56,776 nucleotides of DNA from Candidatus Uhrbacteria bacterium GW2011_GWF2_39_13 (lineage in GTDB: Bacteria > Patescibacteriota > Patescibacteriia > UBA9934 > GWF2-40-263), in NCBI GenBank assembly GCA_000993535.1, contig LBWG01000002.1, positions 1 to 56,776 of the forward strand, read 5' to 3'. Below, piece by piece: positions 1-56,776 of this stretch (position 1 is its first letter; every line of letters begins with the position of its first letter). The position numbers and the translations under genes were made by a program. The notes beneath the pieces were generated by a model. That model was not told the origin of the DNA. It saw only the letters and a list, made by a program, of their open reading frames with translations, and did no database searches.

Positions 1-1
1 A

Positions 2-76
2 TTGGAAAATCTAAAAGAGGTAAAAACCGTATTCAGAACTTATATTAAAAACAGAAAATTTAGATATCAAATGTAA
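2..76 (+). CDS. C-terminal fragment of a CDS cut by the window edge (…LENLKEVKTVFRTYIKNRKFRYQM*)
   Basis: Open frame from base 2 to TAA at 74-76; hydrophilic, no homology recognised. Confidence 0.3.
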   Translation: MENLKEVKTVFRTYIKNRKFRYQM

Positions 77-120
77 CGTTTTGTTTTGAGAGGGCTATAA
101 TTCCTACACAATATAGAGGC

Positions 121-381
121 ATGCCAAGCGAAGTGGTTGAAATATCGTGGCAAAATCCAATTTATACTGATGCTGAAAAAAACGGTTCAGAAACCGACAA
201 GCGTAAACGAGTCCTAGAAACAATTAAAGCCGATGAGGAAGCTAGAGAAGCAAAAAAAGAAGAACAACTTACTGAAAAATATGCTGTTTTACCTGATGAG
301 TATAAAATTGAATTTTCCAATGCCCAAAAAGATGCGGCACGAGTTTTAAATGCCACATATACAAGACCAAAGAGATATTGA
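121..381 (+). CDS. hypothetical protein, charged/helical
   Basis: 86-aa ORF, same strand as and overlapping the following ORF. Confidence 0.5.
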   Translation: MPSEVVEISWQNPIYTDAEKNGSETDKRKRVLETIKADEEAREAKKEEQLTEKYAVLPDEYKIEFSNAQKDAARVLNATYTRPKRY

Positions 382-1195
382 CGATATGTCGCCAGAAGAA
401 TCCTTTGTGCTCGATAAATTAAAAATTGTCTATAGGAAATTTAAAAAAGAAAATCCTGATAAACCTTTTGCTTTTGATTTTTCAAAAGACATAGATCGCA
501 AAGTTTACAATAATCTTATCCAAAGATTGGCATTCAAAATTTTGGAAGGTAGACAAAATGTTGGCGATCAAAAAAAGGCAAATGTTATTAGAAGAGAACT
601 AGGTATTCCGTCGCAAGAAATAAAAAAAGACGGATTATTGTTGCCGGAAAAAGAAGATGAGTCACAAAAGGAAAAAAAAGATAAATTAATAAAAAAATTG
701 CGGGATTTGGAGCAAAAAATATATAGCACGCGAAGGTTAACATTAAAAGATGATATGTTTTTGGTCGGTCACGGCATAAATCCGGAAACAGATGAAAAAT
801 TTGACCTAATTGATGGCAAGATAGGCCAATTTTTTGATGCTCATGGGATTGCAAAAATGGATCAATTAACAAAACTCTTACAAATACTTGAAAAAGGGAT
901 TGACCCAAGCAAACCCTTTTTTACAGCACCATTTGAAGTGACGAATGAGATGAGGGCAGCTGGAGCAGTAACAGGAACTTCTGGAGGAACCGCCTACAAA
1001 GATGGGATAGCTGTCTTGACCAGTGGTTATAAGGAAAGTTTATCTAAAAATGAAATAAAACATATTTTTATTAATGATGTCTATGGTGATATGGTGGAAC
1101 CATTATTAAGATTATATCCCAAATATCAGATCCATTTATTAAGTGAACAAAAAAAGATAATGGAAAGCGAAGTTAAATTATTTGAAAAAAAATAA
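350..1195 (+). CDS. hypothetical protein
   Basis: 281-aa ORF; no recognised family; real start may be internal (e.g. MSPEESFVLDKLK). Confidence 0.6.
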   Translation: MPHIQDQRDIDDMSPEESFVLDKLKIVYRKFKKENPDKPFAFDFSKDIDRKVYNNLIQRLAFKILEGRQNVGDQKKANVIRRELGIPSQEIKKDGLLLPEKEDESQKEKKDKLIKKLRDLEQKIYSTRRLTLKDDMFLVGHGINPETDEKFDLIDGKIGQFFDAHGIAKMDQLTKLLQILEKGIDPSKPFFTAPFEVTNEMRAAGAVTGTSGGTAYKDGIAVLTSGYKESLSKNEIKHIFINDVYGDMVEPLLRLYPKYQIHLLSEQKKIMESEVKLFEKK

Positions 1196-1289
1196 GTATA
1201 ACTCAATGAGCTACTCACAAATAAATATGTTTTCTTCACTCCGTTACGAAAACGATTTATTTATAAACTTTAGACTCCGACTTAAAAAT

Positions 1290-3263
1290 ATGGCTGAAAC
1301 TTTTATCAAAAAATTTACACAAATTTCCAAAGTAGATACTGAAATTGCGGGAGGCAAAGGTTCCTCTCTTGGAGAGATGACTCAAGCAGGTATTCCCGTT
1401 CCTGAAGGCTTTGTTATTCTTTCAAATGCCTTTAACAGATTTATAGAAGAAACGGATTTGCATATTGAAATTGATGCTGTTTTAGATGAAGTCGATATTA
1501 GAGAAGTTCATACTGTTGAAAACGCTTCTGAAAAAATTCAAGCAATGATTCTTTCCAAAGAAATACCTGAAGATATCAAGACAGAAATTCTAAAATTTTA
1601 TAAAAAATTAGATTGTAAATTTGTAGCTGTTCGATCTTCTGCGACATCAGAAGATTCGGCCTCCGCTGCTTGGGCTGGACAGCTGGATAGCTTTCTTAAT
1701 ACAACAAAAAAAACGCTTTTGGAAAATGTAAAAAAATGTTGGGCTTCTTTATTTACTCCTAGAGCTATTTTTTATAGATTTGAAAAAGATTTAAACAAAG
1801 ATAAAATTTCTGTTGCTGTCGTTATTCAAAAAATGATTGAGAGCGAAGAATCAGGGGTTGCTTTTTCAGTTCATCCAGTTACTCAAGATAAAGACCAGAT
1901 AATTATTGAAGCAGGATTTGGTTTAGGTGAAGCAATTGTTTCTGGTTCAATAACTCCAGATAGTTATATTATAAATAAACAAGAATTTTCAATTTTAGAT
2001 ATTAATGTAAATGAGCAAACAAAAGCGTTATACAAAAAAACAAAAGGCGGAAACGAATGGAAAGAGATAGGAGAAAAAGGAAAGAAACAAGTTTTATCTA
2101 AAAATGAAATTATTAAACTTTCAAAACTCATAACAAAAATTGAAAATCACTATAGATTTCCTTGCGATATAGAATGGGCAAAAGAAAATAAAAAATTTTA
2201 CATTCTACAAAGCAGACCAATTACCACGATATCTGAAACAGAAACGAGCCAAACATACTATAAAATAATGACCAGACCATTAAGTCTCATTGATTGTGAA
2301 TGTTGGGATTTTGGAGAAAGAATAAAATTGCCTGAAAAATTTAAAAATCTACTTTTCTTTAATCCCCTATTTATTTATACCCCTAAAAAAGGAGTAACTA
2401 TCTATTATAATTTTACAGACCCTGAACAAAATCCACAACCATTACTAAACGATATTGAAAAAAATCTAACTTGGTTTAAAAGAGAAAAAGCAAAATTTGA
2501 TAAGAATTGTCAAAAAATAAGAGCATTAATTAAAAATAAAACCAGTAATTACAAAAAAATCGCAAATTTAAATCATGAAATTTGGTCATTGATAGCTGTT
2601 GCCAATTTTTTTGGCAGTACTGAATTTTTTAAAGTTTCTCATATTCTAAAAAATCTTTGTATCCAAATTAGAGAAGAGAGTGACGATGTACTTCATTCTT
2701 CATTAACATATTTGAATAAACTTATTGCAAAAAAATTTAAAGTTGATACTCAAAATATTTCACTGACCGAAATTCTAAATAATAATCTTCCTGATGATGT
2801 TGAATTAAGAAAAAGAGAGAAAGGGTGGGTTTTTCACAATGGAAATATTATTTTTAACATCAAAAATTATTGTAAAGAGAATAAAATACAAATTATTAAT
2901 CCTACAAAAAAGTATGGCAATGTCATTTATGGCAAAATCGCATACAAAGGGTATGTAAAAGGAAAAGCAAAAGTTATTTTTGAACTATCAGAACTTAGTA
3001 AGATAAAAAAGGGAGATATTTTGGTAACGCCTATGACAACTCCCGAAATGATTCCAGTATTAAAAAAAGCTTCTGCAATAGTAACAGATGAAGGTGGAAT
3101 AACTTGTCATGCAACTATTGTTAGTAGAGAATTAAAAATTCCTTGTGTTATTGGCACAGTAAATGCAAGCCACTTAATTTCAGATAATGATTTATTAGAA
3201 GTTGATGCAAACAAAGGAAGTATAAAAATCATAAAAAAGAAAAAAGGCATCTTGAAAAAATAA
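1290..3263 (+). CDS. PEP synthase/pyruvate phosphate dikinase-like phosphotransferase (ATP-grasp + phosphohistidine swivelling domain, no PEP/pyruvate barrel)
   Basis: N-term GGKGSSLGEMTQAGIPVPEGFV and AVRSSATSEDSASAAWAGQ (PPDK_N); C-term DEGGITCHATIVSRELKIPCVIGT phosphohistidine motif; ORF 1182-3263 with likely start at MAETFIKKFTQ. Confidence 0.85.
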   Translation: MAETFIKKFTQISKVDTEIAGGKGSSLGEMTQAGIPVPEGFVILSNAFNRFIEETDLHIEIDAVLDEVDIREVHTVENASEKIQAMILSKEIPEDIKTEILKFYKKLDCKFVAVRSSATSEDSASAAWAGQLDSFLNTTKKTLLENVKKCWASLFTPRAIFYRFEKDLNKDKISVAVVIQKMIESEESGVAFSVHPVTQDKDQIIIEAGFGLGEAIVSGSITPDSYIINKQEFSILDINVNEQTKALYKKTKGGNEWKEIGEKGKKQVLSKNEIIKLSKLITKIENHYRFPCDIEWAKENKKFYILQSRPITTISETETSQTYYKIMTRPLSLIDCECWDFGERIKLPEKFKNLLFFNPLFIYTPKKGVTIYYNFTDPEQNPQPLLNDIEKNLTWFKREKAKFDKNCQKIRALIKNKTSNYKKIANLNHEIWSLIAVANFFGSTEFFKVSHILKNLCIQIREESDDVLHSSLTYLNKLIAKKFKVDTQNISLTEILNNNLPDDVELRKREKGWVFHNGNIIFNIKNYCKENKIQIINPTKKYGNVIYGKIAYKGYVKGKAKVIFELSELSKIKKGDILVTPMTTPEMIPVLKKASAIVTDEGGITCHATIVSRELKIPCVIGTVNASHLISDNDLLEVDANKGSIKIIKKKKGILKK

Positions 3264-3292
3264 AACCCGCTAGAAAGAATCCATGCGGGCAA
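3260..3292 (-). terminator. intrinsic terminator on minus strand
   Basis: GCCCGC…GCGGGTTTTATTTTTT on the minus strand, downstream of the 3382-4935 gene. Confidence 0.5.
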
Positions 3293-3381
3293 CAAAAAAA
3301 CAAAATATTACAGATTGATCACCATTTTAAAAAAGATGTGCGGTTGACGATCTTTCTGGAAATTGCTTGAACAGCCGATTT

Positions 3382-4935
3382 CTAGAAGAGAGTGTCTACG
3401 ACAGGAGTGGGTGTTTGATTGTTTAAAAAAACGTCTTCTTTAGAAAGAACAACTGGATTTAAAACCTCTTTTTCTACGGGTAAAAATGGAATCAAAAATA
3501 AGAGATATCCCAAACCAATTGGATGATTTAAATAAGGTGAAAAAAAGTGCGTTCCGAAGATAAAGATGAGACCAGCAATCAAGCCGTATCCTAACCATGC
3601 TTGTTGCGTGGAAGTATAAACCCAAAAACGCTTTGTTAACTGGTATCCCGCATAAAGAAAACCGATGGGTCCAAGAATTCCCATTTTAATCCACAGTTCA
3701 AACCAGCCCCATTCCATCGAAGTTGTGGTCCACATTCCATCAGGATTTATGGCTCGCACGCGAGGATCATCCGTCTCAAACGTCACGGATTTTCCAAATC
3801 CATGACCAAGGACCGAGTTGGCAACAATCTCAGTGAGCATGGGGGTAAGAAGTTTCCAACGGCTAGAAATGCCGGCATCTTGAGAATCCGTTGTCCGATC
3901 TTTAAAAGAATCAACAAGGGATAAGCTTGAAAGAGACTGCGGAGGAATAGGAAAAAAAATAATGAAAGCAAGGAAAAAAATTCCTAATAAGATAGTTAAA
4001 CTGGAATAAGAAGCAAAACGGAAGAGAGATCCAATGATAGGTCTATATTTTTTCCAAAGAACGATAAAAAGAAAAAGGAACGTCGGGAAAAAACCTACCC
4101 AGAAACTTCTTGAAAGAGTGAGTAAGATGGTGCTTACGACAATACCACCAAGAACGATAAATCCTTTTTGTTTTTTTTGAGTCATTGTTAAGCACAAAAG
4201 AATGAGACCAAAAATAATCGTAAACACTTGCGACTGAATGAAAATGCGATACACACCGATCCCTACAGGAGTGATCTCCGCAATACGCAGATCTCGAAAA
4301 AAAACGTATACCATTTTTAAAATGACTTCACTAAAATGAGTATAGAGGTAGAGAAGAACAAAAGAAATAAAGGAAACCCACAATGCTCCTGCTGTAAGAA
4401 TCTGCAAAAAATCATGTCTTTGTTTATTGTTCCATTCAACAGAAAGAATCGGTAAGAGATAAAAGAGGTACAGATAGGCATTTCCATCTGAAAAAACAGC
4501 CATGGGATTTCGAGTCAAAACACCAAGAATAAAACCTATAAAAACACCCAGAATAACTAAAGAAAATATTTGTGCTCGTCCATCTTGAAGATTCGGCCTA
4601 TATTTTTTCTGTAGCCAGCCTATCCCCCACCCCAACATCACTCCAACAAAAATAACCATGCGCAAGGAAAGAGTAAAACCGCCCAAATTGACAACGACTA
4701 ACGCTCCGTGAGGATTAGAAAAAAGTTCAATAAAAGGAATATACAGAGCTTGATCTAATCTTTTATAAGCAAAAACAGCAGAAGCTATTCCTACAACAAG
4801 AAGAATCATCCCGGAAAAATGACTATAATATCCAATCAAACCAAGAAGATAGAAGCAAACCATTAAAAGAAGGCTATTGCGAAATGTCTTTCCAAAAAAT
4901 TGAAGCATATCAGTGAGGTTTAATAACGGATGCAA
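3382..4935 (-). CDS. O-antigen ligase/polymerase-like multi-pass membrane protein
   Basis: 517 aa, many TM segments, WaaL/Wzy-like C-terminal loop (GHGFGKSVTFE…), within a glycosyltransferase cluster. Confidence 0.75.
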   Translation of the reverse strand: MHPLLNLTDMLQFFGKTFRNSLLLMVCFYLLGLIGYYSHFSGMILLVVGIASAVFAYKRLDQALYIPFIELFSNPHGALVVVNLGGFTLSLRMVIFVGVMLGWGIGWLQKKYRPNLQDGRAQIFSLVILGVFIGFILGVLTRNPMAVFSDGNAYLYLFYLLPILSVEWNNKQRHDFLQILTAGALWVSFISFVLLYLYTHFSEVILKMVYVFFRDLRIAEITPVGIGVYRIFIQSQVFTIIFGLILLCLTMTQKKQKGFIVLGGIVVSTILLTLSRSFWVGFFPTFLFLFIVLWKKYRPIIGSLFRFASYSSLTILLGIFFLAFIIFFPIPPQSLSSLSLVDSFKDRTTDSQDAGISSRWKLLTPMLTEIVANSVLGHGFGKSVTFETDDPRVRAINPDGMWTTTSMEWGWFELWIKMGILGPIGFLYAGYQLTKRFWVYTSTQQAWLGYGLIAGLIFIFGTHFFSPYLNHPIGLGYLLFLIPFLPVEKEVLNPVVLSKEDVFLNNQTPTPVVDTLF

Positions 4936-5755
4936 AAAGACTCATCACCCAAAAAAGAGGTTCGAGTAATAAAAAAAGAATTCCCGTACTTATTCCATAG
5001 TGCTTAAACATATAACGGACAATACTGCGACGAAGCATGGATTGTTTTTGAATAGTCGCTATTTTATCAAAACTTGCTCCTTTTTTATGTTTTGCCCAAA
5101 TATCAGCATGGTAATAAACTCGCCATCCAGCCTTTTTTGCTCTGTAACAAAAATCTACTTCCTCATACCACATGAAAAATCCATCATCCAACATTCCTAT
5201 TTCTTCAATCATCTGACGCCTTATACAAAAAAAAGCTCCCATTACTTGATCCACATCAGATGATTGGCGATAATCAAAATCGCTCATGAGCCAGCGTTTC
5301 AATGGTTTTATGTTTGGAAACAGATGCGGAATTTTAACAAGCAATAAGAACTGATCTAAAGGTTGTGGAAAAGCCCAAACGCAGGCTTGTTGTGTTCCAT
5401 CAAGATTTTTTAAAGAAACACCTCCTATGCCTATATCCGGAGAATGGTTCATTTTGTCTTCTATTTGCGAAAGCGCATCATTTTCAAAAAGAATATCTGG
5501 ATTCACGAGAACAATAAAATCTCCTTTTGCTTGTTTGATGGCCTTGTTACAACCGCCCGCAAATCCAAGGTTTATCTGTGTTTGAATCAAATGAACCTGT
5601 GGAAATCGTTGTGTCAATTCTGTTACACAATCCCCAGAAGCATTTTCTACTACGAATACTTCCACTTCTTCTTTAGAATGATACAAGAATAAAGATTCGA
5701 GCATGCGAAGAGTGTACTCCATTGTTTTATAATTAACGGTTACGACAGAAATCAT
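4910..5755 (-). CDS. glycosyltransferase family 2
   Basis: MISVVTVNYKTMEYTLRMLESL…NPDILFENDAL…FFMWYEEVDFCYRAKKAGW. Confidence 0.9.
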   Translation of the reverse strand: MISVVTVNYKTMEYTLRMLESLFLYHSKEEVEVFVVENASGDCVTELTQRFPQVHLIQTQINLGFAGGCNKAIKQAKGDFIVLVNPDILFENDALSQIEDKMNHSPDIGIGGVSLKNLDGTQQACVWAFPQPLDQFLLLVKIPHLFPNIKPLKRWLMSDFDYRQSSDVDQVMGAFFCIRRQMIEEIGMLDDGFFMWYEEVDFCYRAKKAGWRVYYHADIWAKHKKGASFDKIATIQKQSMLRRSIVRYMFKHYGISTGILFLLLEPLFWVMSLFASVIKPH

Positions 5756-6456
5756 AAATGGTGTTTATGGACAATGATCTTTTTAGCCATTTCATGTTTT
5801 CGAATAGATTCAGGTTCCCATCCTAATTTTTGCCATGGAATGTTGTAAGCTAATTTTGGAAGCCACGTTGAGTAGGCTGAACGTTTTTTTTCGACTAAAA
5901 TTTGAAATAAAACTTCATTCAGAAAAATTCCTTTCTTTCCATGTTCACTCATCGTAAGCCATAAATCCCAATCTTGGAATCGTTTAAGAGAAGGATCAAA
6001 TCCAGAAAAATCTTCTCTGCGGATAAGGGACGTTGTGTGAATATAGTTATGTTCTTTCAGAGCCTCAACGCTAAAGACCTTGCCGCGAAATAATTTCTTT
6101 CCCCAATAAAAACTCGAATAGACCCATGAGACCTCAGGATGATCGTTCAGCGTTTTTTCTAATCGTTCCAACATAAAAGGTTCCAAAATCGCATCTGCAT
6201 CACAAAAAATAACAAAATTTCCTGTAGAAAGATGAAAACCGTTATTGCGTGCCACTGGAGCTCCTTGATTTTGCTGAAAAACATAGTGAATACGATCCAT
6301 ATAAGGATCTAAAACCTTTCTTGTGTCATCGGTGGATCCGTCATCGACAACAATAATTTCTTCTGGTAAACGAGACTGAAGAAAAAGCGCCTCTAAACAA
6401 CGATATAGCGTCATGGCATGCTGATACGTCGGGATAATAACAGAGAGTCGATTCAT
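5752..6456 (-). CDS. glycosyltransferase family 2
   Basis: LSVIIPTYQHAMTLYRCLEALFLQ…VVDDGSTDDT…FCDADAI. Confidence 0.9.
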   Translation of the reverse strand: MNRLSVIIPTYQHAMTLYRCLEALFLQSRLPEEIIVVDDGSTDDTRKVLDPYMDRIHYVFQQNQGAPVARNNGFHLSTGNFVIFCDADAILEPFMLERLEKTLNDHPEVSWVYSSFYWGKKLFRGKVFSVEALKEHNYIHTTSLIRREDFSGFDPSLKRFQDWDLWLTMSEHGKKGIFLNEVLFQILVEKKRSAYSTWLPKLAYNIPWQKLGWEPESIRKHEMAKKIIVHKHHL

Positions 6457-7550
6457 AGATAGGGCTCCAGTTTTTTCATCTGAACTTCACATAAAAATGT
6501 TTGAGCATGCTTACGAGCATTATCAGATAATTTTTGACGCAACGCTCTGTTTGAATACAGTTCAAAAAGAGTATCTGCAAGGACTTTCGTGTTTTGATCT
6601 GGCAGAAGAATACCGGTCTCTCCATCAATAATAGCCTCATCAACTCCTTCAATCTTTGTCGACAGAGAAGGAACTCCTGCTTGAGCTGCTTCGATAAACA
6701 CGAGGCCAAACCCTTCTTTATCAATAGGATCTAGAGAAACGGGCATGATAAATACATCAGATATGTTATAAAGATTCCAACGTTCCTCATCACTAATACT
6801 TCCATGAAATACAACATGTTTCTCTAAACTCAATTCTGAAACCAAAGATTTGAGTGCAAATTCCGTAGGACCAACACCAACGATATGGTAGATAAACTCT
6901 GGAAGCTTTCCTGAACGCTTAAGGTCAGCAAGAGCATGAAGAACCGGAATGTGTCCTTTACGCTCCACAAGACGACTCACTGTAAGCAATGTGAAGATAG
7001 AATGATCTTTTCTCACGTGAGGTAATGGATTGTTTTGCGCGGAAAGACAAGGATACAAAACAAGCACATCAGGTACTCCATATCTATTTGTTATTTCTTT
7101 TGCCAGAGCTTTTGAATTTGCAACGACTAAGCGAGCTTCTTTGAGTACACGGGTACTTAACTGTTGTTTTCTCCATGTGCTATTCGCCAAACGTAAATCC
7201 ATCCCATGAACAAATAGAATGTAAGGAACTTTTGTTATTTTTTTTGAAAAAAAAGCGGCTGTACCGACAGGTAAGAGATGACTGATTAAAATAATCCGGT
7301 AATTATGACGATAAAGGAAAAGATCGATCACTATCTTTAACCAGTGTGGCCAGATCCATTTATAGAACAAAGATTTTCGATGGATTGGATATTCGACCTC
7401 CGTATCAAAAAGATATGCTTGAGGATCCGTTTGAGTAAGAATTTCAATCTGAGTTTTAAAATAAAGAGCAAGCGTAGAAAGATAGGTAGCGATACCGCCT
7501 TTGTGTGGCGGAAAATCTGGCGTGATGAGTAACATTTTTTTTTGACTCAT
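6453..7550 (-). CDS. glycosyltransferase family 4
   Basis: DFPPHKGGIATYLSTLA…GLVFIEAAQAGVPSLSTKIEGVDEAIIDGETGILLP. Confidence 0.9.
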   Translation of the reverse strand: MSQKKMLLITPDFPPHKGGIATYLSTLALYFKTQIEILTQTDPQAYLFDTEVEYPIHRKSLFYKWIWPHWLKIVIDLFLYRHNYRIILISHLLPVGTAAFFSKKITKVPYILFVHGMDLRLANSTWRKQQLSTRVLKEARLVVANSKALAKEITNRYGVPDVLVLYPCLSAQNNPLPHVRKDHSIFTLLTVSRLVERKGHIPVLHALADLKRSGKLPEFIYHIVGVGPTEFALKSLVSELSLEKHVVFHGSISDEERWNLYNISDVFIMPVSLDPIDKEGFGLVFIEAAQAGVPSLSTKIEGVDEAIIDGETGILLPDQNTKVLADTLFELYSNRALRQKLSDNARKHAQTFLCEVQMKKLEPYL

Positions 7551-8983
7551 ACGCCTTTACGTTTAATTTTAAAAAAAGATTTATCGCTTTGTGTAAAGAC
7601 TCCCAAAAATAACAAAAAGGATAAATAAACGATCCCACCTACCGGAATAATAAAAAGCCAACCGAGGATTGGTTTTAAAACAAGAACCGTCATCAACATA
7701 ACAATGCCGCTTACATAAATAGGCAGAAGCGTTTTTAATAATCTCCAATAAGAAAAAGCCGGAATCACCCGTCGAATAAAATAAAAACCGGCCAAAAACA
7801 TAAAAAGAAAACTAAATAAAGAAGCATAAGCCGCCCCTAAAATTCCAATACGTGGAATAAGGACGGCATTTAAAATAACATTGATAAGCATGGTTCCCCC
7901 CATGATCGCTGTTTTGATTGACTGACGATTTGAAGCGTTAAGGAGAGATCCTATAGGAAAATCTAAAAAAAGAGGAATCAAAACAAAAATAAGGACTTGA
8001 AGTACGATCGTTGCTGATAGATATTCAGGACCAGCAAGTTGGACGACCTCAGAAGCAATGGCGTAAAGGCCAAAAACAATAGGAGCAGAAATAAGGGCCA
8101 CATACCACATAGAACGATGCAAAACAGCTTCTAAGGCATCCGGATCTTTATCAACCAAAGCACTCATACCCGGATAGAGAGCAGCAACAAAAGCCATGGG
8201 AAGAAATTGAAAAGCATAGGTAAATTTATACGCAATAGCGTAAAACCCTAAAGAAGCGGCATCAAGAAATTTTGAAATAAAAATGGTATCTATATAGGAA
8301 TAGACTTTGACAAAAAGAGCTCCTAAGGCAAAAGGGAAAGCCGTTTTCAAAATCAATATTAAATCATTTTTATTTAATGAAGGAATAAGAACATTCCAGC
8401 CAATACGTTTACCCACATACATCAAAGAAACAATCAGATTGACAAAGCTGCCTAATACAAGAGCAATGATAAGCAAAGGCAGAGATGGATAAAACCAAAG
8501 GATAAAACCACCAAATAAGGCCGTAGTGGCCATACCGATAAAAACCCCTAAGGATTCAAATTCCAAAGCCTGAAAACCTCTAAGGATTCCATAAAAGAAT
8601 ACTTGAAATGCATCGAGAATAAGGACAATAGAAGCTAACAAAATTAAAAATTGAATCGTTGGACCGTAATTTAAAAAATAACTTGTGAGGAACGTAACCA
8701 CAACAGCTACAACCGTCAGTAGAATTTTTAAACTAATAGCATTAGAAACAAGGGGCTTGGCTTGCATTTCGTCTTTGGCAATTTCTCGGGTAATGACAGA
8801 GGTAATACCAAAATCAGCAATAACAGAAAAAATAGACGTTATGGAAATAGCAAGAAAATATTGCCCCGTTTGTTCTGGCATCATTATTCTTGCCAAAAAT
8901 AAAAAATAGATAAAAGCAATAATCTTTTGTCCAATAGAAGCAGCAGTTAAATAGAGTGTATTTCTTGCAACTTTACTCGTCAC
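7547..8983 (-). CDS. polysaccharide flippase (Wzx/MATE-like)
   Basis: 478 aa, 12+ TM; SKVARNTLYLTAASIGQKIIAFIYFLFLARIMMPEQTGQYFLA. Confidence 0.85.
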   Translation of the reverse strand: MTSKVARNTLYLTAASIGQKIIAFIYFLFLARIMMPEQTGQYFLAISITSIFSVIADFGITSVITREIAKDEMQAKPLVSNAISLKILLTVVAVVVTFLTSYFLNYGPTIQFLILLASIVLILDAFQVFFYGILRGFQALEFESLGVFIGMATTALFGGFILWFYPSLPLLIIALVLGSFVNLIVSLMYVGKRIGWNVLIPSLNKNDLILILKTAFPFALGALFVKVYSYIDTIFISKFLDAASLGFYAIAYKFTYAFQFLPMAFVAALYPGMSALVDKDPDALEAVLHRSMWYVALISAPIVFGLYAIASEVVQLAGPEYLSATIVLQVLIFVLIPLFLDFPIGSLLNASNRQSIKTAIMGGTMLINVILNAVLIPRIGILGAAYASLFSFLFMFLAGFYFIRRVIPAFSYWRLLKTLLPIYVSGIVMLMTVLVLKPILGWLFIIPVGGIVYLSFLLFLGVFTQSDKSFFKIKRKGV

Positions 8984-9075
8984 ACGCTGGCATTATAATC
9001 AATTTCTTCCTTTTAAAAAAGGACGAGGATACCAAAGATTAGGCCTTAAATGTTTTATCTAAAATAATTGAATAC

Positions 9076-9104
9076 AAAAAACACCCAGTGTTAATGGGTG
9101 TTTT
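9076..9104 (-). terminator. intrinsic terminator downstream of rpsI
   Basis: AAAACACCC-loop-GGGTGTTTT palindrome just past the end of the ribosomal operon. Confidence 0.7.
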
Positions 9105-9132
9105 AAAAATTTCCAGTTGTACTGACCGCTTC

Positions 9133-9540
9133 CTAACGTTTTGACCATTGTGGTGAACGACGCGCTGATTTCTTTCCGTACTTCTTTCGTTCTTTTATTC
9201 TGGCATCTCTGGTAAGAAATCCAACTTTTTTGAGAGAACTTCTGAATTCTGGATTGAAATCAATTAAAGCACGAGCGATTCCGAGTCTAATGCTATCTGC
9301 CTGACCATGAATACCGCCACCTGTTACATGAACAGTTATATCAAAGACGTTTTCCATACCTGTTTCTCGCAAAGGCGAGACAACGGATTGTTGCATTATT
9401 TCAACAGGCAAATACTCTTTTAAAAGACGGTCATTTACTTTAATCAATCCTGTTCCACCTGAATAAAGTCTCACGCGTGCGATCGCAGCTTTACGACGTC
9501 CAAGAGCCTCAATATATTTAGTCTGGTTACTACTTGTCAT
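9133..9540 (-). CDS. rpsI: 30S ribosomal protein S9
   Basis: YIEALGRRKAAIARVRLY…TRDARIKERKKYGKKSARRSPQWSKR. Confidence 0.97.
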   Translation of the reverse strand: MTSSNQTKYIEALGRRKAAIARVRLYSGGTGLIKVNDRLLKEYLPVEIMQQSVVSPLRETGMENVFDITVHVTGGGIHGQADSIRLGIARALIDFNPEFRSSLKKVGFLTRDARIKERKKYGKKSARRSPQWSKR

Positions 9541-9546
9541 ATCTGT

Positions 9547-9906
9547 CTAGTTCGTTACAAGAAGACGTTTTAATCTCTCGTTACGGTGTTTATTTTTCGG
9601 AAGCATTCGTGAAACAGCTCTTCGAAGAACTTCAGATGGATCTATTGACCAAACTTTAGCCATAGTTTCCTGATGTAAACCATGAGCATACTCTGTGTGA
9701 TGCGTATAAACTTTTTGATCAAGTTTTTTAACAGTAACACTCATTTTTGCAGCGTTTATTACTTGTACATGATCACCATCATCAATATGAGGAGTGTATG
9801 TAGGTTTATGTTTTCCAATAAGAAAACGTGCAATCTCTGAGGCAAGACGACCCGGAGATTTTCCTTGTGCATCAATTGTTTGAATTTCCCTCTGCATAAC
9901 TGTCAT
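9547..9906 (-). CDS. rplM: 50S ribosomal protein L13
   Basis: IDAQGKSPGRLASEIARFLIGKHKPTYTPHIDDGDHVQVINA; adjacent to rpsI. Confidence 0.97.
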   Translation of the reverse strand: MTVMQREIQTIDAQGKSPGRLASEIARFLIGKHKPTYTPHIDDGDHVQVINAAKMSVTVKKLDQKVYTHHTEYAHGLHQETMAKVWSIDPSEVLRRAVSRMLPKNKHRNERLKRLLVTN

Positions 9907-9909
9907 ATA

Positions 9910-10260
9910 CTATACAAGTTCTATTTGAACCATATCAGCCCCATCATTTTTTCTGTGACCCAGTTTAATAATACGGGTATATCCACCAGGTCGTTTCAGA
10001 TAACGAGGCCCAAGAACTTCAATAATTTTCTTTACGGGATGTTCGGTATAGAAAAAACTCATTAACTTACGTCGAGAAGTAAGTGATGCGACTTTTCCAG
10101 AAGTAATAGCTTTTTCAACAAAAGGCTTGACGGCTTTTGCTTTTGCTTCCGTTGTCGTAATTTTTTCGTAAAGTATGATATTTGCTGCAAGATTTCTAAG
10201 CAAAGCTTCTCGTGATGCTTTTACTCTACCTAAAATTTTTCCTTTTTTTCTATGACGCAT
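9910..10260 (-). CDS. rplQ: 50S ribosomal protein L17
   Basis: MRHRKKGKILGRVKASREALLRNLAANIILYEKITTTEAKAK. Confidence 0.97.
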   Translation of the reverse strand: MRHRKKGKILGRVKASREALLRNLAANIILYEKITTTEAKAKAVKPFVEKAITSGKVASLTSRRKLMSFFYTEHPVKKIIEVLGPRYLKRPGGYTRIIKLGHRKNDGADMVQIELV

Positions 10261-10278
10261 AAAATATTTCTATCTCTT

Positions 10279-11019
10279 CTAAAATGCAGTTTTTTGATCT
10301 GTTTCAAATGATTCTAACAGTGACGATGGATTGGCATTATTTATCAAAATTGAAAAATAGTCAATCAAAATTTTTGCAGATTCTTGAACAGCCTCTTTAG
10401 GTGAGATAGACCCATCTGTTTCAATATTCATGATGAGCTTATCATAGTTTGTAATTTCACCTACACGCGTATCTTCCACACGATAACCTACATTTCTTAC
10501 CGGTGAAAATAAAGCATCAATTGCAATGGTTCCTAATTCTCGGTTTTCATCTACACGTTCTTCGCTCGTGCTATATCCACGTCCTCTTCTGACTGTTAAC
10601 TCCATTTCTAAGTTTGCTTTATCATCAGTAACAGTAGCGATTACTAAATCAGAATTAATAATTTCTACGTCTGCATTGGGTGTAATATCAGCAGCTGTTA
10701 CAACTTTGGAACCATTAAAACTCAAGTGTAACTTAACAGGTTCATCAGAAAAACACTTCATGCGCAGAGACTTAAGATTCAAGATTATTTCAAGAGCATC
10801 TTCTTTAATACCCTTAACCGATTGAAATTCATGATTTACTCCCTTAATTTTGACTGCTGTTACAGCAGCACCTGGAAGAGATGAAAGTAAGACTCGCCTA
10901 AGAGCGTTTCCTAAAGTTGTACCATATCCATGAAAACAAGGTTCTACTGTTAGAATACCTTCATTTAGACGTTCAGCGTCTTGATATTGAATACGTGATG
11001 GAAGAAGAATATTCTCCAT
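10279..11019 (-). CDS. rpoA: DNA-directed RNA polymerase subunit alpha (N-terminal domain only)
   Basis: GYGTTLGNALRRVLLSSLPGAAVTAVKI; 246 aa, ends shortly after alphaNTD. Confidence 0.95.
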   Translation of the reverse strand: MENILLPSRIQYQDAERLNEGILTVEPCFHGYGTTLGNALRRVLLSSLPGAAVTAVKIKGVNHEFQSVKGIKEDALEIILNLKSLRMKCFSDEPVKLHLSFNGSKVVTAADITPNADVEIINSDLVIATVTDDKANLEMELTVRRGRGYSTSEERVDENRELGTIAIDALFSPVRNVGYRVEDTRVGEITNYDKLIMNIETDGSISPKEAVQESAKILIDYFSILINNANPSSLLESFETDQKTAF

Positions 11020-11034
11020 ACAAAATATAGATGA

Positions 11035-11649
11035 TTATCGTGAGTAGAACTCGACGATGAGTGTTGGGTCAAAACCTTGATCAAGGTCCTCCCCCTCAGG
11101 AATTGATGTAATTTTTCCTGTGACAGCTTTTTCATCACGAGCAATCCATCTTGGCAACGTACCTAGATTTGCTGCCTCAGGGATCATCTTTATAATACCC
11201 TTCTCAATCTTAGATGGCTTAATAGATAATTCATCACCCATAGATACACTATAAGAAGGAATATCTACAGAATTTCTATTAACTAAAATGAAACCGTGGT
11301 TAACTATTTGTCGTGCTTGTCTTCGAGTTCTAGCCCAACCAAGACGATAAACAATATTATCAAGTCGAAGTTCTAATAAACGAACAAGACTCTCTGCAGT
11401 ATTACCCTCTTTACGAGAAGCTTTTTTAAAATAACCAGAAAATTGCTTTTCAAGAATACCATAAATAGCCTTGGCTTTTTGTTTCTCTCTTAATTGTTCT
11501 CCGAAAGCGGAAAGTCTTGATCGACTTTTTGCTTGTTTTGGTCCATGAACTCCAGGAGGATATGCCCGACGTCGAACATATTTTTCTTTACCCAAAACGA
11601 TACCGAGTCGACGTGAAAGTTTTACAATTGGTGTTCGCTGTTTTGCCAT
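11035..11649 (-). CDS. rpsD: 30S ribosomal protein S4
   Basis: LRLDNIVYRLGWARTRRQARQIVNHGFILVN S4 domain. Confidence 0.97.
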   Translation of the reverse strand: MAKQRTPIVKLSRRLGIVLGKEKYVRRRAYPPGVHGPKQAKSRSRLSAFGEQLREKQKAKAIYGILEKQFSGYFKKASRKEGNTAESLVRLLELRLDNIVYRLGWARTRRQARQIVNHGFILVNRNSVDIPSYSVSMGDELSIKPSKIEKGIIKMIPEAANLGTLPRWIARDEKAVTGKITSIPEGEDLDQGFDPTLIVEFYSR

Positions 11650-11653
11650 ATCT

Positions 11654-12052
11654 TTAGACGCGTCGTGGTTTGGATTGACGACAACCGTTATGTGGTAATG
11701 GTGTTGTATCTTTTAATGAAAGCACTTGAAACCCATTAGCATTAAGAGCTCTGATTGCGGAATCACGTCCAGTACCAACTCCTTTTACATAAACATTTAA
11801 TTCTCGAAGTCCGATCTCTTTGACTCGATCAGCAACGGTCTTTACAACAACACTTGCGGCATAAGGAGTAGATTTTTTTGGTCCTTTAAAACCACAGTTA
11901 CCTGCACTAGACCAACCTAACGTATTTCCATTTAAATCGGTAAGTGTAATTATGGTGTTGTTATACGTTGCTTGAATATAAGCACAACCCTGAGAAATTT
12001 GACGGGCTACTTTTTTCTTTGTTCGGGTCTTCGTTTTAGTCTGTACTGTCAT
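11654..12052 (-). CDS. rpsK: 30S ribosomal protein S11
   Basis: YIQATYNNTIITLTDLNGNTLGWSSAGNCGFKG…PHNGCRQSKPRRV. Confidence 0.97.
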   Translation of the reverse strand: MTVQTKTKTRTKKKVARQISQGCAYIQATYNNTIITLTDLNGNTLGWSSAGNCGFKGPKKSTPYAASVVVKTVADRVKEIGLRELNVYVKGVGTGRDSAIRALNANGFQVLSLKDTTPLPHNGCRQSKPRRV

Positions 12053-12055
12053 AGT

Positions 12056-12442
12056 TTAGGTCTTTGTAAGGGTTCGACGACCACTTCCTGTTGTACGTCG
12101 AACATTTCCTCTAACGGTACGAGAATTTGATTTTGTACGTTGGCCTCTAGCTGGAAGATTTTTTGCGTGACGAGTGCCTCTGTAAGAATTGATCTCTTTA
12201 AGTCGTTTAATATTTGAAATTTTATCTCGTCGGAGATCTCCTTCAAGTCGATAATTTTTTTCAAGAAGAATTCTGATATTATTAACTTGATCATCGTTCA
12301 AGTCTTTTGTACGAATATTTTCATCAACTTGCACTTGAGAAAGAATCTTTTTTGATGTAGTAATCCCTACACCATAAATATACGTTAAAGCAATAACGAT
12401 ACGCTTGTCTGACGGAATGGTGACTCCTGCTATACGTGCCAT
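12056..12442 (-). CDS. rpsM: 30S ribosomal protein S13
   Basis: MARIAGVTIPSDKRIVIALTYIYGVG…RGTRHAKNLPARGQRTKSNSRT. Confidence 0.97.
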   Translation of the reverse strand: MARIAGVTIPSDKRIVIALTYIYGVGITTSKKILSQVQVDENIRTKDLNDDQVNNIRILLEKNYRLEGDLRRDKISNIKRLKEINSYRGTRHAKNLPARGQRTKSNSRTVRGNVRRTTGSGRRTLTKT

Positions 12443-12451
12443 AGTGAAAGT

Positions 12452-12565
12452 TTAACCTTGTCGTTGTTTATGACGAGGATTCTTACAAATAACAACCACA
12501 CGACCTTCTCGTCGAGTGACCTTGCAATCGCGACAAATTTTTTTTGCTGAAGTTCGTACTTTCAT
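12452..12565 (-). CDS. rpmJ: 50S ribosomal protein L36 (37 aa, not in the ORF track)
   Basis: Manual translation: [37 protein letters not shown]; Cys/His zinc ligands present. Confidence 0.96.
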
Positions 12566-12601
12566 AATTATAAACGTCATCGAAACGATCGATGACGTTT
12601 G

Positions 12602-12814
12602 CTAGAATCTATATACAACCCGACCTTTTGTAAGATCGTACGGACTAATTTCCACCTTTATATCATCACCTGGGAGAATTCTGATTCGAAACTTTCTCAT
12701 TTTTCCAGATAAGTGACCCGTAATTAGCTGTCCATTTTCTAATTTTATTTTGAAATTTGCAGCAGGTAGAAGTTCTTCTACCGTACCCCGCATCTCAATG
12801 AAGTCTTTAGTCAT
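12602..12814 (-). CDS. infA: translation initiation factor IF-1
   Basis: [70 protein letters not shown] (ORF 12602-12850, probable start internal). Confidence 0.95.
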
Positions 12815-12977
12815 CTTTTCCATAATGAAATAACGAAACAATACTAACACTCATGGACAAAAATGACAAGAAATCACTGAAATTTAAGGCGTCGGTATTG
12901 TACTCATCAATAAATGTGTTGTCAAGAATACATCCGTGGATAACCAAAAGTGTTTTTAATCTAATTTTATTTCTTTT

Positions 12978-14882
12978 TTATAGAAGAATAGCCTTAATTC
13001 TACGGATACCACTTGCAGCTGATTCCTCTTTAATAATTTTGAAAGATCCCAATATTCCGGTTCTATCAACATGAGGACCTCCACAAACTTCTTTACTAAA
13101 ATAATCTTCTATTGAATCTTCTCCAATAAAATAGACCTTAATTTGATCACCTAATTGAGCATACTTATCTTCAAATAAACCTATAGCTCCACGCTTTTTT
13201 GCCTCATCTAATGTAAGAATCTCATAATGAACGGGAAGATTTTTTGAAATAACATCATTGATGATTCGCTCAACTTCTTGAATCTGTTCTTGTGTCATCT
13301 TCTCAGAATGAAAAAAATCAAAACGTAGACGTTCAGGTGTAATATTAGATCCTTTTTGTTCAACATGATTTCCAAGAACTTTACGAAGAGTTTGATGAAG
13401 AAGGTGGGTAACCGTATGCAGACGTGTCGTGGCTTCTGAATGGTCAGCAAGTCCACCAACAAATTTTTGTCCTGAACCCGCACGTGAAAGATCTTGATGT
13501 CTCTTAAATTCTTCTTGAAACTGATTTATATTTACTTTAATTCCAAATGACCGTTGTAATTCCTCAAGGGTTAACTCGAAAGGAAATCCATAAGACTGAT
13601 AAAGATCAAAAGCATTTTTACCCGTAAATGTTTTCGTTTTTTCAGCAATAGAACGAAGCTCCCGATATCCTTTATCGACTGTTCGACAAAATTTCACTTC
13701 TTCTTGTTCAAATATATTTTGAATTTCTTTTGTTTTTAAGCTCAAATTCGGATAAATATCCTTATACACTGTAGTAAAAGCTTCCACGGATTGATAAAGA
13801 CAAGAAGAGCCTGTCGAAAATTGCCAGGCTCGAAAAATAGCCCGTCGCATCAAGCGCCGAACAAAATAGCCTTGATCTTTATTAGAGGGGAAAACGCCGT
13901 CTCCAATTAAAAATACCGTAGCACGAACATGATCGGCAATAATCCGTAATGTACGTTTTTGATCTTCTGTAGCGTGATAATAATCTAAACCAAATTGAGA
14001 TTTTACTTGAGCAAAAAATGGTTGAAATATATCCAGAGTAAATATATCAGGATTATTGTTAACGGCAGCAGCAATCCTCTCCAGACCAGATCCATGATCA
14101 ATATTAGGAGATTCCAGTGGAACAAACCTGTCTTCACTCTCTTTTAAGTAAGCCATAAAAACATTGTTCCCGATCTCCATGAACCGTCCACAGTCACAAT
14201 TTGGATGACATTCCTTTCCCCATTTTGGATCATGAGCAGTTCCAAAATCGTAAAACATTTCTGAATCAGGTCCACATGGATCACCTACCATCGTTGTCGT
14301 GGGGCCGGTCTTTCCACGATTCCACCAATTCTTCTTTCCGTCATAATAAAAAATACGTTCTCCAAATTTCATCCGTCGTTTATAACCTGCTTCTTCAGAA
14401 CCAATTTCCACATCTACGGCTTCAATTCCAACTCGGGCAAACTGTTCTTTCCACAACTGTCCTGCTTCTACATCTTTGGGGATATTCAACTGTGCATCTC
14501 CGATAAAACAGGTTATGTAAAGTTTTTTAGGATTAAGTCCAATACTCATTAAAAAATCAAACATCCAAAAAATCTGCTCTCGTTTAAAATAGTCACCAAG
14601 TGACCAATTACCAAGCATTTCAAAAAAGGTTGTATGGCGATTATCCCCTACTTCATCAATATCTTGTGATCGAAAACATTTCTGTGAATCAACAAGTCTA
14701 TGACCTTGTGGATGTTTTTCACCTAATAAAAAAGAAATCATTGGCTGCATGCCTGAGCCTGTAAAGAGTGTTGTTGGATCATTATTTGGAACCAAAGAAG
14801 CCGAAGGAAGAATCGCATGTCCTTTTTCCTCAAAAAAATGAAGATATGCAGACCTAATTTCATAAATATTCATAACGCTCAT
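12978..14882 (-). CDS. alaS: alanyl-tRNA synthetase (catalytic + editing domains, no C-Ala)
   Basis: LHFFEEKGHAILPSASLVPNNDPTTLFTGSGMQPM; editing motifs HTVTHLLH and CGGPH; ends at 634 aa. Confidence 0.95.
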   Translation of the reverse strand: MSVMNIYEIRSAYLHFFEEKGHAILPSASLVPNNDPTTLFTGSGMQPMISFLLGEKHPQGHRLVDSQKCFRSQDIDEVGDNRHTTFFEMLGNWSLGDYFKREQIFWMFDFLMSIGLNPKKLYITCFIGDAQLNIPKDVEAGQLWKEQFARVGIEAVDVEIGSEEAGYKRRMKFGERIFYYDGKKNWWNRGKTGPTTTMVGDPCGPDSEMFYDFGTAHDPKWGKECHPNCDCGRFMEIGNNVFMAYLKESEDRFVPLESPNIDHGSGLERIAAAVNNNPDIFTLDIFQPFFAQVKSQFGLDYYHATEDQKRTLRIIADHVRATVFLIGDGVFPSNKDQGYFVRRLMRRAIFRAWQFSTGSSCLYQSVEAFTTVYKDIYPNLSLKTKEIQNIFEQEEVKFCRTVDKGYRELRSIAEKTKTFTGKNAFDLYQSYGFPFELTLEELQRSFGIKVNINQFQEEFKRHQDLSRAGSGQKFVGGLADHSEATTRLHTVTHLLHQTLRKVLGNHVEQKGSNITPERLRFDFFHSEKMTQEQIQEVERIINDVISKNLPVHYEILTLDEAKKRGAIGLFEDKYAQLGDQIKVYFIGEDSIEDYFSKEVCGGPHVDRTGILGSFKIIKEESAASGIRRIKAILL

Positions 14883-14912
14883 ATTCTATAAAAGTCCATT
14901 TTTATCGTCCAA

Positions 14913-16520
14913 TTAATTATCAGGAGCCACTTCAGCGAGTTTGACATGACGTAAGGCATGACGTTTGAGTGCGTCAATAAGTCTCTTTTGCTCTTGAACA
15001 CCCAAAAACATTCCTAAAATAACATAGACGAGCAAACCAGCACCACCTGCAATAAATGCTTGGAGAAAAACCCCGATAAATGTTTCTAATGGAATAAAAG
15101 AAACAACGATAGGTTTAAGAAATTGCATAACTACCGCTGCAAAAAGACCGCAAGTAACCATCTTCAACAATGAACTGAAAATAATAGATTCTTGTAATGT
15201 TCCCACTCGTTGTCTTAAAGAAATCCAAAGAAGCAAGGCATTTATTATGGAAGAAATGGAATAAGCTATAGCTAAAGAGATAACTCCAAAACTCTGACGA
15301 AAAAGAAAAGCACTGAGAATTCCAACAAATGCTGAAACAAAAGCAATCGTCAAAGGAGTGATGGTATCGTGTAAAGCATAAAAGGCGCGAGCAAGTAAAT
15401 ACACCAAAGACTGAGGGATAAACGTGAGAGCAAAAAAAGCCAATGTATCAGCCGTCAAAATCGTTGCAGACCAGTCAAAGGCTCCGGCTCCGACAACCAC
15501 ACGCACAATCTGTGCACGAAAAATCAAAAATAAGAGCGTCATGGGAATAAGCAAATAACACAACTGACTCGTTGTGTTAGAAACCGTTTCAATAAATTTA
15601 GATAATTCTTTCTTTTCTATAAATTCTGATAATGTCGGAAAAACAGCGATAGCAAAAGAGACACCAAAAATCCCCACAGCAAAAAATTGAATGTTGTAAG
15701 CAAATTGAAAAACAGTAAGACTACCTGCAACAAAGGTGGAAGCAATGATGGTTAGAATCATGAACATTAATTGATTAACGGCCAAACCAATGGTTCGTGG
15801 TCCCATAAGCCTTCCCATTTCACATATATCTTTTGAACGAATATTAAAAAGAAAACGATAGCGATAACCTGTCCCCCTCATTCCTATCACTTGTGTACAT
15901 AAATGAAGAAAAGCTCCTAAAACAACTCCCCAAGCAAGACCAACAGATCCAAAAAGTGGTTCTAACCAAAGGGCTCCAATGAGAATACCGGCATTATAAA
16001 AAAGAGGAGCAAGAGAATAAACAAAAAAATGTTTTAAACTTTGTAATACTGAACCATAAATGAGTGAAATAGCTAAAAAAATTTGACCTAAAAACATGAT
16101 GCGCATGAAAAGAGTGACCTTTACTTGTTTAAATTCCTCAAATCCTGGAGCAATAACATGCGCTAATGGTGTCGCAAAAAAAATAAATATAAGAGAAAAA
16201 ACAAGAATGGTTCCTCCAATAAGATGAACGGCATTGTTAGTAAAATCCCATGCTCTGTGTCTGTTTAACGGTTTGTGATAATGAGAAAGAAAAATGGGAA
16301 TAAAACTTGCAGATAAAGCTCCAACCACAATTAAATTAAACAAAAAATCAGGAATTTTAAAAGCTGCATAATAAACATCTAGAGTGTCTCCTGCCCCAAA
16401 TGTTCCAGCTAAAATTCTGTCACGAATGAATCCAACTAAACGACTTGTTAATGACAGAATACCAACAATCGCTGCCGCTCCAATTATCGTCTTCGATTCT
16501 CTTTCAAAAAAATTAAACAT
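14913..16520 (-). CDS. murJ: lipid II flippase MurJ
   Basis: SRLVGFIRDRILAGTFGAGDTLDVYYAAFKIPDFLFNLIVVGALSASFIPIF; ORF extends to 16550. Confidence 0.9.
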   Translation of the reverse strand: MFNFFERESKTIIGAAAIVGILSLTSRLVGFIRDRILAGTFGAGDTLDVYYAAFKIPDFLFNLIVVGALSASFIPIFLSHYHKPLNRHRAWDFTNNAVHLIGGTILVFSLIFIFFATPLAHVIAPGFEEFKQVKVTLFMRIMFLGQIFLAISLIYGSVLQSLKHFFVYSLAPLFYNAGILIGALWLEPLFGSVGLAWGVVLGAFLHLCTQVIGMRGTGYRYRFLFNIRSKDICEMGRLMGPRTIGLAVNQLMFMILTIIASTFVAGSLTVFQFAYNIQFFAVGIFGVSFAIAVFPTLSEFIEKKELSKFIETVSNTTSQLCYLLIPMTLLFLIFRAQIVRVVVGAGAFDWSATILTADTLAFFALTFIPQSLVYLLARAFYALHDTITPLTIAFVSAFVGILSAFLFRQSFGVISLAIAYSISSIINALLLWISLRQRVGTLQESIIFSSLLKMVTCGLFAAVVMQFLKPIVVSFIPLETFIGVFLQAFIAGGAGLLVYVILGMFLGVQEQKRLIDALKRHALRHVKLAEVAPDN

Positions 16521-17700
16521 GTAATGATTCTTTAGAATGTTTTTTTCCAAGAAAAATGAAAAAAATGATAGCGATGACTAGTAAGAAACTCAAAAGTCCA
16601 AGCGATACCACAACTAAACGATTTGAAAGACTAAAAAATGGAACAAAAACAGTTGTTGAATCCGTTGAGACAACACCGGAAGAATCTGTCATTGTTAAAG
16701 AAATCGTAAAGGCTCCTGGAGAATTATAGGTGTGACTAACAAGAGATTTTGATGAGGTAACACCGTCACCAAAATTCCAAACATAAATTGTGGAATCATT
16801 TGATGGAGCGAGCACTTCAAATGTAAAGGTATTCCACGTATCACGCCTAGATCGAAATACAGTATTTGGGGAAATAGTGACTTCATTTGTTTCTAATTGT
16901 GTCTTCTCTTGAGGTTCTTCATTTTGAACCGTTGTCGTTTGATTAGATTGCGTATTTGAAGTTTCACGAATCGTTTCAGCAACCTTCGTCACAATTTGTT
17001 GAAATGTTTCTTGTGTATTGGAAACCTCAGAGGAATTAACTGTCTCATTTGTCTCTTCTCGAAGAATTTCAATAACTGTTTTTTCTTTATCTGTCGGATA
17101 AACATCTTGAGGATCATTCACACCATCTCCATCTGAATCAACAAGTATCGTATTTGTTCCAAGTTCTGCCTCCACTTCATCAGACAAACCATCTCCATCA
17201 TCATCCTGATCACAAACATCTCCTTGACCATCGCCATCGGAATCAAGCTGCGTAGAATTGGCAACGGTAGGACAATTATCACTTTTTTCATCTATTCCAT
17301 CGCGATCAGAATCTATTATGGGAGTCATTTTTCCTGTGATTGTCGTATTATTAGATGAGTTAGTATCTTCAGGATCTGTCCCTCCTACTTGAGCCATGAT
17401 ATTAAATTCGGAAGTAGGAATAATAAAGTCAACATACACTTCCTCTAGATTTCCATTTTTTAATAAAGAAATAGCTTGAGGCTGTCCAATCAAAGAAGCT
17501 CCTTGATAAAAACTGACGTATCCGGAAACATCTTGATCACCAACATTGTGAACGGTTGCATAAATACGAATAGCGTCACCCACAACAAAAATTTCTTTTG
17601 AAAAATGAACATCTCCCTGATCTATACTTAAATCTACAGCAGCATGAGTTACGAAAGGGAAAAAGAGAATGAAGAAAGAAAAAAAGAAATAACGTTTCAT
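16513..17700 (-). CDS. secreted/membrane-anchored PKD-domain protein with thrombospondin type-3-like calcium-binding repeats
   Basis: Signal peptide; DSDRDGIDEKSDNCPTVANSTQLDSDGDGQGDVCDQDDDGDGLSDEVE; PKD YVWNFGDGVTSSKSLVSHTYNSPGAFTISLT; C-terminal TM. Confidence 0.85.
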   Translation of the reverse strand: MKRYFFFSFFILFFPFVTHAAVDLSIDQGDVHFSKEIFVVGDAIRIYATVHNVGDQDVSGYVSFYQGASLIGQPQAISLLKNGNLEEVYVDFIIPTSEFNIMAQVGGTDPEDTNSSNNTTITGKMTPIIDSDRDGIDEKSDNCPTVANSTQLDSDGDGQGDVCDQDDDGDGLSDEVEAELGTNTILVDSDGDGVNDPQDVYPTDKEKTVIEILREETNETVNSSEVSNTQETFQQIVTKVAETIRETSNTQSNQTTTVQNEEPQEKTQLETNEVTISPNTVFRSRRDTWNTFTFEVLAPSNDSTIYVWNFGDGVTSSKSLVSHTYNSPGAFTISLTMTDSSGVVSTDSTTVFVPFFSLSNRLVVVSLGLLSFLLVIAIIFFIFLGKKHSKESLHV

Positions 17701-17704
17701 AAAA

Positions 17705-18622
17705 TTATGAACGAGGTCGTTTGATAATAATCAAAACGATAAGAAGCATTCCAAAAAATCCAACGAAATAAAACAACGAAACAATTTTTGCATTTTCAAA
17801 ATAAGGCAACCAAGGAACATTCATTCCATAAAAACCAGCAATAAGCGTCGGTACCATCAATGCAGCAGACACAAGGGTCAAAAGAGTCACGACCTCATTG
17901 GTCTTGTGTGACAAAAGGGCCTCGTTCACATCAAAGAGCCCATCAATAATAAGTTTTAAATTATCTGAAGAAAGCCAAATCGTATCCAACACATCATGTA
18001 CATCATCAAAATAAATGGCCATGTCTTCAGAAATAAAAGAACGTTTTATATTGGATAAACTTGCGACAATCGTTCTTTGCGGATCTATCACATGGCGTAA
18101 AAAAAGAACATTTCTTCGTACATGAGCCAAATCCACAGTCAAACGCTTATCGTGTCTGTGTTCAATCGCCTCTTCAAGTCTGTGGACTTCTTTTGTTAAA
18201 CTGCCAAGTAAGGAAAGACCTTCATGAAAAACTTCTGCTAAAATCTTATGCATCGCGAAAGGAGTTCCTTTCCCTAAAACAATCGATCGAAATTTATTAC
18301 TGCGCTCCATTCTTTCAAAAAATACTTCTAAAACAGGAATAGGGATATGCGTTATCGTAACCAAACTTTCAGCACTCAAAAAAACATACAATTCTTCTCC
18401 ATATAAATGTGATGATTCCTTATCAATGGCCGGGACATGGAAAACAAAAAAGAGATAATGCTTATAGGTATCCATTTTGGAAATGGGCGATTCAGCACGG
18501 ATGTCATCATAATCAAGATGATTAAACTTAAAACGTTCTTGAAGCTGTTCAAGATCAGAATCGCTTACTTGATTGATATGATGCCAACTTACTCCTTTTG
18601 ATTCTACAACCTGTATACCCAT
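17705..18622 (-). CDS. corA: CorA-family magnesium/divalent cation transporter
   Basis: C-terminal YGMNVPWLP (GMN motif) and two TM helices. Confidence 0.92.
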   Translation of the reverse strand: MGIQVVESKGVSWHHINQVSDSDLEQLQERFKFNHLDYDDIRAESPISKMDTYKHYLFFVFHVPAIDKESSHLYGEELYVFLSAESLVTITHIPIPVLEVFFERMERSNKFRSIVLGKGTPFAMHKILAEVFHEGLSLLGSLTKEVHRLEEAIEHRHDKRLTVDLAHVRRNVLFLRHVIDPQRTIVASLSNIKRSFISEDMAIYFDDVHDVLDTIWLSSDNLKLIIDGLFDVNEALLSHKTNEVVTLLTLVSAALMVPTLIAGFYGMNVPWLPYFENAKIVSLFYFVGFFGMLLIVLIIIKRPRS

Positions 18623-18628
18623 ACGTTT

Positions 18629-19354
18629 TTAATCTTTTTGTTTTTTATTTTTTACTTTTTCATGACCGAACGTATAGTGGAAACGGTTGTGGCGTATTGG
18701 ACCAATAAACGCAAGATGAAATTCCGCAAGCATGTATTTTATTGCAATATTCATCCGACCATCCCGATCTAGTCTTCGGATAGAGACCGGAATTTTTGTT
18801 GATTTTAGAAGACCAAATTTTCCAACGACGCATGCGCGGCGCGCATAATCATGATCTTCACAAAAGGTAATTTTTTCATCGAAACCCTGGATACGATCAT
18901 GGAGTTGTTTACGAACAAACATGCAAAAACCAGGCGCATGCGGAAAAAGAGAACCCCAAGCGCGAGCATAGGTGTTGTAAGCTTTATGCATGACGTGATC
19001 GATAAAAGCATCGGAAAGCGGAAAGACATCACACGTAGCTAAATCCAGCTTTTTCTCCATCATTTCTTCAAGAGCTTTTTCAAGAAATTGCGGATCACGC
19101 AGCTCCACATCTGCATCTAAAAATAAAAGAAATTCTGTTTGCGCATAAGAAGCTCCTGTGTTTCTCCCAAAAGAAATAGCTCCACCTTCAACAACCCGCG
19201 TGCCAAAAGATACAGCGATCTTCCGGGTATCATCTGTTGACTGCGCATCGGAAACAATAATCTCAACAGGCTGTAATGTCTGCTTGCGGATAGACTCGAG
19301 GAGTCGCGGAAGATACGACTCTTCATTTTTTGTAGGAATAACAATCGTTAACAT
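18629..19354 (-). CDS. glycosyltransferase family 2
   Basis: MLTIVIPTKNEESYLPRLLESIRKQTLQPVEIIVSDAQSTDDT. Confidence 0.9.
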   Translation of the reverse strand: MLTIVIPTKNEESYLPRLLESIRKQTLQPVEIIVSDAQSTDDTRKIAVSFGTRVVEGGAISFGRNTGASYAQTEFLLFLDADVELRDPQFLEKALEEMMEKKLDLATCDVFPLSDAFIDHVMHKAYNTYARAWGSLFPHAPGFCMFVRKQLHDRIQGFDEKITFCEDHDYARRACVVGKFGLLKSTKIPVSIRRLDRDGRMNIAIKYMLAEFHLAFIGPIRHNRFHYTFGHEKVKNKKQKD

Positions 19355-19364
19355 TTATTCTATT

Positions 19365-19814
19365 TTACCGTCCTTCTTGTGTGAGGGCAAACAAGGCGAT
19401 TCCCGTTGCAACAGATACATTCAATGATTGTTTTCCACCAGGCATGGGAATTTCGATCTGCTGATTGCACTCAACTAAAACCTCTTTTTCAATACCTTCT
19501 ACTTCATTACCAAGAATAAGAACCAAGGGCTTTTCTTTTTTAACCATATGAATAGGAATGCTTCCCTGAGTATTATCTAAAGCCACCAGACAAAACCCTT
19601 GTTGTTTTAATATCTGTAACAATGGCTTAATTTCTAAAAGAGCCTCCCAAGACACGCGATGTTCGGATCCTAATGAAACTTTTGCAATCTCCTTTCTTGG
19701 CGGAATACCTGTAAAACCGGTCAAATACAATTTTTTAACACCAAAAGCATCACAGGATCGAAAAATAGATCCAACATTATGCAAAGAACGAATATTGTGT
19801 GCAATCACGATCAT
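19365..19814 (-). CDS. TrmH/SpoU-family RNA 2'-O-methyltransferase
   Basis: NIRSLHNVGSIFRSCDAFGVKKLYLTG…LILGNEVEGIEKEVL…QIEIPMPGGKQSLNVSVATGIALF. Confidence 0.9.
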   Translation of the reverse strand: MIVIAHNIRSLHNVGSIFRSCDAFGVKKLYLTGFTGIPPRKEIAKVSLGSEHRVSWEALLEIKPLLQILKQQGFCLVALDNTQGSIPIHMVKKEKPLVLILGNEVEGIEKEVLVECNQQIEIPMPGGKQSLNVSVATGIALFALTQEGR

Positions 19815-19869
19815 AGTTTTGAGTAAAACTCTTGAAAAAAATAAAAAATAAGCGTAGCCTTTCACTGTT

Positions 19870-21000
19870 ATGACATCTCTTTGCCCCAATCCAGACATCT
19901 GCGGGTCCTGTTCTTGGTCTCATATCCCCTACCAAAAACAACTCCTTCAAAAACTTTCAGATATCAACGGATCTTTTAAGATAAAAAACGTGGATCTAAT
20001 CTGTGAAACGATTTTACCATCTCCTGTTACGGAACATTATCGCAATCGCATGGATTTTGTCATCGACTTTGAAGGTCGTGTAGGAATGCGAGAAAAAGGA
20101 AAATGGTGGAAAGTGATTGATGAACACACTTGTTTTTTGGCTGATAAAAAAATTGAAGATCTGTTTCATGTGGTACGAGCGTGGGTGAAATCATCTGGAC
20201 TCTCTTACTACGATCGTAAAAGCCATAGCGGTCTTTTGCGATACGCTGTCATCAGATCTACAACCTTAGGAGAAACCATGATCAATATCATCACGTCTGT
20301 TCCAGAAGATGAAAAAGAATCTTCTTCCCTTCGAGAATCCCTTACTCGTCTAGCAAAAGAACCCACTGCGACAACTCTCATTTGGTCTCAAAACAGCACG
20401 ATCACTGATATCAGTTTTGGAGACATCGTACAAACAATTTCAGGTCCTGGGTTTATACAAGAACGGATTGAATCCTTTGTGTATCGTATCAGTCCAAATG
20501 CCTTCTTTCAGACAAATCCTCATGGAGCCAAGATCCTTCTTGAAACCGTTACTGCATTTTGTGGTGATATACACCAAAAAACGCTCTTGGATTTGTATTG
20601 CGGGTCAGGATTCTTTTCTATCGCTTTAGCACAAAAAACTCAAACATGTATCGGAGTAGAAATGAGTAAAGAAGCCATTGTCGATGCTCGAATAAACTCA
20701 GAAATCAATCAAAGAACCATTCAATATCATGATGCCAAAATGGAGGAATTCGATTGGAAAGACGTTGGTGCTGATGTAGTTATTCTTGATCCTCCTCGCA
20801 GCGGGATGCATGACAAAGTTCTGGAGGATATCCTGCATGTTAAACCAAAACATATTGTCTACATCTCCTGCAACTACAAAAATTTTGCCAGAGAGATGGT
20901 ACAATTACAGCAATACTATAAGGTGGAAGCCATGCGTGCGATAGATCTGTTTCCCCATACCCCTCATGTCGAACTTGTTACTTCTTTGATTCTTAAATAA
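19870..21000 (+). CDS. TrmA/RlmD-family RNA (uracil-5-)-methyltransferase
   Basis: Cys cluster CPNPDICGSCSWSHIPYQKQL; LLDLYCGSGFFSIALA; ILDPPRSGMH; YISCNYKNFAREM. Confidence 0.92.
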   Translation: MTSLCPNPDICGSCSWSHIPYQKQLLQKLSDINGSFKIKNVDLICETILPSPVTEHYRNRMDFVIDFEGRVGMREKGKWWKVIDEHTCFLADKKIEDLFHVVRAWVKSSGLSYYDRKSHSGLLRYAVIRSTTLGETMINIITSVPEDEKESSSLRESLTRLAKEPTATTLIWSQNSTITDISFGDIVQTISGPGFIQERIESFVYRISPNAFFQTNPHGAKILLETVTAFCGDIHQKTLLDLYCGSGFFSIALAQKTQTCIGVEMSKEAIVDARINSEINQRTIQYHDAKMEEFDWKDVGADVVILDPPRSGMHDKVLEDILHVKPKHIVYISCNYKNFAREMVQLQQYYKVEAMRAIDLFPHTPHVELVTSLILK

Positions 21001-21018
21001 TCTGACCACCTCTCTTTT

Positions 21019-21870
21019 ATGCCTAAATCTGGTTTCGTTGTCATGATCGGTCGTTCAAACGTGGGCAAATCCACTCTCATGAACACCATCGTCGGTTCAA
21101 AAATTGCTATTACCACACCAAAGCCTCAGACCACGCGTCTTCCTATTCAAGGAATTATCACCCGTGAAGAAGGTCAGATGGTGTTCGTGGATACTCCAGG
21201 AATTCTCAAAGGAGAAAAAGATCTACTTTCAAAAAGGCTTGCGGAATCTGTTCGTGCCTCACTCAACGACGTAGATGTCATTATTTATGTCGTCGATCCG
21301 ACGCGTGAAATAGGACAAGAAGAACACGAGGTTATGCGTACCATTGCCTCTTTGCAAAAACCGAAAATTTTAGTCATCAATAAAATAGATGCGAAAATAA
21401 AACCATTCCTTGATTTCTACCGAGATCTTTCACAAGACTACACAGCGACATTTGAGGTCTCCGCATTAAAAGGAACAAACATCAATCACCTTGTTAAAAA
21501 ATTGTTTGAATTGCTTCCTGAAGGTGAATATTATTACCCAGAACATCAGCTCACGAACATGTCAAACAAAGTGTGGTTAGCAGAACTTATTCGAGAAAAA
21601 CTTTTTCTACGTTTGCGACAAGAAGTACCCTATAGTACTCATGTAGAAGTTAGTGAAGTCGAAGAACGACCCAATGGAATGATGTACATTGCCGGAACAA
21701 TTTTTACAAATGACGATCGCTATAAACGGATGATTATTGGACAAGGAGGTCGTGGCATTCGTGAAATCGGTCAATCGACCAGACACGAACTTGAAGCGGT
21801 TCTCAATACAAAAGTCTTCCTTGATCTGACGGTAGAAGTTGATACCCACTGGATGGCAAAATTCGGATAG
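21019..21870 (+). CDS. era: GTPase Era
   Basis: GRSNVGKSTLMNTIVGSKIAITTPKPQTTR; DTPG; NKID; C-terminal KH domain MIIGQGGRGIREIGQSTRHELE. Confidence 0.95.
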   Translation: MPKSGFVVMIGRSNVGKSTLMNTIVGSKIAITTPKPQTTRLPIQGIITREEGQMVFVDTPGILKGEKDLLSKRLAESVRASLNDVDVIIYVVDPTREIGQEEHEVMRTIASLQKPKILVINKIDAKIKPFLDFYRDLSQDYTATFEVSALKGTNINHLVKKLFELLPEGEYYYPEHQLTNMSNKVWLAELIREKLFLRLRQEVPYSTHVEVSEVEERPNGMMYIAGTIFTNDDRYKRMIIGQGGRGIREIGQSTRHELEAVLNTKVFLDLTVEVDTHWMAKFG

Positions 21871-21879
21871 AAGCGTGAA

Positions 21880-21914
21880 AATTTAAAAACGGGCTAATCA
21901 CCCGTTTTTAAATT
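21880..21914. terminator. bidirectional intrinsic terminator between convergent genes
   Basis: AATTTAAAAACGGG-CTAATCA-CCCGTTTTTAAATT perfect inverted repeat. Confidence 0.85.
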
Positions 21915-22859
21915 AATCTCTGAAATTTCGTAGCCTGCAAATCCTTTTGCTAAACTCTCTTTGCTAAAAATTTTAAGATTCCCTTGTGAAAGCGGGGTGA
22001 GTTGAATTTCTAAGATGAGAGGATTTTCGGGATTAGCGAGAATCTTATACTGCGCAAACGCATTCTTCGCTTCCACAACTCTGACTTTCGTTCTTACGCC
22101 ATCAACCTCTAACGTAAAGATGCCCCAAGATGGATCCGCCTTAATCGTTGTTGTATTTTTTGTCGTCGCTTCCTCTGATTGGTTTGTTGGTTGTGAATCT
22201 TTTCCAGTGAGCAATGAGAGAAAACCGCCTATTTGATCAATAAAAGTTTTTGCCTGCGTTGTCGCTTCTTCGACGTTTGATAAAGACTCATCAAATAAAC
22301 CCAGACTCACCTTTGTCGATCGTGTATTAATGAGTTCATTATATTGAGTCTGAGAAAGCCAAATAAGGGACTCTTCCACCATTCCCCCGTCACCCACAGG
22401 CCACTGTTGGGGAAGCATCAATGTCGTGGCCGCTGATAATGATTCCGAAGTAATGGTTCCTGTTTGGAGATTTTGCTCATAAACGGGTTCAGGAGCCTCT
22501 GGAATCTCAACTCCCACAGGAGACTGCGCATACTCAGATTCGTACGCCTCCCTTGCTGCTTTAGATTCAGTTGTTTCAACAGGCACTAAACTCTTCCACG
22601 TTAAATCAACTTTTTGATTTGGAATCCACTGATTGAGTGTGACAGTGCGTTCTTGTTCATCTGCTCCCGACCATTCAACAACAGAACCTCCCAACCCTAA
22701 AACCGTGGGACGCAAGACAAACTCATCTCCAACAGAAAAAGAAAGCACAGATGCCGCTTCCTCTGGAGTTAGATTCGAGACAGGTGGAGAAACACAACCA
22801 GAACCTACAAACAATAAACAGAAAAGTCCTGTACCAAGCTGTCTCGAAAAGATGTTCAT
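21894..22859 (-). CDS. putative lipoprotein
   Basis: Signal peptide with lipobox LLFVGSGC; no recognised family. Confidence 0.65.
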   Translation of the reverse strand: MNIFSRQLGTGLFCLLFVGSGCVSPPVSNLTPEEAASVLSFSVGDEFVLRPTVLGLGGSVVEWSGADEQERTVTLNQWIPNQKVDLTWKSLVPVETTESKAAREAYESEYAQSPVGVEIPEAPEPVYEQNLQTGTITSESLSAATTLMLPQQWPVGDGGMVEESLIWLSQTQYNELINTRSTKVSLGLFDESLSNVEEATTQAKTFIDQIGGFLSLLTGKDSQPTNQSEEATTKNTTTIKADPSWGIFTLEVDGVRTKVRVVEAKNAFAQYKILANPENPLILEIQLTPLSQGNLKIFSKESLAKGFAGYEISEINLKTGD

Positions 22860-22864
22860 ATATT

Positions 22865-23131
22865 TTAATCAGTCAAAACTTCTCCATTGGCCCACGCTCT
22901 CACACGTTCCTCTGTTGTAGCGCCACAAATAGATTGACCTGAATCTGTGTTGACAAAAAAAGGAACTCCTCCACATTTTTCATTATCGGCTTTTTCAAAC
23001 TGGTGAGCGTTTTCTTCATTATGCCAGGTCTCTTTTTTTTCAATGACTTTCCCCTCTTGAATCAATTCGTCAATGATCGACATCATATGATGACAATGTG
23101 GACATTCTTCTCCGTAGAAAAAATAAAGCAT
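22865..23131 (-). CDS. small thioredoxin-fold protein (CPHC redox motif)
   Basis: MLYFFYGEECPHCHHMMSII…CGGVPFFVN (CxxC plus cis-Pro region). Confidence 0.75.
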   Translation of the reverse strand: MLYFFYGEECPHCHHMMSIIDELIQEGKVIEKKETWHNEENAHQFEKADNEKCGGVPFFVNTDSGQSICGATTEERVRAWANGEVLTD

Positions 23132-23171
23132 ATCGCTAGATTCGTAGATAGTTAGGTGCTAAAATTTTAAC

Positions 23172-23819
23172 ATGCCTCTAAAGATTATCACAGCCGTTTT
23201 GTTTTTACTGATCATGGGTTTGCTCTTCACCCAACGTTTTTCTCTTCCTAAAGAACTGTCTGTTCGTATCACTGCTGGAGCTGGTGAAGACGCAGGGTAT
23301 GGATTCGGAGAAAAGCTTCGACGAGGTTCTCTTATTGAAACCCAAAACGGATTTCTCAAAATAACTATTGAAGAGAAATTGCACGATGTAGACCAAGCTC
23401 AAACAAACATTTGGCTCTCAAAAAATACAACGATTGAACTGGAGTGCTTATATCAAAATGAACTCGTGATTCGATTGATAAAAGGACGCATTTTAACCCA
23501 AACTCAAGCAGAAACTCCTTTAGTCATAAAAACTAATCATACTAAACAGTTTTTATATAAAGGAACGGCTTCATTCGTAAACTACGATTTTCTAGAAACG
23601 ATTCATGTCATTCCTTTAAAAGATTCCTCTGTACAAACGAAGATACCCGAAACAAACGAATCTTTTACTGAATCAGTTCCTTATTCTATTCATGAAACAA
23701 TTCCTGTTTCCCATAAATTTCTTGAGATAAATTTACTCGCAGGAGATTCTGCAAATTTTTACCAATGGACGAATACACTACATTTTCTTGACATGAGCCC
23801 TACAATCTTCTATAACTAG
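23172..23819 (+). CDS. membrane-anchored FecR-like protein
   Basis: N-terminal TM; GEKLRRGSLIETQNGFLKITIE… and TTIELECLYQNELVIRLIKGRILTQTQ resemble a FecR fold. Confidence 0.5.
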   Translation: MPLKIITAVLFLLIMGLLFTQRFSLPKELSVRITAGAGEDAGYGFGEKLRRGSLIETQNGFLKITIEEKLHDVDQAQTNIWLSKNTTIELECLYQNELVIRLIKGRILTQTQAETPLVIKTNHTKQFLYKGTASFVNYDFLETIHVIPLKDSSVQTKIPETNESFTESVPYSIHETIPVSHKFLEINLLAGDSANFYQWTNTLHFLDMSPTIFYN

Positions 23820-23855
23820 GGCGCGGGGTAGAGCAGCCAGGCAGCTCGTCGGGCT

Positions 23856-24529
23856 CAATACCGTGAGATCACTAATAAATTGCAATGAGTACAAAACTCA
23901 AAGGCGATATTGCCGAACAAGCAGCGATTCTTCATGCCTTAAAGCAAGGATGGGGATGTTTGCTACCAATTGGCGATCGACTTCCATACGATGTCGCATT
24001 CGATATCAATGGATCTCTGGTGCGTGTCCAAGTCAAAAATGCTTGGATGAAAAAAGATTCTGGAAATTATGTCGTAGATAACCGTCGCACAAAGACGAAT
24101 CGACGAATCATGAAACGAGAATCTTACAAAAAGTCAGATTTCGACTTTGCACTCGTCTACTTGGAAGATAAAGATCTATTCTATATCTTCCCCGTTGAAG
24201 TATTCATCAGTTACGGAAGCGAGATTCATATCGTTGAATCTCAAAAACGTCAACGAAAGCCGCGCTCCTCTGAATTCAGAGAAGCCTGGCATTTTATCTC
24301 ACAATGGGCTGCACAAAAAGAAATTTCTGTGTGAATCCTGTCAAATTCGGGGAAGTCTTTAACATGATAATCCCGAGCCAATCCCTCCTTTGCTAAAGCT
24401 TCGGAAGGAAGGTGTAGAGACTTAATGGCAGGCACCCTCACTATTAGAAATAATAGAAGGGTGAAGAGAAAGTCCAGACCACAAATTCTTTCGTAGATGA
24501 AAGAAGCAGTGAAAACTGTAGTTGGTAAG
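23856..24529 (+). mobile_element. group I (IC3-like) self-splicing intron in tRNA-fMet
   Basis: 5' exon ends in U33, intron ends in G; core-like elements after the ORF: AATCCCGAGCCAATCCC, P6-like TCCTT…AAGGA, P7-like GTGTAGAGACTT…AGAGAAAGTCC, 3' GTGAAAACTGTAGTTGGTAAG. Confidence 0.85.
23885..24334 (+). CDS. intron-encoded PD-(D/E)XK homing endonuclease, I-Ssp6803I-like
   Basis: 149-aa ORF inside the intron: GDIAEQAAIL…LPYDVAFDINGSLVRVQVKNAW active-site pattern; size and host gene match I-Ssp6803I. Confidence 0.85.
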   Translation: MSTKLKGDIAEQAAILHALKQGWGCLLPIGDRLPYDVAFDINGSLVRVQVKNAWMKKDSGNYVVDNRRTKTNRRIMKRESYKKSDFDFALVYLEDKDLFYIFPVEVFISYGSEIHIVESQKRQRKPRSSEFREAWHFISQWAAQKEISV

Positions 24530-24568
24530 CATAACCCGAAGGTCGTCGGTTCAAATCCGACCCCCGCA

Positions 24569-24601
24569 ACACAAAACTCGTGCACTGCACGAGTTTTGTG
24601 T
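24569..24601 (+). terminator. strong hairpin abutting the tRNA-fMet 3' end, probable terminator
   Basis: ACACAAAACTCGTGC-ACT-GCACGAGTTTTGTGT perfect 15-bp stem. Confidence 0.7.
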
Positions 24602-24860
24602 TTGGAAAAAAACAGCGCACCCACGATCAGCGGATATTCACGTGGGTGAACTGTATCTGCGATATGAGTGCGTGCGTCATGGATTTTGTAAAAACCAGAC
24701 CGTCAGAGAGCTTCCGATGGGGAAGTTTCTTGCTGACCAGCGGGGTCAGTCGTTGTCAGGCGACCTTGGTCATACGAGTGGGCAGGTTGTGCCACCAGAC
24801 ACAGCTGGGCTCGAAAACCGAGGTATAACCAAAGAAGGCGTCGTTGAAAACGAGTTGACG

Positions 24861-25202
24861 TCAGTCTTCCTCGTACCCGTCTGGTGCGAACGCCCGAAGA
24901 ATGAGCCCTGAGCACATGGAGGCCACGAACACCATCACCATCGACGTGATAAACCAGTCAATGATGAAGTGAGTCCGCGGAATAATCTCGATCGGGTACC
25001 AAGCGGTAACCGGGAACGAGATCCATACACTCGTACAGAAGGGACACCCCAGCAACTTGCCCAACCACTTGCTCTTGGATTGGGCGAACATACGAAGCGG
25101 CCTGAAAATCCCCGCTTTGGAGATCGTCATGGCCATTACCGAAACAGCAGCTCCAAGGTGAACGAAATACAGAAGCTGGAGACTCATCACCAGCACCCAC
25201 AA
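24861..25202 (-). CDS. small membrane protein, DUF1360-like
   Basis: TISKAGIFRPLRMFAQSKSKWLGKLLGCPFCTSVWISFPVTAWY resembles the CPFCxSxW motif of DUF1360. Confidence 0.55.
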   Translation of the reverse strand: MWVLVMSLQLLYFVHLGAAVSVMAMTISKAGIFRPLRMFAQSKSKWLGKLLGCPFCTSVWISFPVTAWYPIEIIPRTHFIIDWFITSMVMVFVASMCSGLILRAFAPDGYEED

Positions 25203-25411
25203 CGATGCTTGATCACATCGAGCTCACGCTGGCGTTGATCCCGCGTGGTCGGGTCGGTTTCCGCGAGGACAGCGTCGATCGCGGCGATCACCCCATCGAT
25301 GCACGGGTTCTCCATGTCGGCGCCATCGAGACTAGCAGCGTTGTTGTCTCCGCCCTTCCTGTTTATCTTCCTACGCTTCTTTAGGTCGAAATTCATATGA
25401 TCTCCTATCAA
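25187..25411 (-). CDS. hypothetical small protein
   Basis: 74-aa ORF between two same-strand genes in the GC-rich island. Confidence 0.5.
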   Translation of the reverse strand: MIGDHMNFDLKKRRKINRKGGDNNAASLDGADMENPCIDGVIAAIDAVLAETDPTTRDQRQRELDVIKHRCGCW

Positions 25412-26146
25412 TTAATGGAGGGTGCAGAAGGGATGAATGCCGACCACCGCATCCTTCTTGTCCCCGATGAAATCGCTAAGTGCGTCGCTGCAATCGAGAT
25501 CTCGACTCTCGTGGAACACCTGGGTGATCGCCAAATCGATGTCCATCGACGTAATGCCACTTGCCGACCCGGACGCAATGTCGCGGTGCATGGCCAGAGA
25601 CGTAGCACGATCGACGATACCGGCGATCATAGCTCCAGACGACATATGCCCCAAGGTGAAACACTTAACATCGTGGACGATGTCGTTCTCGACACGCATG
25701 TCCACCTTGTAGAGCACGTGCTTCGAGGAGAAGAGGGTATTCGAGGCATAGTCAGCCATGTCATTGATGCCACAGTCCATCTGGATAGGCTTGCTGCCCA
25801 GGTGAAGGCGGAAGATCTCCTCGCTCGCCTTCCGGTGCGGACGTGTGACCTTGATCTTGCGGTCGATACGGCCATCGCGTACTACGGCGGGGTCAAGGAT
25901 GTCGGGACGATTGGTGGCAAGTATCATGAACGAACCCGAGTCATCGAGTCCGTCCATCTCAGCGAGGAACATCGGAACGATGGTGCGTTCCATGTCCGAG
26001 CTGATGCCTGAGCCACGACGTCCGAGGATCGCATCCGCTTCATCGATGAAGATGACAGCGGGGTAGCCGTGTCTTGACTTGTGTTCCCGTGCGCGCACGA
26101 AGAGCGATCGAATAGTGGTCTCAGACGAGCCGACCCAGCGATCCAA
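25412..26146 (-). CDS. ARC/Mpa/PAN-like AAA ATPase, C-terminal fragment (frameshifted)
   Basis: DRWVGSSETTIRSLFVRAREH…PAVIFIDEADAILGRRGSGISSDMERTIVPMFLAEMDGL…NRPDILDPAVVRDGRIDRKIKV. Confidence 0.8.
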   Translation of the reverse strand: MDRWVGSSETTIRSLFVRAREHKSRHGYPAVIFIDEADAILGRRGSGISSDMERTIVPMFLAEMDGLDDSGSFMILATNRPDILDPAVVRDGRIDRKIKVTRPHRKASEEIFRLHLGSKPIQMDCGINDMADYASNTLFSSKHVLYKVDMRVENDIVHDVKCFTLGHMSSGAMIAGIVDRATSLAMHRDIASGSASGITSMDIDLAITQVFHESRDLDCSDALSDFIGDKKDAVVGIHPFCTLH

Positions 26147-27279
26147 AACTCGGGACCTTTGACGTAGATGTAGCCCGTGGTGGGGGCATCGACGTCGTAG
26201 ATCTTTCCGAGCGAGGTAGCGGTGGCCTTCGCGAGCATCGTCTTGCCACAGCCTGGAGGACCATAGAGGAGGATACCCTTGGCAGCCTTCTTGCCGTAAC
26301 GGATGAAGATGTCAGGGTGTAGATGAGGTAGCTCGATCACCTCCCGGATCGCAAGCTTAGCTTCTTCCAGTCCTCCGATGTCGTCCCAACAGACCGAGAT
26401 ACCCGTCGGCACTCTGAAACGGTTGTCCTCCTTGCCAAGGTTGCGCAACACGATGCTTTCTGTGTCATCCAGAACGACCTTGACGCCGACCTCGAGCTGA
26501 CCCTTGAAACGACCCGCGAAGACGATGCGTGGCGTGTCCGTGCCCGACACCTCTATGGTGCTGGAGTCGATCACGCGTTGAACCAGGTAGATGGCTCCCA
26601 TTGAGGCAGCCTCACCGATCACGTCGACGATCTGCATGCTCTCTGCAACGATCCGAACCCAGTCGCCGACGGTCGGTTTCGTATCCTTCGGGATGAAGAC
26701 CTCGACGCGACGTCCTTCATAGAGGACGACCGCACGTGAACGCTTTAAGAAGGCTCGGAAGTCGACGTCTTTGATGGGCTTGATGGGCTTCTTGTGCGGT
26801 TTGTCGATCAGCTCAAAAAAATTGAAGAATCGATCCATATCACAGGTGACGACTCTATCGCCATCATACTGGACGACCGCAATGACTTCGTTTGTGAACC
26901 CCACGACCTGTAACTTCAAGGCTTGAAAGAGCTCTTTACGGAGGTTGGTGTTTCGCCTGGTTCGTAGGAGGTCACCGACCTTGATGATCTTGCCATTGTA
27001 GGTGACCTCAGTATGCTCGGAGGTACTGATCGTCACATCGTTGATCCCAATGAAGTTCTTGCCGAAGTTGAACTTCGGAGCTTCTTTCTCGATCGACTCT
27101 TCCTCTTCCCCTTCTCCAACGTCGATCGACTCGATGAGCTCGATGACGAGCGCCTGGACGAAGGGTGGAGCGGACAGGTCTTCGATGATCTGCCGCTGCT
27201 CCTGCAGCTTGGCGCGAGCCAATTCGAGCGTCGAGCGAAGTTCTTTGTTTTCCTGTTGTAGGACTTGTGCTTCGGACAT
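25924..27279 (-). CDS. ARC/Mpa/PAN-like AAA ATPase, N-terminal part (coiled coil, OB-like region, Walker A); genuine coding ends near 26145
   Basis: N-term coiled coil; DIGGLEEAKLAIREVIELPHLHPDIFIRYGKKAAKGILLYGPPGCGKTMLAKATA; then shifts frame at KGPEF. Confidence 0.8.
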   Translation of the reverse strand: MSEAQVLQQENKELRSTLELARAKLQEQRQIIEDLSAPPFVQALVIELIESIDVGEGEEEESIEKEAPKFNFGKNFIGINDVTISTSEHTEVTYNGKIIKVGDLLRTRRNTNLRKELFQALKLQVVGFTNEVIAVVQYDGDRVVTCDMDRFFNFFELIDKPHKKPIKPIKDVDFRAFLKRSRAVVLYEGRRVEVFIPKDTKPTVGDWVRIVAESMQIVDVIGEAASMGAIYLVQRVIDSSTIEVSGTDTPRIVFAGRFKGQLEVGVKVVLDDTESIVLRNLGKEDNRFRVPTGISVCWDDIGGLEEAKLAIREVIELPHLHPDIFIRYGKKAAKGILLYGPPGCGKTMLAKATATSLGKIYDVDAPTTGYIYVKGPEFWIAGSARLRPLFDRSSCAHGNTSQDTATPLSSSSMKRMRSSDVVAQASARTWNAPSFRCSSLRWTDSMTRVRS

Positions 27280-27355
27280 GGTGTGTCCTTCCTTTTTTGA
27301 GTTTGAAAATTCATGTCAGAAAATCCACATGCAGAATGGATAAGGCTGACAAAAA

Positions 27356-27384
27356 AAAATACAGAAAAAATCGATTTCTGTCAA
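27356..27384 (-). promoter_or_regulatory. sigma70-like promoter for the AAA island operon
   Basis: Minus strand TTGACA-17 nt-TATTTT upstream of the 27279 start. Confidence 0.6.
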
Positions 27385-27450
27385 TCATCATCACATCGTC
27401 TAAACCCACATTTCTCATTTCTTTCAAAAAATGCTAAAATTTCTATACTT

Positions 27451-27915
27451 ATGACGCTTACCACTCATGCGACATTAGGGGCTGTAATTGGACATGCAAC
27501 TGGAAATCCCCTTCTCGCTTTTATTTTCGGATTCATCTCACATTTCTTGATCGACATGATCCCTCATGGGGATACCGGTATTTCTGACAATTTTCGTGTT
27601 CATAAAAAACGTCGCAAACAAGCCGTTGCTTATGTGATGGTCGATGCTGTTTTTGCGATCTTTTTTGTTCTTCTTTTAGCAAACACTCGTGATATCGAAT
27701 CCGTACGAACATTTAGCTGGGGAATCATAGGAGGTGTCTTACCAGATCTTATTGTGGGACTCTACGAAATCACCAAAACCCCATTACTACTTTGGTTCAA
27801 TAAACTTCATTTCTTCTTTCACGATTTCTTCACCAAACGCAAAGGCGACGTCCCTCTCTATTATGCCATCTTGGCTCAGATTGTCTTGATTGCTTATTTA
27901 CAGACGAAATTATAG
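27451..27915 (+). CDS. integral membrane protein, hypothetical (YdjM/metal-dependent-hydrolase-like architecture)
   Basis: MTLTTHATLGAVIGHATGNPLLAFIFGFISHFLIDMIPHGD; ORF track start 27313. Confidence 0.65.
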   Translation: MTLTTHATLGAVIGHATGNPLLAFIFGFISHFLIDMIPHGDTGISDNFRVHKKRRKQAVAYVMVDAVFAIFFVLLLANTRDIESVRTFSWGIIGGVLPDLIVGLYEITKTPLLLWFNKLHFFFHDFFTKRKGDVPLYYAILAQIVLIAYLQTKL

Positions 27916-27924
27916 AAGATAAAT

Positions 27925-27958
27925 AAATAACATCTCTCACGAATGAGAGATGTTATTT
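27925..27958. terminator. bidirectional intrinsic terminator
   Basis: AAATAACATCTCTCA-CGAA-TGAGAGATGTTATTT between convergent genes. Confidence 0.85.
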
Positions 27959-29129
27959 AATAAGGAAAAGCAACTTTTCTCAAGATATCCAACGTTTGTT
28001 CTGCGGCACGTTTCCAACTGAATTCACTTGCTCGTTGAATACCCAGCTCTCGAAGTTCGCGCATCCCTTCTGGAACCAAAAGACATTGTGTTAACGCAAA
28101 AGACATGGCTTCAATATCTTCAGGGTTTACGTATACGACTGCCTCTCCCCCTACTTCTGGCAATGCACCTTGATCAGAAGCAATAACGGGCGTACCGACT
28201 GCCATTGCCTCCAATAACGGAAGACCAAATCCTTCATCAAAAGAAGGATAAAGCAAACAGGCTGCTCGACTTAATAATTGCCACTTCTGTTGCTCTGTCA
28301 CAGACCCCAAAAAAACAATAACTCCCTCAGGTTCGATAGATTTCCATCGTTGATTGATCTGTGTAAGAACTTGCTCAACTTCCTGCGTATGCCATCCCAT
28401 CTTTCCTGCTAACACACAACGTACCTGGGACACTTGTTCTGGATGGCTTTGTAAAAAAAGATCAAACGCCTGCAAGGCATTTACGATATTTTTTCGTGGT
28501 TCAATGGTTCCTAATATCAACACAAAATCTCGATCAAAGGGAAAGTGTTGGCTGATTTGATCTGTCTCTTTTAACGCGTTATACGCCTCTTGTACATTTA
28601 CTCCTTCATAGACAACTCGGACACGGCCCTGCGTTTGCGGAAATAATTCGTGTAATTTATTTTGTGTCGTTTGTGAAACAGCAATAAGAGCACTGGCTCG
28701 TGCGAAACTTCTAGGAACAAGAACGCGGGTAGAAAAATGTTGGTTTGAAGGAAACCATTCTGCATGATCATAAATAGCTAGATCATGAACCGTGATAACC
28801 GTCTTTCCTATCCAAGCAAACGGAATCTGGCCAAAAGGAGAAAAAAAGACATCCGGTCTATGAATCCAAAAACGAAAAGGCAAAAAAAGATGACGTGAAA
28901 CAAAAGAAAATGTTGGACCAAAAGGAGAAAGAATCTTCACATGTGATCCCAGTGATTGAAGTTCTTTTATGGATTGAGCCGATAAACAAGCTGGAGTGTA
29001 AATAAAAAAAAGATCGTTGGGAGCAAGACGAATCATCGAGATCAAAATCGACCACGTATAATGTTCGATTCCTGCACCACGAGAGCCATCTACAGCACAC
29101 AGAGTTGTTCCATCAATGGCAATCCTCAT
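27957..29129 (-). CDS. glycosyltransferase family 4
   Basis: MRIAIDGTTLCAVDGSRGAGIEHYTWSIL…LLYPSFDEGFGLPLLEAMAVGTPVIASDQGALPEVGGEA. Confidence 0.9.
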   Translation of the reverse strand: MRIAIDGTTLCAVDGSRGAGIEHYTWSILISMIRLAPNDLFFIYTPACLSAQSIKELQSLGSHVKILSPFGPTFSFVSRHLFLPFRFWIHRPDVFFSPFGQIPFAWIGKTVITVHDLAIYDHAEWFPSNQHFSTRVLVPRSFARASALIAVSQTTQNKLHELFPQTQGRVRVVYEGVNVQEAYNALKETDQISQHFPFDRDFVLILGTIEPRKNIVNALQAFDLFLQSHPEQVSQVRCVLAGKMGWHTQEVEQVLTQINQRWKSIEPEGVIVFLGSVTEQQKWQLLSRAACLLYPSFDEGFGLPLLEAMAVGTPVIASDQGALPEVGGEAVVYVNPEDIEAMSFALTQCLLVPEGMRELRELGIQRASEFSWKRAAEQTLDILRKVAFPY

Positions 29130-29626
29130 AAAAGTTTCAATCCTTGAAAAATTCCTTGTGAAAAAGCCAGGACAAGAAGGCCTGCCACAAGCACTCCCGC
29201 AATGATGCAAGGAATAGCAAGTTCTTTTTTAATCTGAAAAAAAATAGCCAGAACGGTTGCTGTCCATACTCCTGTTCCTGGCAACGGGACAGCAACAAAG
29301 AAAAAAAGAAAAAAAGCTCCCCATGTGGAATACGTCTGTCCGTATTTTTTTTCAAGAGAAATAAACCATTGATCAAAACGAGACTTGATTCTTGGAGCGT
29401 GTTGTAATGACCAATGCAAAAATGACGGCAAGCACAAATAGATGACCACAAGAGGAATAAGGTTTCCTAAAATCGTACTTATGTAAGCCGTAAGAGAAGG
29501 CAATTTAAAAACAAATAAAGCAATCGGAAGAGCCGCACGCAACTCGGTAATAGGAAGAGCTGCTAAAATGGCTGAAGCAACCTCCGGTGGAAGAATAGAA
29601 ACCCATTGAATAAGTGTTTCGATCAT
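29126..29626 (-). CDS. small multidrug export-like membrane protein (COG2426 type)
   Basis: PITELRAALPIALFVFKLPSLTAYISTILGNLIP…PGTGVWTATVLAIFF. Confidence 0.8.
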   Translation of the reverse strand: MIETLIQWVSILPPEVASAILAALPITELRAALPIALFVFKLPSLTAYISTILGNLIPLVVIYLCLPSFLHWSLQHAPRIKSRFDQWFISLEKKYGQTYSTWGAFFLFFFVAVPLPGTGVWTATVLAIFFQIKKELAIPCIIAGVLVAGLLVLAFSQGIFQGLKLL

Positions 29627-29656
29627 AAATGATTTGAGACTTTTGCAAAAGTTTCA

Positions 29657-30631
29657 TTACCAATCAAAGGTCTCATAGGCCCACACGGCCAGTGATTTTG
29701 CATCTTGAAATCTTCCTTCTTTTGTTTCTGATCCCAAAACAACGACAATAATTTCTCCTTCATTTTCATGCGAAAAAATGGTTCCTAAACAATATCCTGC
29801 CTCTGGTAAAAACCCTGTCTTGGCTCCAAGAATATCGTACGGAGGTTGATCAATAAAACTTCCAAGCAACTCATCTGTACTTTGAATCGTATAAACTCTA
29901 CCTGAAGAACCCACAACAGCAATGGAAGATTTTTGTGTAATCTCTCGAATGAGTTCATTCTCCAGAGCATGATCAAATAACAAAACCAAATCTGTTACCA
30001 CAGAAACATTCTTTGATGAAAGACCTGTTGTATCAGCAAAGGTCGTTTGTTGCATGCCAAATTCTGCTGCTGTTTCATTCATTCGCGCGACAAAATCTCC
30101 TTCTGTCATCCCTGATAGACGCGCTAAAACGGCTGTCGAACTATTATCACTTCCCACCAAACTTGCTTCAAGCAGATCCTTTATGCTGAGTGTTTCACCA
30201 ACAGGAAGATGCAACGTGGCTCCCAAACGAACATCTTCAGAAGTCATCATCGCAGTGGCTGAGAGATCCGGTTGAGTTTGAAGAAACACAAAAGCTGTCA
30301 TGAGTTTAGTAATAGAACCAATAGAACGCGGCTGATGAATATTTTTTTCAAACAACACTTCTTGAGAGGCTCGGTCAACCACAATAGTGCTTTGAGCACT
30401 TGTGACAATCCCAAGGCTTGTAGGTTCAACGTTTATTGGTGCTTGTTGCCGATTGGGTGACTCAGGAAGGTGAAAAGACATGACCTGATAAGCCTCCAAA
30501 AGATCAAAAGACTGGACAGAAGAATCCTGTTCCAAAAAAGATCTGTGCTGCTGAAGTTCTCCTGCGTCCGCTGGAAAAAACTGTAAAAGCGCTGTCGTTA
30601 AAATAAGTTGCGTAAAAAACTTTATGATCAT
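29657..30631 (-). CDS. D-alanyl-D-alanine carboxypeptidase (peptidase S11)
   Basis: SIGSITKLMTA (SxxK), GSDNSS (SxN), GAKTGF (KTG). Confidence 0.9.
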   Translation of the reverse strand: MIIKFFTQLILTTALLQFFPADAGELQQHRSFLEQDSSVQSFDLLEAYQVMSFHLPESPNRQQAPINVEPTSLGIVTSAQSTIVVDRASQEVLFEKNIHQPRSIGSITKLMTAFVFLQTQPDLSATAMMTSEDVRLGATLHLPVGETLSIKDLLEASLVGSDNSSTAVLARLSGMTEGDFVARMNETAAEFGMQQTTFADTTGLSSKNVSVVTDLVLLFDHALENELIREITQKSSIAVVGSSGRVYTIQSTDELLGSFIDQPPYDILGAKTGFLPEAGYCLGTIFSHENEGEIIVVVLGSETKEGRFQDAKSLAVWAYETFDW

Positions 30632-31176
30632 ACTTCCACATCAGGTTCTTGATTCAATAACTCATTTATTTTTTCATTTGTTCTAAAGGTTTCATATTCT
30701 GGAAGCTCTGAAAGACCATGAAGTCCAATGGCTTGAAGAAATTCATGACTAACCGTATAGACCAGTTGAAGACGAGTTTTATCCTGTTCTTCGATAATAA
30801 ATCCGCGCATCAAAAGATTACGCAAAATAAGAGAACAATTGACCCCTCGAATAAGTTCTATTTCCGGTTTGGTTATAGGTCCACGATAAGCAATAATCGT
30901 GAGTGTTTCCAAAGAAGGTCTTGTCAGAGGTCCAGATGCCTCTTTTTTCAGAAACTTTGAAACATCCTCTCCTGTGAGAGGATTGGTCACCATTTGCACG
31001 GTTTCATTGTGTTCCATCAAATGAATGCCTGATGTTTCTTTATTAAAACGAGCAGTAATATCATCGATGGCTTCACGAACAACCTCTTGCGATAGATTCA
31101 AATGTTTACGAAGATCAATCAATTTAATAGGCTTTGCCGCAGCGAACAGCACGGCTTCAATCGTTGTTGTAATCAT
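30628..31176 (-). CDS. scpB: segregation and condensation protein B
   Basis: IEAVLFAAAKPI…LTRPSLETLTIIAYRGPITKPEIELIRGVNC. Confidence 0.93.
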   Translation of the reverse strand: MITTTIEAVLFAAAKPIKLIDLRKHLNLSQEVVREAIDDITARFNKETSGIHLMEHNETVQMVTNPLTGEDVSKFLKKEASGPLTRPSLETLTIIAYRGPITKPEIELIRGVNCSLILRNLLMRGFIIEEQDKTRLQLVYTVSHEFLQAIGLHGLSELPEYETFRTNEKINELLNQEPDVEV

Positions 31177-31179
31177 AAT

Positions 31180-31878
31180 TTAGTCGACGCGTTTAATTTC
31201 GATCTCCTCAAAGGCGTTCCCCTGAACGACAGATACGATTCGCTGCTTTACCAGTTCAAGCAGAGCCAAAAAACTGACAACGATATCCACTTTAGATTTT
31301 CCCCCACTGGCAATCTGGGCAAAGGTCATGTTTGCTCGAGCCAAAATAGCTTGATGGATTTCTTGAAGTCGCTCCTTTACAGAAACCACTCGATCCAATG
31401 CCGCTGTTTGTAATTTAAAAAATGGTTCAAGTCGTTTAAGAAGTCCCGTAAAGGCTTCTTGAAGAAGACTCGATGTTACGTTTGTCACTATTTCACCAGG
31501 GTAAACCTTTACTAAATCTGCTTGAGAGCGCTCAAAAGAAGTGTGGTTATTCATGAAAAGATCTTCGAGGATTTTTGACGCATCAACAAATTCTTTATAG
31601 AGACGTAATTGTAAGGCAAGTTTTGATGAATCATCTTCGAACACTTCTTGTTCAACAGGAAGGATGGCTTGGGACTTAATAAGAAGAAGTTTGGTAGCGA
31701 CAATAAGAAAATCTGCCAGTTCTGAGGGAGGGACTTCCTGAGTCTCAATATAGCGAAGATACCCCTGTGTCACTTGAGCAAGAGAAATTTCTGTAATAGG
31801 AAGCTCCTGAGCCTGGATAAGTTCAAGAAGAACATGGAGTGGTCCATCAAATTTTTCTAACCGAACTTCAAAACCCAT
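31180..31878 (-). CDS. scpA: segregation and condensation protein A
   Basis: VRLEKFDGPLHVLLELIQAQELPITEISLAQVTQGYLRYI…FLIVATKLLLIKSQAILP; ORF extends to 31926. Confidence 0.93.
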   Translation of the reverse strand: MGFEVRLEKFDGPLHVLLELIQAQELPITEISLAQVTQGYLRYIETQEVPPSELADFLIVATKLLLIKSQAILPVEQEVFEDDSSKLALQLRLYKEFVDASKILEDLFMNNHTSFERSQADLVKVYPGEIVTNVTSSLLQEAFTGLLKRLEPFFKLQTAALDRVVSVKERLQEIHQAILARANMTFAQIASGGKSKVDIVVSFLALLELVKQRIVSVVQGNAFEEIEIKRVD

Positions 31879-31916
31879 AATTAGGCTCCATTGTAACTGA
31901 TTTATTGGTGTCCCGC

Positions 31917-31949
31917 AAAAAAACAACGTTGTATAAAGACGTTGTTTTT
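31917..31949 (-). terminator. hairpin terminator between aspS and scpA
   Basis: AAAAACAACGT…ACGTTGTTTTT inverted repeat. Confidence 0.65.
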
Positions 31950-31958
31950 GATTAAAGA

Positions 31959-33359
31959 TTACGTTTCTAAATCCAGTTTAATATGTACATCTCGTAAACG
32001 CTTTGGTTCCAGTGGAGTTGGAGCTCCCATCATCGGATCGCGTGCATCTCCTGTTTTTGGAAAAGGGATGACTTCCCGGATGTTTGGTTCGCCTGCTAAC
32101 AACATCACGATACGATCAATTCCTGGAGCAAAACCCCCATGTGGAGGTGCACCGTAGGTAAAGGCGTCAAGCATATGTCCAAAACGGTCATGCTGTTCTT
32201 CTTCACTAATCCCTAATTTATCAAAAATCTTCTTTTGGAGAGCTTGCTCATGAATACGAATGCTTCCGCTAGAAAGCTCAAATCCATTAAGAAAAAGGTC
32301 GTAAGCGTTTGCCCGAACACTCATGGGGTCAGAATCAAGTTTTTCCATGTCCTCTGGGTGAATAGAACAAAAAGGATGGTGCTGTGCCTGAATAGACCCA
32401 TCTTCCAGACGCTCAAACATAGGAAAATCCACAATCCACCCAAAGGCTAATTCATTTGGATCGTTTTTATCTTGACGCAAATCCGGCTTGTCAGAACCAA
32501 ACTTTTCCATGGACTGCGCATACGTAAAACGAGGAAAAGGACGTGTTGAAATTCGTTTTTCAGGAAACAGTTCTTCAACAAGAGTAATAAACATGGCTTC
32601 GGTATAGCTCAAAATATCTTCACGTTCCACGAAAGACATTTCAAAGTCCAGTTGCGTAAACTCTGGCTGTCGATCTCCTCGTTGATCCTCATCACGGAAA
32701 CAGCGGGCGATTTGAAAATATCGTTCAAAGCCTGCCACCATACACAGTTGTTTAAACTGTTGCGGAGATTGAGGAAGCACATAAAAGGTTCCCTCATGTA
32801 AACGCGACGGCACGACAAATTCACGAGCTCCTTCAGGAGTTCCCTTCATCAGAATCGGCGTTTCAATTTCAATGAAGCGGTTCCTGTGCATATAATCACG
32901 AAAAAATTGAACGATCTTGTCACGCATTCTGATATTTCTGGCCATGCGTTCGCTACGCAAATCAAGATAACGATATTTCAAACGCAACTCCTCATTCACA
33001 AGAATCGTATCCTTATCGATTTCAAAAGGAGGAGTAATGGCTGTATTTAATATCTGTAGAGTGGTTGCAGCAATCTCAATAGTTCCTGTTTGAATGTCTG
33101 GATTGATTTGCTTCTCTCCACGTTTCTGAACTTTTCCATCAACGGCGACAACATACTCTGGTCGGAGGGTATCAATAATGCTCGCCGTAATCTCATCAAG
33201 ATCCGGTTTATAAAAAACTATTTGTGCGACCCCGCTTCCATCACGTAAATCGATGAAAACAAGCTTATCCCCCATTTTTCGTATTCGATGAACCCATCCG
33301 TTTAATCGTACAGGTTGGTCAATCTTCTCCACGGTTTGATCTATCCATGTTCGTTGCAT
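31959..33359 (-). CDS. aspS: aspartyl-tRNA synthetase (bacterial type, GAD insertion absent)
   Basis: VRLNGWVHRIRKMGDKLVFIDLRD…FRDEDQRGDRQPEFTQLDFEMSF; GSDKPDLRQDKNDPNELAFGWIVDFP skips GAD. Confidence 0.94.
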   Translation of the reverse strand: MQRTWIDQTVEKIDQPVRLNGWVHRIRKMGDKLVFIDLRDGSGVAQIVFYKPDLDEITASIIDTLRPEYVVAVDGKVQKRGEKQINPDIQTGTIEIAATTLQILNTAITPPFEIDKDTILVNEELRLKYRYLDLRSERMARNIRMRDKIVQFFRDYMHRNRFIEIETPILMKGTPEGAREFVVPSRLHEGTFYVLPQSPQQFKQLCMVAGFERYFQIARCFRDEDQRGDRQPEFTQLDFEMSFVEREDILSYTEAMFITLVEELFPEKRISTRPFPRFTYAQSMEKFGSDKPDLRQDKNDPNELAFGWIVDFPMFERLEDGSIQAQHHPFCSIHPEDMEKLDSDPMSVRANAYDLFLNGFELSSGSIRIHEQALQKKIFDKLGISEEEQHDRFGHMLDAFTYGAPPHGGFAPGIDRIVMLLAGEPNIREVIPFPKTGDARDPMMGAPTPLEPKRLRDVHIKLDLET

Positions 33360-33411
33360 ATATAAAACGAAAATTTCTTAATAAGTGAAAAGATTTATAT
33401 TTATTTCAATA

Positions 33412-34806
33412 TCACGGAGTTAATCGATTCATAAGACGAGGGAACGGAATCGTTTCGCGCACATGGTGCAGTCCGCACAACCAAGCAACGATTCGTTCCA
33501 ATCCATAACCAAAACCGGAATGCGGGACAGATCCGTAACGACGCAAATCTACGTACCATTCAAAGGGTTTTGGATCGAGGTTATGTTCACGAATACGAAT
33601 CATGAGTGTTTCATAATCGTCTTCACGCTGAGATCCTCCAATAATTTCTCCATAGCCTTCTGGTGCCAACAAGTCATTATTCAGACAACGTGTTGGATCC
33701 TGTGGATCACGTTTCATATAAAACGCTTTGACAGCTGCGGGATATTTTTCCAAAAAAATGGGACGATCGTACTGTTGAGTCAAGAGCGTTTCATCATCAG
33801 CTCCTAAATCATCCATCTCTCCAATATCGCTTCTCATCGCTCGAAGCTTTGCCACAGCTTCTTGATGAGTGATATGTACAAACGGCGCCTGCACTTTTTC
33901 AAGAGGCGCGGTATCGCGACCGAGAACCTTTAATTCATATTGACAGTGTTTCAAGACATCCTGAACAATACGACAAATCAGTGCTTCTTGGATCGCCATG
34001 TTTCCTTCGTGTTCGACAAAGGTGGCTTCAGCATCCATCATCCAAAATTCCGTGAGATGGCGGCGAGTCTTTGATTTTTCTGCACGAAACACAGGACCAA
34101 AATCAAACGCACGTCCAAGGCTCATGATCCCCGCTTCCAAATAGAGCTGACCGGATTGAGCCAAATAGGCTTTTGTTTTTCGTGTTGAGGCTTCGACAGG
34201 CTCAGCCGATATTAAATTATTCCCTGAGCTTGCTAGCGGTGAGCTGGTCGAATCCGTCGAAGGGGCATCTGGCTCATCACTAAAATAATCCATTTCAAAT
34301 AATTCCGTCGTTCCCTCACAAGAGGTCGGGGTCAAAATAGGCGTATCAAATTTTACAAATCCGTTTTCATGGAACCATTCAAAGGTAGAGGTGATGATGC
34401 GATCACGCACACGCATCACCGCCCACTGGCTTTCTGCACGCAACCAGAAATGTCGATGATCTAAAAGAAAATCTGGACCATGTTCTTTCTTTCCGATTGG
34501 GTATCCTTCCGGAGCAATCTGAATCGCTTGAATAAACCGACCTTCTAATTCAAATCCCAACGGAGCACGGGTATCTTCTTTTACGATTCCACGAACCACG
34601 ACAGATGATTCAAGACGCAGGCTTTCAAGAACCGCCCATTGATCTTCTGTCAGATCAGCCTTGGAATAGACGACTTGTACCCGACCTGTTCCATCACGAA
34701 ATTGTAAAAAGAAAATTTTGCCACTAGAACGAAAGTTATAGCACCAGCCCTTGAGTTCCACCTCCTCCCCTACGTGTTTATGAATTTCAGAAACGTTTAT
34801 TGTCAT
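33412..34806 (-). CDS. asnS: asparaginyl-tRNA synthetase with internal low-complexity insertion
   Basis: LAQSGQLYLEAGIMSLGRAFDFGPVFRAEKSKTRRHLTEFWMMDAE…GEIIGGSQREDDYE…DLRRYGSVPHSGFGYGLERIV. Confidence 0.93.
   Translation of the reverse strand: MTINVSEIHKHVGEEVELKGWCYNFRSSGKIFFLQFRDGTGRVQVVYSKADLTEDQWAVLESLRLESSVVVRGIVKEDTRAPLGFELEGRFIQAIQIAPEGYPIGKKEHGPDFLLDHRHFWLRAESQWAVMRVRDRIITSTFEWFHENGFVKFDTPILTPTSCEGTTELFEMDYFSDEPDAPSTDSTSSPLASSGNNLISAEPVEASTRKTKAYLAQSGQLYLEAGIMSLGRAFDFGPVFRAEKSKTRRHLTEFWMMDAEATFVEHEGNMAIQEALICRIVQDVLKHCQYELKVLGRDTAPLEKVQAPFVHITHQEAVAKLRAMRSDIGEMDDLGADDETLLTQQYDRPIFLEKYPAAVKAFYMKRDPQDPTRCLNNDLLAPEGYGEIIGGSQREDDYETLMIRIREHNLDPKPFEWYVDLRRYGSVPHSGFGYGLERIVAWLCGLHHVRETIPFPRLMNRLTP
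34191..34265. repeat. palindromic repeat element inserted in asnS
   Basis: CTTCGACAGGCTCAGC…TTCCCTGAGC[N]GTCGAAGGGG; shares ends with intergenic copies at 45.7-47.5 kb. Confidence 0.65.
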
Positions 34807-34908
34807 AGTGTCCTTAGTTTAGAAAAAAAATGAGTAAACAGCAACTGAATAGAAACTGAATAGGAAATCCTTGAAAAAGATCTTTTCTTTCTGTATCCTC
34901 TTCCTGTT

Positions 34909-35970
34909 ATGAAGCTTGATTGGTCGAAAATCCAAAATCCCATTATTGCGCTTTCTCCCATGGCAGACATGACGGACCAAAGTTTTTGCCGTGTGGTAAA
35001 AGATGTTTCAAAACAAGGGTCACTCATGAACGGTTTTGGCAGCCCTATCGTTTTTCGAGAAATGGTGAGTGCAGAAGCGGTCGTGCGAGGGAATGAAAAA
35101 ACGCTAGGGATGACGGATATCCATCCGGATGAGCGTCCCATTGTCCAGCAACTTTTTGGAAGCGATCCTGATACCTTGGCGGAGGCAGCTCGCATTATTG
35201 AAGAGCAGCATCATCCGGAAGGGTTTGATCTGAACATGGGATGTCCGGTTTATAAGATCGTACACAATTTCAATGGTGCGGCACTGATGAAAGAACCGGC
35301 ATTGGCCGCAAAAATCATCCAAAAAATAAAATCCGTTATCTCCGTTCCTCTTTCGATTAAAATTCGAACGGGTTGGAGCGATCCAAAAGAATGCCTTGAG
35401 TTTTCAAAAGTTATTGAAGCGGCAGGGGCTGACCTCATCACCGTGCACGGCCGAACAAAAATCCAAGGATATTCTGGAGAATCGGATTGGAATATCATCA
35501 AAGACGTCAAAAAAGGAATTTCAATCCCCGTATTGGCAAACGGAGATATACACACGACTGCATTGACTTTCGAAGCTCTTAAAACAACCCAATGTAATGG
35601 CGTTCTTATTGCCCGCGGGGCTCTTGGAAACCCTTGGATTTTTTCCCAAATTGAAAGTCTGCTTGCAGGCAAACCTCCAAAACAAATCTCTCTTGAAGAG
35701 CGTATACGGGTGATCAAACAACACCTGGACTATCACACGGAACAATATGGAGAACGGGGTATCCCAACATTTCGGAAACACTTAACGTGGTATCTGCGAG
35801 GTATTCCAAAAGCAAAAATCTACAAAGAACAGCTACATACAGCACAAACTCAAGAACAGGTGTGTCTTATCCTTGATCATCTTCTTTCAGACGGGGTTGT
35901 TGAAGAGACGATTTCTGATAGGGACGCAAATCATCCACACGCGACAAGACGTATTTTCATGAAAAAATAA
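34909..35970 (+). CDS. tRNA-dihydrouridine synthase
   Basis: NPIIALSPMADMTDQSFCRV…GFDLNMGCPVYKIVHNFNGAALMK…TVHGRTKIQGYSG…ANGDI…LIARGALGNPWIF. Confidence 0.94.
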   Translation: MKLDWSKIQNPIIALSPMADMTDQSFCRVVKDVSKQGSLMNGFGSPIVFREMVSAEAVVRGNEKTLGMTDIHPDERPIVQQLFGSDPDTLAEAARIIEEQHHPEGFDLNMGCPVYKIVHNFNGAALMKEPALAAKIIQKIKSVISVPLSIKIRTGWSDPKECLEFSKVIEAAGADLITVHGRTKIQGYSGESDWNIIKDVKKGISIPVLANGDIHTTALTFEALKTTQCNGVLIARGALGNPWIFSQIESLLAGKPPKQISLEERIRVIKQHLDYHTEQYGERGIPTFRKHLTWYLRGIPKAKIYKEQLHTAQTQEQVCLILDHLLSDGVVEETISDRDANHPHATRRIFMKK

Positions 35971-35998
35971 AAAACTTACGTCAAGACGTAAGTTTTTT
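35969..35998 (+). terminator. intrinsic terminator
   Basis: AAAAAACTTACGTC-AAG-ACGTAAGTTTTTT. Confidence 0.85.
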
Positions 35999-36089
35999 AT
36001 GTTGAGATCTGTACAAAACTCTTTTTTCATGTTAGGACAAAGGCGACAAACGTCTTGTTTGTTTTCAAAAAGATTATGAGGAGAAGTCA

Positions 36090-37157
36090 ATGAAAACTCT
36101 TTTTGTCGGAACAGGAAGCTATGTACCCAAAACTGTGACCAATGAAGAGTTATTCGATCTGTTTCATCAAGCCACAGACGGAAAGAGACCCTCTCAAAAA
36201 AATGGAGAACCCGTCAATTCAGATTGGCCTGAACGTTATTTCGGAATCAAAAGTCGATGTTTGGATCTGATAGGCAATACCATGACCGACACGGATCTTG
36301 CCGTCACAGCAGCGGAGCTTGCTCTTAAAAACAGTGGTATATCCTCATCACAAGTAGGAGTGCTGATCCACATCAGTCCAATCCCAGATAAAGTTCATTT
36401 CCAAAATCATATAGCAGATATCATTCAAAGATTGAATCTTGCAACAGATGTGCATGCGATCTATCTGGATCTTGGTTGTTGTGCCTTAGGTCCGGCTCTG
36501 CGAGAGGTGCAGGCTAATCTTCATTTGGAACCGGAAACGTACGTCCTTCTTATCTCGTCCCAATGCGTTTCACCGCTTATTCGAGACAAAGAATCTCTTT
36601 CCAGATACCTGAATCATCCCACAGAACCCTTTGCTTGGCTTACGACCGGAACAGTTTTTTCAGATGGCGCAGCGGCTATTGTGTGCAAGCACATAGATGA
36701 TCGTGAAAAACGAGGAATTTTAAGAATATGGGCTGGATGCAACCCGTCCGGAATCATCACGGCATACGAAAACGGTTTCTATATCATGAATGGTGCCTTT
36801 GTGAAGAAGAACTTCATCCCTACGATGCAAGCTCTGTATGGACGGATGCTCAAAGAATGGGACACTTACGTATATCCTTTCGTTGAAAAACCGTTCTCAC
36901 ATACGTTAGTAAAACGCTGGTATTTCCATCAGGCGAATGCAAATCTCATCAAGGAAGTCGTTGAATTACTTAAAATCCCCGTGGATCGCGTACCACTTCT
37001 TATCACAACAGAAGGAAATTCTTCTGCGGTTTCTACCATACGTCTTTTGGATAAAGATCGAAGGGACGGAACTGTACAAGAAGGAGATCTTGTCGTGTTT
37101 TTCTGGACTGGAGCTGGAAATGGCGCCCAGTACGGTTACAGCGTCATGATTGTGTAA
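36090..37157 (+). CDS. 3-oxoacyl-ACP synthase III / thiolase-superfamily condensing enzyme
   Basis: Cys (LDLGCCALGPAL), His (WYFHQANANLI), Asn (TTEGNSSAVS) KAS III triad. Confidence 0.85.
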   Translation: MKTLFVGTGSYVPKTVTNEELFDLFHQATDGKRPSQKNGEPVNSDWPERYFGIKSRCLDLIGNTMTDTDLAVTAAELALKNSGISSSQVGVLIHISPIPDKVHFQNHIADIIQRLNLATDVHAIYLDLGCCALGPALREVQANLHLEPETYVLLISSQCVSPLIRDKESLSRYLNHPTEPFAWLTTGTVFSDGAAAIVCKHIDDREKRGILRIWAGCNPSGIITAYENGFYIMNGAFVKKNFIPTMQALYGRMLKEWDTYVYPFVEKPFSHTLVKRWYFHQANANLIKEVVELLKIPVDRVPLLITTEGNSSAVSTIRLLDKDRRDGTVQEGDLVVFFWTGAGNGAQYGYSVMIV

Positions 37158-37169
37158 AAACCTTTACTC

Positions 37170-37206
37170 AAAATCATCAAACACATCTGTTTGATGATTT
37201 TTTCTT
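37170..37206 (+). terminator. intrinsic terminator
   Basis: AAATCATCAAACA-CATC-TGTTTGATGATTTTTTC. Confidence 0.8.
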
Positions 37207-37226
37207 TTAAAAACATGATCTATCCC

Positions 37227-38603
37227 CTATCTTCCATAAATCGTTGAAGCTTTTTCTTTCCAATAAGCTGGTAAGCCTGATGAGCTCTCTGCTGTGGCAG
37301 GAAGGTAATAGTACTTATCATTTGACCATCCCCAATACTCAATAACGGGATATTCTACATAACGGAAATAATCCCAATCAATCAATTCTGATTCAGAATA
37401 AGAGTAACAGCGTCCATTCTCATAACAGGTGTTTCCAAAGACAGCATCCACAGGGAACCACTGTCCTTCATAATACACTTCTGTCCACGCATGACCTCCT
37501 ATATCCAAAGGACTGTTTCCAAACTGAACCATTCCAAGAGCGGTACGGACATTATCTTTTCCAAAAAAAGCAGCAGCTTCATAGAGAGATCCTGAAGCAC
37601 TTGCTTGGTCATCACAATCTCCCACGGCTGATTGTTTCTCGCACACTGGACTGCTTGTAAACTCAGGAGACTGTGCCAAATAATCCTTTGGCAAAGCAAA
37701 TTTGTCTGAACAGCCATATATTTCTGTGTCAGCGACCCAGTAACGCAATTGCATCGCTTTATACATGTCCTCTATCCCAGAATAACGACTGGCCTCCTCA
37801 ATAACAGTTGAATCCGTTGGAGTAAAAAATTTCTGAGCATAAAGAACGTAATCCTCAGAACTCATATTTGGAGAGCATTGTGAATCGGGAACGATGGTAC
37901 ACGCAACATTATTTCCTTCATTTTGTAAATCTTCGTCTGCTTCACCTCCCTGTTCTTCCTCTTGCTCACGAATACTTGTACAGCGTTCATAGGCACGCTC
38001 AGCCGATTTTGGAAATTTCTTGGCAACATAAGCGGCAACTTCCTCACAAGTTCCTGGAAGATCTTGTTGAATCGTTAGACTTACTTCTGTCTCCTCTAAT
38101 TGATCTTGAAAATCGCTTTGAAGAAGAGCAAGCATCGACTTAAGAGACTCAATATCGGTCAAAGGAAAAAGCATCTTTATACAAGAATCACTTTCGGAAA
38201 GTACATCTTCTTCAAAAGAAGCAATAATAATGGAGTAGGAACCTATTTCTTTTTGTCGATAAACGGTTTGTGCGAGATCTGTATAAGTCTCTACCTGACA
38301 TTCTCCACCAAGAAGTAAAACGCTTCGATTACTCAAAATGGTGTTTAACCCGTTTTTTAATTGGCTGCCACGACCTGTTGTTTGCAACTGCTTTAAAATC
38401 GTTGATTCAGAAGAAACCAGATCAAAATCAGATGTTTCTATTTGTTCATCATTTACTTCAAGTTCTTCTTCACCTTGTTCTAAAACTTCCTGTTCTTGTT
38501 CTTCAAATGTTTCAGTGGGTTCGTTTGTTGTTTTTTGTCTTAAGTTCGTACATCCAGCCCCAGTAATAAGCAAAAAAATGACTAATAAACTCAGATAACG
38601 CAT
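37227..38603 (-). CDS. transglutaminase-like lipoprotein
   Basis: Lipobox LITGAGC; VGDCDDQA…GGHAWTEVYYEGQWFPVDAVFG (Cys-His-Asp triad). Confidence 0.8.
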   Translation of the reverse strand: MRYLSLLVIFLLITGAGCTNLRQKTTNEPTETFEEQEQEVLEQGEEELEVNDEQIETSDFDLVSSESTILKQLQTTGRGSQLKNGLNTILSNRSVLLLGGECQVETYTDLAQTVYRQKEIGSYSIIIASFEEDVLSESDSCIKMLFPLTDIESLKSMLALLQSDFQDQLEETEVSLTIQQDLPGTCEEVAAYVAKKFPKSAERAYERCTSIREQEEEQGGEADEDLQNEGNNVACTIVPDSQCSPNMSSEDYVLYAQKFFTPTDSTVIEEASRYSGIEDMYKAMQLRYWVADTEIYGCSDKFALPKDYLAQSPEFTSSPVCEKQSAVGDCDDQASASGSLYEAAAFFGKDNVRTALGMVQFGNSPLDIGGHAWTEVYYEGQWFPVDAVFGNTCYENGRCYSYSESELIDWDYFRYVEYPVIEYWGWSNDKYYYLPATAESSSGLPAYWKEKASTIYGR

Positions 38604-38748
38604 AAACGTATTTTTTTAAAACTATATCTTCAAGATAACAAAAATATGTTCGTTTAGATAGGCGAAGAGTGGATAAAATGCTTTACTAAATGTAAAAAAT
38701 ACAGTATTCTTTAAAGGTAATTTATAATTTATTTGTTAAGAAATTCCT

Positions 38749-39039
38749 ATGTCTAAAAATACGTTTAGCGCGATTCTTCTTGTAGGAGCGCTTATGCTTA
38801 CTGGAGCTGGATGTTTCAATTCCTCATCTACTAAATCTTCTTCTCTTCCACCAGATCAAGAAGAATATGACGCGAATGCAGAAGTAGACGTAGAAGCAGA
38901 GACTCCTGATCTTAATGCTAATTCAACGGTAGAAGATTACGAAGATGTGAGCGCAGAGATCAAAGATCTCAGTGAAGACATTGAAAAAATGAACGCAGAG
39001 ATTAATTCATTGAACAGTGTCAACACCAACCTCGAATAA
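38749..39039 (+). CDS. small acidic lipoprotein
   Basis: Lipobox ALMLTGAGC, helical acidic tail. Confidence 0.65.
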   Translation: MSKNTFSAILLVGALMLTGAGCFNSSSTKSSSLPPDQEEYDANAEVDVEAETPDLNANSTVEDYEDVSAEIKDLSEDIEKMNAEINSLNSVNTNLE

Positions 39040-39064
39040 TTCAACAAGATTTATCAAAAAACAT

Positions 39065-39838
39065 ATGAATGTAAAAAATCTTCTTTCTCTGTTTGTTGTT
39101 CTTCAACTCATTGTCATGCCAGTTTTTGCTGTACAAGCCGCACCAAAAGACAATTTGACTGCAGAAGAACAAGCCGAACTTGAAGCGAAAGCAGCAGAAA
39201 GCAAAGCACAAGCACAAGAAACAGCTGCAGAAGTTGCAGAAAAATTAGGACTCGAATTTGCAGATCTTCAAGTAAAACTCATTGCCGGTCTGGACAAATC
39301 TGTCGAAGCCATTGATAACGCTATTGATACAATCAATGCCTCTGTCTACATGAGCAGTGAAACAAAAGTGGAACTGACCGATGGTTTGAAAACATTACAA
39401 GGAAAGCTGCTTGATTATAGAAGACAAGTAAATAATGCAGACACAATGGAAGAACTCCAAGCAATGAACACAGAAGTCATCGCCCTCTTGAAAGCTAACA
39501 AAACCGTGATCATTGACGCCATAAAAGAAAGCATGCTTGTAATCACAGAACAAGTTTCACAAAGCGTGGAAAAAATTAAGATCAAAGCAGAAGCTGCACT
39601 CAAAGCGCTTGATGTAGAATGTGATTCTGAATCATTTGCAGAAATTGAAAAATTAGTCGCAGAACTTGAAACAACCAACGCTTCCCTTAAAGTAGCTATT
39701 GAGGCAGAAGATGTGGCAACAGCAAAAACACAAGCAAGAGCCGCCATTAGTCTTTCTGTAAACCTCGCAGCAAGCTTTGCCGTATTAGTGGATGATTGTG
39801 AGGAAGAAATCCAAGCACAAGCTGAAATAAATCTATAA
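39065..39838 (+). CDS. secreted Ala/Glu-rich helical protein
   Basis: Signal peptide MNVKNLLSLFVVLQLIVMPVFAVQAA then coiled-coil-like repeats. Confidence 0.65.
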   Translation: MNVKNLLSLFVVLQLIVMPVFAVQAAPKDNLTAEEQAELEAKAAESKAQAQETAAEVAEKLGLEFADLQVKLIAGLDKSVEAIDNAIDTINASVYMSSETKVELTDGLKTLQGKLLDYRRQVNNADTMEELQAMNTEVIALLKANKTVIIDAIKESMLVITEQVSQSVEKIKIKAEAALKALDVECDSESFAEIEKLVAELETTNASLKVAIEAEDVATAKTQARAAISLSVNLAASFAVLVDDCEEEIQAQAEINL

Positions 39839-39844
39839 TTCACT

Positions 39845-39882
39845 TAAAAACCACCCTAAAATTATCGAAGGGTGGTTTTTAT
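39845..39882 (+). terminator. intrinsic terminator
   Basis: AAACCACCCT…AGGGTGGTTTTTATTTT. Confidence 0.85.
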
Positions 39883-39956
39883 TTTGTCTCATCTCTATCC
39901 ATGTAAAAGAAAAAACGGTATAGTATGTTTATTATTCCCTTCATTAACGATAATCT

Positions 39957-40703
39957 ATGTATACTGAGCAACAAGGCTCAGCTCCAGAACAGTTTGATCC
40001 TTCATTATTTAAATTCCCTAAAAAAGAGGTTCGAAGACGTCCTAGAATGGATGTTAGAACACGACATCATGAACTAAAAGTGCGGACACCACCATCAATG
40101 GAAATAGCCCATCAGAGAGCCTTGGAAGAACGTCGTCTTGAAGCTTCTAAAAAACCTGTAGAAACAATCAAAAAGATAGTAAAAGCTCCTACCTTCGAAC
40201 CAAAATTTGAAAAACTTTTAGAAAACATTGAGAGACTCGTTGTTGAACAACGAAAAAAAATTGCTCAACTACAATCAGTCTACGATAAAGCCTGGTTTGG
40301 AAGAGGAAAAAAACTCCAAGAGTTAGAAACAGCAAAGACAAAACGAACAGAGCTTCTTAAAAAACGAAATGAAGTTCGTAAAGAAGCTGGAATAATTGAT
40401 ATAGAAGATGATCTGATGACAGAAACAACGACTGAAAATAAATTAGAAAAACTCTTAGAAAACATAAAAGCGGAATTAGGGAAAAAACGTACAGAAATTC
40501 TTCGACTCAAATCCAAGTATGACAAAGCCTGGTTTGGAAGAGAAACAAAACACAAACAATTCGAAGAAGCTAAAAAAGACTTTATTCTTTATGCGAGAAA
40601 ATTAAAAGAAACACACAAAGATATTAAAAATATCAAAAATAAAGAATTGAATGAATATTTGGATGCCTTTGAAAAAAATCTATTTGATGAATGGAAAGAA
40701 TGA
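39957..40703 (+). CDS. coiled-coil protein with an internally duplicated YDKAWFGR module
   Basis: KLLENIERL…YDKAWFGRGKK and KLLENIKAE…YDKAWFGRETK. Confidence 0.65.
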   Translation: MYTEQQGSAPEQFDPSLFKFPKKEVRRRPRMDVRTRHHELKVRTPPSMEIAHQRALEERRLEASKKPVETIKKIVKAPTFEPKFEKLLENIERLVVEQRKKIAQLQSVYDKAWFGRGKKLQELETAKTKRTELLKKRNEVRKEAGIIDIEDDLMTETTTENKLEKLLENIKAELGKKRTEILRLKSKYDKAWFGRETKHKQFEEAKKDFILYARKLKETHKDIKNIKNKELNEYLDAFEKNLFDEWKE

Positions 40704-40728
40704 AAAACTCCGCGAGCCAAATGACGAT

Positions 40729-40764
40729 AAAAGAATTAGATCTCTTGATCTAATTCTTTTTTTC
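40729..40764 (+). terminator. intrinsic terminator
   Basis: AAAAGAATTAGATC-TCTT-GATCTAATTCTTTTTTT. Confidence 0.85.
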
Positions 40765-40779
40765 TGTAGATTTGAAAAT

Positions 40780-42054
40780 TTATTGCCAATCTTGTCTAAC
40801 GAGCAATTCAGAAGCACGCAGAGGTTGTGCCATAAGATCTTTCACTACCTTTTCCATGCGAGCCGATTGAGATCCTTTAATAAGAACAATATCCCCTTTC
40901 TTCACTTGAACGTCTAACCAACGTCCTGCCTGGACAGGTGTATCAAAATGCTGGGTCTGTGCTTCTGGAATTCCCGCTTCGATCGCCGCACGGCGTATCT
41001 CACGAGTCATCTCACCTACTGTCACTAACAGATCTACTCCAAATTCTGCTACACGCATTCCTAACATTCTATGTTCTTGTTCCTGATAGCCACCCAACTG
41101 GGCCATGTGACCCAGCACAGCAATACGTCTTGCTTTTTCTGCAGGATGAAAAGCACATAAAACTTCCAGAGCCGCAATCATCGAGGCAGGAGCAGCATTA
41201 TAACTAGAATCAATCAAAAGAGATCCTTTAATACCTGGGAGAGGATTCATCCTTCCTGGTTCAAACACGATTCTTTGTAAAGAAGAAATAATTTCTTCTT
41301 GAGAAAGATTTAATCGTTTGGCAATGATGATGGCTGGCAACAAAGCGCTCACGCAGGAAGTACCGAGCATGTCTTTAAGCTCTACCTCAATGGAGGTCTG
41401 ATCCTGCATGTGAACGTGAGCACGAACCGTAGAAAAACGCTCACTTGGCTCAAAAGAAAAATCTTCTCGTGTCTCAAGTTGATAATCGCTCGCTCGAACC
41501 TGCGCGCCGGAAGAAAATCCGTATGTCACCACGCTTGCAGATGCATGACCGCGAAGTCCCAGAACCAGAGAGTCATCCGCGTTTAACAAAACAAGACCCT
41601 CTGGCTTGGTACATTCAATCATCACAGCCTTTTCTTCAGCCAACTGTTCAAGAGAACGAAAATATTCTGCATGCACAGGAGAAAGACGCGTCAAGACAGA
41701 AATATCTGGATTGGCAATGTCACACAAATGTTTCATGTCTCCCGGATGATCGATTCCATACTCAAGAACAAAAATTTCAGGAATGGTGCGAGGCGGTGAA
41801 CAAAGAATCTTCAACCAGCCAAAAATGGATTTTCTAGGAGATTCATATCCTAAAAGAGTTAAAGGAACACCAAATTCATTATTGTAATTTTTGATGGTCG
41901 TTCCAACGCGATATTTCGAAGAAAGCATGGTTGCAATCGCATTGCGTGTACTCGTTTTCCCTACAGAACCGCTTACCGTAATAATAAGAGGTTTGTGCGT
42001 CGCTAACATTTTTTTAGCCTTTTTCGTGATCTGATTTTGAATAAATGTTTTCAT
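40780..42054 (-). CDS. Mur ligase family protein, MurF-like
   Basis: ITVSGSVGKTSTRNAIATML…YNNEFGVPLTLLG…LIDSSYNAAPASMIAAL. Confidence 0.88.
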   Translation of the reverse strand: MKTFIQNQITKKAKKMLATHKPLIITVSGSVGKTSTRNAIATMLSSKYRVGTTIKNYNNEFGVPLTLLGYESPRKSIFGWLKILCSPPRTIPEIFVLEYGIDHPGDMKHLCDIANPDISVLTRLSPVHAEYFRSLEQLAEEKAVMIECTKPEGLVLLNADDSLVLGLRGHASASVVTYGFSSGAQVRASDYQLETREDFSFEPSERFSTVRAHVHMQDQTSIEVELKDMLGTSCVSALLPAIIIAKRLNLSQEEIISSLQRIVFEPGRMNPLPGIKGSLLIDSSYNAAPASMIAALEVLCAFHPAEKARRIAVLGHMAQLGGYQEQEHRMLGMRVAEFGVDLLVTVGEMTREIRRAAIEAGIPEAQTQHFDTPVQAGRWLDVQVKKGDIVLIKGSQSARMEKVVKDLMAQPLRASELLVRQDWQ

Positions 42055-42076
42055 AAAAAATAAGAAAATGATGAGA

Positions 42077-43846
42077 TTATTCTATAACTTCCCTTACTGG
42101 TGGAACTTCAAAATACTGTAACAAAAATTCAGCAAGTTCTCCAAATAATGGAGCTGCGGTTGATTCTGCCCAAACAACCCCTTGCGGGTTATCGATACGC
42201 ACAACCATAGCAAACCTTGGATTTTCTACAGGACCAAATCCGGCAAAGGAACCGATCGTGTTGTCTTGATCATATCCAATTCCGTCTTTACGAGCCACCT
42301 GGGCTGTGCCTGTTTTCCCTGCAATATAATATCCTGGAACTGCCGCCTTTTTTCCATGACCGTGTTCAATAACCGAAACCAACATAGCCGCCACGGTTCT
42401 GGCAGATTTTGGATCAATCACTTGAACAATATCCTTTGTCGCACGTTTCTCAACTAACCCATCTGGATGTCGAATTTCATCAACAATAATTGGTTGTTTT
42501 AACACTCCCCCATTGGCAATGGCTGCATAGGCCATGACAATTTGCAAAGGCGTGACAGTGATTCCCTGACCGAAAGAGGCTGTCGCTGCATAAATTTCTG
42601 AATCAAAATCAAGAGCATCAATGGTTCCAGGAACTTCTGTTTCTATTTCTATTCCTGTTGTTTTTCCAAACCCGAACGCTTTTACGTAATCAACAAACGT
42701 TTCCTGTCCCATAGCACGCATCGAAAAAATCATTCCGGTATTGATGGATTCTTCCAAGACTTTTGTCATATCAGACTCCCCATACACCTTTCCTTCAGCG
42801 TTCCCAATGGGTTTATACCAACCTTCGACCATGACCGAACCTGTGTCTATATACGTTGTTTTTGGAGTCACGGCTCCGACGTCCACAGCCGCTGCCATGG
42901 TCAAAGGTTTAAAAATAGATCCGGGTTCATACGCGTTAAAAAGAACGGGGTTATTAAAAATACGAATGGAATCGACTTCATTATATGCATTAGGATTATA
43001 ATCTGGTGCTCCGCACATGGCTAAAATTTTGCCTGAAAAAGGTTCTACAATCACCACGCTCCCTCCTTCAGCTCCATGTTTGAGAACTGCTTTTTGTAAC
43101 ACTGAACAGGCCTTGTACTGAATAGTCCGATCCAGTGTCAATACGATATCTACCCCGTCTTGAGAGGGTTCATACTCGCGTTCAGCAACCGCAATAAGCC
43201 TTCCAGCAATGTCTCGTTCAGATAAAAGATATCCTTGGGTTCCAGACAGTTCCTTATCAAAATAACCCTCAATACCATATTTTCCGGAAACGCTTCCATC
43301 CTCATTAGTTCCAAGAAAACCCAAAAGGTGTCCACTCATCTCAGGTTCAGGATACAAGCGGACAGATTCTGGAATAGAATGAACTCCTTCCAATTTAAGC
43401 GCGCTTATCTTTTCCAACATTTTATCATCAACCTCTTTTGCAATGGGTTCATACGGATCTTCCGGTTGATTTAAACGTTTTTCTAAAGCTTCTACTTGTT
43501 CTTGGGTATATCCAAACAAAGTTCCCAGAGCCTCTGAGGTATGACGTGGATCTTTTATTTGCCTTGGATCCGCATAGACAGAGGCTAACTGTTGATTCAC
43601 AGCCAATGGAACTAACGACTGATCTTTTAAATCATGAAGATAAATCATTCCTCGTTTAGGAATCAGTTTTTGAAAAAACTCATGTTGTCCACTTGCCAAC
43701 GCTTCATAAAATCCGTGTTGAAAAATTTGAATGTATCCAAGCTTTAAAATAATAATGGAAGCAAACAACACAACCGCGTAACGAAAAAACTCCAAACGCT
43801 TGTCCTGATCCCCTATCTTCTTTTTCTTCCAATTTAATTTAGTCAT
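42077..43846 (-). CDS. penicillin-binding protein 2/FtsI-like transpeptidase
   Basis: EPGSIFKPLT (SxxK), ESINTGM (SxN), GKTGTAQ; N-terminal TM and dimerisation domain. Confidence 0.92.
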   Translation of the reverse strand: MTKLNWKKKKIGDQDKRLEFFRYAVVLFASIIILKLGYIQIFQHGFYEALASGQHEFFQKLIPKRGMIYLHDLKDQSLVPLAVNQQLASVYADPRQIKDPRHTSEALGTLFGYTQEQVEALEKRLNQPEDPYEPIAKEVDDKMLEKISALKLEGVHSIPESVRLYPEPEMSGHLLGFLGTNEDGSVSGKYGIEGYFDKELSGTQGYLLSERDIAGRLIAVAEREYEPSQDGVDIVLTLDRTIQYKACSVLQKAVLKHGAEGGSVVIVEPFSGKILAMCGAPDYNPNAYNEVDSIRIFNNPVLFNAYEPGSIFKPLTMAAAVDVGAVTPKTTYIDTGSVMVEGWYKPIGNAEGKVYGESDMTKVLEESINTGMIFSMRAMGQETFVDYVKAFGFGKTTGIEIETEVPGTIDALDFDSEIYAATASFGQGITVTPLQIVMAYAAIANGGVLKQPIIVDEIRHPDGLVEKRATKDIVQVIDPKSARTVAAMLVSVIEHGHGKKAAVPGYYIAGKTGTAQVARKDGIGYDQDNTIGSFAGFGPVENPRFAMVVRIDNPQGVVWAESTAAPLFGELAEFLLQYFEVPPVREVIE

Positions 43847-43849
43847 AAT

Positions 43850-45043
43850 TTACAGACCAAAGCTGAAGAGTCCACCATTCCCTCTTGGATTTTGTCCTTT
43901 TCTTACTTCATCCCCATCACTTATTCCATCCCCGTCTGTATCCGCACGCTGCGGATCGGTTCCATAAAATCTTTCTAAAATAAGATCTAAACCGTCTTCA
44001 TCTGCATCAGAAGAAAAATCGATTTTTATCAGAGGGAGCCGTGCTGTTGATTCATTAACCAATGTATCGTCATTTTTTTGAGACTCTTGGTCAGAGGCAG
44101 GAAGTTCCCCAAAAGCCAGTCCTAAAACATCATTAAAACTAAGAGATGTCTCAGGAACAGAAAAAGCGTATTCTTTATTGAACCCATTAAAATCAATTCG
44201 GATATCTACAGGAATCAGTTGTGTCGTTGCCTCTTCTTCAAAAGCTCCTGCTGCCTGCACGCGATAGAGTCGATGATCTTCCGTTCCTATCCAAAAACGA
44301 ATCGTGAGTCGCGAAAGCTGCGTAGCTTGCATAGCCCCAACAAGACGTTCTTCATCGTTTGGTTCGCGCCCTTCTTTGGCACGAATAAGGTCTAGCAAAA
44401 AAACATACATAGCCTGTTGATCAACGGTTGCGTCAATAATACGAGTGTTGGCACCCTCAATCAGTTCTGTTAATCCATTATAACGGACAGGAAAAACATC
44501 GGCAGAAGAAAAAAGAGACCGTGCCTGTTCTATTTCACCAGACGTCCAAAGGTCTTTTGAAAAAAGAGGCTCCAGAGGAGCGTTGAGCTCAGGAAGAATG
44601 GCCCCCCAAGAAGGAAGTTCTCCTGCTTGAAAAGAAACCCACGTCTCTTCCTTAAAATCGATTCCTGGAACATCTGGTCCGGGAGCGTTGTATGTCAAAT
44701 AAGATTGCCCACCAATGGATCGAAGCTCTCCTGAAAGATCTTGATAGGTATCTTCTTTTGAAAGATGCACGACGCGAAATCGTGTTGCATGATCGATCAC
44801 CGTTGGAGATATTTGTTGGATATCGCTGCTGAGATAAAGCGTAGTATTGATTCGTGTCTCTCCATTTTGTCGGCTCCAGCTAAATCCTGACTCTTGATGA
44901 ACACTAGAAAGATGCGTCATGGTAAAGAGCATTTTTTGAATCTCCCTCTCTGGTCGAAATCGACTCAAAACAATATAAGAAGCAAATGTCACAGACAAAA
45001 CAATCAGTACACCTGCAACTAAAAAAATGAGAGATTTTTTCAT
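43850..45043 (-). CDS. membrane-anchored protein with C-terminal calcium-binding (TSP3/EF-hand-like) repeats
   Basis: N-terminal TM; DADEDGLDLILERFYGTDPQRADTDGDGISDGDEVRKGQNP. Confidence 0.75.
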   Translation of the reverse strand: MKKSLIFLVAGVLIVLSVTFASYIVLSRFRPEREIQKMLFTMTHLSSVHQESGFSWSRQNGETRINTTLYLSSDIQQISPTVIDHATRFRVVHLSKEDTYQDLSGELRSIGGQSYLTYNAPGPDVPGIDFKEETWVSFQAGELPSWGAILPELNAPLEPLFSKDLWTSGEIEQARSLFSSADVFPVRYNGLTELIEGANTRIIDATVDQQAMYVFLLDLIRAKEGREPNDEERLVGAMQATQLSRLTIRFWIGTEDHRLYRVQAAGAFEEEATTQLIPVDIRIDFNGFNKEYAFSVPETSLSFNDVLGLAFGELPASDQESQKNDDTLVNESTARLPLIKIDFSSDADEDGLDLILERFYGTDPQRADTDGDGISDGDEVRKGQNPRGNGGLFSFGL

Positions 45044-45045
45044 AA

Positions 45046-45080
45046 TAAAATAGAGAAAGCCTCAGCCTTCTCTATTTTAT
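45046..45080 (-). terminator. intrinsic terminator
   Basis: AAAATAGAGAAAGC-CTCA-GCCTTCTCTATTTTAT. Confidence 0.7.
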
Positions 45081-45103
45081 CTAATTTTTGACTTGAAAGC
45101 TAT

Positions 45104-45553
45104 CTACATTTCAGTAATATCTTCCTCTGTCACATACCGTCCCATATAGACATTCGTTTCGCCGGTATTTTCGTTTTCAATCAGACGAATGATTTCTCCG
45201 CCCTGGGCTTGATAATCGCTAAATAAGAATCGGGTATCTTCTTCAGAATCTGATTCTCCTTCTGTCTCAAGGACGTTTCCTGCATCTTCGTAATCAAATT
45301 CGTATTCTTTTCCCTGAAAGACAATGATTTCATCTTCAGGTTCAAGCTCGTCTTCGAGCTCTTCAAACAGAATCAACTCGTCATCTTTAGGATCAACAGA
45401 GAGTAGTTGTTCCTCATCGTCGTACAGCCAACGCAAGGTATGACCGCTATCAAGTTGGACCTTAGCTTGACCCACGTACGTAAAGGGGTCGTTAAATACA
45501 CTGACTGCTTCTCCAAGTTGGAGTTTTAAAAGGCGCTTAATATTCATAAACAA
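45104..45553 (-). CDS. acidic protein, possibly DUF4178-like
   Basis: GEAVSVFNDPFTYVGQAKVQLDSGHTLRWLYDDEEQLLSVDPKDDELILFEELE. Confidence 0.5.
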   Translation of the reverse strand: MFMNIKRLLKLQLGEAVSVFNDPFTYVGQAKVQLDSGHTLRWLYDDEEQLLSVDPKDDELILFEELEDELEPEDEIIVFQGKEYEFDYEDAGNVLETEGESDSEEDTRFLFSDYQAQGGEIIRLIENENTGETNVYMGRYVTEEDITEM

Positions 45554-45700
45554 AAGAGAGGAAAGGTAGCAAAGGAGTTAATAGCAAAGGAGTAAGAGAT
45601 GAAAATCCCAAAAGAATAACTTTGTGAGATTAAAACACAGGACTCTCTTTCTGTAAACACACTATTTTCCACACAACACACAATAATGAACCCACCCAAT

Positions 45701-45743
45701 ACTCCCTGAGCGAAGCGACTCACAGGAGCGAAGTCGAAGGGTA
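45701..45743 (+). repeat. palindromic repeat arm, copy 1
   Basis: ACTCCCTGAGCGAAGCGACTCACAGGAGCGAAGTCGAAGGGTA. Confidence 0.65.
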
Positions 45744-45841
45744 ATAAGGATATTTATATCAATTCTATTAAACAATTACTTCATAACTCTATAAAAACTA
45801 ATAATTTAAGGCTTTATTTATCAATATTCTGTCCAAATCCC

Positions 45842-45870
45842 TTGACAAAACCACTATTTTTTGGTATAGT
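45842..45870 (+). promoter_or_regulatory. consensus sigma70-like promoter
   Basis: TTGACA-17 nt-TATAGT upstream of the 45949 ORF; AAGGAG RBS before ATG. Confidence 0.7.
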
Positions 45871-45948
45871 TGATTCACGGAGAATGCGGAAGGAAAAGCC
45901 TGTTCGCGCTTCTGAAGTTCTCAAAACCTCTAGATTAAGGAGTCCAGG

Positions 45949-46623
45949 ATGGAAAAGATCGATCGCGTCAACATTCGTCTTCGAATCAACGGGAAGCGGA
46001 TCAAGAGCCTCTGCCAGTTCGGTGTCCGGATCAAGGATCGAGATGAGGAAGGTCAGACCTCGATCGTGGATGGGCACAAGGCCCATCGTGGTATCGAGTG
46101 GTACTTTCGCTCCGGTGAGCGCGTGAACGCTGCCGGTGAAACCCTCGGCGGATCGGGAATCACTCGAATCGAGTTCAACAAGCCGAAACGGATCACGGAA
46201 GAGGCCATCGAGGGCAAGGACGAAAAGGTCACCTGGCAGGCCGATGAGACCCGCGCAATGAAGCTCGAGTCCATCGGGAAGGATCTGGCCACTGCGGGAT
46301 ACTACCTCTCCGACGTCCACATCGTCCGTCTGCCGAGCGAGACGAAGGGTATGGGCTTCCTGGTGATCTCATTCACCCAGGATGGGGATCTCGGACTCAA
46401 CTCCGAGATTGAGGAAATCCTCAACGGTCTCGTAGACGGATTCTGGAGATCTGCATGGGTCTACGAGAACATCTTCACCGGCGCCGTGGACATCTGTGCC
46501 AACCACATCGTCCGAGATGAAAATCTGTCGCTGGTGAAGGATCACCGCGATCTACGGTTCCGCCGCATGGATGGTGGGCGAACCCAGTGGCGCAGCGCCA
46601 AGACCACCGCACAGACCGCCTGA
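45949..46623 (+). CDS. hypothetical protein, GC-rich orphan
   Basis: 224-aa ORF with RBS, promoter and terminator-like hairpin; no recognised family. Confidence 0.7.
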   Translation: MEKIDRVNIRLRINGKRIKSLCQFGVRIKDRDEEGQTSIVDGHKAHRGIEWYFRSGERVNAAGETLGGSGITRIEFNKPKRITEEAIEGKDEKVTWQADETRAMKLESIGKDLATAGYYLSDVHIVRLPSETKGMGFLVISFTQDGDLGLNSEIEEILNGLVDGFWRSAWVYENIFTGAVDICANHIVRDENLSLVKDHRDLRFRRMDGGRTQWRSAKTTAQTA

Positions 46624-46683
46624 AAACGGCCACCCCGTCCACCAAAGCCACAAGCTGAGGTGGATGACACGAGACCATACGCG

Positions 46684-46757
46684 CCCCGCGCAAAGAAGAG
46701 ACCCCAGTGGTAATACCGCTGGTGGACAACTCGACTTCGCTCGGGGCTTTTCTTTTT
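46684..46757 (+). terminator. terminator-like nested hairpins after the 45949 ORF
   Basis: GCCCCG…CCAGTGGTAATACCGCTGG…CGGGGCTTTTCTTTTT. Confidence 0.6.
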
Positions 46758-46767
46758 GGGAAATCCT

Positions 46768-46867
46768 CATATTCCCTGAGCGGAGGTTCGTTCGACGAAG
46801 CGGAGTCGAAGGGTGCAAAGCATCTGCACCCTTCGACTTGTCGCAGACTCCTCGCTCAGGGAATATG
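46768..46867. repeat. ~100-bp imperfect palindrome of two inverted repeat arms
   Basis: CATATTCCCTGAGCG…GTCGAAGGGTGCA-AAGCATC-TGCACCCTTCGAC…CGCTCAGGGAATATG. Confidence 0.8.
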
Positions 46868-46883
46868 AATCTTCTATCCAAAT

Positions 46884-47411
46884 TTACCTCTGATACAAAT
46901 ACAACGCTGGGGCTTCTTTGAGTTCATTCACCTTTGTAGGTTCCCAACCCGGAATAGGCCACACGTAAGAGACAACTCGACTTCCTGGTTTTAATTCTTT
47001 TTCAAATTTTGGATGTAACTTCTCGTACGTGTCTGGCATCAAAAAAACATATACAGCATCGTAGCCTGAAAGATCGTGTTTAAAAACATTTTGAAAAATC
47101 ATTTTGACCGGGTTTCCAGACAGCTTATTTTGAAGCCATCCAATTCCGTATTGTAAAAAAGAAAGTTCAACTCCAGTCACCTGAGCTTGAGGTTGAGCTT
47201 TTATTAACGCTCGGCACACGCGGGCATTTCCACATCCCAACTCTACCGCATTCTCTCCAGGTTTTAGATCAAGAAGATCCACAAGCCGTTTAAGATCTCG
47301 TTTCCATGTTGGAACCCAAGGGGCTCCTTTGGAGGCAGCATAAGCGGCTGAACCAAGAAAAAAAACCAAAATTAAGAGGAATAAATTTAAAAACATAGAA
47401 ATCGTTAGCAC
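46884..47411 (-). CDS. class I SAM-dependent methyltransferase
   Basis: N-terminal TM; GENAVELGCGNARVCRALIKAQPQAQVTGVELSFLQ. Confidence 0.8.
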   Translation of the reverse strand: MLTISMFLNLFLLILVFFLGSAAYAASKGAPWVPTWKRDLKRLVDLLDLKPGENAVELGCGNARVCRALIKAQPQAQVTGVELSFLQYGIGWLQNKLSGNPVKMIFQNVFKHDLSGYDAVYVFLMPDTYEKLHPKFEKELKPGSRVVSYVWPIPGWEPTKVNELKEAPALYLYQR

Positions 47412-47453
47412 ACCCTTCGACTCGTCGAGGACTCCTCGCTCAGGGAGTATTAG
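47410..47453 (-). repeat. palindromic repeat arm, copy 4
   Basis: ACACCCTTCGACTCGTCGAGGACTCCTCGCTCAGGGAGTATTA. Confidence 0.65.
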
Positions 47454-47472
47454 TAGGAACTAAATTATAACA

Positions 47473-47507
47473 AAAATCCGCCACAAGCATTACGGCTCGC
47501 GGCGGAT
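47473..47507 (-). terminator. intrinsic terminator of the GC-rich operon
   Basis: Minus strand ATCCGCC…GGCGGATTTTTGTT. Confidence 0.75.
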
Positions 47508-47511
47508 CGTA

Positions 47512-49362
47512 TTACACAAGGTCTTCAAGTTCAATTTCGCGGATCTCGCCAAGCCAGACTTCTTTCTGTTCAAGTGCCTGAACTTTTGTAAGAGTTCCGG
47601 GCAACAAGCTCTTTCTGGTGCAGTTCACCAACGCTTGCAAGCGCTGGTAGCGCCTAGCCTGCCCGATATCTGCGGGAAGAGTTTCTTCTACCACTTCCAG
47701 AACATGTTCCACGGTCATTTTGCCGGTTCCGTTGGCTTTGGCTTTGAGCTCACTGCGGAGGGCTCCGAAATCCGCGGCAGAAAATCCATTCATGGCTTCT
47801 TTCAAACTCTCCCAATTATCCTCATCTGTAAGACCTACAACACCGATGGTCCAAAGAATAAACTCATCATGATCAGAATCTTCGGGATCAAGCACTGGAA
47901 TAATGAGATTTCCCACACGTCCAGGACGACGGATGTCGGGCGAAAGATTCTGAATTCGAGCGGTCATGAGCAGCCAGACCACGCGTCCGCGCAATTTAGG
48001 ATCGCTCATCCATTTCTGAATTTCACCCGTAAGACGCTTTTCAGTCTCGTGGGCATCAGACCTAAGCCCACCAAAAACCGTGTCAGCTTCATCAATAAAA
48101 ATCATCACCTTTCCCAAGCTCATGAGCACGCGGTAAAGGCGCTCCAGAATGACATCGGTCTCCCCGAACCATTTGCTTCGAAGATTTTTGAGCTCCAGCA
48201 CGACCATTCCCAGCTCTGCAGCAACTGCTTCAAACAGAAACGTCTTGCCTCCTCCAATAGGTCCAGCAATCGCTGCCCCAGGAAGAGCGTCTAATCCTGT
48301 AGAACACAAACGGGGAATCACTTCTTCCTTAAGAAAAAATTTCAACTGTGAAAAACCGATCACATCTTTCAAGCTGTGCTCAGGTTTCTTAAAAGACACG
48401 ACCCCTTCTCCAAGCTGACCTTCGATGTACTGTTCTACGCGCTTGAGCACATTGCTTGATCCCAAAGTCTCACCGTCATAAACATGAGCGACAAGCATCT
48501 GACGCAGAGCATGGATCGAAAGTCCGGCGGTAAGGGAGGCGAGCATCTGCTGCGTATCCCACAGTTTGATCTTTTTTCCTTCAGACTGATTGCGATTAAA
48601 CCAGGTGATGTAATGAGCTCGAGCCTTTTCATCAGGTGAAGGAACACTGACCCTCAGCACTTGAGGAAGCCTTATCACGCGATGATTGATGGCACCAGAG
48701 GTTTCGGCAACCATCACCACAGAGTCATCAGCCTCCAAAAAATCCGGATCACTGAACCAATCCTGACAAAAAGTGACACGCAGACGATCTGCTTCCGAAA
48801 GCTGAGTGATAGGAGCTTCGGGAATAATCATGTCCGTGCGCTCGATCAGGATCAGCAAACGTTTTCCAAACAGAGCATCTCCGGCTTTTGCCTGACGGGA
48901 GACCTTGCACATCTCACTCATAAGTTTGAGAGCCATAGCAGGCTTTTCCACGCACCGCGCAAGATAATCGTCAAATTCTCTCTTAAAGGCATCCAGGCGT
49001 TTGGCTTCAGAATCTGTGACGACCGTCATACGCTTGATGAGAAAATCGTTCGAATCCAGACCGCTTCGATACTTGATCCAATCCTGACGCATCAGTTCTA
49101 GATCCGATTCACGAACAAAACGGATAGGCCCGTGCAACTCATAGGAAATAAGAATATGCGACTGCGAACATCCCCAATGAGCTCTGAGATAATCAATGAT
49201 GGGAACATAGGTTCCTAACTCACATCGAGTCTTGCTCAGTTCAGAAGGGAGCCAAAACAAATCCTCAACATTGCCTGTTAACACAAGAGCGTGTGCAGCA
49301 CCTGAATTCAAAATATCTGCTGCCTCTTTACGAAACGGATATTCAAGATTTTGAATGGACAT
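47512..49362 (-). CDS. classical AAA-family ATPase with large N-terminal region
   Basis: GAAIAGPIGGGKTFLFEAVAAELG (Walker A), VMIFIDEADTVFGG (Walker B), PDIRRPGRVG; ORF extends to 49422; AGGAG RBS before MSIQNLEYPF. Confidence 0.85.
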   Translation of the reverse strand: MSIQNLEYPFRKEAADILNSGAAHALVLTGNVEDLFWLPSELSKTRCELGTYVPIIDYLRAHWGCSQSHILISYELHGPIRFVRESDLELMRQDWIKYRSGLDSNDFLIKRMTVVTDSEAKRLDAFKREFDDYLARCVEKPAMALKLMSEMCKVSRQAKAGDALFGKRLLILIERTDMIIPEAPITQLSEADRLRVTFCQDWFSDPDFLEADDSVVMVAETSGAINHRVIRLPQVLRVSVPSPDEKARAHYITWFNRNQSEGKKIKLWDTQQMLASLTAGLSIHALRQMLVAHVYDGETLGSSNVLKRVEQYIEGQLGEGVVSFKKPEHSLKDVIGFSQLKFFLKEEVIPRLCSTGLDALPGAAIAGPIGGGKTFLFEAVAAELGMVVLELKNLRSKWFGETDVILERLYRVLMSLGKVMIFIDEADTVFGGLRSDAHETEKRLTGEIQKWMSDPKLRGRVVWLLMTARIQNLSPDIRRPGRVGNLIIPVLDPEDSDHDEFILWTIGVVGLTDEDNWESLKEAMNGFSAADFGALRSELKAKANGTGKMTVEHVLEVVEETLPADIGQARRYQRLQALVNCTRKSLLPGTLTKVQALEQKEVWLGEIREIELEDLV

Positions 49363-49470
49363 GAAATGCTCCTGGGTTGATTTCTTCATTTGGAGAGAAA
49401 ACTCACTACTTTTTCTTCCCAAGAAAAGAGTCCAGACATGCTGGACCCAGTATTATTTCAGACAGAACGT

Positions 49471-50415
49471 CTATCGAGGAGCCAAAACTCCTTCAGCTTT
49501 TCCAGCCTCCACATCACTCCAAAAAGTACAGTGTTCTGCCGGATCTATATCGCGCCCGTTGAGGACGATTTCATAGATCTGGTGTGCCTGCTCGCCAATC
49601 GCCCCAAAACTTTTAGTGTCCTTGGGCTGATAAACAGGAGCTATCTTGTCGTACACAATCGTTGCCCCAGCCCCACCGCGTCCTCGCCAATGCTTGGACA
49701 ACCCAACGACTCGATCTCCTACTTGAACGGCCTCCTCCAGACTATGCGTCACCATCAAGACTGTGTGCGGAGGAGACTCACCTTTTGCAACAGCTATGAG
49801 ATTTTCTTGATACAAATTGAGCATCAGTTTACGTGCTCCATGCCGTGTCTCTTCATCCAGTGCCCCAAACGGCTCATCCAGAAGAAGAATCTGCGGCTTC
49901 ATGATCAGAGCACGTGCAATCGCCACCCGCTGTCGTTGTCCGCCTGAAAGCTGATGAGGAAATTTATGGCTGTGCTCTAAAAGCCCTAACCGATCAAGCA
50001 AAGCCTGCACTTGATTAAGATGTTTTTTACGCAAGGCAGGCCATGAGCTGGTTAGAGTTCCACAGAGACGTTCTGGAATACTGGTTTCACGCAACATGGG
50101 ACCCAATGCCACATTCTCCATAGCGGTGAGATGTGGATATAAGGCGTAGTCCTGGTAAACCATCCCGCGATCAGGACCATGCCCACGAACTTCGCTGAAA
50201 GTTCCATTTTTAGCAACAAACACGGATCCTGCAGAAGGTTCATGTGTCCCTACAATCAGGTTCAAGAGCGTGGATTTACCGCATCCTGATCCGCCAACGA
50301 TTCCGACAAACTGCCCTTTGGCAATCTTCAGATTGATATTTGTGAGGACTTGAAGGTTTCCGAAATTTTTATAAACACCTCGGCAATCCAAGGCTATTTT
50401 TTCGATGCCTATCAT
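49471..50415 (-). CDS. ABC transporter ATP-binding protein (SsuB/TauB/NrtD-like)
   Basis: GGSGCGKSTLLNLIVG, QLSGGQRQRVAIARALIMKPQILLLDEPFGALD; ORF extends to 50445. Confidence 0.92.
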   Translation of the reverse strand: MIGIEKIALDCRGVYKNFGNLQVLTNINLKIAKGQFVGIVGGSGCGKSTLLNLIVGTHEPSAGSVFVAKNGTFSEVRGHGPDRGMVYQDYALYPHLTAMENVALGPMLRETSIPERLCGTLTSSWPALRKKHLNQVQALLDRLGLLEHSHKFPHQLSGGQRQRVAIARALIMKPQILLLDEPFGALDEETRHGARKLMLNLYQENLIAVAKGESPPHTVLMVTHSLEEAVQVGDRVVGLSKHWRGRGGAGATIVYDKIAPVYQPKDTKSFGAIGEQAHQIYEIVLNGRDIDPAEHCTFWSDVEAGKAEGVLAPR

Positions 50416-51266
50416 GATCCATTCTCCTTCACATACCAAGGACACAGGACTCTCTGGATGAGGTTAAACACTAGCTGAATGCCAATCCCCATGAACCCGA
50501 GGGTCATAAGGTAAGGCAAAATCACATCCAATCGCGCGCTGCGATATAGACGTAGAAATCGATACCCATAACCTTCCTGTCCCGCCGCCCACTCGGTGGC
50601 GATAAGCAGAATCAGAGCCAGCCCGACTGTGGAGCGTATGGCGTCAATGATCTGAGGCAGCACCTGTCGAAATAAAATCGTCCAGATGATCTCCTGACCT
50701 GAAGCACCAAGAGTCTTGGCTGAAAAAATGTGCTGATCAGGGACTTCCCTAACAGCGGCATACACACGTCCGGCAATCGTAGGAAGGATCCCAAAAACGA
50801 TCACGGCAGTGTACAACTTGAATCCGAACCCGAAGAGAGTCAGGAACACGACCATCGCCGCATTGGGTACGATATTTTCCTCAAAGTTGAGGATACGTCC
50901 CCACATGCTCTCCGCCGCAACATAAGTGCCCATGTACAGTCCAAGTACGATTCCCAAAATACTTGCAATCATCAGTGCCGGAAGCAGTCGAGAAAATGAT
51001 GCCACAGTATCCATCCATAGCATATGTTCCCCACTGCGTGGATCAGTAATCATCTGGGCAAATCCACTGGCAAGCTTTCCCCAGGTGGGAATAAGAGTAT
51101 TGCTTCCCGAATAGGCCACGGAGGAATACAGAAGAACAATCAGACAGATTGCCATGAAGAAAAAACTGTTTCCGAGCCATCCAGGCAAGGGCTCACGCAT
51201 GATCCCAATTTTACGAACATCATCGCGCCAAGATCTGCGGATGATCTGTCGATCTTCTGTGGTCAT
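50412..51266 (-). CDS. ABC transporter permease (SsuC/TauC-like)
   Basis: Multi-TM; FGILPTIAGRVYAAVREVPDQHIFSAKTLGASGQEIIWTILFRQVLPQIIDAIRSTVGLAL. Confidence 0.9.
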   Translation of the reverse strand: MTTEDRQIIRRSWRDDVRKIGIMREPLPGWLGNSFFFMAICLIVLLYSSVAYSGSNTLIPTWGKLASGFAQMITDPRSGEHMLWMDTVASFSRLLPALMIASILGIVLGLYMGTYVAAESMWGRILNFEENIVPNAAMVVFLTLFGFGFKLYTAVIVFGILPTIAGRVYAAVREVPDQHIFSAKTLGASGQEIIWTILFRQVLPQIIDAIRSTVGLALILLIATEWAAGQEGYGYRFLRLYRSARLDVILPYLMTLGFMGIGIQLVFNLIQRVLCPWYVKENGS

Positions 51267-51394
51267 TGTATCCTCCATTACTTCATCTTTTTTTGTTTCT
51301 TCTCTTCAGGAGAGATTTTGTATTCTCTCCCCAAGAAAAGGGTCAAGATCGACTCCGTTTGGAATCGATCTCAACCGCGTAGGAGACGCCAGCT

Positions 51395-52567
51395 TTACTT
51401 GACGTAGCTGGTATCGAAACGAAGCAATGCCGTTGGTTGATCGGTCTTGGTTCCCCAGGCCATCGGAACGTCATCGACGGACGCGACAAGCTTGTGGACG
51501 AGGCTGAACTCCTGGACTTTGGGCATGTTGCCCCTGAACTGTGTGCCGTCGAAAACAGTCACAGCATCCTTGGGTCCGAGCATGCGGGTCAGCTCCATGC
51601 TTCGCCCGATCGCTCCATTGTCCAGATCATTGAAATTGGGGCTGATCGCCTTATAGGTTTCAGCCTGTTGTGCCGGATTGTTGGTGCGATCGGTCATGGC
51701 CTGCATTGCGGCGGCGAGCGCCTTGACGGCACCTGAACCACCTTCGCGATCCAGCGCCTTCTGACCCATCACGAGCATGTCCGTGATCTCGTACTCACCG
51801 ATCATGCTGGAGTTGAACAGGTCGATCACGTCGTTGCCCTTGTCCTCATCGCCGTTGCGACGGTCAAGGACAGTGAATGTTTCGGGCGACCATCCACCGA
51901 AGGCGCGAAATGAGGAATCCTGCTTGCCTGCAAACTGCGGAGAACCGACGACGGGATCCAGATTTTCGAACATGTAGGTGGAGCCATACTGAGCCTCCAC
52001 ACCGTTGACCTGACACGCACGCCAGAACAGATACTGCGTGACGGAAAGCTCGGCTCCCTTGACCGGAACGCCGGAAAGATCCGCCCAGGTCTTGAGTTCA
52101 TCCTCGACGAGAATCTTGTCGGCTCCCTTGCTCCAGGAGGTGGGGAAAACCGCGACCGTGGCATCCCCACTGGACTTCTTACGTTCCATGGCGACCGCGA
52201 AGGCATCGGTGTTGGTGATGGTCAGACCATCGACGGTACCGGCTCCATAGACACCGAAACTCGGAACGTAGTCCAGGCGCTGGAACACGATATCGACACT
52301 GTTTTGTCGCTCATACTCCCCCTGATAACCCTGACGATTGTCCAAATACCCGAAGGTCTCGGCAGAAGCCAGAGCCGACCACGAGGTATACGGGCTCCAG
52401 GCGATCGTGAATACCGGCGTACCGGCAGGCGTCTGGGTCTTTTCATAGTGATCCCCCTGCGTGGCGGAAGCACTGACCGAGGTATTCGGATTCTCATTTT
52501 TGGTGCATCCGGCGTAGAGCGCCAACACAACCGCAAAACCCAGATTCATGAAATAGGACTGTCGCAT
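51395..52567 (-). CDS. ABC transporter substrate-binding lipoprotein (NMT1-like)
   Basis: MRQSYFMNLGFAVVLALYAGCTKNEN lipobox; SBP-like body; RBS AGGAG at start 52567. Confidence 0.75.
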   Translation of the reverse strand: MRQSYFMNLGFAVVLALYAGCTKNENPNTSVSASATQGDHYEKTQTPAGTPVFTIAWSPYTSWSALASAETFGYLDNRQGYQGEYERQNSVDIVFQRLDYVPSFGVYGAGTVDGLTITNTDAFAVAMERKKSSGDATVAVFPTSWSKGADKILVEDELKTWADLSGVPVKGAELSVTQYLFWRACQVNGVEAQYGSTYMFENLDPVVGSPQFAGKQDSSFRAFGGWSPETFTVLDRRNGDEDKGNDVIDLFNSSMIGEYEITDMLVMGQKALDREGGSGAVKALAAAMQAMTDRTNNPAQQAETYKAISPNFNDLDNGAIGRSMELTRMLGPKDAVTVFDGTQFRGNMPKVQEFSLVHKLVASVDDVPMAWGTKTDQPTALLRFDTSYVK

Positions 52568-52721
52568 CGATCTTCTCCTTGTGTTACTGAAGTGGTTGCG
52601 CGATTGCGCAACCGTTGGTTTCACCCTTGCTGGATTTCCCCAGTTTGGGTGGTAAAAGCTCCACGCAAACACAAATGTTTTTGTGGAGCACGTTGTTTGA
52701 TACTGACTGACTCAACTTAGA

Positions 52722-53558
52722 TCAGCTGAGCTTCTCGGCTTGGAGTGCGTTGGTCACAGTCGCAGAGGGTCGCGTTTCGACCTTTTCGGCCAGACCAAGT
52801 TGCGCCAGGAAGTCATCCTGAGCAACACTGTTGGTCGCATAGGCGAGGTATTCATCCTCCGCCTTGTTGGCATTGGTACCAGCCAGCTCTTCGGTAACAC
52901 GTGCCTGAGCTTCAGCCTGACCAACCAGATCACGCACATCAGCACGCAGCTTTGCCGTACCGCCATCCATGGATAGACCCGCAGTGAGCGAAGCGATCCT
53001 CTTTCGATTCTCGGCTCCGATCATTCGAGCAGCCATCTCAGCGGCCTCGCCCTGAAGCTTGCCTTGCTCGCGCTGCAGACTGACCATTGTGGTCTTAGCT
53101 TGCTCCACCTGTTTCTGATAGGTCTCAATATCACGATCCAGCTGTACGAGATACTCCTCGCGCTCCTTGACCGTGGACTGAGAATCGACGTAAGCCGCCT
53201 GATGTCGCATGAAATCTGGATCGACCTTAATTTCTTCGAGCGACTTGCCTGCAGTCTGAAGTTCCGTAGAACGCTTCTTGGCGGCTGCCATAGCGCCCTG
53301 CATTACTCGCTTGGACCTGGCGAGCTCCTCTGTCTTTGTGACCTTCGTTCTTTTGAGCTTCTCCTGCTCATGAATGACCGTCGCAACGGCTTCGGCAGCC
53401 TGATTAAGCATCTTTCCGATCTTCTCACCTTCCTCAGCGTAAACCGCCTTGATGGTGGTAGGATCTTTCATCATCAGCTTGTTGGCTTCATCCACCTTTC
53501 CAGTGATGCGAAGCCAGAAAATCTTCCACGAACGTCCGATGGATCCAAAAAATGCCAT
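52722..53558 (-). CDS. PspA/IM30 (ESCRT-III superfamily)-like coiled-coil protein
   Basis: MAFFGSIGRSWKIFWLRITGKVDEANKLMMKDP…, long heptad-rich helices. Confidence 0.65.
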   Translation of the reverse strand: MAFFGSIGRSWKIFWLRITGKVDEANKLMMKDPTTIKAVYAEEGEKIGKMLNQAAEAVATVIHEQEKLKRTKVTKTEELARSKRVMQGAMAAAKKRSTELQTAGKSLEEIKVDPDFMRHQAAYVDSQSTVKEREEYLVQLDRDIETYQKQVEQAKTTMVSLQREQGKLQGEAAEMAARMIGAENRKRIASLTAGLSMDGGTAKLRADVRDLVGQAEAQARVTEELAGTNANKAEDEYLAYATNSVAQDDFLAQLGLAEKVETRPSATVTNALQAEKLS

Positions 53559-53594
53559 GTTACATCTCCTCATCCTAAGAACAGTTTTTGGTTA

Positions 53595-54353
53595 TTAAGA
53601 TCGTAAATACTCATTGTAATGACCAGAACTCTCAAACCCTCGCATTCGTACCTCTACCGTTTCTGCGAGTTCAAGAGAACGACGAAGCTCATCTGTTTCA
53701 CCATCAATAGCATTCGCAGATCCATCGCTAGCGGCTCGACGAGCGACCAACTTCTGTGCGCCTGCGAGGATGTTTCCAAGCTCGCGAACAGCAGACTGAA
53801 CTTGTTCAATGACACGCTCTCGTCGTTCACGCAAAGGAGCGGCGGCTTCTGCACTTAATTTAGAAATAAGCGTCTGATTTTTGAGCGTTCCTTCCAGAGC
53901 CTGAACGCACTGTTCAAACAATCGATTGACACCCGTACGGATATCCATCGCTGTAGAAACATCCAATTGGCTGAGGATGGAATCTTCTCCTTGAAAAGCA
54001 CTTGCCAAAGCACGAAGATCATCCAACGCTCGCTCGTCACGATCATCGTGATCTTGAGACAAGCGATGGCGCAGATCATCCAAACGTTCAGCAACGGCTT
54101 GTTGCTGAGCATCTTGAAGATTGCTTACTGTCTCCTGCACTATCTGCTCGGTACGGAAAATCAGATTGTAACCAGCCATACCTGTTCCAACCAAGAACGC
54201 CCCAATAGCAGTGAACAGAGGAATGGCGGGATCATGGCTGAATAGGGCAAACATTCCAGAACCGGCGGCAAACACCACCGGCCAGACCGTAAACGGATGT
54301 CCGAGCACACGCACGAGCACCCGCTTTCGAATCTCTTGACGACTGGGGAGCAT
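53595..54353 (-). CDS. two-TM plus coiled-coil membrane protein (XpaC-like architecture)
   Basis: N-terminal hydrophobic hairpin WPVVFAAGSGMFALF…LFTAIGAFLVGTGMAGYNLIF then helical cytosolic region. Confidence 0.6.
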   Translation of the reverse strand: MLPSRQEIRKRVLVRVLGHPFTVWPVVFAAGSGMFALFSHDPAIPLFTAIGAFLVGTGMAGYNLIFRTEQIVQETVSNLQDAQQQAVAERLDDLRHRLSQDHDDRDERALDDLRALASAFQGEDSILSQLDVSTAMDIRTGVNRLFEQCVQALEGTLKNQTLISKLSAEAAAPLRERRERVIEQVQSAVRELGNILAGAQKLVARRAASDGSANAIDGETDELRRSLELAETVEVRMRGFESSGHYNEYLRS

Positions 54354-54368
54354 CGTGGTGCCTCCTTT

Positions 54369-55916
54369 TTAGAATGACTTTTGAGCCAAAGTAAACGTGA
54401 CACTCTGACCTTCCCCGCTGCTTTGGGTAGAAGGTTTGGCAATGGCACGAATACGATTCTTGCTGACTCCGGCTGTCTGCAGAGCCTCGCCCACGCTACG
54501 AGCACGATTTTGAGCAAGCGCTCCTGCGGCTACCTGATCGGCAGCATCCGCGCGCGAGTGCCCTTCAACCGTAATGTAGTAATTGGGCCAGCCCTTGAGC
54601 AGTCTGCCGATCTCCTGGGCATCGCGCACACCCTCAGGGGAGAGTCCTGCATTCCCTCGAGCAAAAGCAATGGTCTTGGCATCCAGGTTCCCGACAACCG
54701 TCAATTTATCCCAGTCTGCAGAGGAAAGCGCTGGCAGCTCAGAGGCTCCATGCATCTGTTCCTCTCCACCGGGATGAAACTTGGACGCCTGCATCTGGCG
54801 CAAGATCGTGTCGTAATACAATTCCTGTTCACGCCCTTCCACAGGGTTTTTCGCAAGCTTGCCTGTACGAACGAGAAATCGGGAGATTCCGGAGACCATA
54901 TCCTCCATGTTGGGAATACCTTTGGTCTCAAACCTTGGAACAAGACCCATATGAGCATAATTCTCCAAAGTGTTCTTCCACCTGATTCCTGCCACGGTGG
55001 CGAGCGCCTGATCGTTGGTGAGCTTGCTTCCCTGCTCCTGGGCGTCCTCAATCACCAGATCCATGAGTCCAGAAGGTTGACTGGTATAGGACCAGAGGCT
55101 CCTGAAATAGGCCTGAGTAAAAAAATTCACCTGATCGGGATGGGTAGCAAGATAGTTTCGACTCACCGTCATCACGTCCACAATGGTGGCTGTGGTGGCG
55201 GACGAATCGTAAATCTTGTGCACACCATCGATCTCGAGGGCTTTGGACAGCCAAGGTTCCCACAAAACAAATGCTTTACGTTCGTTGGGTTTTGTCCCGC
55301 TGAGCTGCTTGTAAATCGCCTCGGCACCTTCGGCTGTTTCCAACCAATTCTGGTCAGTGGTAAGCATGGGAAGCATACCGGAGATCATCTGTCGCGCTAG
55401 AGTTTCGCTGGGTGAGTTTGATGTCACCAGAATCTTGGCTCCAAGCTGATTTAAAGCCTGGACGTTTGGAACAGAGACCTTATATGCGACCACTCCATCG
55501 GCTCCGTGGCTTTCATCGATGACAAAAATAATGGAACCAGGAAACTCTCCAAGATCCTGTCCTGTGACCAAATCCGCGTCAATGGTATTGACCGCAAAAT
55601 CGCAATCTCCATTGCGCAATGCTTTGGCACGCGCCAAATAATCAGCAGCGTCATCCTTCCAGTTAAAACGAATTCCCTGTGAGGCAAGCTCGCGCTTCAT
55701 CGCCGGCGAACGTACGATCGCATAACCGGCAAAGGAATCACCGCAGACGTTCATCTCAGATGTGTAACTGGCACTAGCACTAGTGGATTCCACCAGACGA
55801 GACTGTATTTTAGGATAGATAAGGAACTTGAATGCAACTCCAAAGATAACGATGAGCACCAGGACAAACAGACCAGCTCCCAGATTACGCATGGCCCGCG
55901 TTTCATTGTCAGCCAT
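54369..55916 (-). CDS. membrane-anchored periplasmic-binding-protein-like domain fused to OmpA-like C-terminal domain
   Basis: N-terminal TM; SBP-like body (CGDSFAGYAIV…); C-term YYITVEGHSRADAADQVAAGALAQNRARSVGEAL (OmpA family). Confidence 0.8.
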   Translation of the reverse strand: MADNETRAMRNLGAGLFVLVLIVIFGVAFKFLIYPKIQSRLVESTSASASYTSEMNVCGDSFAGYAIVRSPAMKRELASQGIRFNWKDDAADYLARAKALRNGDCDFAVNTIDADLVTGQDLGEFPGSIIFVIDESHGADGVVAYKVSVPNVQALNQLGAKILVTSNSPSETLARQMISGMLPMLTTDQNWLETAEGAEAIYKQLSGTKPNERKAFVLWEPWLSKALEIDGVHKIYDSSATTATIVDVMTVSRNYLATHPDQVNFFTQAYFRSLWSYTSQPSGLMDLVIEDAQEQGSKLTNDQALATVAGIRWKNTLENYAHMGLVPRFETKGIPNMEDMVSGISRFLVRTGKLAKNPVEGREQELYYDTILRQMQASKFHPGGEEQMHGASELPALSSADWDKLTVVGNLDAKTIAFARGNAGLSPEGVRDAQEIGRLLKGWPNYYITVEGHSRADAADQVAAGALAQNRARSVGEALQTAGVSKNRIRAIAKPSTQSSGEGQSVTFTLAQKSF

Positions 55917-56077
55917 CGAATTCTCCTTCTTTCTTTCTATTTAATTGAAGAGGACAAAGCTTATAGAACAAATGTATTCTTTTCAGCCTCAGGTTACCTC
56001 ATGTTATTGAGATGACCTTAGGAGAAAAGTCCTTCATCGATCCACAATCATGTGAAGTCGAGAAGGACAAGGTGTCG

Positions 56078-56776
56078 TTAACGCCTGATACGAACAGGAA
56101 TCGTTCGACGTCTCACAGATACAGACGTCAGAATAAAAATCATGAGAAGGATCGTTGTCAGCCCACCCCCATTTGGTCCAGTCCCTGCCGTACTGCAGCT
56201 TGACTGAACAAGCTCAGGAGGAGCTTCGGGAGCGGAAGCCGAAGGGGCGGCTTTCACTGCAGGATCAGGAGGTTGTTCTCCCAATGGATAGTTGGGCGGA
56301 GTTTGCGAGAGCGCCACAAGCCACACCTTTGCCACTTCCATCGGAAGCCCTGCGGTAGCAGAGAAGTCTGCCGGAGCATCCTTTCCGCCCGCCTCCACCA
56401 CGATCGCTTTCTTAAGAGCGGTCTGGAGACTTACAGCATCATCGGCCGGCTGATAAGAATCGGCCCATTGAGCCAGCTGATGAGTAGCACCGCCTGGCAT
56501 AGATACACCGATGACATCCATTCGGATGCCTCGCTGAGTCACCATAGGAGCATAGAGACTCATCTCGGATCCATCGGAAGCTTCGCCATCGGTCACCACC
56601 AAAAGCTGGTAACGCCCGATGTTGTTCTGCTGTCCTCGATCATAGAGCAGCCGATCGGTTCCGTTCTTGATGGCAACTCCCAGCGGAGTTCCTCCTCCGG
56701 CACTGACACGATCAAGAGCAGAAAAAAAATCTTCACGAACAGGCGCCAAAGGCGGATCCATGAGCCAGTACATACG
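56078..56776 (-). CDS. VWA-domain protein (5' end outside window) with C-terminal Cys/Gly-TM-Arg sorting-like tail
   Basis: SAGGGTPLGVAI, LLVVTDGEASD; tail SSCSTAGTGPNGGGLTTILLMIFILTSVSVRRR. Confidence 0.75.
   Translation of the reverse strand, partial: RMYWLMDPPLAPVREDFFSALDRVSAGGGTPLGVAIKNGTDRLLYDRGQQNNIGRYQLLVVTDGEASDGSEMSLYAPMVTQRGIRMDVIGVSMPGGATHQLAQWADSYQPADDAVSLQTALKKAIVVEAGGKDAPADFSATAGLPMEVAKVWLVALSQTPPNYPLGEQPPDPAVKAAPSASAPEAPPELVQSSCSTAGTGPNGGGLTTILLMIFILTSVSVRRRTIPVRIRR

Follow-up and report, generated by a model that had tools for sequence, protein, structure and literature searches.

Group I introns that interrupt the initiator tRNA gene (tRNA-fMet) and carry an endonuclease of the I-Ssp6803I kind have been known from cyanobacteria since the 1990s. 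The tRNA-fMet intron of Synechocystis sp. PCC 6803 and its endonuclease I-Ssp6803I were reportedly described by Biniszkiewicz in 1994 and by Bonocora and Shub in 2001, and the protein structure is PDB entry 2OST. This intron is 655 nt long with a 150-aa ORF, and in 2007 it was the only case of a PD-(D/E)XK intron endonuclease listed (PMC1995217). The introns of cyanobacterial tRNA-Leu(UAA) and Azoarcus tRNA-Ile are small self-splicing group I introns of the anticodon loop (PMC3984707). They belong to the same small self-splicing class in a bacterial tRNA anticodon loop as the intron reported here, but differ from it in the tRNA and guide sequence and in having no I-Ssp6803I-like ORF. Introns are common in the rRNA of CPR bacteria, and PMC12641178 cites a 2025 preprint (Nakagawa et al. 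2025) whose title concerns group I introns in the tRNA genes of Patescibacteria. By that title, the preprint shares phylum, intron class and tRNA genes with the present case and deals with a novel insertion site.

The DNA analysed here, referred to as the window, is a 56,776-nt stretch of contig LBWG01000002.1 from Candidatus Uhrbacteria bacterium GW2011_GWF2_39_13. A first-pass annotation had described in it an initiator tRNA split by an intron in a Patescibacteria-type genome, and that host assignment was borne out (Uhrbacteria-type). The locus is very probably a group I intron of the mobile tRNA-fMet/I-Ssp6803I type, resident in the native initiator tRNA gene, that splices and homes as set out below. 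It resembles the Synechocystis element in the interrupted tRNA, the ORF family (149 versus 150 aa, 67% identity), the intron length (674 versus 655 nt), the PD-(D/E)XK fold and the putative catalytic residues. It differs in its patescibacterium host and in a protein that has diverged by about one third, and this copy is known from sequence. The element is clearly of a known kind, the host lineage is new for it, and it is more widely distributed than the older literature has it. The features of the locus, with the evidence for each, are as follows; G384 is a congener of the host.

23788-23793 and 23811-23816, plus strand: promoter, TTGACA and TATAAC with a 17-bp spacer (sequence reading; identical hexamers and near-identical context in G384, locus L041)
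23822-23855, plus strand: 5' exon, tRNA-fMet C1 to U33, CGCGGGGTAGAGCAGCCAGGCAGCTCGTCGGGCT (ARAGORN with introns; identical in the intact gene of G384)
23856-24529, plus strand: 674-nt group I intron with CAATACC at its start and G as its last base (ARAGORN; Rfam RF00028; U.G splice-site pair and terminal G)
23885-24334, plus strand: I-Ssp6803I-like homing endonuclease ORF, 149 aa, PD-(D/E)XK fold, PF11645 (PF11645 match; phmmer match to 2OST; identity; structure model)
24290-24496, plus strand: group I catalytic core, Rfam match (RF00028, 90.5 bits; RNAalifold covariation, 30 of 55 pairs changed on both sides)
24304-24310, plus strand: internal guide sequence AUGGGCU (sequence reading; GGGC core shared in position by all 40 related introns with both splice sites located)
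24530-24569, plus strand: 3' exon, tRNA-fMet C34 to discriminator A73, CATAACCCGAAGGTCGTCGGTTCAAATCCGACCCCCGCAA (ARAGORN; comparison with intact relatives)
24569-24603, plus strand: terminator-like perfect inverted repeat followed by a T-run (sequence reading)

With introns allowed, ARAGORN called a tRNA-Met(CAT) gene that spans 23822-24570 and is interrupted at position 34-35, after U33, by a 674-nt intron. When joined, its exons folded into a standard cloverleaf, tRNA-Met(cat). The split-gene call and sequence reading agreed with the earlier description of two exon halves around a 674-nt insert, and the fold of the joined exons upheld the identity of the tRNA. The C1xA72 mismatch, the GGG/CCC anticodon stem, the U33 closing the 5' exon and the G closing the insert were all seen as it had described them; together with the CAU anticodon, the mismatch and stem mark the joined exons as a bacterial initiator tRNA. 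Without introns, ARAGORN found no tRNA in the whole window, indicating that ordinary tRNA finders can miss the initiator tRNA in such genomes. Archaeal and eukaryotic-type tRNA introns, which are spliced by proteins, are short, have a bulge-helix-bulge and usually lie after position 37. An intron of that type was ruled out by the 674-nt size, the 33/34 position and the group I core.

The assignment of the insert to group I, made from sequence in the first-pass annotation, held when checked against Rfam. The Intron_gpI model (RF00028, gathering cut-off 50 bits) matched 24290-24496 over its full length (1-253) with 90.5 bits and an E-value of 6e-23, the sole match in the 1.16-Mb genome. The guide sequence pairs with the 5' splice site (GGCU|CA with UGGGCU) to form P1, with a U.G pair at the splice site (G23853-C24309, C23854-G24308, U23855.G24307, C23856-G24306 and A23857-U24305), and the 3' exon bases C24530, A24531 and U24532 pair with 24306, 24305 and 24304 to form P10. 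The guide GGGC, the CA at the intron start and the terminal G (here G24529) were found in 40 of 40 related introns, the set for which pattern matching placed both splice sites. Covariation was also seen: in an RNAalifold analysis of 20 related introns, aligned from the guide sequence to the 3' splice site, 30 of 55 predicted pairs had two-sided changes, strongest in P2, P6, P8 and P9. Five pairs in this prediction (columns 23-27/202-206) are an artefact of omitting the 5' exon. Both the intron and the 3' exon begin with CA, which in principle leaves the junction free to shift by two bases. Group I splicing requires a terminal intron G and an exon-end U in a U.G pair, and the junction is placed at U33|C34 because only there does the intron end in G and the exon in the U of the U.G pair. 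Guanosine-dependent splicing of the predicted intron in the host cell would follow the usual two steps. The primary transcript would fold into the group I ribozyme, an external guanosine would attack after U33 at the P1 U.G pair, and the freed U33 would attack after the terminal intron G, joining the anticodon loop as CU-CAU-AA and giving the mature initiator tRNA.

The 149-aa ORF reported within the insert was placed at 23885-24334, and its proposed kinship with I-Ssp6803I was well founded. The PF11645 match scored 167.4 bits against a cut-off of 26.1, 2OST was the only PDB entry matched by phmmer (2.3e-64), and 98 of 147 aa (67%) are identical to I-Ssp6803I (2OST). The structure comparison that the first-pass annotation had suggested agreed, the predicted model (mean pLDDT 79.6) aligning to 2OST with a TM-score of 0.82-0.87; no other structure exceeded 0.5 against this model, the next best reaching 0.43. 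E11, D36, Q49 and K51, which we take to be the active site, were invariant in 83 of 83 natural proteins, the Q at position 11 of 2OST presumably being an inactivated crystal mutant. The ORF sits in the P1 loop of the intron. Its last ten or so codons (QWAAQKEISV) also encode the guide sequence, which falls within the W-A codons, and P2, and its 3' end is overlapped by the first 45 or so nt of the Rfam core match. These codons are thus doubly coding, the protein and the ribozyme sharing sequence.

The overlap of ORF codons with P1 and P2 bears on whether the endonuclease is still at work, since the ORF might be kept for the sake of the ribozyme, or for a role in the host, in an intron that splices and no longer homes. 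ORF-less versions of the intron, which survive in G308, G412 and G439, are compatible with such a loss. However, the same relatives show that the ribozyme can do without the ORF, the ORF here is full-length with every invariant residue intact, and empty sites stand uncut in congeners, so that loss of homing appears rather unlikely. Under the preferred reading of an intron that both splices and homes, the P1-loop ORF would give a small PD-(D/E)XK endonuclease that cleaves the anticodon-arm sequence of an uninterrupted tRNA-fMet gene, and repair from the intron-bearing copy would then spread the intron.

An empty site was found in G384, which carries an uninterrupted 75-nt tRNA-fMet gene that is 100% identical to the joined exons and is preceded by the same TTGACA/TATAAC hexamers. 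This indicates that the intron entered a resident gene. Import of the whole tRNA gene was ruled out by the same match of promoter hexamers and exons to the intact gene of G384. The match also weighs against an artefact of assembly or binning, in which the intron of another bacterium had been joined into the contig. The assembly is fragmented and incomplete and the closest protein matches lie in other phyla, as such an artefact would have it, yet the flanking hexamers and both exons equal those of the congener and other, independent Uhrbacteria genomes share this arrangement. We give this explanation almost no credence.

The first-pass annotation had also suggested that the only obvious initiator tRNA would depend on splicing. 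This claim was supported in part: no second complete tRNA-fMet was detected in the host assembly (53 contigs), which is however only 69% complete by the tool's estimate, and none of its 20 other tRNAs has the anticodon CAT. A DNA search of six relatives, all 97-100% complete (G308, G387, G393, G399, G404 and G412), found only a split tRNA-fMet in each. Because no second complete copy was seen and these near-complete relatives have only the split form, it is likely that the cell depends on splicing of this copy.

The alternative is a decayed duplicate, with a working tRNA-fMet in the third of the genome that is missing from the assembly, splicing and homing having both ceased. Incompleteness of the assembly would allow for this, and the encoded CCA is disrupted, A73 being followed by CAC at 24570-24572. 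An orphan 3' half of tRNA-fMet with CCA (L071:1779-1821; contig 44:9778-9820), the only other piece of a tRNA-fMet in the assembly, might be read in the same sense. Decay is nevertheless difficult to reconcile with a promoter, exons (equal to those of the congener), ribozyme core and putative catalytic residues that are all intact, and with six relatives of 97-100% completeness in which only split copies were found; this alternative is very unlikely. The encoded CCA is present in 20 of 20 other tRNAs of the genome and in the intact relatives read, and the CAC is possibly a sequencing error, or else an end that the cell could repair. The 69%-complete assembly yielded no CCA-adding enzyme, which most likely reflects missing contigs, because 28 of 28 relatives have one. 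The contig with the orphan half is 10 kb long and carries an RTX-repeat protein, and the half is either left over from the attachment site of an integrated element or part of a misbinned contig.

Within the order of the host the intron was found in 11 of 73 genomes. An intron core tag was detected in ten of these, the 11th being G308 with a divergent, ORF-less intron that lacks the tag. Genus g337 contains an intron with the ORF (G438), introns without it (G412 and G439) and a genome without the intron (G406), a mix such as gain, loss of the endonuclease and loss of the intron would produce. This patchiness, together with the gene anatomy, the family and structure of the ribozyme, the intact putative catalytic residues and the empty site, argues for the mobile-intron reading.

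A scan of species genomes identified 85 relatives with 16 phylum-level labels, of which 80 were kept. These came from Cyanobacteriota, Bacteroidota, Chloroflexota, Nitrospirota, Planctomycetota, Omnitrophota, several Patescibacteria groups and others, and nearly all were located at tRNA-fMet (the Leu and Ser labels that ARAGORN gave to some have the same exons with a shifted junction). Mapped onto the ORF tree, the 16 phylum labels require 25 changes, against a minimum of 15. Starred branches join, for example, a proteobacterium with a ktedonobacterium, and Patescibacteria with Omnitrophota and Planctomycetota. Single cross-phylum cases are weak, because submitted bins can be contaminated; the number of cases is large. 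Judged from these sequences, spread of the intron/endonuclease family between phyla is well supported.

The horizontal spread put forward in the first-pass annotation therefore stands for the family as a whole (25 versus 15 changes), but for this copy it does not extend to a donor, a direction or a date. The ORF of the window falls in no starred set of the tree, and its highest identity, 73%, is to a Rhodothermales protein; that of G387, from its own family, reaches 70%. A cyanobacterial origin is not supported for this copy, because its best protein matches come from several phyla. AU tests did not reject a single order-level clade of ORFs (P=0.47 and 0.26), so the tree does not call for several entries into the order. 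A search for a viral carrier in the phage and plasmid collections gave no close ORF homologue: no match covered 80% of the ORF, and all were below 60% identity. On the mobile-intron reading, this copy would have been acquired by transfer.

The ORF lies within the intron at 43 of the 80 loci, with introns of 602-702 nt; this number includes L123, where the 5' exon precedes the ORF and the contig stops inside the ribozyme. At 35 loci it lies outside the tRNA, in most cases 46-110 nt downstream of a tRNA split by an ORF-less intron, which is mostly 240-325 nt long (L086-L095, L127-L128, L137-L138, L146-L147 and others; for example L092:2604-3456). At least five switches between the two layouts are needed on the ORF tree. 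The outside layout resembles, in layout only, the collaborative homing of phage introns. The balance of belief is about even on a wider view of these data: that the element is no cyanobacterial speciality but moves from phylum to phylum by way of a single near-universal target; that its hosts include reduced-genome Patescibacteria, whose translation start would then hang on one ribozyme; and that in several lineages the endonuclease gene has moved out of the tRNA to a place beside an ORF-less intron, as in collaborative homing. The loci offer a ready natural series for the study of intron gain, endonuclease loss, intron loss and between-phylum transfer at an indispensable gene.

In Arsenicibacter rosenii (L158:2859-3423) an intact tRNA-fMet is followed by an endonuclease ORF with an in-frame stop, an arrangement suggesting that the intron was lost and the endonuclease is decaying. 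More distant Patescibacteria PF11645 proteins (L023-L031) were found beside unsplit tRNA-Thr, tRNA-Tyr, tRNA-Ser or tRNA-Asp genes and are possibly free-standing relatives aimed at other tRNAs. In the window itself, G+C content is about 0.50 right after the tRNA (24001-28000) and 0.32-0.41 upstream, and this interval contains a DUF1360 protein matching phage family phrog_781; it is possibly an island at the tRNA 3' end. A proteasome-type AAA ATPase (TIGR03689) at 25412-27279 on the minus strand is in two frames, split near 26146, and its parts match the adjoining profile positions 58-262 and 264-487, the split being due to a frameshift mutation, an assembly error or recoding.
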